NCBI GenBank assembly: GCA_002105175.1
Contig: MCGE01000022.1
Span: 1 to 64,000 of the forward strand
Origin: Absidia repens
Taxonomy: Eukaryota; Mucoromycota; Mucoromycetes; Mucorales; Cunninghamellaceae
DNA length: 64,000 nt
Direction: 5' to 3'
This document shows, one piece after another, positions 1 through 64,000 of this stretch. Both the position numbers and the translations under genes were made by a program. Below the pieces are notes generated by a model. The model did no database searches. It saw only the letters and a program-made list of their open reading frames with translations, and was not told the origin of the DNA. Within the stretch, counting starts at the first letter, position 1. Every line of letters begins with the position of its first letter.

Positions 1-318
1 GAACCAACACAAATCACCACCAACTCAACCACAACCATGCCATCATCGAAAGAGACAACAACACCACCACCGTCACATATCACACAACACGATTCACAGC
101 TTTCTCAACCACCGCTTTTTGTCTACACTCCGTCTTCTGGTATGTATCCTTCTGCCTCATCCTCAACAAAACACAGTCCTGTCTCGACATACGCAAGGGA
201 CGATCCTTCATCTCCGCTTCATCGTTCGAAAACTTTGCCAGTAAAGCGGTCGAAGTATGGTAGTAACGATCCTTTACAAGTAGTACAGTTTAACAAACCC
301 ATGATAGACAGCTCCTGA
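1..318 (+). CDS. 3' end of an unknown gene, cut by the window edge
   Basis: The reading frame is open from base 1 and ends with TGA at 316-318. An ATG at 37 exists, but nothing marks it as the true start, so I read this as the C-terminal end of a longer protein. The visible part (about 105 residues) is rich in Ser, Thr, Pro and Gln and ends in a basic stretch (RSKTLPVKRSK), as in disordered tails. No domain is recognisable. The following 300 bases are T-rich with no further coding signal. It could also be a chance open frame; the Ser/Pro-rich composition slightly favours real coding. Confidence 0.45.
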   Translation, partial: EPTQITTNSTTTMPSSKETTTPPPSHITQHDSQLSQPPLFVYTPSSGMYPSASSSTKHSPVSTYARDDPSSPLHRSKTLPVKRSKYGSNDPLQVVQFNKPMIDSS

Positions 319-381
319 TTATATTAGTGCTAGTATTAGTATTAAGTCTTTACTGTTATTATTATATTATATTATCATTAC

Positions 382-413
<32 letters not shown>

Positions 414-928
414 CTCCCACTTCCTTCTTTATCTTGTATTTACTTTGTTTTTCTCATTCCATATTTTATATCCTTCCAATTATTCTATCTTGATGATACG
501 ATCCTATTCAATAAAATTTTTATGCTTGCTACTAATATGTCATGTCTCACTCATTTTATGTGTTGACGGGTGATCGTCCCTGAAAACTCGGGTCAAACTT
601 TGTTGAATGACAGGTCCATAGAAAAAAGTTCTATGATCGTAATATATGCCCAACAATAGATGATGATACCTTATATTCGGCATCTCAAAAGGCATTCTTA
701 ATTTATTGTTTGTGTTTGTCCTCATATCCTTCAGATCAAAGTGACATGGAGAAATTTAGAAAATAGTGTTTAAACCCCGCTATTTTTCACAACTTTCTTG
801 CACACTTTTGCAACACTTTCCTTTTTGTTCCTTCATCCTTCACATTAATTATACTCCTTTGAAAAAAAAATTTTTTTACCCTTTATTGTTACCCTCATTT
901 GCATGATTGAAGACTATTTAATCTAGTC
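319..928. other. intergenic spacer upstream of the RasGAP gene
   Basis: AT-rich, with an imperfect ATT/TTA repeat at about 340-410 and T/A runs near 865-880. It probably holds the 3' end of the left gene and the promoter and 5' UTR of the RasGAP gene. I see no gene here. Confidence 0.5.
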
Positions 929-3900
929 ATGCGCTCAAACACAAAACTTATACTGAGCCTGATCAACCGTGTCGTTGTGCGGGTAAGTCGTGGATTCAAA
1001 AAAAAAAAAAAAAAGTTGCCAGGGAACACGAAGAACAGTAACGAACCTTTTATTTATTATTTTGTGTATGTTTGACATTACAGTTACCAATCAATAGTGG
1101 AAGAAAGATAGAGAGTCTAGAACATGATCCTATAGTACAACAAACAGGTAAAACAAGATGATAATACTAAGGAACTGTCAAACTTCAAGATCAACTAACG
1201 AACACTCAATTTGACAATTTTGGTCTTTTTCTAACTTTGTTTATATAGTGGCTGCCATTATTGAACTTTCTACTTACAAACTGTCAACTATCGCCAATGC
1301 TCTCGGTTCTGTCCTCGAAAATGTACCAAAGGTATCTGCAGTGAAAAAAAAAATCGTATCATATATTCTTTTACTCACTTTACTATGTTTTATTATTATT
1401 GGTGTGAAAGCATCATCAGTCCTCCTTAGCAGTAACGGCAGTGGAGCCAGCTGTACCTCTTGACGTGCTTCAGTCCCAACTCTTTATTCTTCGTTTATTA
1501 TCTGCTTGTATGCAACACCACTGGAAAACCTATCGGAATTCATCTGAATCTGGTGCCTCGGGTGATCAATTCAAAGAAACTGACATTGCGACTCCCATTA
1601 CTCCTACTCCTTCTTCTGTTTCTACTCCTACCCCAACTATTCCTGGTATTCATATTGGTACTGGTACTGGTGGGGGTGTAGGTGCTATCAATATCAATTC
1701 TTCTCAGCAACAATTTAATACTGATGACAATGATTCGGCCATCTCTGTGCAACACCACCCGATTAATTACATCCCTTCATTGGATGATGCCTTGGTATCA
1801 TTTATTGTAGCACTCATGAACCGGTTTTTAAACCAGGTACATATGATGGAAGAAAATAACGATTACGGCGGTGTATCTTCGACTATTATTACTTCACCAA
1901 CAACACCATCAAGTGCTTTTACGACAGCAGATTATGGATCAATGGATACTTCTATGGTAGAAACCCTGGCGGATATTTACAAGATGGCTGGCAAGGTATT
2001 ATACTATGTTAGTGCAAGCAATTGGTCCTTTTATTACTCGAAAATCAAGTCTGCTGTTCAAGTCCTAGGATCCATTGGTGATGGCATTGATACCAATCCT
2101 CCTGATATTCGAATGTTGGAATGCAGCTGTTTGACTAGACAAAGACTACATACTGTATTAACTGGTAAGGGTACAAAACGATTATACAATCTGGATTCCT
2201 GTCACTCATTTTCTTTTTTCTTTTTTCTCAAGAACTCAGTCCTTATTATCTTCATATGAAACGACAAGGCAAACTCTTATATTCCAAAATGATCAGGCGT
2301 GGAATTTGGCGGTGGATAGAAACCTATCCTAATGAATTTGAAGAGGTGTGTGCTAGCGACAATCGTTTACTTGGCGGTTCTGAAATCTTATTTGACATGT
2401 GTAACTCTTCGGCAGATACTTCTAAAGTGAAAGCGATCATGTGGCCTTTGCAAACGATCCTGTTGTCATTGTCTCCCAATCTCCTATTACAAGCATTTAT
2501 TGATAATCCTTCCTCACAAAATCGACGGGTAAGCGCCTGAAAAATAAAAGATCCCCTTTTCGCACGTTGTTCATCCTTTTTTTTTTTTTTTTGTAAATAG
2601 ACTAGCTTTTTGGGTACATTACGGAAATCATTAAAAAGCTCAAGGACAGCAGACATAGCGGCGATGTGTTATGTTGATTTGTGCAAGGCAGCAACTTACA
2701 TCCATCCTAACGAAGATTCCGTTTTACACCACATTGCATCTGACATCGACGCTGATTTGAAGGAAAAGATATGGACAGCTGCACAAGAAACAGTATCAAC
2801 AGCAGCAAATTTTGGGTATTCGGTCGATCAGCAACTACTCACTACCGATTATTTACTTACAAGAATGCAATTGGACACAAAACGGACGCTGGAAACATTA
2901 GTCCCTTCATGCTTGGCTGACAATGCACCTATTCAATTCAAATTGGCTCTTGTCAAATCATGTCTTACTATTGCTGAAGAAGATAACCCTCTCCCTTGGA
3001 ATCCAACTTTGGAAGATATGTATGATCCTTTATGCTCCATTCTCCGAAAACTATTTATTCACACAATTAATTTGGAACTTCGATATGGAGCAGCACAACA
3101 GCAACAATTACCGATTGACCGAAAAGGCAACACTGAATTGATTCAGAATTTTCTGCGTTTATATAAAGTGGATCCGGTGCTGGCGTTATTGGTATGCAAA
3201 AGAGTAACACAAACATATATAAATGCGTATCACTAACTTACTTTTTGTTTGATTGATATATAGAATAATGACCAATTGGATGAAATCGGACCTATGATGA
3301 TGTGTATCGCGAACCTCTTCCAACACACTGATCATACGATACGGCACTATGCTTTTGACTGTTTGTCCAAACTACACCATCCAAGCAACATTACACGGTG
3401 GGGATCTTCGCTTACTCTCATGTCAAATTTCTGGTCCATCTCCTCACAAGTTATATTTTGTCTTGCAAGGCAAATGTTGGACGACAAAAAAAATGAAGAA
3501 GGTGTAAAAGCGCTCCTGACACTTTTGAAGAAGCTACTCAAGTCTAGAGGGGATTTCTTGCGGAAGCATATGGTAAAAATACACATATATATTTTGATGT
3601 AGGTCACGGATTTAATTCTCATCTTTTATTATTATCATTATGAATTCTACAGGAATGGTCCAATGAAGGTGTCCGGGAACGATTACAAGCCGCCATCTCC
3701 CTCGAAATTGCTCTGCTGGTGTCTTTATGCTCGCCTAACCCTGACATCTGTTCTGGTAGTGTTCGCTGTCTTGGCTATCTATGTGATGAGGCTGAATATG
3801 GAAACGACGACGAAGATCCGCAATTAACAGAAATCACCTACGTTTGCAACTTGCCTATCTATTTTGATCTTGCATCTGAAGAATCCGTATTCCTTGGGCG

Positions 3901-6900
3901 GAAAGCTCAACAAAAACGAATCCGTAAATATCTTCGTATGATGGCTCAGCCTACACCTGGCAACTTGGCAGCTTGGGAAGAAGTATACAAACGATGGAAG
4001 GAACTGACAAAATTCATACGACAACTCGAGGATACTGGTATGGATAGCAACCCATCAACAAAAGAACGACCTTTCCGGAAGCGGCTGGAGATGGATGACG
4101 AAAAATCGACCGAGTGGCAAAATTATACCGGATTCTTGACTTCTCTTGGTGTTTGTTGCTTGACTGATGATGTTGAAATTGTTACAATGGATACTGGTGG
4201 ACGATTTTCCGATGTGACGGCACACAGTGGTACAAATGGTAGTGTCGGAAGTGGTAGCGGGCGGCGAATGTCTGCCTCCAGTGACCCCAGCAGAATGGTG
4301 GATCGATTTATGGCCGAAATTACAGATCTTTTGGTGTCCGATAATGTGTTTATTCGTGAAGGTGTCAAGGATGCTTTAGGTAATGATTTATCCCCTGCCT
4401 TGTATGCTATGCTCTTCCGTCACTTGACCTCTATGACTTCCAAATTATTCTCAAATGATGAACCGATCACCGGGATGACCAATACTTTATTTGTGGATCA
4501 AGCCGCTCTTGTACTCAAATTGCTTCTGAACAGATTGATGGACCCCAATGATTGTTTGATGAATATTGAATTTGGTGCTTTTGTTAATCAGTTTACAAAA
4601 TATGTGGATGCTCTCCCCAATTCTTATGTCACATTACGGATCAAGATCAAGATATGCTCTTTGGTGGAAGCTTGCCTGTCAAAAAAGGAACAAATTATCA
4701 TTGGAAATGAAACACATCTTCGAAACAAGTTATTGGGTATCATAAAGGGATGGACAAGTGATTATTTGGTGGACGTGACTACTGCCTCTCAAAATGACAA
4801 GTTACAACGTGATTTAGATCAAGCATGTCTTCGAACGATGGTACACTTATTACACCAACTTCCCCTTCAGCCCTTGGAACCTGTACGAACAACGGATGCC
4901 TTTCATACAAAAAGTCAACTGTTTTATGGATACTTTGACTTCTTCTTGAAACTGTTAGCACGCTGTGGACATACAGAGGTAACTTTTCAAAAAAAAAAAA
5001 AGATAAATATATGCTCATTCATTTTTTTAATATATGTTTTCTCCAGTCAAACCAAGGAAACAAGAATGTTGTATCTACTCCAAACAAGGTAAGTTAATAG
5101 CATCTCATACTTATATGTGCCAGTGTATTTATTTTATATTTATTTATTACTAATGCAAAGGAACTATTGCCCCTGAAAAACTATATTGTTTCTGCAATGA
5201 CAAATATGCTTAATGCCAACATCGATGCTGGTCTGAAATTCTCCATGGCTATGGGCTACCACGAAGATCCAAGTACAAGAACAGCCTTTATCCAGGTGCT
5301 TACCAATATTCTCAATCAAGGTGTGGAATTTGACACATTGGCAGAAAATGTTACCACGAGCCGATATGATAAACTACTGGATGTAAGTTGCAACAGAATG
5401 ATCAAAAGAAGCTGGTAAACAGTGGATATGAAAACTTAGCATTTCTAATTGTTGCGTACTATTAGATGATAGTAGAATCTGACATGGAAATTGCTTTATC
5501 CTTGTGTGAAGTTTGCCCTGCTATCGACACCACTGGGCTCGCCGAAGTACTTCTGGCTTGTTTCGAATCACGACGAAAGGAATTGATGCTGATGAAAGCT
5601 GTGATTGATAGAGAAGTGATGGCAACTGAACAGGAAGCAACATTATTACGGGGAACAACAATGGGGATCAAGCTTATATCAACTTTTGCTAAGATGCTCT
5701 GTTTGGATTACGTGCGGAGTACTTTGATGCCGGTACTGACCCAGATTAACACATGGAATGACAACGAAACAACTTTTGAATTGGATCCGCATAAATTTGG
5801 TCCCAACGATGATGCGACTCGGAACAGAGCCAATGTGATTCGTGCTACGGAATTATTACTTGCTGCTATTTGTATGTCTGCTGAAAAAGCTCCAAGGTAT
5901 ATAAGAATTATGCGTACTATATCGCTGAACGATCACTGACTGACTATATCACTGTTTTTTTTTTTTTAATACTAGGGCATTCCGGGAAGAATTACATCTA
6001 ATTGCTGAAGCGGTACGGAAACGATTCCCGGAAGCAAAATACACGGCCGTTGGTGGTGTGGTTATTCTTCGACTCTTTGGTCCTGCCATTGTCTCTCCTG
6101 AACATTCTGGATTCTGCAAATCTGCTGTACCCAGAAACAGCAACGTCCGCAAGCTCTTACTTCAAGCAACACGGGTGATCCAAAATCTTGCCAGCAACAT
6201 CTTATTTGGCTCCAAGGAAACACATATGATTGTATTGAACGATTTTTGACCAACAACATTTACCAAGTGACGAGCTTTTTACGGGAAATATCATCATTAC
6301 CAAAAGAGTTGGACGTTGTAGAACAATGCAACACGGTGCGAATGGACCAAAATGGATATATTCGACTTCATCGGTATCTTTCGGATAACTTGGAACGAAT
6401 GTCACGGGATTTATCGAACCGGCGAGTCAAGACGTCAACTTCTGGCAGCACACAGAAATTATTGGATTTGAAACGCACTATGGACCGTCTCTCAAATCTG
6501 CTTGCACAACTTGGTCGACCATCAGAAATATCGGACTTCGGAGTAACGTACTATACACGCAGCTCTCCAAACGTAGGCAATAATCAACAAGTCAATGAAT
6601 TTATGAAACGCAATGCCCATCGTGATATAGCAAGTATCAGCTCCAGCAACTTCTTTTATCTTGGTGGTACTTCCAAGGCTGGTTACCCTGTGTTTTACCT
6701 TATTTCTAGAAATGTGGATGCTCAGTACATGGACTTTGAATTGGTAGTTTGCCATATGCTAAAGGTAAAAAGATACATGGGAACATAATTTTGTCATGAC
6801 ACGCATATGTTAACCTGTTTTTTTGTGTTATGTAGGTCATGGAACCTTATTTGAACACTCCTTTTGAATTTATATTTGATCTCACTTATCTAGATGGTGT

Positions 6901-9900
6901 CTCTGAAATTCCTGTGCACTGGCTATCCCTCTTCTTTCAACTTATTGGAAATTTACTCAGCGATTACTTGGTTTGTATCAGTCTCTACAATCCCAACACT
7001 CAGCTTCGAACATATCTCCGAAAATTCCCTCGATTAATTCTAAACACGCTGGTGAAACGTATGGTATTCGCATTGACATTGACCGACCTTTATGAACGCA
7101 TTGCGCCAGCAGAACTACGAATACCCAAATATACTGGTAAGGAAAAGATTGACGTACAAGGGGGATCATCTGCGTGAAATAGCTAACGCTATTTATGTAT
7201 TTCTATGTAGCTGAAATTGAACTCGAAGCAACCACTGTGTTTTATCCTGTCACAAGACAAACACATCTCAAGTCCACCATCCCGGTCACTGTCAAAATTA
7301 GTGCAGAACACATTCAAATTATCACGGTAAAGACAAAGCCAATGTGGAACTAGTAAACAACGACATTGTCGAACTGTGTTTTCTTATCATTTTATATTAT
7401 AGGTACGACCCATTGACGTTCTTCCCAACATCCCATCTGTCCTGAAAGATGTATATCATATATCGGTTCTTGAAGACTTCAAGGCTCTCTCAAACACAAA
7501 ACAAGATGGCGTCGGTGATCTGTCATTCAGATATGAACATGGGAAAGCGGCTATGATATTGTCAACTCCGAAACGGGATTCAATGTTAGCTGTAAGTATT
7601 GAAAAAATAGTCAAACTGGGCTACAAATACTAATAATGATAATTCTCTATCTTGATAGCTCCTCCGATACAACAAGCAAAATTACGAACGTAACAAAGCA
7701 GGTGGAATCCATGAACGACCTCTTCGACCCGGTGATGTACCTGGACGATTACTCGGTATGGCTCTATTAAACATTGGCAACGAGGATCCAAGGATACGAT
7801 TAGCGGCGTACAATCTCCTGTACTCTCTCAGCATCACCTTTCGATTCGATATGTCCAACCAATTACTCGATGCTCAAGATCTTTGCATCCCTTCCAACAG
7901 CACCGATTTTTTGATCAGCATCAGCGAGCGCCTAGCATCCTCTGAACCTCAACTGACGTTGGACTTTTTGAGCGAATGCCTGATTGGGTTCCAGAAATCA
8001 AGTGAATCAATGCGACAACTTTGTTTGGATTATGCTTCCCCCTGGCTGCAAAATCTGGCCATTTTTATTCAGCATACCCCGGAAGATCAAAACAAAAGCT
8101 TGACAAGGACAAAAGATATTATCAGATCGATGATAGAATTAACGGTTGGTCATCCTGAAGTAAGTAGCATGGGAAAGGGGAAAAAAGAGGAATAGAAGGC
8201 TTACTATATTATTTTAGATGTACAAGCATGTGCAAGCTAAAATCTGGAAATCTTTGGCGAAGGTGGATGATATCATAAATGTTGTCTTGGATGCATTTGT
8301 ACAATATTCTGTGGAACATGGTGTTGGATCTCCACAAGCAGAAGCCATGGCTGATACCTTTGTTACTTTGTCCAGTGTCACAGTACGTGGTAAGGTTATT
8401 AGCAGACTCAGAAAGGTAAATATTTGAACTCACATCCCGCATTCAATACAAACATTACAAATGGCGATATCTTTAAATGCATTAATTGACAACTCCTTTC
8501 ATCCTGATTTACTTTAGGTCCTTCAATGTACATCTTCAAGGCCATGTCGACATCTCACCGATCACCCTGCTTGGACAGAAATCATCATTCTTCTCCGGTT
8601 TATTCTCATGCTCTCATTCAACAATGCCAGTCCTGTCAAACCTTACTTACCTGAACTCTTCCATATTGTTTCCTTACTGGTTGGAAATGGCTCTATTATG
8701 GTACGCGCTTCGGTCCATGAGCTTGTTGTTAATATTGTTCACACATTATGCACAGCAATTCCTCTATCTGACGACCAAGTTCAAAAGCTTCATTTTATTC
8801 TGAACGATGTGTGTGATATCAAGAATCGAATTTGCTTTGGATTGACGAAACATCACACAAGCTCCTTGACGATTACTCCAGACACAATGGCTGATCAACA
8901 TGATGGAATGAATCTTGCCTCGCTTGAAAAAATGATACGACTTTTACTGGAAGCTCTGAACTTTGGTGCTCCATCGACAGGTATGATTTTAAAGAACGGC
9001 GATTGGAAACATTTACATTTTACTCAAGGTGCTCTATGATTTTTTTTAGATATTGCAAACATGTGGCGTGCACGTTGGATGGGACTCATCACCAGCACTG
9101 CATTCCAATTCAACCCAGCAATTCAACCGCGATCTTTTGTTGCCTTGGGGTGCCTTGCTACAGATGAAGTGGATGACGATCTTATCTATCAAATCCTTGT
9201 GGCACTCCGCGGAGCACTAGCAATTTTCAACGAAACAGATGCGAGTTTGATTGTCAGTATCATGATGTGTCTCAGCAATATTATCGACAACTTATCAAGT
9301 ACATCACGCTATCTTCATTCGCTTTTCTGGCTAGCCATATCTCTTGTCGAAATGAATCACCCTGCCACCTTTACAACAGCTGTTCGTTTTATGCAATCGG
9401 TACTTCGTGCGCTGGATGGTCACAAACTATTTACCGAACAAACCATGGCGGAATTCTTGTTGAAAACTCGGGAACCCTTTGTGGACGTGGCTCGACAAAT
9501 GGATTCGCTCAATGGGATCAGCTTCGACAATCACTTCTCGTTTGCAATCGCGGGTATATTATTCAAGGGCATACAAAACAGCAACATATCAGATGATGGT
9601 ACGGAAGCGGTGTATGAATGCCTGACCACATTTTTAGAAATTGACTGTAAAAGATGCCTGGAGCAACAAAACCAAGTGGAAGCGAAATCGCTGGGGTATC
9701 TAGTTGGATTATTACCATTAGCATCCAAAAACAATGCCCTCCGTGAACTACTACGATTGGCCGGAATCAATGATGTGGACTTGGATGGGATCAACTTTTT
9801 TACCACTACCAATTTTGGAACGAACGTCAATTTGAACGGGGGAACTCTGGCAAATGGAAGCAGGTGCTATTCATCTGCAGGTACAACTATACCTAGTGGT

Positions 9901-10368
9901 GGAGCGAATGGCGTAGGCGATATCAGAGCGGCAGCCAACATCCGTATGTTTGATGCTTTGGAAATTCCCGACAATACAACAGCACTTCTTCTGGTGTCCT
10001 TCTTGGTGACAATGCTCAATTCTGCTGAAAATGAAGCCGAACGATTGTTTTTATACACCTTTTTATCGGAAGCCTCTATATCAGTACCTGAAGTGTTTGC
10101 TCTGGTTTATGAATCCTTATTACCTAAGATGAATCAAATGGCGATTAGTAGTCAAAATCATGCGGTAATTGATGCTGTGAAAGGAATTCTGATGACTGCC
10201 TGCTCCGAACCTGCCTTTTACCAACCTGTGAATCGAAAAAGTCAACGGGCCTATTTGGACGAATTGGGATTCTCTGCATTAGGCGATCCTTCCTTTGGTG
10301 CTTCGAAGGTCAACGTGACAGCCAATGCTCAATTGATTAGTAGCCTCTTGGAACGGATTACAGAATAG
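929..10368 (+). CDS. neurofibromin-type Ras GTPase-activating protein (19 exons, one apparent 1-base frame break)
   Basis: Ras-GAP that would switch off Ras by stimulating GTP hydrolysis. Exons: 929-982, 1084-1147, 1249-1331, 1420-2164, 2233-2528, 2601-3191, 3264-3572, 3653-4978, 5047-5088, 5161-5382, 5466-5896, 5976-6764, 6836-7136, 7211-7326, 7403-7591, 7659-8159, 8218-8415, 8518-8980, 9050-10368. All boundaries are GT-AG. The sum is 8039 nt, one short of a multiple of three; with one base restored the protein is 2679 aa (human NF1 about 2820). It is collinear with human neurofibromin from the N-terminus (LPIN in exon 2) to near the C-terminus. The GAP domain (about 1170-1500) keeps the arginine finger (LLRGTTMG, about 1305) and the LRLFGPAIVSP motif. 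A Sec14/CRAL-TRIO domain (starts about 1614, FYLGGTSKAGYPVFYL) and a PH-like module follow. The break is at 6243-6247. Family certain; whether the break is real is unknown. Confidence 0.93.
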
Positions 10369-11790
10369 ATACAAACAAGTTGGATAGTGCAGGATGACGT
10401 TTAGTGGGGGCATCTTGGCTGGAACGGATACCTTTTTTTATTGAATTTTATTTGTTATCAATTTTACCCACACTCTTATACACTTTATACACATATATTT
10501 ATTCTTATTTTTATTATTCCCCTTCTTTAATATTACATTTCTCTTATATCTTCGTATTATATCGTCTATGAAAAATAAAAAACTCACTATTGTGTCACTT
10601 AATACTGCTCGTCTTTTTTATTGTGGGATTCTTTTTTCTTTATGTTTGTGTTTATATAATGCTGTGGTTTTGATTGGTTGATAGTTAGGTGAAAGCACAT
10701 AGTTATTAATTCTTTTTGATACAATATTCACAACAACTGCATATGCCAATCCGCTTTTCATTAAGGTTTCGTCCAAACTACTCTCATTCTCCGCCGTAAT
10801 AGCTTATTGAAATTATAGTGTATCCTGTACAACATTCAATTTTTATTTGTTTTGACAGTCTCAGACTTCACCAATAGGAAAGGTACATCTGATGGCTTGT
10901 ATAAAAAAAAATCAAAACATTTAAACATCCGATGAAAAGGGCAGATTCAGTATAAAAAGCCTAATAAAAACGTCGCTTTCATTTTTTTTTCTCTTTATCA
11001 TAGTAGTATCTGCCTTAGATCCTCCGTTAGGTGATCATTATATTTATATGATGATTATTCTTTGTTGACTGAGCTTGAGTCATTCAGATACAAGAGTGCT
11101 TATACCTCCATTCGGATCCTACATGAAATATAGTCTATCTATGTTTTTCTTTATAGAAAAATAGTGATAACAAAGGCATCATTACTTTTGTTTTGTGACT
11201 TTGGACTTTATATTTTGGACACCTCTGGGGACAATCTTTTAAATATAAAAATAAAAATAAATAAACTGGAAATGAAAAATATATTAGTTCCCTCCCCATC
11301 TCAAGGGTTGTATTTTTAAAAATTTGGAAAAACCAATCATCTGTTTGCTTTCGAAGGAAAGACTTGATCCCGCCCAACATATGTCCGGAAAAGGGTTTGG
11401 TTAGGGAGGGTGGATATTTTCTTTTTGTTTCGGCGGAATAAATTACAGCCCACTATATATTCCCCAAGCAATGAGTCGACTAAAGTCAGTCAATCTGATA
11501 TTACTATTAAAGTGCAAAATAGCTTTCTGGATATTTCACTTGCAAAAGTCCAACTAATGGTCGTATTATGTCAGATCACCAGTTCTCTTCGTATTGGAGT
11601 GATACCGTATACTGTGACAATAAAGGATACGTATGTACCGTACAGTATGTCCAGTCTCATGCGGAGCATGATGTTTTATGGGAAGAGTCTCCAGTTTATT
11701 AATATGAATGGCAAAGCGGACCGCCAGGTTGATGACGTTGCACCATGTTGTGGAAAATCGTAAACTCAACAATCTCCATACCAGAAAATG
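10369..11790. other. intergenic region after the RasGAP gene
   Basis: Starts with T-rich 3' UTR-like sequence; an AATAAA lies at about 10574. The rest is AT-rich with no convincing coding frame. A 117-codon open frame at 11410-11763 has no recognisable domain and I did not annotate it. Repeat copy R1-a begins just after this stretch. Confidence 0.5.
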
Positions 11791-11794
11791 TATT

Positions 11795-12620
11795 TCAAAT
11801 CCCGCCCACGTGAATATATATTTACTCACAGTTTTTATTTTTCGCTCTTTTCTTTCCTTTTTTCTTTTTTAATTCTTCACAATTGTGACTCCTACGAGAT
11901 TATGTTGGACTTAGATTAGAGTTAGGACTAGTTTAGAAGGGTTTTCAGATTAGAGATTACAAGATGGATAGGGAAACCCTTTCATTTTGGATTCCGGATA
12001 TAGAGCCACCATTAGCTGGCTTTTTTGGAGCCTTCATTGTCTCAGTTTAGTGTTAAATTGTCCATAGTTGATATCTGGATTTAAATAAAATGTGCCTCTT
12101 TTTATATGTCTCCATGTCTTCTGCATTGGATCCCTTTTTGCCATCGCCCCTTTAGATTATCGTGACAATCGTTATGCTTCATCTTTAATCATTGTCAGAT
12201 CTTGAGCAGTATATTAGAGCTACTTTTACAATTGCATCTTCAGATTAGTATTGATCATTCTTCAGACCCCCTAAATAATCTCTTCCATCTTACCACCTTT
12301 CGATCTTTTGTTGCAATGAATTCAATGTTTTTAGTTTAGGATTTTTCAGCACTCTTCAAATAAAATATGCCTTCTTATTATTCATCCTTCGACTCATTAT
12401 ATAATGGGATATGTTTTTATTAGAACTGCTTTATGAATGTATCATCAAACACATGCTTTCTAGCTCACCCATTATGGCTTCTTTTACCCCAGAGTCCCAG
12501 CGATAGACTGATGGGCTCTGGCCACGTAGTATCAAAAACGGTCCTATTAATGTCAATGTAGCCGGTGCCATAGAGTCATCTCTACAAAAGCTCCCGGTGG
12601 CTGGGTTGGGGTTGTAGGTC
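11795..12620 (+). repeat. dispersed repeat R1, copy a (+ orientation)
   Basis: Begins with CCCGCCCACGTGAAT (11801-11815), followed by a pyrimidine tract, then CTAGTTTAGAAGGG, GGGAAACCCTTTCATTTTGG and a late AATAAAATGTG block near 12090. Downstream sequence (AATAAAATATG, then an ATT...CATCC block near 12360-12400) also matches copies d and e. The end is set by eye. It encodes no protein that I can see and could be a non-autonomous transposon or a solo-LTR-like unit. Confidence 0.7.
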
Positions 12621-13404
12621 AGTTAGTATGAAACATCGCTTGCTCCATAATACAACCAATATTGTCAACACGGTAGTTCCCTCTTTATTTTACAGCGGTC
12701 AACCTCATCAGCGTGGTGATTCCGTCATCTTTTTGTCAGAACCCCCACCATTCAATAACGTCACTCTTTTTTTTTTCTTCTTTTACAGAAAACCTCGGCA
12801 TTCAGTATCGGTACATGGTGGTTCTCTTTTCATGCTGATAATGACACAAACACACGCATTCCCTCCTCTTCTCCACTGTAGATTAGTTCATTACAATCTG
12901 TAGAATATCTTGCCCTCTTAGTTTCCTTCTGGTTATTCTACAATAAAAAAAAATTATATAACATTTCATTGAAACAAAATTGTCAACACTAAAATAAAGG
13001 CACAATAATAGCGAAGGCTCTATTGTATAAGACACGAGGAAGATTATTAAAGAATCAAATAAAATATCATTGATGGTTGTTAAAAGCAGGGTCTGTCGTA
13101 CAAAGCATTAGAGAGACTAGCGTGACATTTTGCATTGATGCATGTATAATAGTGACAAATTTTATTCAGTTGTAGATATGAACTATGGTAAACTATTAAC
13201 AAGCTAAAGTAATGGTAATTTTAAACTAAGGTTTGTGGGCGCTCTCATAATATGCTTGTTTCCACTCAAACCGGTATGTAAAACGAGATTTCAATATTTT
13301 TATGTATAAATCTTTATTGGATTGTGTAAAATGGCGGGACATGGGAGGGGGTTCAATACGCTACGTTGCTAAACTATATGCTACTATCATCAATAATACT
13401 AACG
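12621..13404. other. intergenic region downstream of FANCJ
   Basis: AT-rich, with no convincing gene. A short open frame at 12628-12903 contains a poly-Phe run from a T tract and looks spurious. The right part is probably the 3' UTR of the minus-strand helicase gene. Confidence 0.4.
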
Positions 13405-15973
13405 TTAACTGTCAACATCCACGGACACTCCTGCGTCGATATCAACACGCCTTTGGATGAAGGATTGTAAATCAGTGATCGCCGTTTGGAAACCTTGATC
13501 GTGTATCTTGCATAATTTTTGGATCCATTTTGATAAGCCATCTATATTCTTGCGATACTTGAATCGTTCTTCTAATAAAATAATACCACCTGATAAAAAT
13601 ATAAAAATATGTAATGAGATACATGACATCCAAAATCGCTATCACACAATTTTGTTGCCATATTATCAACTATTTAATCTTACCCCAATCCTAGGTCATG
13701 CCATAGCATAAATGTCCCATGAAAAAGTAAACAAAGAATTCTGATGAGTATCATTGAATCTAATGTTCATTCATATGTTCCAATATATAACATATTACCT
13801 TTTTATGCCGAATACACCGACCAAGTGCTTGATTGATTGCTAAGAATTATATATGTATATTAAAAGGTTTTCGTATATTGATGCATGCCCATTTCCCATT
13901 CTTTTTTGTTCCTTACCTCTATAACCTTGTATCGTATACCAATCATCCCCACCAATGACACGACGAGCTGGATAGTTTCGTTTTTTGGTATCGTTGTATG
14001 ATCGTTTTAGCGATACTTGGGTGTCCTTCCTATAATCAAATAATGACAAAGTGATGAGTCAAATGCAATACATTCCTATCGCATTCATCTTTATTTTTTT
14101 CCTTACAAATTGGGGTACGGGATGCCAACAGCAACGACAGCCCGACAATAGTTGTTGCTGAAATCAATCCCTTCACTGATTTTGCCACGGTAGACCTATT
14201 CAAAAAAAAAAAGAAGTCAGTATCATGTAGTGTCTATTACTTTATAGTGCCAATCAAAACTTACTGCAAAGAAGAGTGCACCTGTCGACTCAGTCCCACC
14301 CAGCCATTGTTGCTGTTCTGATTGCTTTATCACATCATAATAGTCCTTGAGTTGTCGTTGAAAGAGTTGTTTGTTGTCACCTTGAGGTTCTAAAAAAAAA
14401 GGGCCATCATGAAATAATGTATCAGAAGAAAAAGCAAAGATAGGACAAAAACATCAAGTAAGAAGCATACCTATGAATATAGTCTTCTTTGCTTCAAGTT
14501 GGGTATATGTTCCTGTGACCTAAAACGGAAAAAAAATCAGGGAAATGTTTATGGTCTTGACTGCAATCAAAATCCTTCATCATATTACCTTCCAGCGCTT
14601 TAATAGTTTTTCAAGAGTCGAATAGGATGGTAAGAAGCACAAGACACCAAATGGAACAGCGCACGTAATTTCCAGCAAAGCTAATACAGTAAAGGTTAAG
14701 AGTCATATTACAGGCGAGTATATTCAGTATCCTATTTTTTTTTTTTTTTTACCTTGGCCAATATCATCTTGATACTGAAGCGATTCCATAACAGAATATA
14801 CACCCTTCAGAGCTGTTCCACTTGGACTAAGAAAAAAGTAATTATGTTAGTAACAGGTCTTATTTTGTTCAAATACAAACATTAGCCCGGTAAAAAAAAA
14901 AAAAAAAAAAACTTACCCAACCGGTATAGTGCCTACCCAGACTTGAGATGGATCAATAACATGATTGGCTTCGAGCACCGCAGGACTGTCGGATGGATGA
15001 TAATGAAAGTTAGTTCCTATTGTTGTTTGCTGTGATAAGCTTACAATTTAGTGTCGAGTTCAGATGCAAAAGTATCCAGCTATGTAACAAAAATCAGTCA
15101 GATTGGTTATCATCAGTTATGCATCACTTACAGGGGACAGTGTGCCGCTTGTGAGGATCATGGAATGAGTGATAGAGGACAATTCTTCAAATATGACACC
15201 AGGATTGTGACACCTACGTTCAACATGACATAAAATGAGAAGCTTAACTCTTTTCGGGAATAAATTGTTATTTGATTTTTACCAAAATCCCAATTTGTAT
15301 ACCCAGGACGCATCTATGGAATATATAAAATTGTGTGAGATGACATGTCTCATTTTCAAAGCTTGAATGCTCTCACCTTTGATAAAGTTTGAAGCTCTGT
15401 GTATTTTCTTGATAAGGGCCATACTATAATCAGGAGACCGATCATAACCATCCTTGAATAAAAAGCCAAGCACCATGAAGAGTCCTAGAAAGAAAGAAAA
15501 AATGGGCGGGAGGAAAAAAATTGAATGTCAATGCATATAGGGAATAGATTCGCGAATATCTCTTTTTACCATCTAGATGTCGAAGTCCCCAAGTCGATAC
15601 GCATTCCTGTATATGTATACCCGTTCCTTGAGAGCTGTCATGATCAGAAGAGTCTATGGTGGTATTGGACTTTTCTTCCTTTTCGTTCAAAACCTTTTCC
15701 GCATGGACCTTGATATTTGTGTAAGCTGGATATATTGATCCCGTAAACGTTGACAGGTTGATATGCAAGTCCGCTAGCTTAGATATGATTTGAGATCCAG
15801 ACCATCTATATTTGTAGGTAAAAGAGTATAATAATGGTTAGTCATCCATTACCATCTTTCAAGATCCCTTGCCTTTGTCGCCATACTTACATGTGTACAT
15901 GTTTTTCATATTCTTTTATGGAGAATGAATTGCTGGGCATTGTGATCCATTCAAGAAGGGTTTCTACAATCTA

Positions 15974-16015
<42 letters not shown>

Positions 16016-16485
16016 GTCAAGTTATCATATAAAATTGCATCTGCTTGAGTATTTAACTTACAAACTGTATAGTCTTGTGGTCTTCTTCTAGATTTTGTCC
16101 GCGTATCACTTGGATGAGTTCCTTCTGTAGTCGTCTAAGGTCGGTTTCGGTAACTTCGTACGATGCGACGGAGCGAGCAATGTCTTCGATATTGTGAGCT
16201 AAGAAAAATAGAACCGGTTGGAAAATGCGCATAAATGAAACTATATTTCTTAGCTTACCTTCGTCGAAAATTACAATGTTTCCTTTTACGTTGATATCCA
16301 TGATATGTCGGATGACTATATAATAATTATAAAAATTATAAATATGAATACTCATTTTGGCGCAACATGATTTGATCGATATTTACCTGGATCAATCACA
16401 TAGTTGTATGGGCAGAAGATAAGCTCGGCGGTATCAAAAAGGGATCGGGACGCATAATAGGGACAACCTATATGAATGTCAATTT

Positions 16486-16519
<34 letters not shown>

Positions 16520-18054
16520 TACTGTTGGAACATATAGTAAATGAATATTTGCTTCAGTGTATACTTACCTTTTGTCGATTTTCCCAGCTTGACGGCATCT
16601 TCAATGTCCCAAATTGATCCGCTATTTGGACGCATCGTACGATGGCCTAATAGCTGATTTGTTTGTCTACCATAAACGCAACTAGCAGAATCCAGTAAAG
16701 CCACACTAGTTTGAAGAAAAAAATTTGTAAGGTAAGGATAAAACTCGAAATTCATAAGAAATGTACTTACCAATCATCACTTTTGTTGGTAGATTTGGAT
16801 ACTTTCGGATGCACTTTTAAAAATGAGAGATTAATACCAAATTGTAGTTGTTTTGTCTATAGTATATATGTATAATATTACCGCATAACTGTTCACGACT
16901 ACCGAGCACCGTCATTCGCGGTCGATAATTTGTAAACCTCTTCAGTTCACCAATGAGTTGTTCGATTTGCTTATGTCTATATATAAAAAGTGAGTTTGAT
17001 ATCGCTAGATACAAATATACTGGGGAAGGCAGTGATATTTTGGTTCTTACGTTCGACTACAGATATATATTTTGGGTATCTTTTTAAACGAGCCCTTTGA
17101 TGACGGTGAAGTTGGCTGTGTTGGTGGTTTAGGTAGTGGAGGAATGTGTGATTTGTTAGTGATAAATTCGTTTTCTTGTCCATACTCAGTATCTTTAAGA
17201 TCATTGGAGTGCTTATTGCATGATATTGGTTCATTTGCTGTATGCTTGAATCGTCTTCGTTTTACTATAGGCGCAGGCTGAAATTCATCGTCATCGTTTT
17301 CGATATTTTTCGTTAGTGGAGGAGGGGTTGGTGATGGAGGAGCATCAATTTGTTGTTTGACTGGTACAATATCTGCATCAGGGTTCTTGTGAGAAGCAAC
17401 ATAATCATTCCATTCCTGCCTTTTATTCGCGGCTGCCAAATCTTGATCCTTCTTTTCATATTCAGCAAGTCTTTTGATTTCGTACTGTCGCCATGCTATG
17501 TTTTAAAGATGAATAAATGTGAATAGCAGCAATTGATGTCTGGATGATTTAATGTTTACCTAGTGTTCCACAGAGCAATGCAAGTGATTTCCCAGAACCT
17601 GAACGTCAAAATATAATTGAGTATAATAGATTTTCCAACACTTTTCCAATAACTACTTACCTGTTGGACTTTCCAGCAGAGCATTTTCCGATTTCTTCAA
17701 GGATTGGACAATCTACAGTAAAAATATGTATTAGATAGATCTACATTCCCCCAGTCTACTCCCCCTTCCCTTTTTATTTATATATTGTACCTTGGCAATC
17801 ATTTGAATCTGAGCAGGATCTAGACAAAAAAAAAAAAGGTATTAAAAATTGGTATTTTGTACATGATAGTTTCTTCCAGTAGCTTTCTTACAAGGAGGGA
17901 ATGGGAATTGCACAGGGACACCTGATATAGGGATGGTGTAAGGCTGTGTGGTAGGTGAAGATTCTCTAAGAGGATCAGGTATGTTCGATGATCTAGAGGT
18001 TCGAAAATCCAAGGTACTTTGTTTTAGAGCTTGAGCTTGTGATGGTTTGGGCAT
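13405..18054 (-). CDS. FANCJ/BRIP1-type Fe-S DNA helicase (27 exons, 897 aa)
   Basis: XPD-family 5'-3' DNA helicase acting in crosslink repair and G-quadruplex unwinding (family knowledge). My 27-exon model sums to 2694 nt with every phase closing. Walker A (ESPTGSGKS) spans exons 3-4 near 17661-17598. Motif Ia ([12 protein letters not shown]) is at about 17060-16960. The four Fe-S cysteines lie in REQLC, the DDC|V junction, SASCVYG and CPYYAS, between 16890 and 16460. The DEAH box is split by an intron at 16259/16198; TSGTLSP is at about 15150, a [10 protein letters not shown] motif at about 14180 and QALGRCIRH at about 13830. The protein ends soon after motif VI, so the long BRCA1/TopBP1-binding tail of human FANCJ is absent. 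An N-terminal QSTLDF resembles a PCNA-binding box. One exon (13684-13690) is only 7 nt. The start at 18054 is the first in-frame ATG after a possible acceptor; a 5' exon is not excluded. Confidence 0.93.
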
Positions 18055-18220
18055 CGTAATGGGCAGTGCTTTCACTAAGGTGAGGAGATATAAAATAGTG
18101 CAAGATTAAAAGGAACGTTTTTGAAATAGACAATTTTGAAACGCCGATTTCCTTTTTTTTTTTTTTTGGTGTCGTGTCGAGAGATTCTCGCTCTTCTCAT
18201 AAATTATTTGCCACACAGAA
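18055..18220. promoter_or_regulatory. shared divergent promoter of FANCJ and TRAPPC4
   Basis: Only 166 bases separate the two opposing start codons. The stretch contains a T15 run (about 18153-18167) and no clear TATA box. That both promoters lie here is inferred from the layout alone. Confidence 0.5.
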
Positions 18221-18758
18221 ATGATATATTCACTTTATATTGTCAACAAGGCAGGCGGTCTTGTATATCAAAAAGACTTCTCTGACCACCTTGCAAAACT
18301 ATCAAGTAACGAATACCTTGTTCTGGCTGGTACTTTCCATGGGTAAGCAATAACAAAAAGTAAGTATCATCTGATATTAACCTCATTTTTCGTACAATTA
18401 GTGTTCACGCCATCACCTCCAAAATATCACCTCTTTACAACTCCTCTGGAATAGAAATGATAGAAGCAGATAATTTCAAGCTATATTGTTTCCAAACATT
18501 GACTGGTAATATTTCTGCTTGCTTGACTATCACTTGGCTTCTCATTTTTTTTTTTTTTTTTGTCGTTCTTTAGGGTCCAAATTTCTTCTCATTACAGCAC
18601 CACAGCAGAACAATGTGGATCCATACATGAAACGTGTTTATGATATATATAGTGATTTTGTTATGAAGAACCCCTTCCATACCCCTGAAATGCCTATTAG
18701 GTCTGAACAATTTGATCAGTCGTTATTGAAGCTTATCCGTAGTATCAATGGCCCATGA
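18221..18758 (+). CDS. TRAPP complex subunit TRAPPC4/Trs23
   Basis: Core subunit of the TRAPP tethering complexes, which act as exchange factors for Ypt1/Rab1 in ER-Golgi and autophagy traffic. Exons 18221-18342, 18402-18505 and 18574-18758 total 411 nt (136 aa). The protein opens with the family signature ([12 protein letters not shown]), continues through [20 protein letters not shown] and ends with a segment containing [13 protein letters not shown], all matching human synbindin. The PDZ-like insertion of the animal protein is absent, which explains the shorter length. Intron 2 carries an 18-base T run before the acceptor. It diverges from the FANCJ helicase. Confidence 0.93.
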
Positions 18759-19069
18759 TTGTGATTTTTTGTAGCTTGCTCCCCCCCCCCACACAAACAT
18801 AAAACATACACTCACTCCCACACACATACACATACATATCTTGCTATATTTGTAGTAAAATACCATTGTCACTCTTCAAACACCTTTTTTTTTTATTAAA
18901 AAATTTATTCAATACAAAATAAAATCTACAAGTAAAATGACTACAGGAAGGAGAAACATGTTGGGTAGAAGAGTTGAATAGGGGATAGGATGAATGTATA
19001 AGAAAAAAAAAAAGATGGGCGGTTGGGATTGACATGAACAAAGAATAGAAGTGTATGTATACAAATTAT

Positions 19070-19636
19070 CTAAATAGAATGAGGGTTGGAATGGAAGGGT
19101 GACCAGATACCTCGTACACTTTCGGTTGTTGAGATGACAGGCTTCTTTGTAAGGTTTTTCAATTTTTCACCACTAGAATCCCGTAACAAGTTGACTTTGG
19201 TGGCAATTTCATTGGGTGGCATGTTGCGGGTACAGATCACCTTTTCTCTACCATTCACTATATAGCAAGCAAAAAAGTTGATTAGTGACATTTGACATTC
19301 TGTTTACTAGATCAAAGAGTTTCTGCAAATTTACAATATTGTCCACGGATAATGGGATGATGGGCCTTTCGTTGCTGCACAACAATTTCAATTTGTGGGT
19401 TTTCACGGGCAAACTGGGCGAGATCCTTTTTGATATAATTCCTAGAAAAAGTAAGAAAACCACCTGTCAGAATAACACTATTTTGACAAACAAAAACAAA
19501 AAAGTGAATCAACTTACACCATGCCTTTATTGCTTCCCCAGAGTTCACAGTAGTTGAATACAAGTTTTCGACATTGAAGGACAAAGGCACCTGTCCCATT
19601 GTTGGTCGTTGATAAGAGTTTGGTGGTGAATGGCAT
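19070..19636 (-). CDS. mitochondrial large-subunit ribosomal protein mL43
   Basis: Component of the mitochondrial 54S/39S ribosomal subunit (thioredoxin-like L51/S25/CI-B8 fold). Exons (minus strand) 19636-19518, 19441-19335 and 19257-19070 total 414 nt, 137 aa, close to the family length. Recognisable features are the N-terminal VLQCRKLVFNYCE strand, FARENPQIEIVVQQRK and the C-terminal VRGIWSPFHSNP motif, which matches GQWHPFTNKP of human MRPL43. Both intron phases close. It diverges from MRD1 across about 205 bases. A homopolymer A run (about 19660-19677) lies just upstream. Confidence 0.9.
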
Positions 19637-19841
19637 TTTGAGAGGGACGAGATATTTTTTAAAAAAAAAAAAAAAAAGTGGAAAGGAAAATGGCAAGCTA
19701 GACAGACCTAAAGAAAAAAAAAAACGGTAGCTGTCGTGACTTTTTTAGCTGGATCTGAAAAAAAAAAATGTCGAAAAAAAAAATGGTTCGCTCCCTTTTT
19801 CCTTATATTCTTGTACTTTATTTATTTATTCTATTCAGATC
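19637..19841. promoter_or_regulatory. shared divergent promoter of mL43 and MRD1
   Basis: 205 bases between the start codons of two opposing ribosome-related genes (mitochondrial ribosomal protein and rRNA processing factor). It contains four separate A runs of 9-17 bases, possibly nucleosome-excluding. Co-regulation is an inference from the layout. Confidence 0.45.
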
Positions 19842-20972
19842 ATGTAAGTCAGGAAAATGCCTTTAAGTAATAAACTTGATCTAATGTGTTTGATATTTAT
19901 AGGTCTCGTTTGATCATAAAAAACCTGCCAAAGGACTTGAGCGATGAAAAATTTCGGACTCATTTTGCTACAAAAGGTGAGGTAACTGATGCAAGACTCA
20001 TGCGCACAAGGTAAGAAGAAGAAAAACGTCGATCACTTTCTTGTTTACTGATGCTCTTTATTATATTTTTAGTTCGGGGCAATCACGTCGGTTTGGTTTT
20101 ATTGGCTATCGATCTGACAAAGTAGCCGAAGCCGCTTTGAATCACTTCAATGGCACATTTATCAATACGTCAAAAATCGTGGTGGAAAAGGCTATTCCTG
20201 TAAGTAGTAATACAAAGAGAAGCAAAATCTATCAAGTTTGACTTTATATTAATTGCCTTGTTTTTCCGATAGTACGGCGCTGACAATATACCTCGTGGTT
20301 GGAGTAAATATACAGAAGGAACCTCGGCCCATGCTCGATTATCTGGTGCCAACAAACTCAAGCCCAAGTCCGAATTCCAAGTGGAGGAAACCGATGCCTT
20401 CCGTCTTCAAAAAGAAAAATTGCTCAAACACATCAACCAGCTCAAGGGAGATGAACAGGATCCCAAGCTCCGAGAATATTTGGATGTCATGACTTCTCGC
20501 TCTAAAGGACAAACTTGGACCAACGATGATCTTGCCACACTTCAATCATACACCAACTCGAAACTTGGCACCAATGACCAACAAAATGACACATCTTCTG
20601 TAGTAGCTACCATCACATCTAATGATCCCGACGACGATTTGTATGATGATTTGCCTTCCAACAAGAAAGACCAAAAAGCGGACAAAACCAACGCTGCTGC
20701 AGGTTCAACCGAAGACGATGATACAAACGAAATCGATGAAGATACTCCTATGGATGGTGACAACAATAATGATTCAGTGGAGAAGGTGGAAGACGATGTC
20801 CCCGACCGAGTCAAGCAAATTCAACAACAAGAGAACCAAAGTAATGATGCTGTGGACCTTATCGAAGATACCGGTCGCTTATTCTTGCGGAACTTGTCCT
20901 ATTCATGCTCAGAACAAGATCTTCGGGATGTTTTTACGAAATATGGGCCTATATCAGAGGTAAGCGCTAACC

Positions 20973-21003
<31 letters not shown>

Positions 21004-22775
21004 ACAATGGAAGACGAATGAAAATATAGATCATCGGGTAACATGTGTTAACACATTGTCTTATTAGGTCCATATGCCAATTGCGAAAGACACAAAGCAA
21101 CCCAAAGGCTATGCATACATCCTCTTTTTACTCCCCGAACATGCTGTCAAGGCGTACAAGGATCTCGATATGAAGGAATTCCAAGGACGACTCTTGCACA
21201 TTTTGCCAGCAAAAGAAAAACCTGTACCCAAAGAAGAAGAAATCTACGGCATCAACGGCTCGAAGATGAGTGCGGTGAAAAAGGATAAGGAACAAAAGCG
21301 GAAGAATTTGGCTGGCAATGACTTTAACTGGAATTCATTGTTTATGAGCGTAAGTCATAGTAACTAAAGAAAGGGGCGAGGCGGAATACCGAGTAATCAA
21401 TCACCTGTTATTGACACACTTTTGTGTTTCCCTTTGTAGAGTGATGCTATTGCTGAATCCATTGCTGATCGTCTTGGTGTATCGAAATCTGATATTCTCA
21501 ACCCTGAAGCCGACAATGTGGCTGTGCGATTGGCGCTTGCAGAAACTCAAATTGTGTCAGAAACCAAGGAATTTTTTGAAGCACACGGAATTGTCCTCGA
21601 CAGTTTTAGCAAGAAAGAACGCAGCGAAACGGTGATTTTGGTGAAAAACATTCCCTATGGTACAACTGAAGAAGAATTGCGTGGTCTCTTTGGTAAATTT
21701 GGTGAACTGGGCCGGGTATTGATTCCTCCTGCGAAAACAATGGCTGTGGTGGAATTTTTAGAACCAAGTGAAGGTCGTCGTGCTTTCCAATCTTTGGCTT
21801 ACCGTCGATTCAAGGATTCTCTGATTTACTTGGAAAAAGCACCCGTTGGAATTTTCAAGGATGCCACTGCTGGAGCTGCTCTCAACAAGAACAAAGCGAA
21901 TGCCGATGTTGCTGGTGCTACTGGTGGTACTTCTGCTGATATCTTGGACCTCAAGACGACAACTGCGAACGATGAAGACGAAAACCTATCTGCTGTTGCT
22001 ACCCTATTTGTCAAGAATCTCAATTTTGAAACGACGCCTGAAGCCCTCCGAAAAGTGTTTGCTGGTATTGAAGGATATAGGTCATCTCGTATCAACGTCA
22101 AGCCCAACAAAAACGAAGGTGGAAAGCCTTTAAGTATGGGCTTTGGGTTTGTGGAATTCAACAACAAGAAGAACGCTCAAAAAGCCATGACTGCACTCCA
22201 GGTAAGGCACACAAAAAAAAAAAAAAAAAAAATTATCAAGACAAAATATGTTGGTAGATTTTCTCTTACTAATCACCTCTTCTGTTTTAATATTTTACAA
22301 TGATCAAAAGGGCTACAAATTAGATGGTCACTCGTTGCAATTGAAGTTCTCTCATCATGAAGCCAACAATAAAAAGTCAATTAAAGCAGAAAAGGTCGAA
22401 ACAACAAAACTGGTTGTGCGAAATATTCCATTTGAAGCAAATATCAAGGACTTGCGGGAACTTTTTGGTGCTTATGGACAACTCAAGTCATGCCGATTAC
22501 CCAAGAAATTCAGTGGAGGACACCGTGGCTTTGCCTTTTTGGACTTTATGACCAAGCAAGAAGCCAAAAACGTTTATGAAAACATGTCCAGCATTCACTT
22601 GTACGGTCGTCATTTGGTGTTGGAATGGGCTGAGGAAGATGAAGGTGTAGATGCTTTACGTGAAAAGACAGGGAAACATTTCGCCAAAGAAGAAGGCTTG
22701 GGTGGCAGAAACAACAAGAAAAGGAAGGTGGATTTGGACGGTGAAGATGATGCCATGGATGGGATGTCTGATTAG
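19842..22775 (+). CDS. mrd1: MRD1/RBM19, multi-RRM pre-rRNA processing factor
   Basis: Nucleolar RNA-binding protein needed for early 35S pre-rRNA cleavage and small-subunit assembly. Exons 19842-19843, 19903-20010, 20073-20199, 20273-20959, 21068-21349, 21440-22201 and 22311-22775 total 2433 nt, 810 aa. Exon 1 supplies only AT of the start codon; the G comes from exon 2, giving [10 protein letters not shown], the exact family N-terminus. I recognise five RRM domains: residues ~1-80, ~300-390 (LFLRNLSY), ~490-560 ([10 protein letters not shown]), ~625-710 ([10 protein letters not shown]) and ~720-800 ([10 protein letters not shown]). Acidic linkers lie between RRM1 and RRM2. The intron after exon 4 carries a run of about 27 A, the one after exon 6 about 18 A. 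Confidence 0.94.
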
Positions 22776-23459
22776 TAGTTGAGTAGTTAAGTTTAATTTA
22801 GTTTTACTTGTATCTTTTATATATATATTTATATGTTTTTTTTTTTTATCATTCTAGTTAGCATTATCATTTTACAGTAGTTTTAGTCATACTCATTTAT
22901 ATTCATCTTTTATACTATTTATACAATAAACAATATTTTATATATAAATGTATCTTGGTTAGTGAACAAATTGATGAACAAGTTGTCGTCTCAATACAGA
23001 ATTGACAGAATCACAATTGGAAAGTACGGGACATGACCGTTTTTTATTTGGTCGACTTCAAATTTAGTTGGTAGCATACATCGCATATAATTTGAATAAA
23101 TGTAGCATACTTAGTCTCATGAAATAAAGAACCATCCTTTTTTATACCCATTATTTTATACTGTCTATATCTTGTGCGTGCTATTTTTTTGGGGGGTTGT
23201 TATTGTTGTATCGAAAGAAGGTGAGGTGAATATTCACAATCCGCCCACGTGCTTTTCTATTTTTCTTACTTCTCTGGCAACATCATCTTCATTAGTCTCA
23301 ATGGGGATGCTGGTGATTTTGGATGTTGGAATGGAGTGGTCCCTTGGCGGATACCTATCATGTTCTACGTTCCGTCTACTGGCTTTTTTGTGTGTGCGGG
23401 GGGAAAACATTAGGGTTGGTATTGACGCTTTCGTACTTAAATTATCAGCTCCTTAGGCC
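22776..23459. other. intergenic region after MRD1
   Basis: T-rich 3' UTR-like sequence with AATAAA at about 22925, followed by unassigned DNA. A lone CCGCCCACGTG at about 23242-23252 resembles the start block of repeat R1 but lacks the rest. No gene seen. Confidence 0.4.
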
Positions 23460-24048
23460 TTAATTGGTTTTCGCTTATGGGTCAGTAAGTGGGATTTTAT
23501 TATATCATACGCCATAAATATATATATAGTAAGTCAGGTCTAACAGAAGCTATAGTATTTTATGAGATAGACATCGCTGTGGCACGACTTGGGTTGATCA
23601 ATACAAATGGTAGAGCGGGATTAGCGCCAAGTTTCATATTAAGCGACCTAGAACCACAAACCAGTCGATGGAAAAGCGGTAATAGTTGTTGAAAAAGGAA
23701 GCAGATGCTTCTAAGTCACTCACAAGATGGCTACAAAAACTACTTTGCATATTATATAATGGGTCAGAGGAGGATAATAAAAAAAATGTATCATTTATTT
23801 GTAGGAACATAATAGATGCTAAACTAAGAATGTGACGTTCATTATAACAGAGGATCTATTGGAAGTAAGTATGAAAGGGATTATTGGAGGGATCTCACAA
23901 ATGTTCAACACTAATTTAAAGAAAAGATTATAAAAATGGAACTAATATACTATATGTATGTACAAGGGAGACAAGACATGAAAAGAATAAAGGTGTATCT
24001 TTTATGGAAGCACAATAACCGCCAAAACCAATTAAAAATCGGCGGTGT

Positions 24049-24097
<49 letters not shown>

Positions 24098-24470
24098 AGA
24101 TCTAATGTACAAGACATGAAAGAACTAGTGGGACATTTTCATTTGGAATAGTCAAAAAAGGGCATATTTTATTCAGATCTGAACATAAAGTATGTATAAA
24201 TTAACACTAAACTAAGCTAATGAAGGCTCCAAAAAGCCAACTAATAATGGGTCTTAAATCTTGAATCAAAATGAAAGGGTTTCCCCATGCATCTTGTAAT
24301 CCCTGAGCTGAAACCCCTTCTAAACTAATCCTGAAACTAATCTAAGTGCAACATGACCTCAAAGAAGTTACAATGACGAAGAAAAAATTGGAAGTAAAAA
24401 AAGAAATTGAAAGAAAGAGAGATGGCGGGGAAAGTAAAAATTAGAGGTTTTCCGGTTGAACTTGAGACGT
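23460..24470 (-). repeat. dispersed repeat R1, copy b (- orientation)
   Basis: On the minus strand the core blocks CTTCTAAAC/TAGTTTAGAAGGGG, GGGGAAACCCTTTCATTTTG and the TTCAGATCTGAATAAAATATG-like end lie at about 24150-24330. Sequence further left (TGGTAGAGCGGGA...TTTCATATTAAGCGACC near 23610-23650, GGGTCAGAGGA near 23761) aligns with the corresponding parts of copies c and e. The element is interrupted by an A43 run at 24052-24094. Ends are approximate. Confidence 0.68.
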
Positions 24471-24942
24471 TTTTTTTTTTTTAGACGAAAATAAACTCCG
24501 CTCGAGACGATTCAGCTTTCAATTTTGGACATTTTATTCAACATAGTTTAGACTAAATGATAATATGGTTTAGACAATCGTATATTTTATTTTAAACCGA
24601 TCTCTTTTTGAAGACACCTCTCCCAATATGTTTTTGAGTGCCTAATGGCTTACCCCTCTTTCTTTTTAATATATTAATGCATAGGAAAAAAAAAAACCGC
24701 AGCTCGTTGTGTCAAATGCTACATACAGCTGACAAAAAAAAACCTCAACATTGTAACAGCGACATGGATCGTTGATGTGAGTGGAGGAAATGGATGGAAA
24801 TTTCAAAGGCATAGATCATTATCTTCGATTAATATTTTAAATAAGGGTTTACCTCTCTTTTTAATATATTAAATTAATAAACGCTCTGGCGCTCCGCTGG
24901 AGCTTTTGGAAATCTTTCGATTTACTGGGTGTTACAGTTTTA

Positions 24943-25310
24943 GGATTAAAGCCTCCGCCATTTCGCACTTTGGTGGGCAGCCCCTTGGGGCCCAACCGTC
25001 GTGCTCAGCGCGTCGTCAATGGGTTCTTTTTTGTGTGCTGAAAAGAAAAAAAAAATAGTGAAGGGATTAAAGCCTCGGCCATTTCGCACTTTGGTGGGCG
25101 GCCCCAAGGGGCCCAACCGTCGTGCTCAGCGCGTCGTCAATGGGTTTTTTGTGTGTGCTGAAAAAAAAAAAAAATGGGAAAGGATTAGAGCCTCCGCTAT
25201 TTCGCACTTTGGTGGGCAGCCCCTTGGGGCCCAACCGTCGTGCTCAGCGCGTCGTCAATAGATACTTTTTTTTGTGTGTGGTGAAAAATGGAAGATCGAA
25301 AAATAGGGTG
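24943..25310 (+). repeat. three tandem copies of a ~120-bp GC-rich unit
   Basis: Units start at 24943, 25064 and 25182 (spacing 121 and 118). Each carries GCCTCCGCCATTTCGCACTTTGGTGGG, a CCCCTTGGGG-type palindrome, CCCAACCGTCGTGCTCAGCGCGTCGTCAATGG-like sequence, and then a poly-A stretch. The unit is clearly GC-richer than its surroundings. In unit 2 the central palindrome reads CCCCAAGGGG instead of CCCCTTGGGG. A fourth, partial copy is at 26111. Function unknown. Confidence 0.85.
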
Positions 25311-25419
25311 ACTGAGCCATTCGCACTCCGCCTCCATGGATTTAAATTTTCTGTTGGCCATTTTTTTTCTTCCTCCTTCTTTCTTTTTTTTTTTTTTTTT
25401 AACATCAACTTCAACTGTG

Positions 25420-25700
25420 GATTTAGTGATCTTGGATTAGTGATTAGAACTTGAATCAGGGCCTTTTGAAAAGTGCAATACAAACATCATGGGGAAACCC
25501 TTCCATTTTGGATTCGTGATCTTTGACCGTCCTCAAATTAGCATTCATTTTAGAATAGTGTCATTAGCTCAACTTGGCGTTAGTTGTCATAGTTTACATT
25601 GCATCTATATCAGAATTAAACATGTCTTGTCTTTTTATTATTATTCTCTTTCATGCCTTTCATTGTCTCGCTGAATGGGCATGGCGTATGTGCGTGGAAA
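25420..25700 (+). repeat. dispersed repeat R1, copy f (variant subfamily)
   Basis: Contains GTGATCTTGGATTAGTG, CATGGGGAAACCCTTCCATT, a GTCATTAGCTCAACTTGGCGTTAG block and an AGAATTAAACATGTCTTGTC end. It shares these with copies g and h; the CCACGTGAAT block of copies a and d is missing, marking a second subfamily. Confidence 0.65.
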
Positions 25701-25739
25701 AACAGAGTGTGTGGGGGTTGTGGGGTTTATGCGTAGAAA

Positions 25740-26080
25740 AAAAAAAACTGCAGCTCGTTGTGTAAAATGCTACGTACAGTTGCCAAAAAAAAAAAGCCTC
25801 CCCAAGTGTCATTAGCTCAGCTTAGCGTTAGTTATCATAGTTTATATTGTATCTATATCAGAATTAAACATGTCTTGTCTTTTTATTATTATTCCCTTTC
25901 ATGCCTTTCATTGTCTCGCTGAATGGGCATGGCATATGTGCGTGAAAAAAAAAAAAAAAAACGGTGTGTGTGTGGGGGGCGTTTATACAGGAAATGTTTC
26001 TACTTTGGGCACGGAAGCATATTTGGATACAAATATAAAAAATGACAGGAAATGTTTCTACTTCGGGCACGGAACAGTTT
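25740..26080. repeat. local duplications inside the repeat island
   Basis: A segment of about 145 bases at 25807-25950 (GTCATTAGCTCAGCTTAGCG...ATGGGCATGGCATATGTGCG) duplicates 25560-25700 with few changes. An A-rich/GCAGCTCGTTGTGT module at 25740-25790 repeats one at 24690-24740. A 57-base direct repeat (AGGAAATGTTTCTACTT...GGGCACGGAA) occurs twice between 25990 and 26075. Confidence 0.75.
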
Positions 26081-26108
26081 TTTTATTAAAGTGTGGGTTT
26101 CGATGGGA

Positions 26109-26194
26109 TAGGATTAAAGCCTCCGCCATTTCGCACTTTGGTGGGCAGCCCCTTGGGGCCCATCCGTCGTTGTTCAGCGCTCAGTCAGGACTTT

Positions 26195-26200
<6 letters not shown>
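26109..26200 (+). repeat. fourth, partial copy of the ~120-bp GC-rich unit
   Basis: GGATTAAAGCCTCCGCCATT through CCCCTTGGGGCCC and CGTCGTTGTTCAGCGC, about 900 bases from the tandem array. It runs directly into the T51 tract at 26196. Confidence 0.8.
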
Positions 26201-26247
<47 letters not shown>

Positions 26248-26395
26248 GCTGGTATGTACTCTTGTGGTATTACAAATAAATAAAATCTATCTTCTATTGA
26301 AACCAACCAAATGACTTTTTTGTTTGATGATGATGATGTTACCTGTCTCTTTTTTTGTACGCAACATTCGAAACACCTCCACATTTTTACTTCAG

Positions 26396-26438
<43 letters not shown>
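26196..26438. repeat. T51 and A43 homopolymers facing each other
   Basis: An unbroken run of 51 T (26196-26246) is followed 149 bases later by an unbroken run of 43 A (26396-26438). The two are complementary and could pair in a transcript or form a cruciform. Exact lengths are subject to sequencing error. Confidence 0.85.
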
Positions 26439-26440
<2 letters not shown>

Positions 26441-26757
26441 ACTACCACTAAATAGCTTCTGGGGGAGCTTCCTGAAGCGAAGATATGCCATTATCACTTC
26501 GGACGCAGCAGCATTTCAGTATGAAGCAGGGGAGGTTGTGCTATAAGAGAATAGTATGAGTGTACTGTTTTGTTGAAGGCAATGTTAGTATCCTCTTCAA
26601 CTCTTATATGTTACTATACAGTATATTGTCTCTTATTTCACTATTACCGTCTATTTTATCATATCACTGCAATAAAGAAAATCACATTTAAAAAAATATT
26701 TGTGTACGCTGTTTTTGTGGAATACGTGTGTTGTTTTCGTGTTAAATATACTATTCT

Positions 26758-26880
26758 TTGAGGGATATGTGTTGTTATATATTGTAGGGTATATGTTGTG
26801 TTGTTTGTAGGGTATGTGTTGATTTGTTTTTGTAGAGTATGTATTATATTGCTTTGTAGGGTATAGTAGCGTTGTGTTGT
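26758..26880 (+). repeat. imperfect ~30-bp G/T-rich tandem repeat
   Basis: The unit TGTAGGGTATRTGTTG with a T/G-rich spacer recurs about four to five times. On the other strand it is CA/TACCC-rich. Function unknown. Confidence 0.65.
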
Positions 26881-27045
26881 GGAAGAGAAATACTCACAGT
26901 AGACATGTTGTATTTGTGAATACTCGTATGAACGGGGAGGAGGGGAAATGGGGTGTTTGTAAAAAGATGACTCATACAATATCTTCCTCTATTGGCTGAT
27001 TGGGGTATATTTGTAAAAATATAAATCAACTGAATCTTCCATTGA

Positions 27046-27310
27046 CAACAAAACTACGGTGCTACTAAATTGGAATGTCTCGCCCTAGTATGGAGCCTGC
27101 AACTATTCAGGCCTTATTTACTTGGCAAAAAATTCACTGTCATATCAGACCACTCACCTTTACGATGGTTGGTACAATCACCCAAAGTATCTGGCATTGT
27201 AGCAAGATGGATCCAATACTTGGCTGAATATGACTTTGAAATCAAGTATCGAACTGGACGAAAACAGGAAGCCGCTGATTTCCTATCCGGTCTAGGATAC
27301 TGGTCGATCA
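27046..27310 (+). mobile_element. Ty3/gypsy RNase H fragment (relic)
   Basis: The frame from CAA at 27046 reads into LECLALVWSLQLFRPYLLG, then a strand with SDHSPLRWLV and, at the end, EIKYRTGRKQEAADFLS. This is the RNase H-like domain that follows reverse transcriptase in Ty3/gypsy polyproteins; the SDH Asp and the AAD Asp are both present. Only about 85 residues are visible, an in-frame stop sits just upstream (27043), and neither reverse transcriptase nor integrase follows, so it is a dead remnant. Confidence 0.85.
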
Positions 27311-27676
27311 TCATTTTTATTTTTATATTTTTTTATCACGTTCAGTACTCGCCGCCACTTTATTTTTAGTATAAATACCCCACCTTTCCCCCGCCAATTC
27401 TCTTTTTTCTTAAGCTATCTATTATCATATATTTATCTCAATCTTTTTTATAAAATTCAGTACAAAGGTTTTTAACCACCAAACCACTGTCTTATTTTTA
27501 TTTTGTTTCTATCGTCTATATAGAAACTTTCTTTTATTTTTTGTGACCACAAGTCCTCTTTTTTATTTTTACTGTGTGTTATACACTTATTTTTATTGAA
27601 CCAACAAAGGTCAATACTTTTCTTTTTTATTTTATTTTACTCTTTCAAGTTTATTTTTTATAAACTTTCTCTACAG

Positions 27677-28452
27677 TTGGACTTTATCTACAAAAGTTCT
27701 GGTGCTCACTACAAGCGCTAGGTCCTTTGACTGAATTTTATGGGCAAGAGGCTATTCTCGGTCTGCAGTTCGCCAATTACCAAGGAAGACAAAAGATGGA
27801 CGCCGAATTGGTGAATGTGTTGATTGATGGCGGCCACAAGTACAGACCTCCACCAGGTGCCATGGAAAGATCATCAAATATTGGCCAGACACAACAAAGA
27901 AGACGACGACGAACAAGGTCTTACGATACTGATGATCCACCTCCTCTTCCTCCGCCGCCGCCGAAGCTTAGGCAAGTTTATTTGATTTAAAAATGTATAT
28001 GCAAGGCATAATAACATCTGTTGTACATATTTCTGATACATAGAAAATGGAAAAAGGCTCCCATAAACAATGACAAAGACAAGGTACCGATTGTGGTTTT
28101 CGGCGACGCAAAGTTCGGCAGAAATAAAAAAGGCGAAGGATCCCTTGCTGACAAGTGTCGACATCTTTTGTCAAAGGCGGACAAGTCTGGGAAACTTGTT
28201 TTTGTGAATATGGATGAATATCGTACGTCGCAAGTATGCTCAAAATGTGGTCACAGAAAGCTCACGAACGCGGTGATTACCCGACCTGGTGAACAGGCGA
28301 AACGTATGTACGCAGTGTTAGCGTGTCGTCGCTGTAACACTGTGTGGCAACGGGACACCAATGCATCTCGGAATCTGCGCGCCGCTTTTATGAACCTTGT
28401 CACTGCTGGAAGACGCCCTGGGCTGTTGGCAAGACCGACCACTGAACAATAA
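27677..28452 (+). pseudogene. Fanzor-type (eukaryotic TnpB/OMEGA) nuclease, C-terminal part
   Basis: RNA-guided-nuclease-like protein of the IS605 OrfB/TnpB superfamily, C-terminal half only. Segment 27677-27971 (opens after CTCTACAG, encoding GLYLQKFWCSLQALG) carries a GRQKMDAELVNVLIDGGHKYR helix and an Arg-rich/poly-Pro linker. A possible intron 27972-28043 with a GC donor (AG|GCAAGT) and TACATAG acceptor joins in phase to 28044-28452. That exon has VPIVVFGDAKFG, then MDEYRTSQVCSKCGH (conserved Glu plus first zinc-knuckle CxxC), LACRRCNTVW (second CxxC) and QRDTNASRN, the RuvC-III Asp motif, ending at a TAA. The N-terminal half with RuvC-I Asp is not found upstream, where the DNA is T-rich, so I call it truncated. 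The family is clear; activity is unlikely. Confidence 0.82.
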
Positions 28453-28982
28453 TCCACATAACAAATATGTGTTGATGTATACACGTAAGTTACAAGAAAA
28501 TGAAACACAAAGATATTTCATTGGACTCACACTTTCCTTTACTCTCATCTTGGCTCACCTGTTTGTCTCACCTACTTTTGCCTCCTGTCCCAATTACCTT
28601 TTCCCTTCATCCCAATTTATTTTACTTCCTTTCCCAACTTTATTTTGCCATCGTCTAAAACCATTTTACACTCGTCTCAAATTCAAGTTGAAAAGCTGTA
28701 GCAGTAAATAAAAATTCACGTGGTCGGCATTTGAAATATTTTCTGGACACCTTTTTTTTTCAATAGTCTTCTCATTTCGATGAAAAAAACATAAAAATAA
28801 AAGAGTCCAGGAGGCAATTCCCTTGATAGAAATATTGTAGCTATACTCATAATAATAACGATATTATCCACAATAACGATGCAATTTCACTTTCGCCTTC
28901 GTATCGTTATAGCGGGCCTCTACTCTACTTTCGCCAGAACGTACTTTAGCATAGCCTCCATAACGTCGCTTAAGTATTTTTT

Positions 28983-29019
<37 letters not shown>

Positions 29020-30091
29020 TTTTTTAAAAAAAAAGGATGCTGACTATATGTTTTTATCATTTCAGTAACCATGCTATGTCAAAAGGAAATAGAATGGCAA
29101 ATATTTCCTAATTTTACTCGAAAAATGATACTTGGATGATTAATGACATCATAAGCGTAAAAAGGCAGTTCTCAAAATCGGAAACCCATCACTATCAGAA
29201 AGTACCGAGTAAACATTACAAATAAATTTTGACAGTTGCCACGCATATCAAAAAAAAAAAACCATTGACTCTCAAGTACTAATCTGTGAGCAAATCAAAT
29301 CATTGACTTTCTCTAAGGGCAGAAGGGAAAAAAAAATCGTGTATCAAGGAAAAGGTGGACAGATATTCCCCTGACTCTGAAATCTGCGTCGTATTGAATG
29401 ACAACGACGATGTATCATGTCTATTTTCTTTCTTTTACTGCATTCACTCTGTTCCCCTTATATCCTTTGTTCACTGTATATGCCTCAGATATGTCCGCTA
29501 ATTTCGTATGTTTTTCGATCCAAATTGGTACATTTTGTTTTCTTTTTTATGTGTATGCAGGTGGATATGAGCTAAATCGATGAGAATTCTTTCCCTCCCT
29601 TCCCCCATATACTACACATATGATGATGTAGTCCCTATGCATTAGAGAGTCTCTCACACTTATGTACCCGTTCAACCGCCCCCCCTCTCTATTACTATCC
29701 TGTCAGATCCTGTACAGTACTGCATCGTACCTTACTATCATATAAAACTCTGCACGATGAAGATCATCACAACCGTTCACAAAAATAAACATAAAACATA
29801 AGAAAAGGATAGCAATACCAGTGCCTAAATTCTTTATTCGGATAAATAATCATATTGATAAAGTAAAAAATATAATGAGTCAAAAAAAAGGGGGGGATAA
29901 CTACAATAAAACTAATGAGAGTGAATAACCAAGACGTGAAATGTATATCTAATAGAGTAAAGTAAATCTTGGTAGGTAGAATAATTAATCCAATTAGAGC
30001 ACGTATTCATTCCTAATAATAATGATAATAATAATAAAAGCAGGTGAGTTCTTTTGATTCCAAAAGTCTTTGATAGCACCACTGATTTGAC
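28453..30091. other. intergenic region, right part of the repeat island
   Basis: No convincing gene. Holds a (GT)n microsatellite at about 28984-29016 followed by T and A runs, and at its right end the 3' UTR of the minus-strand VHS-GAT gene. A non-coding guide-like RNA for the adjacent Fanzor, if one ever existed, could lie in the first few hundred bases. Confidence 0.45.
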
Positions 30092-31769
30092 TTACTGGCG
30101 CTGATGATGATTTAAAGTGGAGGACGTTGGTGGCGGTGTCTCCACAGGATCGGCAAAAGGGTCGGCAAAAGGATCATCGTCATCATCATCACCAGCTTCA
30201 AGAGGGCTATGACGAGGGACCAATTGTAAGCCATGCAGATCTTGTTCCAATGTATTGTTGTTGTCATCGTCATTATGATATGCAATTTGCTGAGTTGTGG
30301 CAGGCGCTGGTAGCAGTGATTGTTGTTGATACTGATTGCCGGCGGTAGCAGTGGGTGACGTTGGTGATGAATTACCATAAAGGTTGGCTGGCACTTCACC
30401 TACCGACATAATGTCATACATATCCAATGCCTTGAGCAATTCTTCGTTTGTTGTCAATAACGTCCCAATCCATTCTTCATCTTCCACCAAGCGTGCATAC
30501 TTGACAATTTTCTTTTTGGAGTTTTCACATTCTTGCCTGTATTCTTGTAGCCGTTTATCATGTTGTAGATCGATTTCCCATCTGTCTTCGGTGGTGTTGA
30601 GTAATTTGAGGGCATTCGTCAGTTGATTGACATGTTGGTTGGCCAAGGCGATTTCTTGAATGATTTTAGGTTTCGCGGTCGCAAAGTCAAATGCGGATGT
30701 GGATCCTTGGCGTTGCTGTTGGTGAGTACCAGAGGCGGTGGCTGCGTTACTATGGCTGCGTGGTTTCGTTTTAGCTACATTAGTGGGTTCAGGTCGGACA
30801 GGTTTCATGGGTGGAGGCATGGATCGTCGTTTTGGTGGCTCGCTTACTTGCTGTTGATTCTGTTGCTGCTGTTCTTGACTTGGTGGCGACGCACTACTAC
30901 CAGAACGAGAGCGGCGGGACTACAACAACAACAAAAAGTAGTAAAAGGATCAGTTGACAAACAAATGCTCTGGCGGTAGACATAATCACAATCATGACCT
31001 CTCTCCTTTACGACTTACCAGCCCTAATTTTGATAATCCTGATTCATAGATGTTGGTTAACAATCGTATACCAGGTTCGCCTTTGTATTTCGTCGACCAA
31101 GCACCAAGAAGACTGACCAGTCTTTTTTTCACTTCAGTAGTTTCCATCTACGATATAAAAAAATAAAAAATTAGCTAAGTAATGGATCTCATATAAAAAG
31201 GATATTTCGATTAATACAAAGTACCTACCGGTGAGGATAACATAAATTCAAACCGTTCCCGCATTTTGTCACTGGCACATAGCTTCTCTATCGGATGCAT
31301 AGCAAATAAGCCCTATAGAACAATTTATCTCCATATTATTTTTACTTACGTCTGAAATGCTGTGGACTGTTTTCCATAAGCAGTTTGAGAATCTGTCAAG
31401 ATATAAAGGCAAATGAGAATGGCGATCCTATCAGATGATGACTTGGCACTGTATAATTTTTCTCTGTCTCTGTCTCTTACCTCCAAGGTCCGCAACTTTT
31501 GCTCCTGAGTACCATGTTTGAGTCGTTTTCTAATAGCTTCAATAGCTTCCCTTGGTCCGGATTCTTGCATATTCATGGATTCAATCAGTTGCTGGAACTG
31601 GTACCATTCTATTTCTTCATAGTTGGATAACTTTTCTGTAGTGCATACAAAAAAAACATGAGATCACAACATCAGTAAGCTGTCTATTTTGTACATTGCA
31701 TTCAGTGAATAACTTACCAATGTATAAGGTTACAGATGTTTTCTGTATTTCTTCTGTGAAGATACCCAT
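30092..31769 (-). CDS. VHS-GAT domain protein, Lsb5-like (six exons, one junction off by one base)
   Basis: Endocytic/ubiquitin-sorting adaptor; yeast Lsb5 links actin patches and endocytosis. Minus-strand exons 31769-31718, 31635-31481, 31392-31350, 31312-31229, 31147-31019 and 30919-30092. The VHS domain covers exons 1-5 (EAIEAIRKRLKHGTQEQKLRTLE, LKLLMENSPQHF, LLGAWSTKYKGEPGI). The GAT-type helices are in exon 6 (ALANQHVNQLTNALKLL ... EWIGTLLTTNEELLKALDMYD). The tail is acidic and ends with DPFADPFADP, DPF motifs like those binding clathrin adaptors. Lengths sum to 1291 nt, one base too many: exon 3 ends phase 1 while exon 4 must start in phase 0, and the intron between them would be only 37 nt. 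Either a sequence error or an unrecognised splice choice. With 1290 nt the protein is 429 aa. Confidence 0.82.
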
Positions 31770-32368
31770 GCTTTACCAAAGAGTGAGAAAAATACTAAAA
31801 GAAACAGGGTTGAAAAAAAAAAAAATCGAGATTCAAGTAAGCGGAGTGCAAATTAGAGGTAGAAGAGCGATATAAATACTGAAAGAGATTGGATGATCAT
31901 GTCACACACCCTTTTTTCGATTAGGGAACTATGTCATCTCTGGCCAATGGTCAGGGACAATGCATTGACTGTACTTTAATTGTACAACTACAGTCGTTCC
32001 ATACAAAGTTGAATACGAGTTGGTAATGTGCGTTGTCTATCAACTTTATAACGGCAAAACAACCAAAAAAAAAAAAAAAAATAGATACATCATATTGAAT
32101 CAAGATTGAAAAAACCAAACTTTATCATATTACAAAGACAAATACAGAGAGACAGTAAAAGAATATTTTATTTGATTAAATAGCAAAAACAATACCAATA
32201 TTAAGGCAAAAGGAAAAAAGGAAAAAAAAAAAAAAGAATAGGAGGGAAGGGAAAACAAGAGGCAGGGAAAAATAATGATCAATCAGCAAAGATAAGTTGA
32301 GAAACTAACTAAGTTGGGATGAGAGTGGAGGGGAAGGAATAATGGTATAGAACTATGTTGATTTTAAT
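31770..32368. other. intergenic region between Lsb5-like and GATA genes
   Basis: Promoter side of the Lsb5-like gene plus the 3' UTR of the GATA gene. Purine-rich with many short A runs. I see no gene. Confidence 0.4.
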
Positions 32369-33798
32369 TTAATTTTGATGTTGATGTTGATGTTGATGTT
32401 GGTATTGGTGTTGATCTTCAAGCGATTGATTTGCCTGTGATAGTTGGTGATGTGACTGATGATGATGTGGTACTGATGGATGTTGTAGATGATGGTGATG
32501 GTGATGATGGTGATGATGTTGTTGTGATACTGATGACGGTGGTGGTGGTGGTGGTGGTTGAATATAATGATTTGGATGCTTGTGTTGTTCATCGTTCTGT
32601 CGATTTTGTAATTCTTGTTGCTGGTCTTCTTGCTGATGATGATATTGTAGTTGCTGGTCAACCTTGTTAGTTCCATCACTGCTGCTACTAATAGGTGGTC
32701 CATTGGCCAACAATTTGTAAGAAGCCACCGTAACCGATTCCTTCCGTAAAAGTTTCGAATAATCTATCAAAAGTATACGAAGCAAAAACATGGAGTTGGT
32801 TTAGAGAACAAAAGAAAACTCTCCTTAATTCCTTACGTAGACCGCAAGCATTGCAAAGAGTTCGTGCACCATCAGGACCCCTTCTCCATTCAGGCGTTTC
32901 AGAGGTGTGACAAGAGTGGCATTGTTGACCGATCATATTTCGTTTCTATCAATATCAGATGAATGAGGATCATTGATATCGAGGTAATATCACGGTAACA
33001 ACGATGATATCGATCCAAAATATACATATAAGAATAAGGGAGATAAATATTATTGACAAGACGTAAATCCACATACACACCCCCTACCCTTAACCCCTTC
33101 CCTTTTTCCTCTTCCTCTCGCTCTCCCTCCCTCCTCTGCCCCTCCTTTTTTTACTTCTTTTGTTCCTGCCGGTGACTTACGCTCCGCCTACGGTATTTTG
33201 GTTTTCGATTTTCTTTCCAGTTCCTAGCTTGCCGAATCATTTCGTATTCCGCTTCATTTGAGACCACAGCATCTTGTTGTTGTTGCATCGCCACTAGCGA
33301 ATCCAAAATGTCATGTGCCGTATGAGTTACAAAATCAAATATCGCTTCACGGTCCTTTTCCAAGCCTTTCTGCCACGTTTTGTATCGAGCCAAATCATTA
33401 CAAAGAGTTGAACATTTTTCTATAAGCTAATAAAGTTGCAAGAAACGTTAATACCGTAAAAGGAGGAGCGACGAGTTTTCCCTACCTGTTTGACTTCCAA
33501 GCCTTCACCATTTTTTGTCGAATCAGCTGTTTGTGCTTCTTCAATAGAGTCTTCTGTAGAGTCTTCAAAAGAAGAGGATATAGCGACGAGGCTTGGTAAG
33601 CGTTGTTGAAGGTTGAGTCGTTGAGATAAAGGCGGGAGTGTAAAGCGGTTGACAGGAAGTGATGGAGTCGGGGCTGTATCGTTGTTGGAGATATCCTGAT
33701 CCGTTTCCCTATGAGTATTGCTGTAAAGCACGAGGTCAATTGGTTTCAGTTGATAATAATAATATAAAGCAGCTTTACCTGAGGGAGTATGATTCCAT
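32369..33798 (-). CDS. GATA-type zinc-finger transcription factor (WC-2-like finger), 334 aa
   Basis: Sequence-specific DNA-binding protein. Minus-strand exons 33798-33779, 33720-33486, 33426-33181, 32945-32837 and 32763-32369 total 1005 nt, all phases closing. The single finger reads CHSC-x18-CNAC with [12 protein letters not shown] between, followed by GLHYSKLLRK. The 18-residue loop is the type seen in White collar-2 and plant GATA factors. Upstream is a conserved-looking helical region ([26 protein letters not shown]). No PAS domain is visible, so it is not a complete WC-2. The C-terminus has poly-Pro, a run of ten His and (HQ)n repeats. The start at 33798 needs a 20-base first exon; an alternative ATG at 33854 without the first intron stays open but makes a poorer N-terminus. 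Confidence 0.85.
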
Positions 33799-34466
33799 GG
33801 CCTGATTTGTACCGTTGGTCGCTTTAGTTGGCGTAGCGCATAATTCAGAGACATTCATATATATATTTATGTATAAAATATATAGTGGCTATGTTAAGAA
33901 ATTCGGCACCACGTAAACAAGATGAGTGTATAATAAATAGGATGTATGGTTTACAAAAGGTATGTCGGAAAAAAAAGATGGAAAAAAAAGAGTCCAATAC
34001 TGTTTGATAAGACTTGGGTGTAATGAAAGGAAAAGGGAAAGAGAAAAGCAAAAGAAATAGAAAGGGAAAAAAAAGAGAAATAAAAAAAAAAAGAGAGAGA
34101 CGGGAAAGGAATTAAGATTAAAAAGGAAAAGTCAAAGAAAAAAAGAAGTTACAGAGAGGCAAAAAAAAAAGTTTGTTTTGTGACGACTCTACACATTCAA
34201 CAGTCTACACCAATACTATCATCCACCAATCAACTAGTTTTATTTGTTTATTTGATGTACATGCACTCTCTTTCTTTTTTTCAACAAATACTCACAAATA
34301 GCAACACAACAACAACAACATCACCGTCCACACTGCACAGTTCAAGAGTATAATATTTATAGTTCAAATAAGGAGGTTTAAAATTTTCGATGAAATCGAG
34401 ATATATGCTTTTTTTTTTTTTTATTGATAAAAGAAGGGGAAAGGGGAGGAGGTCTAACTATAATAA
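33799..34466. other. intergenic region between GATA and RFC5 genes
   Basis: Purine-rich, AT-rich. Contains CAACAACAACAACA-like sequence at about 34306-34321 and a T run at 34410-34422. Probably the GATA gene 5' region and RFC5 3' UTR. No gene seen. Confidence 0.4.
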
Positions 34467-36072
34467 CTAAGCAGATGGGAGAGCCAATTTGAAAGATCCA
34501 ATAAGTGATCCAAGCTGTATTTTTTCATCCGCTCCTTCACCTAAACGATATCTATGTAAAGAAGAAGAATAATGTCAAATTAGGTCTATTTGTTCTTTTG
34601 ATTTAATATTTCATTGTCCGCAATTTCAAATTTACTCTATATCCGCCATATTGACAACCATTGATATTTCAGTTTCGGATGGTAATTCGGCTTGTTGTAT
34701 CTTTTCGTAAACATCAGTAATAATATCTTGTAAAGCATATCCATTTTCATTTTTCAAGCGTTCGATTTCTAAATCATAATAGTACATAATAGTATATTAG
34801 TATTCACGTCTTCTTTTTTTCTAAATCTATACTTACTTTGATAGGCAGTTGTGTATTCATCTTTGAGCATACTATTCAAAATGGACTCAATATGTTCAGG
34901 TTGTGGATTTCCCGTACAATTGTAAATAGCCGCTTCATCCACACGGTCGTAACCAGCGTGACATGCTTGTAATATATTGAGAGCACGTCGCATATCCCCT
35001 TTTGATAGACGCAGCAATGCCTTTTTTCCGTTATCTGTCAAGTTAACCCTAAAAAAAGTATATCCATGCTAAATATCTTATCAATATCTTTCCTCCGTTC
35101 TACTTACTGTTCAGCATCAACAATAGTGGTCAGTCGTTGATCCACCTGATCTAATTCCAAAGGTGAGAATCGGAACCTTGTACATCTTGATTGGATTGCC
35201 GGGATGATTTTGCTAACATAATTGCAGATGATACAGAAGCGGACGTTCTTGGTGTATTTTTCGATCACTGTATAAAGACAAATATACTATCGTCATCATG
35301 ATCGACATTCTATTTCACTCCCTCCCTCTTCCACCCCCCTTTTTTTTTCTTACCTCGGCGTAGAGCTGATTGAGCTTGATTAGTCATATTATCACATTCA
35401 TCCAAAATGATCAACTTGAATCCAGTACTACACAAACAGATCCTCGTATTAACGATCGTAGTTGGGTTTACATATTGTTCGCTCCTTCTTTCATTACCTA
35501 TACATGGTTCGAGTGCTTGCGAAATTCTTGATTTGTTCACGTACAACATCTATCCCGCGTTCGTCTGAAGCATTCAACTAGTAAATAGAACAAATGTAAG
35601 AAAGAGATATGTGAGTAAACGTCAATTTCGTCCTGGGGGTTTTTTTCCTACAAAGTACTTACTTCCAAAATGGAGGACCGGAATTTGTCACCGTAAAGTT
35701 GTCGCGCACAAGCCAATATGGTAGACGTTTTCCCCGTCCCAGGAGGGCCGTAAAAAAGTAAGTGTGGTAATCGATTTCGTTCGATAAAGGTTTTCACTAG
35801 GAAAAATCCAATATAATTAAACTCATATTCTACGAAGCCAAGTCTGTCCATTACTTACAGGTTTCAGTCACCTCCTCATGCGACACCAGATCACTTAGCT
35901 GATTGGGACGATATTTTTCCACCCTATTGTCAAATCGCATCAACAACAATCAGTACAAGTTGGCAACAATATATCAAAAATATTACCAAGGTAAATTATC
36001 TGTATCTGTAGCCACCATTTTTCCCTTTCCTTTGTTCTTGAAGGGAATATCAGCAGTGCTATCTATGTCCAT
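34467..36072 (-). CDS. rfc5: replication factor C small subunit RFC5 (yeast Rfc3), nine exons
   Basis: AAA+ clamp-loader subunit that helps load PCNA onto primed DNA. Minus-strand exons 36072-35987, 35923-35859, 35796-35663, 35577-35504, 35427-35354, 35267-35108, 35048-34837, 34768-34636 and 34551-34467 sum to 1023 nt, 340 aa, the same length as human RFC5. Visible motifs are LPWVEKYRP at the N-terminus, Walker A (FYGPPGTGKTST, about residue 60), LELNASDERG-type motif, Walker B (LIILDECDNMT, with ECD where the human protein has EAD), the SRC motif (IPAIQSRCTRFRF), sensor 2 region (GDMRRALNILQ) and the C-terminal collar (MADIEYRLGEGADEKIQL). All phases close. Confidence 0.95.
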
Positions 36073-36851
36073 TTTTACTGTGGTTTGAATGAGGTTGTAT
36101 ATTGTGAGCGAATGAGGAAGAAAAAAAAAAAAGCGCGCCTGCGAATAACAAACGAAAAAAAATCTCAACCGCGAAAATCCCTTACTATTTCAATCACCGC
36201 TTCTCTAAAAATGGAAATCACTATGGGAGTTTTGAGCCAATACACATATATGTGATGTCCTTTTTACCTGGTGCAGTTCATGAAGGAATCTAAGGAATTC
36301 TACCAACCTTAGGAACCACACAAATATCGATCACTTGTAGTTTCGCTTCTTTGTGGGGCGTTTAATTTAAGCCAGAACTAAATATACCGTATATAACCCT
36401 AAAATTTTGTGCCAAGGCGCCCCATATTCGTAATGTTACCATACAAATACTTATCGTCTGAACCATCAAATGTTAGTACTACAACCGACATTTTTCTCAT
36501 CATACATATGATGAGAACAGTTTTACTGTACTGTAAAAATAGTTGTACGTGAATGGAATATAGACTACATATAGAGCACACCTATTTCGAACATTTATAG
36601 TACATGCCACCACTAGTAGTATAATATATTATTCCTTTGACCGCCCTAAATAACGGAAATCATGGACAGCGGTTTTCTTCGTCTATCTAAAGAGAAAATT
36701 TTCAGCTACTCGTTCAACCATCCAATGCAATCAATTTTAAAGACCGCGAATTCCACACTTTTTTTTTCGTTATTTTTCGCCGCCTGGTCCTTTCTATTTC
36801 TTCGCTTTTTTTTTTCTTTTTTTTTTTTTTTTTAATTCTTACATACCTTCC
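36073..36851. promoter_or_regulatory. divergent promoter region, RFC5 / deubiquitinase
   Basis: 779 bases between opposing start codons. Near RFC5 are AAGCGCGCCTGCG (about 36131-36143) and CCGCGAAAATCCC (about 36169-36181), and near 36745 another CCGCGAA. They resemble E2F/MBF-type sites expected in S-phase promoters, each with a mismatch to the consensus. The right end has pyrimidine tracts just before the deubiquitinase ATG. Confidence 0.35.
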
Positions 36852-39678
<2,827 letters not shown>

Positions 39679-39889
39679 CGTAAAGTTTTGAAGTTGTAAA
39701 ACGACGTAGTATATTATTGGTATGGCTCGATGACAGTTTAATCACTATTTTCTTAGCTATACGGTGCAGCTCAGTGAGATTAGAAAGCAAACATCAGATG
39801 TTGCAATATTTTGAATTTAATTTCGAAACATTCTTACACTGTAAAAAAGTGATTTACTAGGTGTCAAGGGAAGGAAACGGGGAGAGGTG

Positions 39890-40830
39890 TGTTATTTTGA
39901 TCAAATTAGTTGCATTTCAGTATTTTGCACCTTAATAGGCGACTCTTTGGGCTCAACTAACTTCAGCATGGGCTTCTGTTATATGTTTTATTAGTCCACA
40001 TATAAAAAATATATAACCAAAAATAACGAACTGGATATAAACCGTATCTCTGTTCTAGTGGGGGTTACGCTGGAGATACAACCCAGGTTGATAAATATGG
40101 ATGGTAGAGAATATGACCACGTTTCATATTAGGTGACTGTAAACTAACGGTTCAATGTAACAAGGGATATAATGAAAAAATTTATTGATGGAGGCATGAG
40201 GGAGTTAAAGTGAGATTCGAAGAATAAACGATACTATTCAAAAGGAATGATTACAAAGAAGGATCTATAATATTGTATAATGAAGGCGAAAGTCTAAAGG
40301 AGCATATATTCTTAAAACTCAACAATGGTCAATACTCATCAAAGGAGGAGGATGAAGTAAGCAGGGATCTATTGCGCAAGACATGACTGAGATTTATTGG
40401 GAACATTTTTCATTGAAGCAAGTAAAAAGGCACATGTTTTATTTAAATATGGATACGAATTATGGACAAACTAACACTACACTAAGCTAATCAAGTATCC
40501 AAAAAGCCAACCTAATGGTGGTCATCAGATCCTGAATCCAATATGAAAGGGTTTCCCCATGCATGTTATAATGCTTGAGCTGAAAACCCCCTTCTAAACT
40601 AGTCCTGACACTAATCTAAGATTACCATGACCTCAAAGAAGTTGAATGAAGAAAGGAAAAAGAAAGAGAGACGAAAAATAAAATAGAAATAGGAGTATAT
40701 AAACAATTCACGTGAACGGGGTTTAAAAGATTATTTTTGTTAGTTTTTTGGTGGATATTAAAAAGGAACCGCCCATTTTTTCGTTTTACAACAATCAGTA
40801 TCATAAAGCATCATCAGCATAATGTTTCTC
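39890..40830 (-). repeat. dispersed repeat R1, copy c (- orientation)
   Basis: Minus-strand core at about 40430-40720: CACGTGAATTG at the element start, CTAGTTTAGAAGGGGG, CATGGGGAAACCCTTTCAT, and AAATAAAACATG near 40440. The outer part (TTTGCACCTTAATAGGCGAC near 39927, GATGGTAGAGAATATGACC near 40100) aligns with copy e. The region beyond 40780 (ATCATCAGCATAATG) is also shared with copy e. Confidence 0.72.
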
Positions 40831-42424
40831 TTCTTATGAAATTAATCCCTAGCGCTCAACATTGACAATGCGATTGTTCTCTTCTGTTGAGGTCTTTGCA
40901 GTCACGATGGAAGAGTTTGGTCTGGATGATTTCACGCTTCCTTCACAATAGAATGGCTTCCCCACTTTAATTGGACTAGATTACCTCACGTTCCGTTTAT
41001 TATACAACAATATACCTCCATTCCAACACTCACCCCTAAACGCCTCACTTTTAGATACGTGTCATGATACTACCATTTTACTACATAGTTTAGTTTAGTT
41101 GTCATAGTTTAGATATATGTATCCGAATAAATATACCTAAATCTTTTACTCTTGCATTGTGTCTCATACGTTTAGTTTGTCATATCAAGTGGGTATACAC
41201 ACAATGCACTGTTCTCTGCGCTTTAAATCTAAGCATTAGAGAAATCTTGAATTATTCATGCATTTCCTGGCCAAGACTACTTTACATCAAAATGTTGCCT
41301 AGGCACGAGGACGCACTCTTGTGATACAGTTAATCTGAAGTTCATCCAGAGTTCTATCGGTTATCCAGAACGTCTATCCCTAGACAAAATATACCCTGGT
41401 CTAAGATTATGCAGCTTTTTGATCTACCCGGTAGCCAGTGAAGGCTTGTCTAGAACGTGATAGCAGAATAACTTTTAAGGGAGACTTTTCTTCTCCGTCA
41501 TTCAGAAAAAATATAAAAAGGGGGAGAAGGTCTCGTGTTTCATCCCATCTCGACAAAATAACTTTATATAAACAAAGCAGTATCTTTTTTATTATTATTA
41601 TTATTATTTCTCCATTTTTCAAACTACACTTAACACATGCAAGGTTTTCAGAGGTCTCGCATCAGATGATCCAAGGAGTTAGGTGCATATGTCGGAGTAC
41701 AAAGATCAAGATTATTATTCTGTTGTGCCTTTCTGCTCATCGTTTTTGATAGGATATAAGGATTTAGTTGTCTGCTGACTGGTATATGAATAATTTCTAG
41801 TATTGGATGATGCGTTCTGGAGCTGTGGTGTCATCGTATTTGTGATTTGTGTACGTTGATATGGAGATAAATGGTGTCCAAATCTTGACATGACATTATC
41901 CATGTATGTTAAAGACGATGCCGCGGAGGTAAAAGAAGAAGACGTACGAGATGAATTGGAATACATGAAAGAAAATAAAAAAAGGAGGGCAACTAGAGAA
42001 AACAAGGAGATTTTTTTTATTTTTGTAAAAAAAAAAAAAAAAAAAAACTTGGATGGCACTAAAAAAGTCCTTTGGCCAATGGGAAAATTTCATCACCAAT
42101 TTTGTCAGGAGTACTTGTACGCTTTCGGACTTTGGGCCAGTTTCTATTATCCAAGCATGTGAAGCCTATTTTTTTATCATCTACCCATTGTCATTACTTG
42201 GTCTATATTTGAGTTAAATCGCCCTTTTATTCGAATGCTATTAGCATTGAGACCTGTCTTATCTGCCGCTGAGTCAGGTCTTGCTTTATTTTTTTTTTCC
42301 TTCAGCCTTGTATTGTAACCTCCCTGAACCTTCCTCTTCCTAATTTTGTATGGTGTAGCACTGTGTCGCTGCTGTTTTGTGGTGAAAAAAAAAAAAAAAA
42401 AAAAAACGCAACCCTCATGAAAAA
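40831..42424. other. intergenic region between repeat copies c and d
   Basis: AT-rich. The only coding candidate is a short Ser/Thr-rich frame on the minus strand at 41715-41966, listed separately. An A19 run lies near 42028-42046 and an A22 run near 42384-42405. No conserved gene seen. Confidence 0.4.
41715..41966 (-). CDS. possible small Ser/Thr/Gln-rich protein, 83 aa
   Basis: An ATG at 41966 (minus strand) opens an 83-codon frame rich in Ser, Thr, Asn and Gln, ending at 41715. Composition resembles disordered fungal proteins rather than the Phe/Lys runs of spurious frames here, but no domain or homologue is recognised and no introns are obvious. It may be noise within a repeat-rich region. 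Confidence 0.2.
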   Translation of the reverse strand: MYSNSSRTSSSFTSAASSLTYMDNVMSRFGHHLSPYQRTQITNTMTPQLQNASSNTRNYSYTSQQTTKSLYPIKNDEQKGTTE

Positions 42425-43300
42425 AAAATCTTCAAATCCCGCCCACGTGAATGTTTACATTCACCCAATTTTTTTTTTTCCTCTCTCTTCCTTTTTCCTT
42501 TTAATTTTTGTCCTTTTTTCTTCACCATTTAACTTCTATGGGGTTATTTAGGACCTAGAATTTTATCAGGACTAGTTTAGAAGGGTGTCAGCTCAGGGAT
42601 TACAACATACATGGGGAAACCCTTTCATTTTAGATCTAGGATCTACAACTACCATTAGTTAGCTTTTTGGAGCCTTCATTGGCTTAGTTAGTATTAGTTT
42701 GCCCATAGTCTGTATCTATATCTGAATAAAACATGTCACTTTTTACTTACGTCAGTGAAAAAATGCTCCATTAGTATCTCTCATGTGTTGCGTAATAGAT
42801 CCCTAGTTTACTACCATGACGTTTTTTGATTAGTGTTGACCGTTGTAGTGCTTCAATGAAAGATATCCTTTTAGATTTTTTCATTCCTTATTAGATCGAT
42901 CTTTACATTCACCTCTTTTAAAACCGGTCCCCTTCCAATGGTCTTCCGCATCTACTTCAATAGATCCCTTGTTACGGTGAGCCCCTCGCCTTTAGTTTTA
43001 GTATGTTTTAATAGATTCCAATAGAATATGTAAAATATATTTTCAATAAACTATGTCTGTTTATTAGCCATCCTCTGACTCATCGGATAGTGTTTTATCA
43101 AATACCTGCATTTTAGCTTACCCACAACACTACTTTTCCCCTCTAAGGTCCCAAAAATTGATTGAAAATCCTTGGTTTCTTAATATGAACTTGCGGTCAT
43201 ATTCCTGCTACTAATCATATTTCCGCTTCACCATTCATATCATTCAACCAAGGCCGTGCGACAGCGCAGTCTCCTCACATATAAATCATTATAACTCCAC
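42425..43300 (+). repeat. dispersed repeat R1, copy d (+ orientation)
   Basis: CCCGCCCACGTGAATG at 42437-42452, a long pyrimidine tract, CAGGACTAGTTTAGAAGGG, ACATGGGGAAACCCTTTCATTT, TTTTTGGAGCCTTCATTGGC and CTGAATAAAACATG near 42725. Continues with TCAATAAACTATG...CATCCTCTGACTCATCGGATAG (43044-43090) and GCGGTCATATTCCTGCTA near 43193, matching the far part of copy e. Confidence 0.75.
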
Positions 43301-44386
43301 TAGGTAGGACGTATGGTATATACCCGGTTGGGTATTTTCAGTTTGTAAGCCCCCCCGAAGACCACACCAAAGTACAAAGCGGCGTGGGCATCCAATCCCA
43401 TGTCATCAAACCGTCACTGCAGTAAGCCCCCTCCTCCTACTGATAATGTTTAAATTCAGTAAAGTCTTTTTTTTGTTTCAGGTCTCTAACATCTTGTCCC
43501 TTTTTCTTCACTTTCACTCCTTTCCAAAATTTCGAAAAAAAAGTCGGACATTGTAAACTCAACATTAGAAATCTAGACTCGACAAAAATGCGGAACATGT
43601 TACATGACAGATAGCAATCAACATGAATGAACCGTTTTTTTTTTTTTTGTTTTTTTTTTACGGCTATTTACAGCCATATTATTTTTGAATCATGTACTAT
43701 TTACCCTATATGCAAATAATATTGATCTTGGTTTACTAATAAAATTATTTTACCTTCCACTCACTATATGGTTATCTACACAATTTTTTTTTATACACAA
43801 TCCAGTTATTATTTCTGTATTCTTCCAATAAACATCAATTATTATATATAAGTTTAAAACCTGGTTTCTAGAAAATATCCATCTGAATATCCTATCTATT
43901 GTCTTGCTTCTATTAGGTACATGATGATGATTTGTTCATATGAATAATATAAATTGAAATTTTTACATCAAACCCAATAGTAAGATCAGACAGCGTTTGC
44001 CATTTAGATTGACAGGACAGGTTTTACGAAGGAAGAAAAACATGGTCCCTGACGGAATTTAAATAATATTGTCAGACCCTAGAGGATTGTGTTGGTTTCG
44101 AAATAATCAGTAACTGAATTTAAGTTTTGAAACAAAGACATAACGAAAGAAAGCTGTTATTTTAAATTCTGATGGTGTTTACTTGCTATGTTGCAAAGAA
44201 AAAAAGAAAAATATATGTACGCGAATAGGACCTGATTTATCTCCCGCCCCCTTTTTTCAAGTTTGGTCGAGACTCAATTTTTTTTCTTAAAAAAAAAAAA
44301 CATTATAAAAGAGAGGAACCTGAAAGAAATAAAGTAATAAATACTATTCATTTACATCACTTATAAATATCATTTTTATTATCATC
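43301..44386. promoter_or_regulatory. intergenic region and promoter of the thaumatin-like gene
   Basis: The left part is unassigned AT-rich DNA. TATAAAA at 44304-44310 lies 77 bases upstream of the ATG at 44387 and looks like a TATA box, unusual for this window and fitting a regulated, highly expressed secreted protein. CCCGCCCCC at about 44242-44250 lies 54 bases further upstream. Confidence 0.5.
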
Positions 44387-45142
44387 ATGTACTTTTCTCC
44401 TTTGGTTCTCTCATATGCTGTTCTTGGCGGTTTGGTAGCTGGTCTTCCTCTTTCTGCTAATGATTCCCACAATGCCCCTGTCATCCGATCTGCCAATGCG
44501 TCTTCTTCAAGTGGAAAATCCTTTGTGGTGGTTAAGAATAGCTGTTCCCATTCTATTGTGGCTGGTACCTCTGAAAATGGCAACGAATATGGATCATCCC
44601 TTTCCATCTCCGCCGGTGCCTCGCATACATTTGACTACAATGCTCCATGGGAAGGTCGTATTTGGGCCCGCAAAAGCTGTGAAGGCAAGACTTGCAATTT
44701 CTCTGGTTTGTGGGCACCTACTTCTCTTGCTGAATTCCATTTTGCCGATGGTGATGCTGAAGACTTTTATGACATTAGCTTTGTGGATGGCTATAACTTG
44801 CCTCTTTCGATCGCTCCCAATACCAAGTCTGACAATGACTACAAAGTGGCCAAGCACTGTGGTACCCCCAAGGTGAGTCAATTGCCTTCCTGCCCCTCTG
44901 GCTTTGAAACCAAGGATAGAGATGGTAATGTCGATGGATGCAAATCTGCCTGTTCCCACTTCCAAACCGATGAATATTGCTGTACTGGTGCCCACAACTC
45001 CGCCGATACTTGCAAGGGAAGCAACTACGCCGCCAAGGTCAAGGCCGCCGCTCCTGATGCCTACTCTTATGCCTTTGATGATGAAACGAGTGTATATACC
45101 TGCAAACCTGATGGCTACACTGTCACCTTCTGCCCTTCTTAA
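44387..45142 (+). CDS. secreted thaumatin-like protein, 251 aa
   Basis: Single exon. Residues 1-~22 form a signal peptide (hydrophobic LVLSYAVLGGLVAGLPLSA). The mature part has the thaumatin/osmotin (PR-5) fold signatures: FVVVKNSCSHSI, GRIWARKSCEG, GLWAPTSLAEFHF, DFYDISFVDGYNLPLSI, then QTDEYCCTGAHNSADTC and the C-terminal YAFDDETSVYTC and YTVTFCP. There are 12 cysteines, probably disulphide-paired. Plant members are defence proteins; fungal ones are thought to act on cell-wall beta-glucan (family knowledge), so a wall or antagonistic role is likely but unproven. Codon use is biased toward C-ending codons (AAC, TCC, GCC) compared with neighbours, suggesting high expression. A TATA box precedes it. 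Confidence 0.93.
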   Translation: MYFSPLVLSYAVLGGLVAGLPLSANDSHNAPVIRSANASSSSGKSFVVVKNSCSHSIVAGTSENGNEYGSSLSISAGASHTFDYNAPWEGRIWARKSCEGKTCNFSGLWAPTSLAEFHFADGDAEDFYDISFVDGYNLPLSIAPNTKSDNDYKVAKHCGTPKVSQLPSCPSGFETKDRDGNVDGCKSACSHFQTDEYCCTGAHNSADTCKGSNYAAKVKAAAPDAYSYAFDDETSVYTCKPDGYTVTFCPS

Positions 45143-46424
45143 AAAAAATAATCTTCGAATCATTGCATTTTAATACATATTTATACATCATTCATATTTC
45201 ATTAGAATTAGACTTTTTAAATAAATTAATAAAAATACCATCAGTTAGATACTGATCTTTCCTCTTTTCAATTGGCCTTTTTTTTGGAATTTTGATGACC
45301 GAGAAACATGATGTTTCAGACACCACAGACTATAGGAATCGTGTCTTGGGTAGAAAGTTTATTCATACTCCGATTTGCTTGATTTAATTCTCTTTTTTGC
45401 GCTTCTTTCTTTCTTTCTTTTTTTTTTCAAGTTCTCAGGTTATCATATTCAATGAAGGTGATGGGTGATCTTGGATTAGTGTTAGACTTTGAATTTGGGG
45501 TATTTTGAAAACTGCAATACGAACATGCATGGGGAAACCCTTCCATTTTGAAATCTTCAATAGAATAGCAGCATCTTTAGAAAGTGCCATGGAAATTGGC
45601 ATTAGCTTAGCTTAACATTGGTTGTTATGGTTTATATATACTTCTGAATAAAATAAATACGTCTTGTCTTTTTACCATTAATATCTCTCTTACCTTTTGA
45701 TTTGTCTTGTTGTATGCGTGAAGAAAGAAACTGACGTGTGCCTGGCGATCATTCATGGGCGTGTGTGTGTGGAAATAGCTGGGTGAAAATTATGTCCTGG
45801 GATCAAGTATTACTATGTTTTGTATGTATTGGTGTCCGGTTTTGTGTGTTTATGTATTTTCTTTCTTGTTGTAAGCGACATGTCTGTACAGAGCAGACAG
45901 AAATCTAAATTGTGTAGAGTATCATATTTGACTGGGGATCCCTGAACTTGCCGGTATGGGCAGGAAGTGTGGATTGTATTGGTTGGGGGTAGTGGGGAAT
46001 GTGCAGGAAATACGCACAGTATGTGCAGCGTGGGTATTAGAGAATGCGACAAATGTCCTGCAAGACTAATCGAACAAAGGAATCCACTAAGATGAATTTA
46101 TCTTTTGAAAAAGGTGCTCATCACATTCAGTTTACTAAGTAAATATAGAAAAAAAGTACTGATTCAATAGTAAACAGACAAACAAAAAAAAACATACATC
46201 ATCACATAAAGACAATTCATTCAGATATGTACAATGATTTCACAAAACAAAGTTTTTATTAATACATTGATTTCAATCACCCATCATACACTAAAAAATA
46301 ATAAGAATGTAAGAGTGAGGGAGCGAGGGGGGGGGGATAAAAGCAAAAAGTACGAACGAACGAACGAACGAGAAGTGAATGTGTTGCAAGAGAAGATGTG
46401 TATCAAATCAGTGTAAATAATAAT
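45143..46424. other. intergenic region containing repeat R1 copy g
   Basis: Between the thaumatin-like gene and the ETF alpha 3' end. Holds repeat copy g (about 45440-45720) and, at about 46326-46337, a G9 run; GAACGAACGAACGAACGAGA near 46354-46373 is a short tetranucleotide repeat. No gene seen. Confidence 0.45.
45440..45720 (+). repeat. dispersed repeat R1, copy g (variant subfamily)
   Basis: GATCTTGGATTAGTGTTAG, ACATGCATGGGGAAACCCTTCC, GGCATTAGCTTAGCTTAACATTGG and CTGAATAAAATAAATACGTC in the same order as copies f and h. It lacks the CCACGTGAAT block. Confidence 0.7.
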
Positions 46425-47959
46425 CTAAAGCTTTTCAGTAATTTCAGGGACAGCATCAAATAAGTCAGCAACAAGACCATAGTCAGCCACTTGGAAAATA
46501 GGAGCATCAGCGTCCTTGTTGATGGCCACAATAGTCTTGGAATCCTTCATACCAGCCAAATGCTGAATAGCACCAGAGATACCTAAATGTCACCCAAAAA
46601 AAAAAAAAAAGTTTTAGTTAGATAAATTTTCCCACGGTCAGACGAACCTTCCATCTATCTTTTGGACTTACCAACAGCAATGTATAGTTCTAAATAATAT
46701 ATCAAAAGAAAAGAATAACAATCCACCGTCAGTCATGAGCCAGTATTACAGGTGTGGTGTACTCGACGCTTTTTTTTTATATATAAAATACTTACCAGGA
46801 GCAACGATCTTACCGGTTTGACCGACTTGTAAGGAGTTATCAACGAAACCAGCGTCCACAGCAGCACGAGAAGCACCGACTATACCAAGAAAATAAAATA
46901 AGAAACATTTTAGTGATCAAAATTTTCATATCATAAAACCCAGTAGCAAATCTTACCAGCAGCACCCATCTTGTCGGCCATATCGTACAACAGCTTGAAG
47001 TTTTCACCATTCTTCATACCACGACCACCAGAAATCACACGGCTAGCAGAGCCCAAGTCAGGACGGTCACTCTTTTGAATGTCTTCACCCACCCATTCGG
47101 TCACGCCGACCTTATCAGCACCAGGAGCAGCTTCGACAGCAGCAGCATCACCACCAGCAGCAGCAGATTCAAAGGCAGTACCACGAACAGTGACAAACTT
47201 GACGCTATCGTTGGACTTGACGGTAGCAATAGCATTACCTAATATGATTTATGTTGGTCAGTATGTTTCTCTTTCCCCTGTATGCACACGTTTCCGTCTT
47301 CCTCCCTCCATCCGTGTTTCGTTTTTCTCTTTTTTTTACCAGCATAGATGGGTCGGACAAAGGTGTCATTAGATTCAACGGCAGTAATATCAGAGATAGG
47401 AGCCACATCCAAAAGAGCAGCGGCACGAGGGAACACATTTTTGCCGACAGCAGTGTGGCCACCGACGATATGAGTAAAGTTGTATTTGTTTTGGACAGCG
47501 AGCAACAAGGAAGTGACATCTTCAGCCAAGTTCTTTTCATAGCTGGCATCAGTAGCAGTCAGGACCTTGGAAACACCTTGATAGTCACCAATAGACTTGG
47601 CAATGGCATCAGGAGCATCACCAGCTACAAGAGCAGTGACAGAACCACCGAGTTGGTTGGCAGCAGTGAGCGCATTCAACGTAGCATTAGAGATGACACC
47701 ATCTTTGTGTTCAACAAAGAGCAATGTGTTGGCGGCAGCACCAGAGGAGTAGTAGCGTTGAGCAGAAACACCAGTCTAATTTTGTGTCGAGTCGTCAATG
47801 GGTTTACGAATTATGATTATTCAATCAACATATTGTTGTTAAGGATAATAAAAAACATTTGAGTGAGTGTTTTGTAAAGGACGCCCTATTTTATTTTTAT
47901 TCAAGAAGAAAAAAAAGGCTTACCTGACGAAGGAAACGAGAAGTAGCGGAAGATAACAT
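46425..47959 (-). CDS. etfA: electron transfer flavoprotein alpha subunit (six exons, 337 aa)
   Basis: Mitochondrial matrix FAD protein that passes electrons from acyl-CoA and other dehydrogenases to ETF-QO. Minus-strand exons 47959-47924, 47775-47340, 47238-46957, 46879-46796, 46689-46672 and 46582-46425 sum to 1014 nt; all phases close. The N-terminus ([12 protein letters not shown]...QRYYSS) looks like a mitochondrial presequence. [13 protein letters not shown] starts the N-domain. The FAD domain shows [71 protein letters not shown] and the C-terminal [11 protein letters not shown]. One internal exon is just 18 nt (six residues). Codon use is strongly biased toward C-ending codons, consistent with high expression. 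The partner beta subunit is not in this window. Confidence 0.95.
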
Positions 47960-48440
47960 TGTTTTGAGGATAAAAAGAGAACAAAAAAAAAAAAGTCAAG
48001 AAAAAAAAAAAAGATTGGAAATAAGTATTTGTCAATGTGGGGGAATTAAAAGGAACGATGGGCGAATGAGGTCACTCTGATATCCGGGGGCTGTCAGACA
48101 AGGGACAACAAAAAAAATAACGGCGTTTCAAATGACAAATTTTCACACTACTTGCTTTCATCGCCCTTTGACACATCGAAAGCTTGGGCCAGCACTTTAC
48201 CAATCTCCCAACCCAAACATTCGCCCAAATTCCTCACTCTACCCACTTTACGCAGGATTTCCAAAGACAAATTATACCCGTTTTTGTTATTTCATTTTAT
48301 ATTTTAAATTCGTCCCTTGCTATAGTTCCACACTTCCTTTTTTCGTTTTATCACTATGAAAATGTTTTGCGCCTTGAGGTAAACCCCTTTTATACTGGCA
48401 AAAAAAAAAAATTGATCTACTTGTCATCAGTGGGGTGCTA
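47960..48440. other. upstream region of ETF alpha
   Basis: About 480 bases holding the ETF alpha promoter. A runs at 47983-47994 and 48000-48012; CATCGCCCTTTGACACATCG near 48159-48178. No gene recognised. Confidence 0.4.
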
Positions 48441-48570
48441 ATTGAACACTGGTTTTGATGAAATTAAAGTCCCCCCTCGTCAATTTTTGCACCTAAATAG
48501 ACAACCCCTCTTGGATTCAGCTGGGTTCAGTGTGGTCTTCATTTTTACTATCAATACTATTATACCACAT

Positions 48571-48616
<46 letters not shown>

Positions 48617-49800
48617 GATCTGGATATATATATATATATAGTATATCCATTCCAGCAGAGATTACGCCAGTGGCACTGCCTAAATTGATTGATGTGAATG
48701 GTACAGCGGGAATATGACCGTATTCATATTAAGTGACCTTTCAAATAGTTACTAACCTCTGAGAACCGGAAAAATAGCTAAAAAGCAGTACAAAACACTT
48801 TATATCGAAGGCTACAAGCACAGTAAGATCTAGATTTATTTACATGATTGCTCAAGCATGAATTTGATCATCATGGATAGAAATGATCTAAGACTGCTAA
48901 CCATTTTCTAGTGATCTCGGGGAATAGTAATCATAATGGGTGAAATAGAAAGTAAAGTAGAACCCTGACAAAACAGCTACAATTGGGACATTGTTTACTA
49001 TGCGATGGGTCAGAGGATGGTTAATGAAAAGGGATATTTTATTGAAGCATATTAATAGATATTAAAACTAACGACGAGGGGTTCATTGTGACGAGAGAGT
49101 AATGGAAGGGTCTATTGGAGGACACATGGGACACTAATGTGAGATTTAAAAAATGTTCAGTACTAAGACGACTGTAAAATGGGAGTTAATATAATGTACA
49201 AGATATGAGAAAGATTAAAGGGACATCTGTTTGACATAGAAGACTAAACAAAAAGGGTGCTGGTAATAAAACAAATATGGGATCTCTTGTACAAGACATG
49301 AATGAGACTAATGGGACATTTTTTCATTGAAGTAAATAAAAAGAGTCATATTTTATTCAGATGCAGATACAAACTATAGACGGTAGGCAAGCTAATGCTA
49401 AACTAAGTTAATGATGATTCCAAAAAGTCAAACTAATGCTGCTTTCAGATCCTAGATCCAAAATGAAAGGGTTTCCCCAAGCATCTTGTAATCCCTGAGC
49501 GGAAACCCCTTCTAAACTAGTCATGTCATTAATCTAAGTCCATTAAAACCTCAGTGAACTTGAATGGTGAAGAAGAAGAAGATGAAGAAGAAGAAGAAGA
49601 AGAAGAAGAAGAAGAAGAAGAAGAAAAAAAAAAAAAGGGGGGGAGTAAATAAATATTCACGTGGGCGGGGTTTGTAATGTTTTGGTTCTTTTTGCTCTCA
49701 TGATGGATTTCGTTTGCGATTATGATATTATCTTTTGCTGGATATAGAAAAGGACTCCCTCCCTTCTTTTCCAACACCATAGAACATCATCAGCATAGCG
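48441..49800 (-). repeat. dispersed repeat R1, copy e (- orientation), the longest copy
   Basis: Minus-strand order: ATGCTGATGATGTTCTATGG (49798-49779), CCCCGCCCACGTGAAT (about 49673-49658), a pyrimidine tract that here is a long (TTC)n (plus strand GAA, 49566-49625), CTAGTTTAGAAGGGG, GGGGAAACCCTTTCATTTTGG, CTGAATAAAATATGAC, CTTCAATAAAATATCCC, CATCCTCTGACCCATCG and CGGTCATATTCCCGCTGTACC near 48700. An A43 run (48573-48615) and an (AT)n tract lie near the left end. At about 1.35 kb it is the best template for the family. No protein-coding frame. Confidence 0.75.
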
Positions 49801-50853
49801 ATTTTCTTCGGTTAAATATTTATGAGTGGCGATAAAATAAGTAGATACAATTTTTGATATCGACGGAGGGATTTTTAATCTATGCTCTCTTTTTTTTTTT
49901 ACTGATCTCTCGTGCTAAATTAAGTAATCGTCATTACAGAATGTCTCTTTCATAAATAGAAGCTGATGATATTTCATTGGACTGAGTTATTTCGAAAATG
50001 CATTTGACGATTGCGCAGAAGAAATATGTCATCCTGTATTTAAAAGTAATGAACTGGGATCAAAAGCAACTGCAATATCACAAGGTGTTTAATCCAAAAA
50101 AGTTTAAATATGTATTCAATTCAATTTTTTGTTTGTTTTTAAATGATGAAGAAAAAGTATTTCATTTATCTATGTACATAAAAGGTATATCATATGAGCA
50201 GATATCATATCACAAAATTCATGCATGAACGGCACAAATGCATTTTTTGTGTAAGACATATTTGCACAGGAGAGTTGACGATGATCGTTAAAAAAAAAAA
50301 AAAAAAAAAAAAAGAACCGAGGGAATGGATTGATAGGGTTGATCGAAGGAGGAATTTCGGAAAACAGAAAAAGAAAAGGCATTCTTTCCCGCCTAAAGTT
50401 GAAAAAAAACCAAAGGGGAGGGGGGTGGGGGCGTTCAGGAAAAAAAAAAAAAAAAAAGGTAGTCAAAGTGTCAATGTAAGAAATGTACTAGAGTTTCCTT
50501 TTACATAAGGTTGCTCCATTTTAACTTTCTGCTTGAAAAGAAAGGGGCTAGGGTGAGATTCATTAAACTAGAGGAATCAGCCTTTTTTAAAGTTTTTGAC
50601 GTTAAAAAAAAAAATCCTACATAGAGTACAAACATACGATTCCCACCCGCTCTTCCCTCCCCCCTCTGTCCCCCCGAGGCGTGATCCTTCTTAGTACCCA
50701 TCGTACATACTGCACATATACAAGTAAAACTATCCCCTTAAACATTTTAATCAAGAACGAATAAAATAATAATAATAACGACGCCACTTTTAAAATATCT
50801 TGTCCATATCACTTCTTTATGACCGACGTACTTCACCCCTGAAGACCCATCAC

Positions 50854-50896
<43 letters not shown>

Positions 50897-51108
50897 AGTG
50901 ATTGGTATAGCAAAATTATGACTTTTTATTGTTTTCTATAAGAATACTATAAACTAAAAAGGGAATGAATGATAAGTGAGGGGAAACGTAAGTTCAAAAA
51001 ACTAGAGTATGTAAAAAAGAGGGGAATATACAGTATATTTGGGTGTGCAGGAGATAAATTACAGAGCGAGAGAGAGAGTGTGTGTGTGTGAATGAGGAGA
51101 GGGGATAA
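49801..51108. other. intergenic region between repeat e and the WOPR gene
   Basis: AT-rich. A 76-codon frame at 49998-50228 has no recognised similarity. A runs of 23 (50290-50312), about 17 (50441-50457) and 40 bases (50855-50894) are present. The end is the 3' UTR of the minus-strand WOPR gene. No gene supported. Confidence 0.4.
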
Positions 51109-52092
51109 TCACAATCTTAAGAGACCTTGAATAGCTTGTAATTGACGTTGATCTTCAGATGATGGCATCTTTTCCCAGGCAATTTCTTGAGTAGGTAGCA
51201 GCAGACTAGATGGAAGATACGCATGTTGTTGAGAAGAGGTGGAAGGTGGTGGTGGGAATGGACTATAGGCAGGAGATGGTAATAAATCCATGTTGATATC
51301 TTCATCTGAAGTAAAAGGAGAGGATGATAAAGAAGGTGGAGAAGAGTAAGATGACGATGAAGCTGATGATGATGATGATGATGATGATGATGAGGAATGG
51401 ATGTGATGGTCAGCAGGAACGTCGTCGTCGTCGCTTTCTGCTTCTTGGTCTTCATAGTTGCCTTCTTGATAGGATTGTTGACGCAAATTGTGTAAAGTAG
51501 CAGAATGACCACCGCTGGTATCCAATGGGTTCATGATAGGATAAAGACCTTTTGGTATAGATATCTTGCTTAAAATCGGATCCAAAGTAGGTTGCTGTAA
51601 ACGACCGCTGAGGACATCTTTCTTATTGTAATAAGAGATCAAATGCAGTTTTTGATTTTCCCCGGTACATATAGAGAAGGATTGCTTAACGAGACCATCT
51701 TGTTTATAAGAGCACATGGAATGACTTGTCATTTTGTTGTTGTGATGATGGTGATGATGATGATGATGCTGGGAAGAAGGTGAGGGTGAAGGTGATGATG
51801 AAGGTGACGATGATGCTGCTGTTTGAGGTCGACGAGGACGGCGTTTCGTATCCAATTCACGATAAGTCAGGAAGCTACCAAGAACACGACTAGGAGACCA
51901 AGTTTTTCCATCAGTCCAACGACGCATCCCTGCTTCATTTTCATCCCAAGCAAAAACAGAGCCAGATTGAATGTGAAAACGTTCTTTGGAGGAGAGTCTT
52001 CTTTGCACACGGTTCAGTTGACCTTGTCGGCATGCTTCAAATATCAGAAGGGCGTCTTGAGGTGATTTGATATATCCAATAAATGTTTCCAT
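51109..52092 (-). CDS. Gti1/Pac2 family (WOPR domain) transcriptional regulator, 327 aa
   Basis: Single exon. Residues ~1-85 form WOPR subdomain A (ETFIGYIKSPQDALLIFEACR, SVFAWDENEAGMRRWTDGK, PSRVLGSFLTYREL). After a Ser/His-rich insert, residues ~130-165 form subdomain B (DGLVKQSFSICTGENQKLHLISYYN). Together these are the bipartite DNA-binding WOPR module of Wor1, Ryp1, Gti1 and Pac2, master switches of fungal morphology and nutrient response. The rest is low complexity: poly-Ser from (GAT)n on the plus strand, a His9 run, Pro- and Gln-rich segments. No intron is needed. The start fits the family N-terminus exactly. A TTTATAT lies 55-70 bases upstream. Confidence 0.93.
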   Translation of the reverse strand: METFIGYIKSPQDALLIFEACRQGQLNRVQRRLSSKERFHIQSGSVFAWDENEAGMRRWTDGKTWSPSRVLGSFLTYRELDTKRRPRRPQTAASSSPSSSPSPSPSSQHHHHHHHHHNNKMTSHSMCSYKQDGLVKQSFSICTGENQKLHLISYYNKKDVLSGRLQQPTLDPILSKISIPKGLYPIMNPLDTSGGHSATLHNLRQQSYQEGNYEDQEAESDDDDVPADHHIHSSSSSSSSSSSASSSSYSSPPSLSSSPFTSDEDINMDLLPSPAYSPFPPPPSTSSQQHAYLPSSLLLPTQEIAWEKMPSSEDQRQLQAIQGLLRL

Positions 52093-54098
52093 ATCGTCGG
52101 GAGTTAAATTAAATAAAAAGAAAAATGAAAGAAAGAGAAAGAAATAAAAAAAAAGAAAAAAAGGAAATTGGGGTATTTATATCCCAAAATGATTTTTAAG
52201 CTTTATTTGATTATTTTCATGATCAGCATTTTATTATGTCATTTGAACTGCTTTGTTTCATGCAAAAAGAAGAATAAAAAGGAAATTCAGAGGGGGGAGG
52301 TTGATAAAATGGAAGGTTAAAAAAACATTCTTGGCTCACTTCTGCTTTAAAGAAGGGGGGGGAGGAGTTGGAGGAGAAACCTGCTATTTTTGGCTACAAA
52401 AAGGTTAAAAAAGACCATAACCCCCATTTTTGGTTCGGAATAATTTCTTTAGTAGGATCGAAAAAAAGGTAGCAACGATCCCCTTTCATTTTATGTAACC
52501 ACGGCGTCAGTCATTATCGTCATCATTAGTATCATCATCGTTAATAATATTTAATGTCTGAAAGCCAAGAGGATCTTATTCATCTAAAGGAAGTACTAAA
52601 GTATTAAAAAAAACGAAAACTATCATATCGGCGAATGAAAAATGGCGTTCTAGAACTTGATAAGCTTTTTCCAACTACTTTTTTATCATCATTATTAAAT
52701 CATCCACCATAGAACAGCAGCATGTTGTACAACCTAGAAAGAATTCTCTTTGTTGTTTATTTTTAATTTTCACTCGAAATGGAATGCTTTCATAGCTTTC
52801 CTCGGCTGTCATTCGTCCCCCCGAAAAAGTATACATTTGATACATATACTGTACAATGGTAATACTGTCTCATAGTGCTCTCAACATGTGCATTTATGAT
52901 CATTGACTGGCTCAATTATAAACATAAAATATACCACCGCCTTGTATCTCATGCATTCTATACGATTTCCCTTCGCATGGTAAGTGTTTTTTTTTCTCGG
53001 CTTTTTAAAGTTCCGCCCAAACTAACCGTGAAGGTAGAACAACTACTCTCCCCCCCCCTTCATCTGTATAGATCAATGAAAAGTTTTTTTGTAGTTTATA
53101 GAAAAAAGATAGCTTAATTGAAATTTTTTGATTGTTTCTTACGTTATACATGTGATCAATGGGGGGGGCTTGAATAAACGACAGCTGCAAAAAGGGGATA
53201 AATGTATTTGGCAAGTCTCCGTTTCTGCTGAGCATTCAAATTCCGCTCATAATAAGCTTTTTTCGGGTGGCCGGTCTCAAATAGGCTACCAAACCAGTAC
53301 AAAAGAAGCCATCCTTTCCTTTAAAAATAAATGCGATAGTGTATGTATCATCATTATATAATACTATTACCATCAATGAATAGAATGATTACGTACAAAA
53401 AGATGAAAGAAAGAAAAACTGATAAGGAAGAAGGACGATGATGGTACCTGAAAATGCAAAAGAAGGGGAAGAGTAAGGGCAGAAAGAGAGAACGATGGGA
53501 TCGAGAAAAATAGAAAAAGGGAATTTTCTAATTTGCAAAAATAACTGGGCCAACTTGTCAAAGAGTTGGAAAAAAAAAAGCAAGGGCTGGATGAAAAAAA
53601 AAAAAAAAAAGGTGGTGTTACCAATCTAGCATGTTTATTTAAATTTTGTGTAGAGAGTTAAATTTGACATGCATAATAAAAGCACGAGTATTTTATACCA
53701 TATAATTGACTTTAAGCCTTTTCCCATTCATGCTCAAACCCGATGAACTCGGAGTTTTGAGTATCATGGGGTTTCCCTTGGACGTTTTTTGATTGGTGAA
53801 TTATTGGATAAACGTACAGACAACCACGTCCAGAATGAAATGGAATGGAATCAAGAATCTTTTAAGGTTGTATATTTATTATTATTTAAAGAATTCAACA
53901 AACGGCGTCTCTTTCATACTTAACACACACATTCCAGTCGTCATCAAGGTGGGTTTGCATGTACATATATCATAAGGTTTTTATTTATTTTACTTCTTTC
54001 ATATGTGCTTTTTTATATCATTAAGCTCCGATATTTTTCCCTTACGCCTCTGATTTTGCCTTGTAGTCTTTTTTTCTCCTTACCTTTTTTTTGTATAT
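52093..54098. other. intergenic region between WOPR gene and REV7
   Basis: About 2 kb, AT-rich, with many A/T runs. Long upstream regions are typical of morphology regulators such as WOPR genes, so part of this may be its promoter. Nothing recognisable as a gene in either strand; a C9/G-rich pair of short tracts occurs at about 53051-53060 and 53161-53168. Confidence 0.4.
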
Positions 54099-55221
54099 AT
54101 GCAATATCAAGGTGAGAAATAGACTTCCTTCAAACCCCCCTACTTTTTTTTTTTTTTAGCTCAACTAACTTTTTTACTTTTTAGAAACTACACTACTTTT
54201 GTGTGATTTCAGTAAGTACAGCATAACCTTTCATCAGCGTACACCGCCATTTGATTAAGATCGTTTGTTTTATTTTTAGTTCAAGTCTGGATCCATCAAA
54301 TACTTTACCAACGTGAACTATATCCAAAAGGTAAGCAAGATCATTTACCTTGTTGATGTACACATGCTTATCATACTGACCTTTGATTACTCATTCAGTT
54401 TGTCTTTGCTTCTAGGCTCTTTTGAACAACGGAAACATTATGACGTGCCAGTAGTCATGTCGAGCAACCCTGGTGTATGTACTTATGTTAAAGAATTTGT
54501 CACTTCTTTACAACCTTTGCTGGAAAAGGTAATTCTTCTTATGTACGTACACTTTCAAGGGCTGGGTGGGTATTCACAGCGTTCTTTTTTTTTTTTTTTT
54601 TGTTATTTAGCAACAATGCCAATTGGTATCCCTGGTAGTTTTATCGAATACAACACAACAGGCTTTAGAACGATACGTATTCCAAATGGATTATTATGCG
54701 AATGTTAAATCGACGACGATGGCTGATGAAGATATTCAACACTATTTTAGAGCCTGCCTTTTAAAGCTCAATGTCTTACCTAGTTTACTTTCTTCTGCTT
54801 CATTGGATTGCACCTATGCTCTTGGTGTTGAACTGGTGTCATCGGGTGCTGATGATTTTGATATTGGATTATCCAATGTGCATACTCTTCTTGACGATAA
54901 GGTAAGATCAATTTTTATGGCTCTATTTATGCGAGTGTTACTTTTCTCATGGCCCTTCTTTTTATAATTATCGTTGTTAGCATACCACTTGGGTTCCTGG
55001 CGATTCTACCCAATCCTCGGCTGCTACAACTTGGGCTCAGTTGGTGCCTATTAAGACCATGACAATGAGTGGACTCAAGGTAAATCATCCACATACTTGC
55101 ATTTTTATTCCAAAAAAAAAAGAGCATTAACTATGATTGTTATCATTGTTTTATGTAGATCAATACCTACGTCATGGAATCAAGACGAAAAGGAAAACAA
55201 GTGGCGTATGATTCAACGTGA
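54099..55221 (+). CDS. rev7: REV7/MAD2L2 HORMA-domain protein (seven exons, 218 aa)
   Basis: HORMA adaptor of DNA polymerase zeta (translesion synthesis); the animal form also acts in shieldin and cell-cycle control. Exons 54099-54111, 54185-54211, 54280-54330, 54416-54528, 54611-54901, 54981-55079 and 55159-55221 total 657 nt, all phases closing; human MAD2L2 has 211 aa. The spliced N-terminus gives LLLCDFIQVWIHQILYQREL followed by YPKGSFEQRKHYDVPV, matching human LCEFLEV...[21 protein letters not shown]. Later blocks are LQPLLEK, RYVFQMD, the seatbelt-region PIKTMTMSGLKINTYV and the C-terminal ESRRKGK. The first three exons are only 13, 27 and 51 nt, which hides the gene from simple open-frame searches. 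Confidence 0.9.
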
Positions 55222-56517
55222 TCTGGGATTGCGCTTTATCTTGGTTCTATACTGTTTTTATAATTTGATGTTAGTTAGATAACCGTTGGCCACTAGTCTA
55301 TTTATTTACGTTGTTGCAAAGATACAAACTTCCACTACTAGTTTATTTATTTGATCTTACCTTATTTTTGTACTACTTGTATATATCAGAATCAACTTAA
55401 TAAAAGTAAAAAATAAAAAAAACCTCATTATTTTTTGGACCTACACATTGAATTTGCAAATGATATTAAGAGGAGGGTTACTTTTAACAGGCACCGTCCC
55501 CATACTTCTTGTCGGTTCCAAAATGTTTAGCCGATAATTTTTGCCAAAAATCCAGAAATCTCCGCTTTTTTTTTCTTTTTTAGAGAACAATCAAACGTCA
55601 ACGATAGTCTCACTGAAGCAATGGCCAACTTGGATTAGTATTAGAATGTGAAGCAGGGGTATTTTGAAAAATACAAGTCAAACATTCATGGGGAAACCCT
55701 TCCATTTTGGATTCATGATTTGGAACCACCATTTAGATTAATCTGTAGCTTAGAGATGAGTGTCAAGGAGCCGTCATTAGCTTAGCTTGTTGCTAGTTGC
55801 CTTTGATTTATGTCTCATCTGAATAAATATATGTTTTGCCGTTTTACCATTGGTCTCTCTCTCATACGATTAGTTTGTCTTCTAGAGTAGCTCTTTTCTT
55901 CAATCGTCCTGTTGCCCCATTTAGATTAGTGTTTACTACCACAGTGCATTTCTGCTTACTATGTTTCAATAAAATATATATTTTATTTCTAAATATTGAC
56001 TCCAGTCTATCTTAGCGCAACAAATCACCCATTATTTTGAAATATGCTTCATCGTCAATTCACACTCTGAATAGAATGTATATAGCATATCAATCAGGTC
56101 TTTATTCTCCTCCGTGCGTTTTCATTCCTTCACTTCCGAGATAAAAAATATATTCAGGTTCAATTGATTTTTATTTTACATAATAGGCAACGATGATCAA
56201 TACTAAGCCATACTACACTACACTACACTAAATTTCTATACTAAAGAGCTAAGCGTTTTGACCATTCAATTCGAACGAGGTTACATCAGTATATGGTTCA
56301 TGTTGATCCACAGACAAAAAAAGAAAAAGTAGGTCTACCAATTTCGGTCAAAAATACAAATGCACACATACACACATAAAACGTGAAAGAGATGAAAAAG
56401 TTGATAAGTTTTATTGTTTTTATAGATTGATAAAAGAGCAACCCTAATATGTATGCACAAATGAATAACTATAAAGATAAATACTGTACTAGCTAACTGA
56501 TAAATGGACAATACTGT

Positions 56518-56554
<37 letters not shown>

Positions 56555-56600
56555 ACTAAATAAAATAAATAAACTAAATAAGAGGGAATCAATCAATCTA
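55222..56600. other. intergenic region containing repeat R1 copy h
   Basis: REV7 3' UTR (AATAAAAG near 55398), then repeat copy h (about 55620-55890, extending weakly to about 56010), then an (AT)n microsatellite at 56521-56551 within the 3' UTR side of the next minus-strand gene. No gene seen. Confidence 0.45.
55620..55890 (+). repeat. dispersed repeat R1, copy h (variant subfamily)
   Basis: AACTTGGATTAGTATTAGA, CATTCATGGGGAAACCCTTCC, GGAGCCGTCATTAGCTTAGC and CTGAATAAATATATG in order, as in copies f and g. It also keeps GGAGCC, shared with copies a and d, so it bridges the two subfamilies. Confidence 0.7.
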
Positions 56601-59600
56601 CTAGCCCCGGCATTCCCAGCTGGCAACGACGTACCACCCTCCAGCATTATGCAACAAAGAGATTAAAGACCATTTTCCAGTTTCCGAAATCTTGACGCTG
56701 CCATCGTAGGTGTGTTCTTGGGGGTAATACATGAGTTTGTAGAGTTTTCCACCGGGGCTCTTGATGGCCAGTTTATGATGCGTATCGTCACCACCGCGGA
56801 CCAAAAAATTGTAGGTTTGCAATGGATAGAGGAAGTAGCACTGTGGTTCCCGGATATAAAACTCATGTCGACATGGATGTAGATGGACAAATTCAAAAGG
56901 ACGAACACGATTGTTTCCACACCGTTCCTGTTGAGAAGCTGTCAGCCGGAAGCATACTGCCAGAGGAGGTAAGGAATCATTTGCTGGAACAATTGTTGTT
57001 GCATTGCTGCCTAAGGGATGTTTTGAGGACGAAGATGATGACGTTGATGTTGATCCATTGTCTAATCGTGTAGCAGCTGAAGTCGTCGTCGTGGTAGTAG
57101 TAGTGGTAGAAGATGAGGAAGAAGATAATGGATGGAAGGATTGGTGAGACACGGTAGCTGAGGAAGAGGCACCTGCATAAATCTTGAGCCAGCCGCCATC
57201 ATGGCCAGGAGGAAGAATAGCTTTAATCTTGAAGACTCGCTCCAATAGCCCGGTTTTTTCATCAGGTATCAGCCGACTTTGAGCAAGGCAGCGCATGGTA
57301 ATAGTTGTTGGCTGATTACTATGATTGCTGAATCTATCCGTTTCCACAAATGCAAAGCAGGCAATCCCAGGATCTACTCGAAAGGTGAGGTGACATACAT
57401 GATCATCGTCCACAAGAGACATCGCGTCAGGGTTGTACCGGATCATTTTAATATGATGCAAAAAAAAGGAAGCCCATACATACGGAAGTGCAAAAAAAGT
57501 ACTGACATCGATGGTTGGTTCCAAGCATTGATTCGAGGGTTCTTGAGGGAAGTGAGTATAAATCATATGCGACGGCTTGGTCAAAAACCAGTGCGTTGAT
57601 TCCGCCTTGTGCTTGTTCTGGGGTTGGAATGGGGACGCCAGCCAGCAGTCGACAAATCGATATTCGCCTTCCACCTTGACATAACACCAAGCATGATTTT
57701 GTATCAATGTAACTTCATCGCCACCATCATCGCTGTTGGTCCTTTCGTTGGTCAGGTCCATACTGGCTGTTCGAATGGAGTCTTTGGGAGCTTGATACAT
57801 AATAAAATAATACAGTTAGCACCTTTTTTTCTGTGTGTATCTATGTATGTATGTTATTTACCTCTAAGATAACCGTAAACCACTCGAGTATCACTGAATC
57901 CAACTGAGGTTGCCATTTCACAAAAAAGATTTGCCATACCAATGGAAGATGAACAGATACGATGGCGTAGTACTTGCTGGGCAGATTCAGAAAATAGCCA
58001 ATCATCAAATGAGTCCACATTCCCACCACCTTCAGGTAAAAGTCCATCCCCATTCATCACATCCACTGCCGGTATTTCGATTTCTTCTTCTTGATCGGGA
58101 GCTGTTAAGTTTCGTCTGGAAGTGAAGCGCTGTCGAAGTGAAAATTTCGGTGGCGGGTGCGTCGCGTCGGTCATCGTCTTATCATGCCCAGTGCCCTGAT
58201 GATAGCTATCGTTGGGGCCGTCTCGTTGATCTACAATGCCAATGTTCTGAATAATCCACATAAATATGATCCGCAGTCGATAAAGATCCCGCCGGTACGG
58301 TCGAACCAGGAACTTTTGTGATAAAACCTGAGGCGTCAGGGAAGGTCCGATTTGCTGAACACTGGTCGCATACGTATCCATTTGCACAAAATCTTCTTCG
58401 GTAAAATTCAAGCCAGATTGATCCACAACATCCCAAGATTGACTGTTACAGAGAAGAAAAGAAAAAAAAAAAAAAAAAACCAAGACAAAAAAAAACAAGT
58501 GCGATCAGTAAAAGGAATCAATAATTATGGGTATTTTTTTTATTACCTAATAATATAAAAGGGATTGTCCAGCACTCCATTTTCTTGGTCTTCCAATATA
58601 GCATCATTGTCAATGGATATATCATGCACCGGAGTAGTTGGTCGAGTCACGCTCCATTGGTAATCGGCTGTCAGTTGCTGATCATTGGAAACGCTGATGT
58701 CCTCCAATTTGGTACGTTGTGGTAATAGCAGACCACGGATACGTCGACTAAGTGTATGCTTGACCGGATGTGCAGACCCTGTTGACCGAGGATTCCAAAA
58801 CGTAGGTACCTGAAGTTGTTGCTGTTCTAAAGAATCTGTTCCATGTTGATTGCCTTCCTTTCCAGTAGAAGAATACAAAGAGTCCATTGTCGAAGCCTGT
58901 TGTTGTTTTGCTGCTGATAGTGAGACTGCATCCAGAAATTGGTCGTTCATGAAATCATCGTTTTGTTGTTTTGGGAGAGAGGGTGGGCTGATGCACGGTT
59001 TCGCAGAACAAACGCGTCGTAACTTGGGTGTTGAGGTACGTCGTGACACAAGTGGATGTGGTTGTGATGCTACTGATGGTGCACGGTTGCTGCTGCAGTC
59101 GCCTTGAGAATACCGCCTTGGTCGTTCACCTGTAAATTCCAAAGATTTCTGCTGATCTTCGTAAGAATGTTGTGATGATGTTCCAATACTGTATGCTGAA
59201 GTTGACTTTCCCGCGGAACAATGAAGAGGATGATGTGATGTGGATGCTGATCGTGAAGGTCGCATTTCATGTAAGTTTGCTGGTCCTGAAAGTGAGGCAG
59301 TGTTTGTAGCACCAGTTCTGGAATGCGTTCGTCGATGTATGTGCTTTTCAGGTCCTGTAACACCTCCACTACTGGCGGGTTTTCGATGATAAATCAAATT
59401 GTTGGTATTGATGCTACATTGTTGATGACTTTCAGAGGGATAAGACATGGTCATGGACGAGGAGACTGAGTTTCCACTGCTGCTATTGCTGTTGCTGCTA
59501 CTGCTACCGTCGAATAAAGAAGGTGGTGGAGTGGATGAGAGTGGCGACCGAAGAATCAAATGATCGTATTGGCTAGACATTTTCCATCCCGCAGGGGCGC

Positions 59601-60390
59601 CGACATGTTGTTGTTGATGGTAATTGCTGATATCCATAGTAGTATCAATAAGCGGTAGTGGCGCTGGAGGCGGAGACAAAGAAGGATGTTTTCGTTGGTG
59701 TTGTATAGGCTTCCTTTGTATACGGATTTCATCCTTTGATGGTGGATCATGTTGTACTTGATGATTCATAGACTTCCCCATAGATACTTTTCTGCTGCTT
59801 TGACTTCTTTCTTTGCCAAAAGGGGTCATTTCCTTTTTGGTATTCTTGCTATGGCGGTTGTTGTTGTTGTTGCTATTGCGGTTGTTGTTGTTGTTGCTTT
59901 TGCTGTTCTTTATTGGATGAAGTGCATCCCTTGGAGAAGAATGTTGAATGGAAGTACGGTGTTGGCGCTGAGATTGAGGTTGGTGAGACTGAGATTCCGT
60001 ATATCGTAATGGTGGTTGACAGTCGTTGTGGTGTTGTTTTCGCTGAGATTGGGCTCCAAATTTAGGAATGGCACTAGTATAGTTTTGATCAAATGCTTGC
60101 TGTTTTCTGGGAGGAGAGATTCCATACTGAGATAAATGTCGCCCAGTATATGCTTCTTCGTCTTGATCCATATTTTGTCCACAGCCATATACTTTACGCG
60201 TAGGCTTTTGCTTGCGTATAAAGGAGTGCTGGTTTGTTGCTGCAGGTGAGCGAATGGAGGTAGTAGAAGAAGACCAAGATGATCTTAGCATAGGTGGTGT
60301 CGCGGTATCTTCCAGCCAGTAAGGTGAAGGATACAAAACTTTAGTAGGACTATGGTGTTTTTGTTGTTGCTGTCGAGACCTTCCATTCAT
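56601..60390 (-). CDS. transglutaminase-like protein, Cyk3/KY type, with lost catalytic Cys (1204 aa)
   Basis: Minus-strand exons 60390-58547, 58442-57862 and 57790-56601 total 3615 nt, all phases closing. Exon 1 encodes a ~615-residue Ser/Gln/His/Pro-rich disordered region with poly-Asn/Arg and basic motifs; I see no SH3 domain, unlike yeast Cyk3. Exons 2-3 carry a papain-like transglutaminase core: SSIGMANLFCEMATSVGF where active enzymes have C-x-GYA, then NHAWCYVKVEG (His kept) and YRFVDCWLA (Asp kept). The nucleophile position reads Ser, so the domain is probably non-catalytic, as described for Cyk3 in cytokinesis. The C-terminal part has beta-rich KY-like repeats interrupted by poly-Ser/Thr. 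A role at the division or septation site is inferred from the family only. Confidence 0.82.
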
Positions 60391-60789
60391 AATTTCATGG
60401 AATTTTGTTAAAAAAGATGCAAAAGAAAAAAAAAAAAAAGGTTCCCGTTTTCAAATCTACAAGCTTGCTAATAAACTCCGCAAATGTCCCACCCCAAATA
60501 TATGCCATTGTTTTGATTCATGCATTTGTTACACTCTATTCCTTTTTCAATGATATTGTTTTTATTGATGTTTAATGATACAATATAAAGTTATATATAT
60601 TACTATTACTATTGATACTACTACTACTGCTATAACGGGGGAAGATGGAGAGAAGAAGATAATGAATAAAGTAAAAAAAAAAGGTATCATATAATGTCTA
60701 AGGAGGGGAAGGGGAAGTAAGTGGATAACTATAAGCGTATATACTTTGCGTGTCGAGTCAAAGAGAAAGGGGGAAAGCTGTATACTAAA
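60391..60789. other. intergenic region between the Cyk3-like and calcineurin genes
   Basis: 399 bases holding the promoter of the Cyk3-like gene and the calcineurin 3' UTR (both genes are on the minus strand). It contains an A14 run at about 60426-60439 and TACTATTACTATTGATACTACTACTACTGC near 60600-60630. No gene seen. Confidence 0.4.
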
Positions 60790-62939
60790 CTAGTCAGATT
60801 CATTCATAATAGCATCGGCAAGATCATTCATTTTCTTATCCTCTTCATCACAAGCATCCCGGATCTTGTTGTTGGTTTGTTCGCGTAAAAGTGCATCCTT
60901 GACTTCACGAGTAGGTGGTAGTCGTTCATTTTCCAAATCGGATCGTTTGGCGTCTTCAAAAGTAGTGATGGCCGACTTGATTCCTTCTACACCCAATGCC
61001 AAAGTGCCCAAGGGAAGCCTGCCGCCAGGAGATAATGACTTGAGTTCCATCACCCGTTCAGAGTTTTCACGCAACACCGAAAACACCCTTGACATTTTGC
61101 CTACTGCCATAATCTTATTACGAATCACTGTGCGACGAAGTTCCGCTGCTTCGTCCAATGTTGCCGGTTTGTCCTCCAAAGCTAGTTGACTTTCTTCGTC
61201 CGCCAATTCTTCTTTGCTGCAAATGTTCAAGATCGCAATCAGCATATCGGTAACTGTATAATATAAAATATAAAATAAGCAAAAGCTGATGTCGTATCAT
61301 ATATGTAATATGTCATAAAATAACTTACTCTTTTCGCCAACAAATGGTAAACTCCAACTAAATACATCCATAAAATTCGGTAACCAATATGGATGGGGTG
61401 TGCAGTTGAATTGTCGGATATTCATGACGTTATTTTCATATTTCAGTACAGCTGCTTTGTTGTTGTAGACATCGAGATAGTTGGGTGCTGAAAAAATGGT
61501 CATAACTGATGGGAAGGAAGTCGTCTTGCTCTTTCGATACATGCGATATCTATAGAAATCATTATGATTAGTCCCTAATATACATCATGTTTTGGATTGT
61601 ATATCCTATTACCCGGCATCTTGAGCTTCATGTGCGCGAATGACGGACAGTAAATTGTTACGTTCCAGGAATTGACAGGCTGCATGGTAACTGTAAAAGT
61701 AGGAGCATCCTCGAACGTGATTGTGGATGTAAAGTTCGTTCGTTTTTTCAGATCCAAATTCTTCAAGAGGATCAGCCCAAAGTAAATCACACATTAGGCC
61801 ATGGGTAGGAGGCTCACGGAATCGATCAATCTATTATATATATATATGTACACACATAAAAGTCAATGAATAACCATAAATCGTATCTACTCCGCTCTTG
61901 TTCATTGTTTTCCTAACTTCTTACCACACGAAGATCATCCAATGTTTGCAATTCTGGAGATAAACCACCATGTACACAAAAAAACTGTCTGTTCATTATG
62001 GCTGCCAATGGGAGACAACAGAATGAGTCCATGCAAGCTTCATATATCCGTTCACTGTATTTGTGTTGACCTAATAGGAGAATGAATAACATGTCTATTA
62101 GTGTTTCTGTCCCTGATTTCCTTTGCGTTTGGCTTACATTCAATTTTAAAGGTGAAGTAATCAGTCAAATGACGGCATTCATGATTTCCACGAAGTAAAA
62201 ACAAACTGTTGGGATACCACATTTTTAACGACCAAAGATAAAGCACACACTACAAATCAAAGACATGAATCAATAAATAATGATAGATGAAATATTTGAC
62301 TGTGGCCTATATTAGTATTTACCTCAATTGAAAAGTAGCCACGATCTACATAGTCACCTAAAAAGAGATACGTCGTATTCGCAGGATCGCCACCTACTTC
62401 AAAGAGCTTCATCAGATCGTAGTATTGGCCATGAATATCTCCACATACTAGAAAAAGTAGTTGTTGAGTGTTTTGATACTGTCGGTTTCCGTGTTGTTTT
62501 TTATTCTTACCAGTAATAGGTGCGCCGACCTCAAGCAAGTTGGGTTCACTTTTGAGTATTTCAGAGCACTTTTCAATGATATACAAGGCTTGATCTTCTG
62601 TCAAACGGCCTTCCCGGTAAAAGTGATTCTTGAGAAAATTGATATCAGGTAAGCCAGGTCGTTCCTTGCTCCAAAATTCATCATCAGTAGGAGGGGCCAC
62701 AGTTGGCGCAGGGACATCTACAGTATAATAATAATAATAACAAAGTTAAGGTTCTATGTATATCAAAAAGTTCATCAATTGCCGTGTTTGCATACTATCC
62801 TTATATTACCTTTGATCACTCGCTCTTTCGTGCTGACCATAGACCCATCTTCCATAGTATGCATGGTAAAGTCTATGGTAGGTATGTCCGGTTTGTTTTG
62901 TAAGCGTTGAAATGCTGGACTGGTGTCTATGTCTTCCAT
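60790..62939 (-). CDS. cnaA: calcineurin catalytic subunit A (PP2B), eight exons, 540 aa
   Basis: Ca2+/calmodulin-activated Ser/Thr phosphatase controlling stress response, dimorphism and virulence-related growth in fungi. Minus-strand exons 62939-62810, 62717-62511, 62447-62323, 62249-62138, 62070-61925, 61830-61613, 61549-61329 and 61253-60790 total 1623 nt; every phase closes. Metal-site motifs are intact: [33 protein letters not shown], then FCVHGGLSP and [11 protein letters not shown]. The CnB-binding helix follows ([18 protein letters not shown]). The calmodulin-binding segment is [20 protein letters not shown] and the autoinhibitory segment [19 protein letters not shown]. The protein ends NESD. 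It lies in tandem behind the Cyk3-like gene on the same strand. Confidence 0.96.
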
Positions 62940-64000
62940 GGTGAGTTTTGATAAAAATAAAAAAAAAGGCGGGAGAAAAAGAGTTTTTTTTTTTTTTGTG
63001 AAGGATTATAATTTAAACCCAGATCAAACTGGGCAATTTTGATTTGGACAGCAAGGTTCAATATCCCCTCACAGGAACTAATTTCAGGTCAATCTCCTTT
63101 AAGAAAATATTTGGGTATCGCGCTCTTCAGCAATACGGCCGTTAACACATACATTTTTTTTTAAAAAACAGAAAAAGTTTCATAAAGTTGACAGTAAATG
63201 AAATAGGTCCACTGTTCGTATATATGACAAAGTACTGTACTGTACAGTAGATTGAAAATCAGATTTTCGAGCTCAATATGAGAGATACTAACAAATGCAA
63301 TGATAATACGGAAACAATGCCATAATTGTGGAAGTCATGCATCTGATATCTCAACTCTGAAAAATACAGTATGATGGGTTCCAGGAATACTTTTGAGATA
63401 TATAACTGTTCTTTCTAGTCAGATATAGTATGCCTCATTGAGTATCCTTTGATATAAAGGGTTGCATACTGTACGGCCTGCATACACGGTAAAGCATTTT
63501 GGGATGTTGTTTGGTAGACCTATGAGTTCTCATAATGAGGGTCCAGTACACTTCTGGACCGGAAACACGGTATGGTAATGATTGCGCTGCGATTATTAAA
63601 AACTGGTTTGCTCGAAGAAGGTTTGTAATATATCAATGCAAGGAACCATGTGATGTTGCAATATTTTTCGGTGTGAAACCAAAATCTTATTTCTTTTTTC
63701 TCTTTTTTTTTTTCTTTCTCTTTTTTATCACAATATTCACCAAGTAATCTGTCATCCGGATTACTAGCAAGCCGAATGCGCACCAATCTTATTTGGCAGC
63801 AATGTGTATCATGCGTATGATTCATGAAAACCGCCTTCAAGGTAATGACCAAAACCTTCTTCCGGTAAAGGATGGTCTCAATACAGTTACTCCAACGGCA
63901 TTTCTTTCCTGCTAAAGCTCAATCTTCCTTGAAAATGAAATCGGTGGTTCTGTGACTCATTTACTTTATTCCAGTAGGTTGTTTTTTGGGGGGCCGAGGG
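62940..64000. other. right-end region upstream of calcineurin A
   Basis: Promoter of calcineurin A in the left part. TACTGTACTGTACAGTA near 63231-63248 is partly palindromic. Between about 63520 and 63950 there are medium-length open frames on both strands, none with a recognisable domain; they may belong to a degraded transposon that continues beyond the window. I do not support a gene here. Confidence 0.35.

Follow-up and report, generated by a model that had tools for sequence, protein, structure and literature searches.

A truncated Fanzor gene in Absidia repens probably marks an internally deleted copy of a large, non-autonomous DNA transposon

Fanzor1 genes were reported in 2013 to lie in TA-flanked, Mariner-like elements, with families in Rhizopus, Phycomyces and Mucor (PMC3627910). 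Most Fanzor1 proteins are 600-700 aa long, and that of Parasitella parasitica (PpFz1) carries an insertion in its RuvC domain (FRI) which is cyclophilin-bound through two prolines (PMC11423790). The Fanzor fingerprint has been described as a displaced Glu together with a DPG motif, and the Fanzor WED domain has a TDG motif (PMC10711439). What Fanzor does for eukaryotic transposons is unsettled.

Here we describe a locus in Absidia repens (Cunninghamellaceae, Mucorales) within a window of 64,000 nucleotides (contig MCGE01000022.1, positions 1 to 64,000), in which a first-pass annotation had recognised the C-terminal part of a Fanzor-type nuclease. The motifs it quoted are all found on the + strand and in the order it gave (GRQK...GGHKYR, FGDAKFG, MDEYRTS-QV-CSKC, CRRC, QRDTNASRN), the first in frame 27664-27990 and FGDAKFG through QRDTNASRN in frame 28015-28452; the two frames join without a frame break via a candidate GC-AG intron at 27972-28043. 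The identification was borne out by the Pfam domain PF07282, the displaced Glu and the RuvC-III RD. In a Pfam search of the window copy, PF07282 (Cas12f1-like TNB) was found in the second frame at E 8.5e-12, its 45.5 bits lying well over the cut-off of 26.3; the same domain is named OrfB_Zn_ribbon in PMC3627910. A six-frame scan of the window for E-x6-CxxC-x(10,40)-CxxC-x(4,8)-RD gave a single match, and 200 trinucleotide shuffles gave none. The context of the displaced Glu reads EYRTSQVCSKC, placing the Glu of MDEYRTS six residues ahead of the first CxxC, at the displaced 'Ealt' position, as had been suggested. The span 27677..28452 proposed for the gene was correct at its end but not at its start, as the gene part begins at 27713; the stretch 27664-27712 originally lay upstream of the gene and was moved there by a deletion.

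We consider it highly probable (about 0.9) that the sequence at 24442-28700 is a copy, with an internal deletion, of a non-autonomous DNA transposon carrying the gene of a Fanzor1 RNA-guided nuclease. It would thus be the broken remnant of a jumping gene that carried a relative of CRISPR's RNA-guided DNA cutters. Its parts are as follows.

24442..24469, + strand: left end, TA target dinucleotide (24442-24443) and left terminal inverted repeat (exact end pattern 24446-24469); border common to the C8, C12, C15b and C34 copies
24590..24646, - strand: scrap of a transposase-like C-terminus (last ~20 codons of an ORF), reading RHSKTYWERCLQKEIGLK toward the left end
24678..26073, no strand: extra sequence, ~1.4 kb as against ~60 bp in the C8 copy
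27047..27313, + strand: captured ~267-bp Ty3/gypsy-type RNase H coding fragment in the left arm
27710..27712, no strand: internal deletion junction with TAC microhomology; the flanking sides are contiguous here only
27713..27971, + strand: rest of Fanzor exon 5 (ALGPLTEF...GGHKYR...PPPLPPPPPKL), in the frame of exon 5 of the spliced C8 copy
27972..28043, + strand: GC-AG intron (AG|GCAAGT ... ATAG|AAAATGG), predicted from sequence
28044..28452, + strand: Fanzor exon 6 with FGDAKFG, MDEYRTS, CSKC/CRRC and QRDTNAS; stop at 28450-28452
28453..28694, + strand: 3' noncoding arm, expected place of a right-end guide RNA
28673..28700, - strand: right terminal inverted repeat CGTCTCAAATTCAAGTTGAAAAGCTG, then TA (28699-28700)

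The genome (47.4 Mb, 79 contigs) was searched in six frames with the last exon. The search scored 26 candidates and listed 21 matches, at least 12 of them at 98-100% identity including the window copy and at least nine at 30-60%. Stretches of ~9.9 kb around the other 11 near-identical copies and the nine weaker ones were taken for comparison. Full copies of the kind that the first-pass annotation had envisaged elsewhere in the genome do exist. In 11/11 of these full copies the counterparts of 27322-27712 (or a longer stretch) and of 27706 to ~28700 are both present and lie ~3.5-3.6 kb apart, which identifies the window copy as internally deleted. With the missing ~3.5 kb the window copy lost exons 1-4 along with the start codon, the beginning of exon 5 and the RuvC-I DPG motif, the last kept in 11/11 full copies, in agreement with the proposal that the RuvC-I half had been lost. 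The junction consists of the 3-bp microhomology TAC, common to both parental sides (TCACTAC / TCATTAC), and looks like ordinary end-joining. The window copy is an ordinary decay product of a young, unusually large Fanzor1 transposon.

The extra stretch at 24678..26073 includes duplicated ~70-200-bp segments of the left arm. The RNase H fragment is recognisable as RT_RNaseH (PF17917, 6.1e-19 for the same frame in locus L009), and exactly the stretch 27047-27313 has a separate 96% match in L022 (contig C78; L022:9533-9799). This piece hints at a retrotransposon, an identity that was rejected because just ~267 bp are present and because the C3 and C32 copies match the window only from 27320-27322, right of the piece.

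The complete element is ~6.5 kb long. For the C8 copy, in locus L009, we obtained a six-exon gene model encoding 1,233 aa (exons 1-3 at L009 1093-1255, 1325-2247 and 2321-3947; exons 4-6 at 4040-4183, 4271-4706 and 4779-5187). Its exon borders were transferred by alignment to all 11 full copies, the introns being predicted from sequence, and both donor and acceptor dinucleotides are kept in every one of them. Reading is unbroken in four of the 11 (C8, C56, C25 and C39; 1,233-1,251 aa), so some complete copies elsewhere in the genome are apparently intact. The remaining seven have frameshifts or early stops, suggesting that the Fanzor family may be dying. Exon 4 encodes an acidic repeat whose length ranges from 144 to 252 nt between copies, and the RuvC domain has two inserts, one an acidic AAQDDD repeat that varies in length, the other a PPPLPPPPP stretch. 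The residues D879 (RuvC-I DPG), E1156 (displaced Glu) and D1202 (RuvC-III), together with the four TNB cysteines, are kept in 11/11 full copies. Over all pairs of full copies, with exon 4 left out, pN/pS is 0.46 at a pS of 1.8%; these values indicate young copies, and the ratio suggests selection on the protein sequence of the sources from which they came.

The same genome holds at least three further divergent Fanzor-like lineages, L020 (C24), L021 (C34:1.92M) and L024 (C1:1.08M), whose last exons are 33-60% identical. The paralog L024 shares four matching blocks, including DPG and GGEKY, and carries NEAYTSKVCSKC. By eye, L020 and L021 have a common block TTGATGT[A/T]TACA soon after the stop, as well as ends of the type CTCCGTC[T/C]CA.

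By analogy with studied Fanzors a guide RNA at the right end is plausible, and it is here that an alternative reading of the window copy has to be weighed. The copy could be a guide-only satellite, which has lost its nuclease and whose right-end guide RNA is used by the full-length Fanzor of other copies. Its right arm and right end have been retained and hardly differ from those of the full copies, and in the Fanzor1s studied the right-end RNA runs ~15 nt past the target duplication (PMC10711439). The region from stop to right end (~248 nt) was folded for five copies (C34 not among them) at three lengths with 100 mononucleotide shuffles each, and gave z values of +0.8 to -1.9, near the shuffled values, while Rfam at its gathering threshold returned no match in window 24400-28800. 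The guide-like RNA that the first-pass annotation had proposed to look for after the stop was therefore sought by folding and by Rfam but not demonstrated, and the lack of a stable fold argues against a satellite. Pairwise divergence (0.57% in the 3' arm versus 1.7% in introns) hinted at special constraint on the arm, a possibility rejected because the counts of variable sites give it no support (3' arm 7/223, exons 119/3,685, introns 16/384, upstream of the gene 2/159). The arm has variable sites at about the exon frequency and shows no clear deficit of them relative to introns, which again speaks against a satellite, and we regard this reading as unlikely. The last ~110 bp of the arm consist of degenerate 22-bp repeats (periodicity score 104, against a mean of 67 and a maximum of 90 in 2000 shuffles, with the phase picked by eye), which may be transposase-binding sites.

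The ends of the element point to its carrier. Alignment of the copies with added left flank placed the right border at ~28700. The left end reads TA-[C/G/T]AGGTTTTCCGGTTGAACTTGAGACG and the right end CGTCTCAAATTCAAGTTG...AAGCTG-TA, the terminal inverted repeats being imperfect and ~26 bp long. Genome-wide there are 16 matches to the left-end pattern (up to 2 mismatches allowed) and 12 to the right-end pattern (up to 1 allowed), and the reversed control of each gave 0. TA is present at 13/13 left ends and 12/12 right ends examined, a putative target duplication. The right ends of C8, C12, C15b, C25 and C79 show short insertions or loss right before the last AAGCTG-TA, the remainder being constant; these length differences are possibly traces of imprecise cut-and-paste or of end repair.

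Two short elements of ~750 bp, C63 and C67, are bounded at either side by an end of the left type; over their left ~210 bp they are 94-96% identical to the C8 copy at the DNA level. The one at C63 has an uninterrupted ORF with no Pfam transposase domain, the C-terminal 26-37 residues of which resemble ORFs at C35 and C46 (47-58%, E 4e-6 to 5e-5); the C46 ORF (L046) is a DDE_3 transposase (2.2e-28). The scrap at 24590-24646 in the window copy is 89% identical over 19 aa to the C63 ORF (E 8.9e-4), and the last ~20 codons of this ORF occur inside the left end of Fanzor elements or fragments at nine listed places besides C63 and C67, each match being weak alone (E 2.5e-4 to 9.0e-4). The DDE_3 element L046 has perfect 23-bp ends TACAGTCGAGAAAGTTAGGTTGG, and the terminal TACAG...CTGTA is common to it and to the Fanzor element. 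As the scrap resembles the C-terminus of an IS630/Tc1/mariner transposase, the Fanzor element most likely derives from such a transposon that lost its transposase. Of a DDE transposase gene the element holds only this ~20-codon C-terminal scrap, and it is therefore at most a non-autonomous IS630/Tc1/mariner derivative. None of the 25 candidates scored was a complete partner transposase sharing these ends. An IS630/mariner-like transposase at L009:5706-7039, judged by eye and from sub-threshold HTH matches of its first frame, was considered as the partner and set aside, lying as it does outside the right end of the C8 element; it has two overlapping frames and begins ~270 bp beyond that end.

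The failure to find a complete partner and the lack of a Pfam transposase domain in the C63 ORF leave some room for a carrier of another TIR superfamily, e.g. MuDr, in which the transposase-like scrap would be a chance neighbour. Indeed, Fanzor1s of the Mucorales Mucor and Rhizopus have been described in MuDr-type TIRs with 9-bp duplications (PMC3627910). However, the TA at 13/13 left and 12/12 right ends, the TACAG...CTGTA termini common to a DDE_3 transposon and the recurrence of the scrap near the left end at the nine places make a MuDr-type carrier improbable, and we retain the IS630/Tc1/mariner origin.

It might also be asked whether the truncated gene yields a short protein, consisting of the RuvC-III and zinc-knuckle part, that has a role of its own, for example as an inhibitor of full Fanzor. 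The frame is open from 27664 to 28452 across the intron, and the exon 6 protein of the window copy is identical to that of four other copies over all 133 residues. Yet this identity is equally explained by recent spread, the start codon of the gene is gone and the junction has the appearance of ordinary end-joining; such a protein is very improbable, and decay of an internally deleted transposon copy is the preferred reading.

For family assignment, a profile of seven last-exon sequences was compared with the PDB, where 26 sequences were listed at E up to 10. Among Fanzors it matched Parasitella parasitica Fanzor1 (E 2.7e-5), with MDEYRTS aligned to DEFRTS, and Spizellomyces Fanzor1 (5.2e-4); LaTranC (1.6e-5), Cas12g (7.7e-5) and Cas12m (2.5e-4) scored in the same range, so the profile search alone shows only membership of the TnpB/Cas12/Fanzor superfamily. 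The assignment to Fanzor is made because DPG and the displaced Glu together form the described fingerprint. The label Fanzor1 rather than Fanzor2 rests on sequence similarity to PpFz1 and SpuFz1, on host range and on a carrier which is a multicopy element with inverted ends and flanking TA, i.e. a eukaryotic transposon other than IS607. Homolog searches with single exons yielded relatives. For exon 6 these were P0001 and P0002 (72-73%, jgi) and P0003 (36%, ena) among 15 candidates, and for exon 3 Halteromyces radiatus (56%), Chlamydoabsidia padenii (43%; both Cunninghamellaceae, Mucorales) and a third (40%). DPG is present in 3/3 exon-3 relatives (P0004-P0006), two of them from these named Mucorales, and the WED motif, in a domain assigned from order only, reads TNG in the C8 copy and TDG in 3/3 relatives. 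Several searches gave little. The single-sequence PDB search with the last exon produced weak matches only (best E 0.045), the 542-aa exon 3 had no Pfam domain and, also when used as a profile, matched nothing convincingly in the PDB (no Fanzor), and phmmer with the whole spliced protein against the PDB returned no Fanzor. A homolog search with spliced residues 780-1233 gave nothing among 7,989 candidates scored, low-complexity words perhaps filling the list, and structure prediction for the last exon and three relatives reached a mean pLDDT of 41, too poor to use. That the protein is unrelated to TnpB/Fanzor and resembles a zinc ribbon only spuriously, as the weak single-sequence matches to RPB9 and a tyrosine phosphatase might suggest, is hardly credible given PF07282 far over its cut-off, DPG, displaced Glu and RD in order and spacing in the full copies, and profile matches to many TnpB/Cas12/Fanzor structures.

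The flanks of the insertions are asymmetric. At the left ends the two bases ahead of TA are A/T in 13/13 cases and A-[A/T] in 11/13, against a background for TA sites in the window of 42% and 20%, respectively. At the right, 3/11 flanks have A/T at both positions following TA, and the mirror of A-[A/T] is likewise found in 3/11. The left and right flanks differ with Fisher p 0.0002 (A/T) and 0.011 (A-[A/T]) for a bias that was spotted post hoc. The left ends counted were those of C8, C12, C15b, C34, the window, C26, C39, C79, C32, C47, C63, C67 and C5, thus including the Fanzor-less elements C63 and C67 and the fragments C47 and C5, as well as a C32 end ~22 kb away from the Fanzor of C32. Those of C56, C25 and C3 were outside the count and C38 was left out (2 mismatches in its end); among the right flanks C32 was dropped because it has the same flank as C34. 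The second ends of C63 and C67, also of the left type, were not counted; read by eye, they have AG and TT before TA, and their inclusion gives 14/15 and 11/15.

A dispersed motif, AAATTCCGCCCACGTGAATTTTT, has 1,498 sites in the genome when up to 3 mismatches are allowed, against 1 for the reversed control. It was noticed at window 28710 (-) and in the flanks of C8, C12, C34, C5, C15b, C56 and C39. With up to 7 mismatches allowed, 8/25 flanks (4/13 left, 4/12 right) have it no more than ~100 bp from the insertion point, compared with 45/4000 random 100-bp pieces of the window, for a motif picked after the flanks had been seen. It may mark open insertion sites, and the long ORFs in the window stand at no fixed distance from it.

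The flank bias could be a transposase preference. The TAM sits on the left side of a TnpB/Fanzor target, and a left-only bias is therefore as Fanzor-dependent retention would predict. It is possible, though on balance unlikely, that survival of the element is Fanzor-dependent, with persistence only where the left flank is a TAM (A-[A/T]-TA) and with deleted copies riding on the nuclease of intact ones; only at such sites could Fanzor recut and restore an emptied site. RNA-guided DNA cleavage by the intact copies is something that we infer from other members of the family. In the proposed mechanism the transposase of an IS630/Tc1/mariner transposon would have been replaced, leaving behind the scrap of its last codons, and the element would be moved by a transposase acting in trans. 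By analogy with the family, Fanzor from the intact copies would bind the right-end RNA, with the flank beyond TA as guide, and would cut the emptied donor site at a TAM formed by the left flank ending in TA; repair from the sister copy would then restore the element at the cut donor site. No working nuclease comes from the window copy, which keeps both ends and so could still be moved. If survival is indeed Fanzor-dependent, the asymmetric flank signature would be a genomic trace of selection for TAM-bearing sites. One young family in one genome offers unbroken, frameshifted and internally deleted copies side by side at many insertion sites, making it possible to test both transposon retention by Fanzor at TAM-bearing sites and the dependence of deleted copies on intact ones.

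Our literature search, with most subscription papers outside its scope, returned no Fanzor account naming Mucoromycota, Absidia, Cunninghamella or Halteromyces, and the Absidia family may be listed somewhere already. Among described systems, PUl-4 is similar in that its description gives Fanzor1 alone, Mariner-type ends and TA duplications without a transposase (PMC3627910), a likeness by description only. SPu-1 of Spizellomyces punctatus, with SpuFz1 the prototype Fanzor1 element, is described as Fanzor1-only with TIRs, putative TA duplications and many copies, some with intact ORFs (PMC3627910), and its protein is matched by our last-exon profile (5.2e-4). However, SPu-1 is ~2.1 kb with one 633-aa ORF (PMC3627910), whereas the Absidia element is ~6.5 kb with six exons and 1,233-1,251 aa, and unlike SPu-1 it contains a scrap resembling a transposase as well as the captured RNase H fragment. 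PpFz1 (PDB 9cf0) likewise comes from a mucoralean host and is the best-scoring solved Fanzor for the last exon (2.7e-5). PpFz1 has the FRI insertion, whereas the RuvC inserts of the Absidia protein are the acidic AAQDDD repeat and the PPPLPPPPP stretch. The spliced protein is ~2x the usual Fanzor1 length, and its acidic and proline-rich stretches, which separate the RuvC motifs, are unusual. The IS200/IS605-type TnpB of PDB 8bf8, which we take to be ISDra2 TnpB, resembles it in the TNB zinc knuckle and RuvC-III region (E 0.06). Unlike TnpB, the Absidia Fanzor has predicted introns, sits in a TIR element and carries DPG together with the displaced Glu, neither being a usual signature of TnpB (PMC10711439). 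As Fanzor1 in TA-flanked elements is already known, the Absidia family would be a new, unusually large member of that group.
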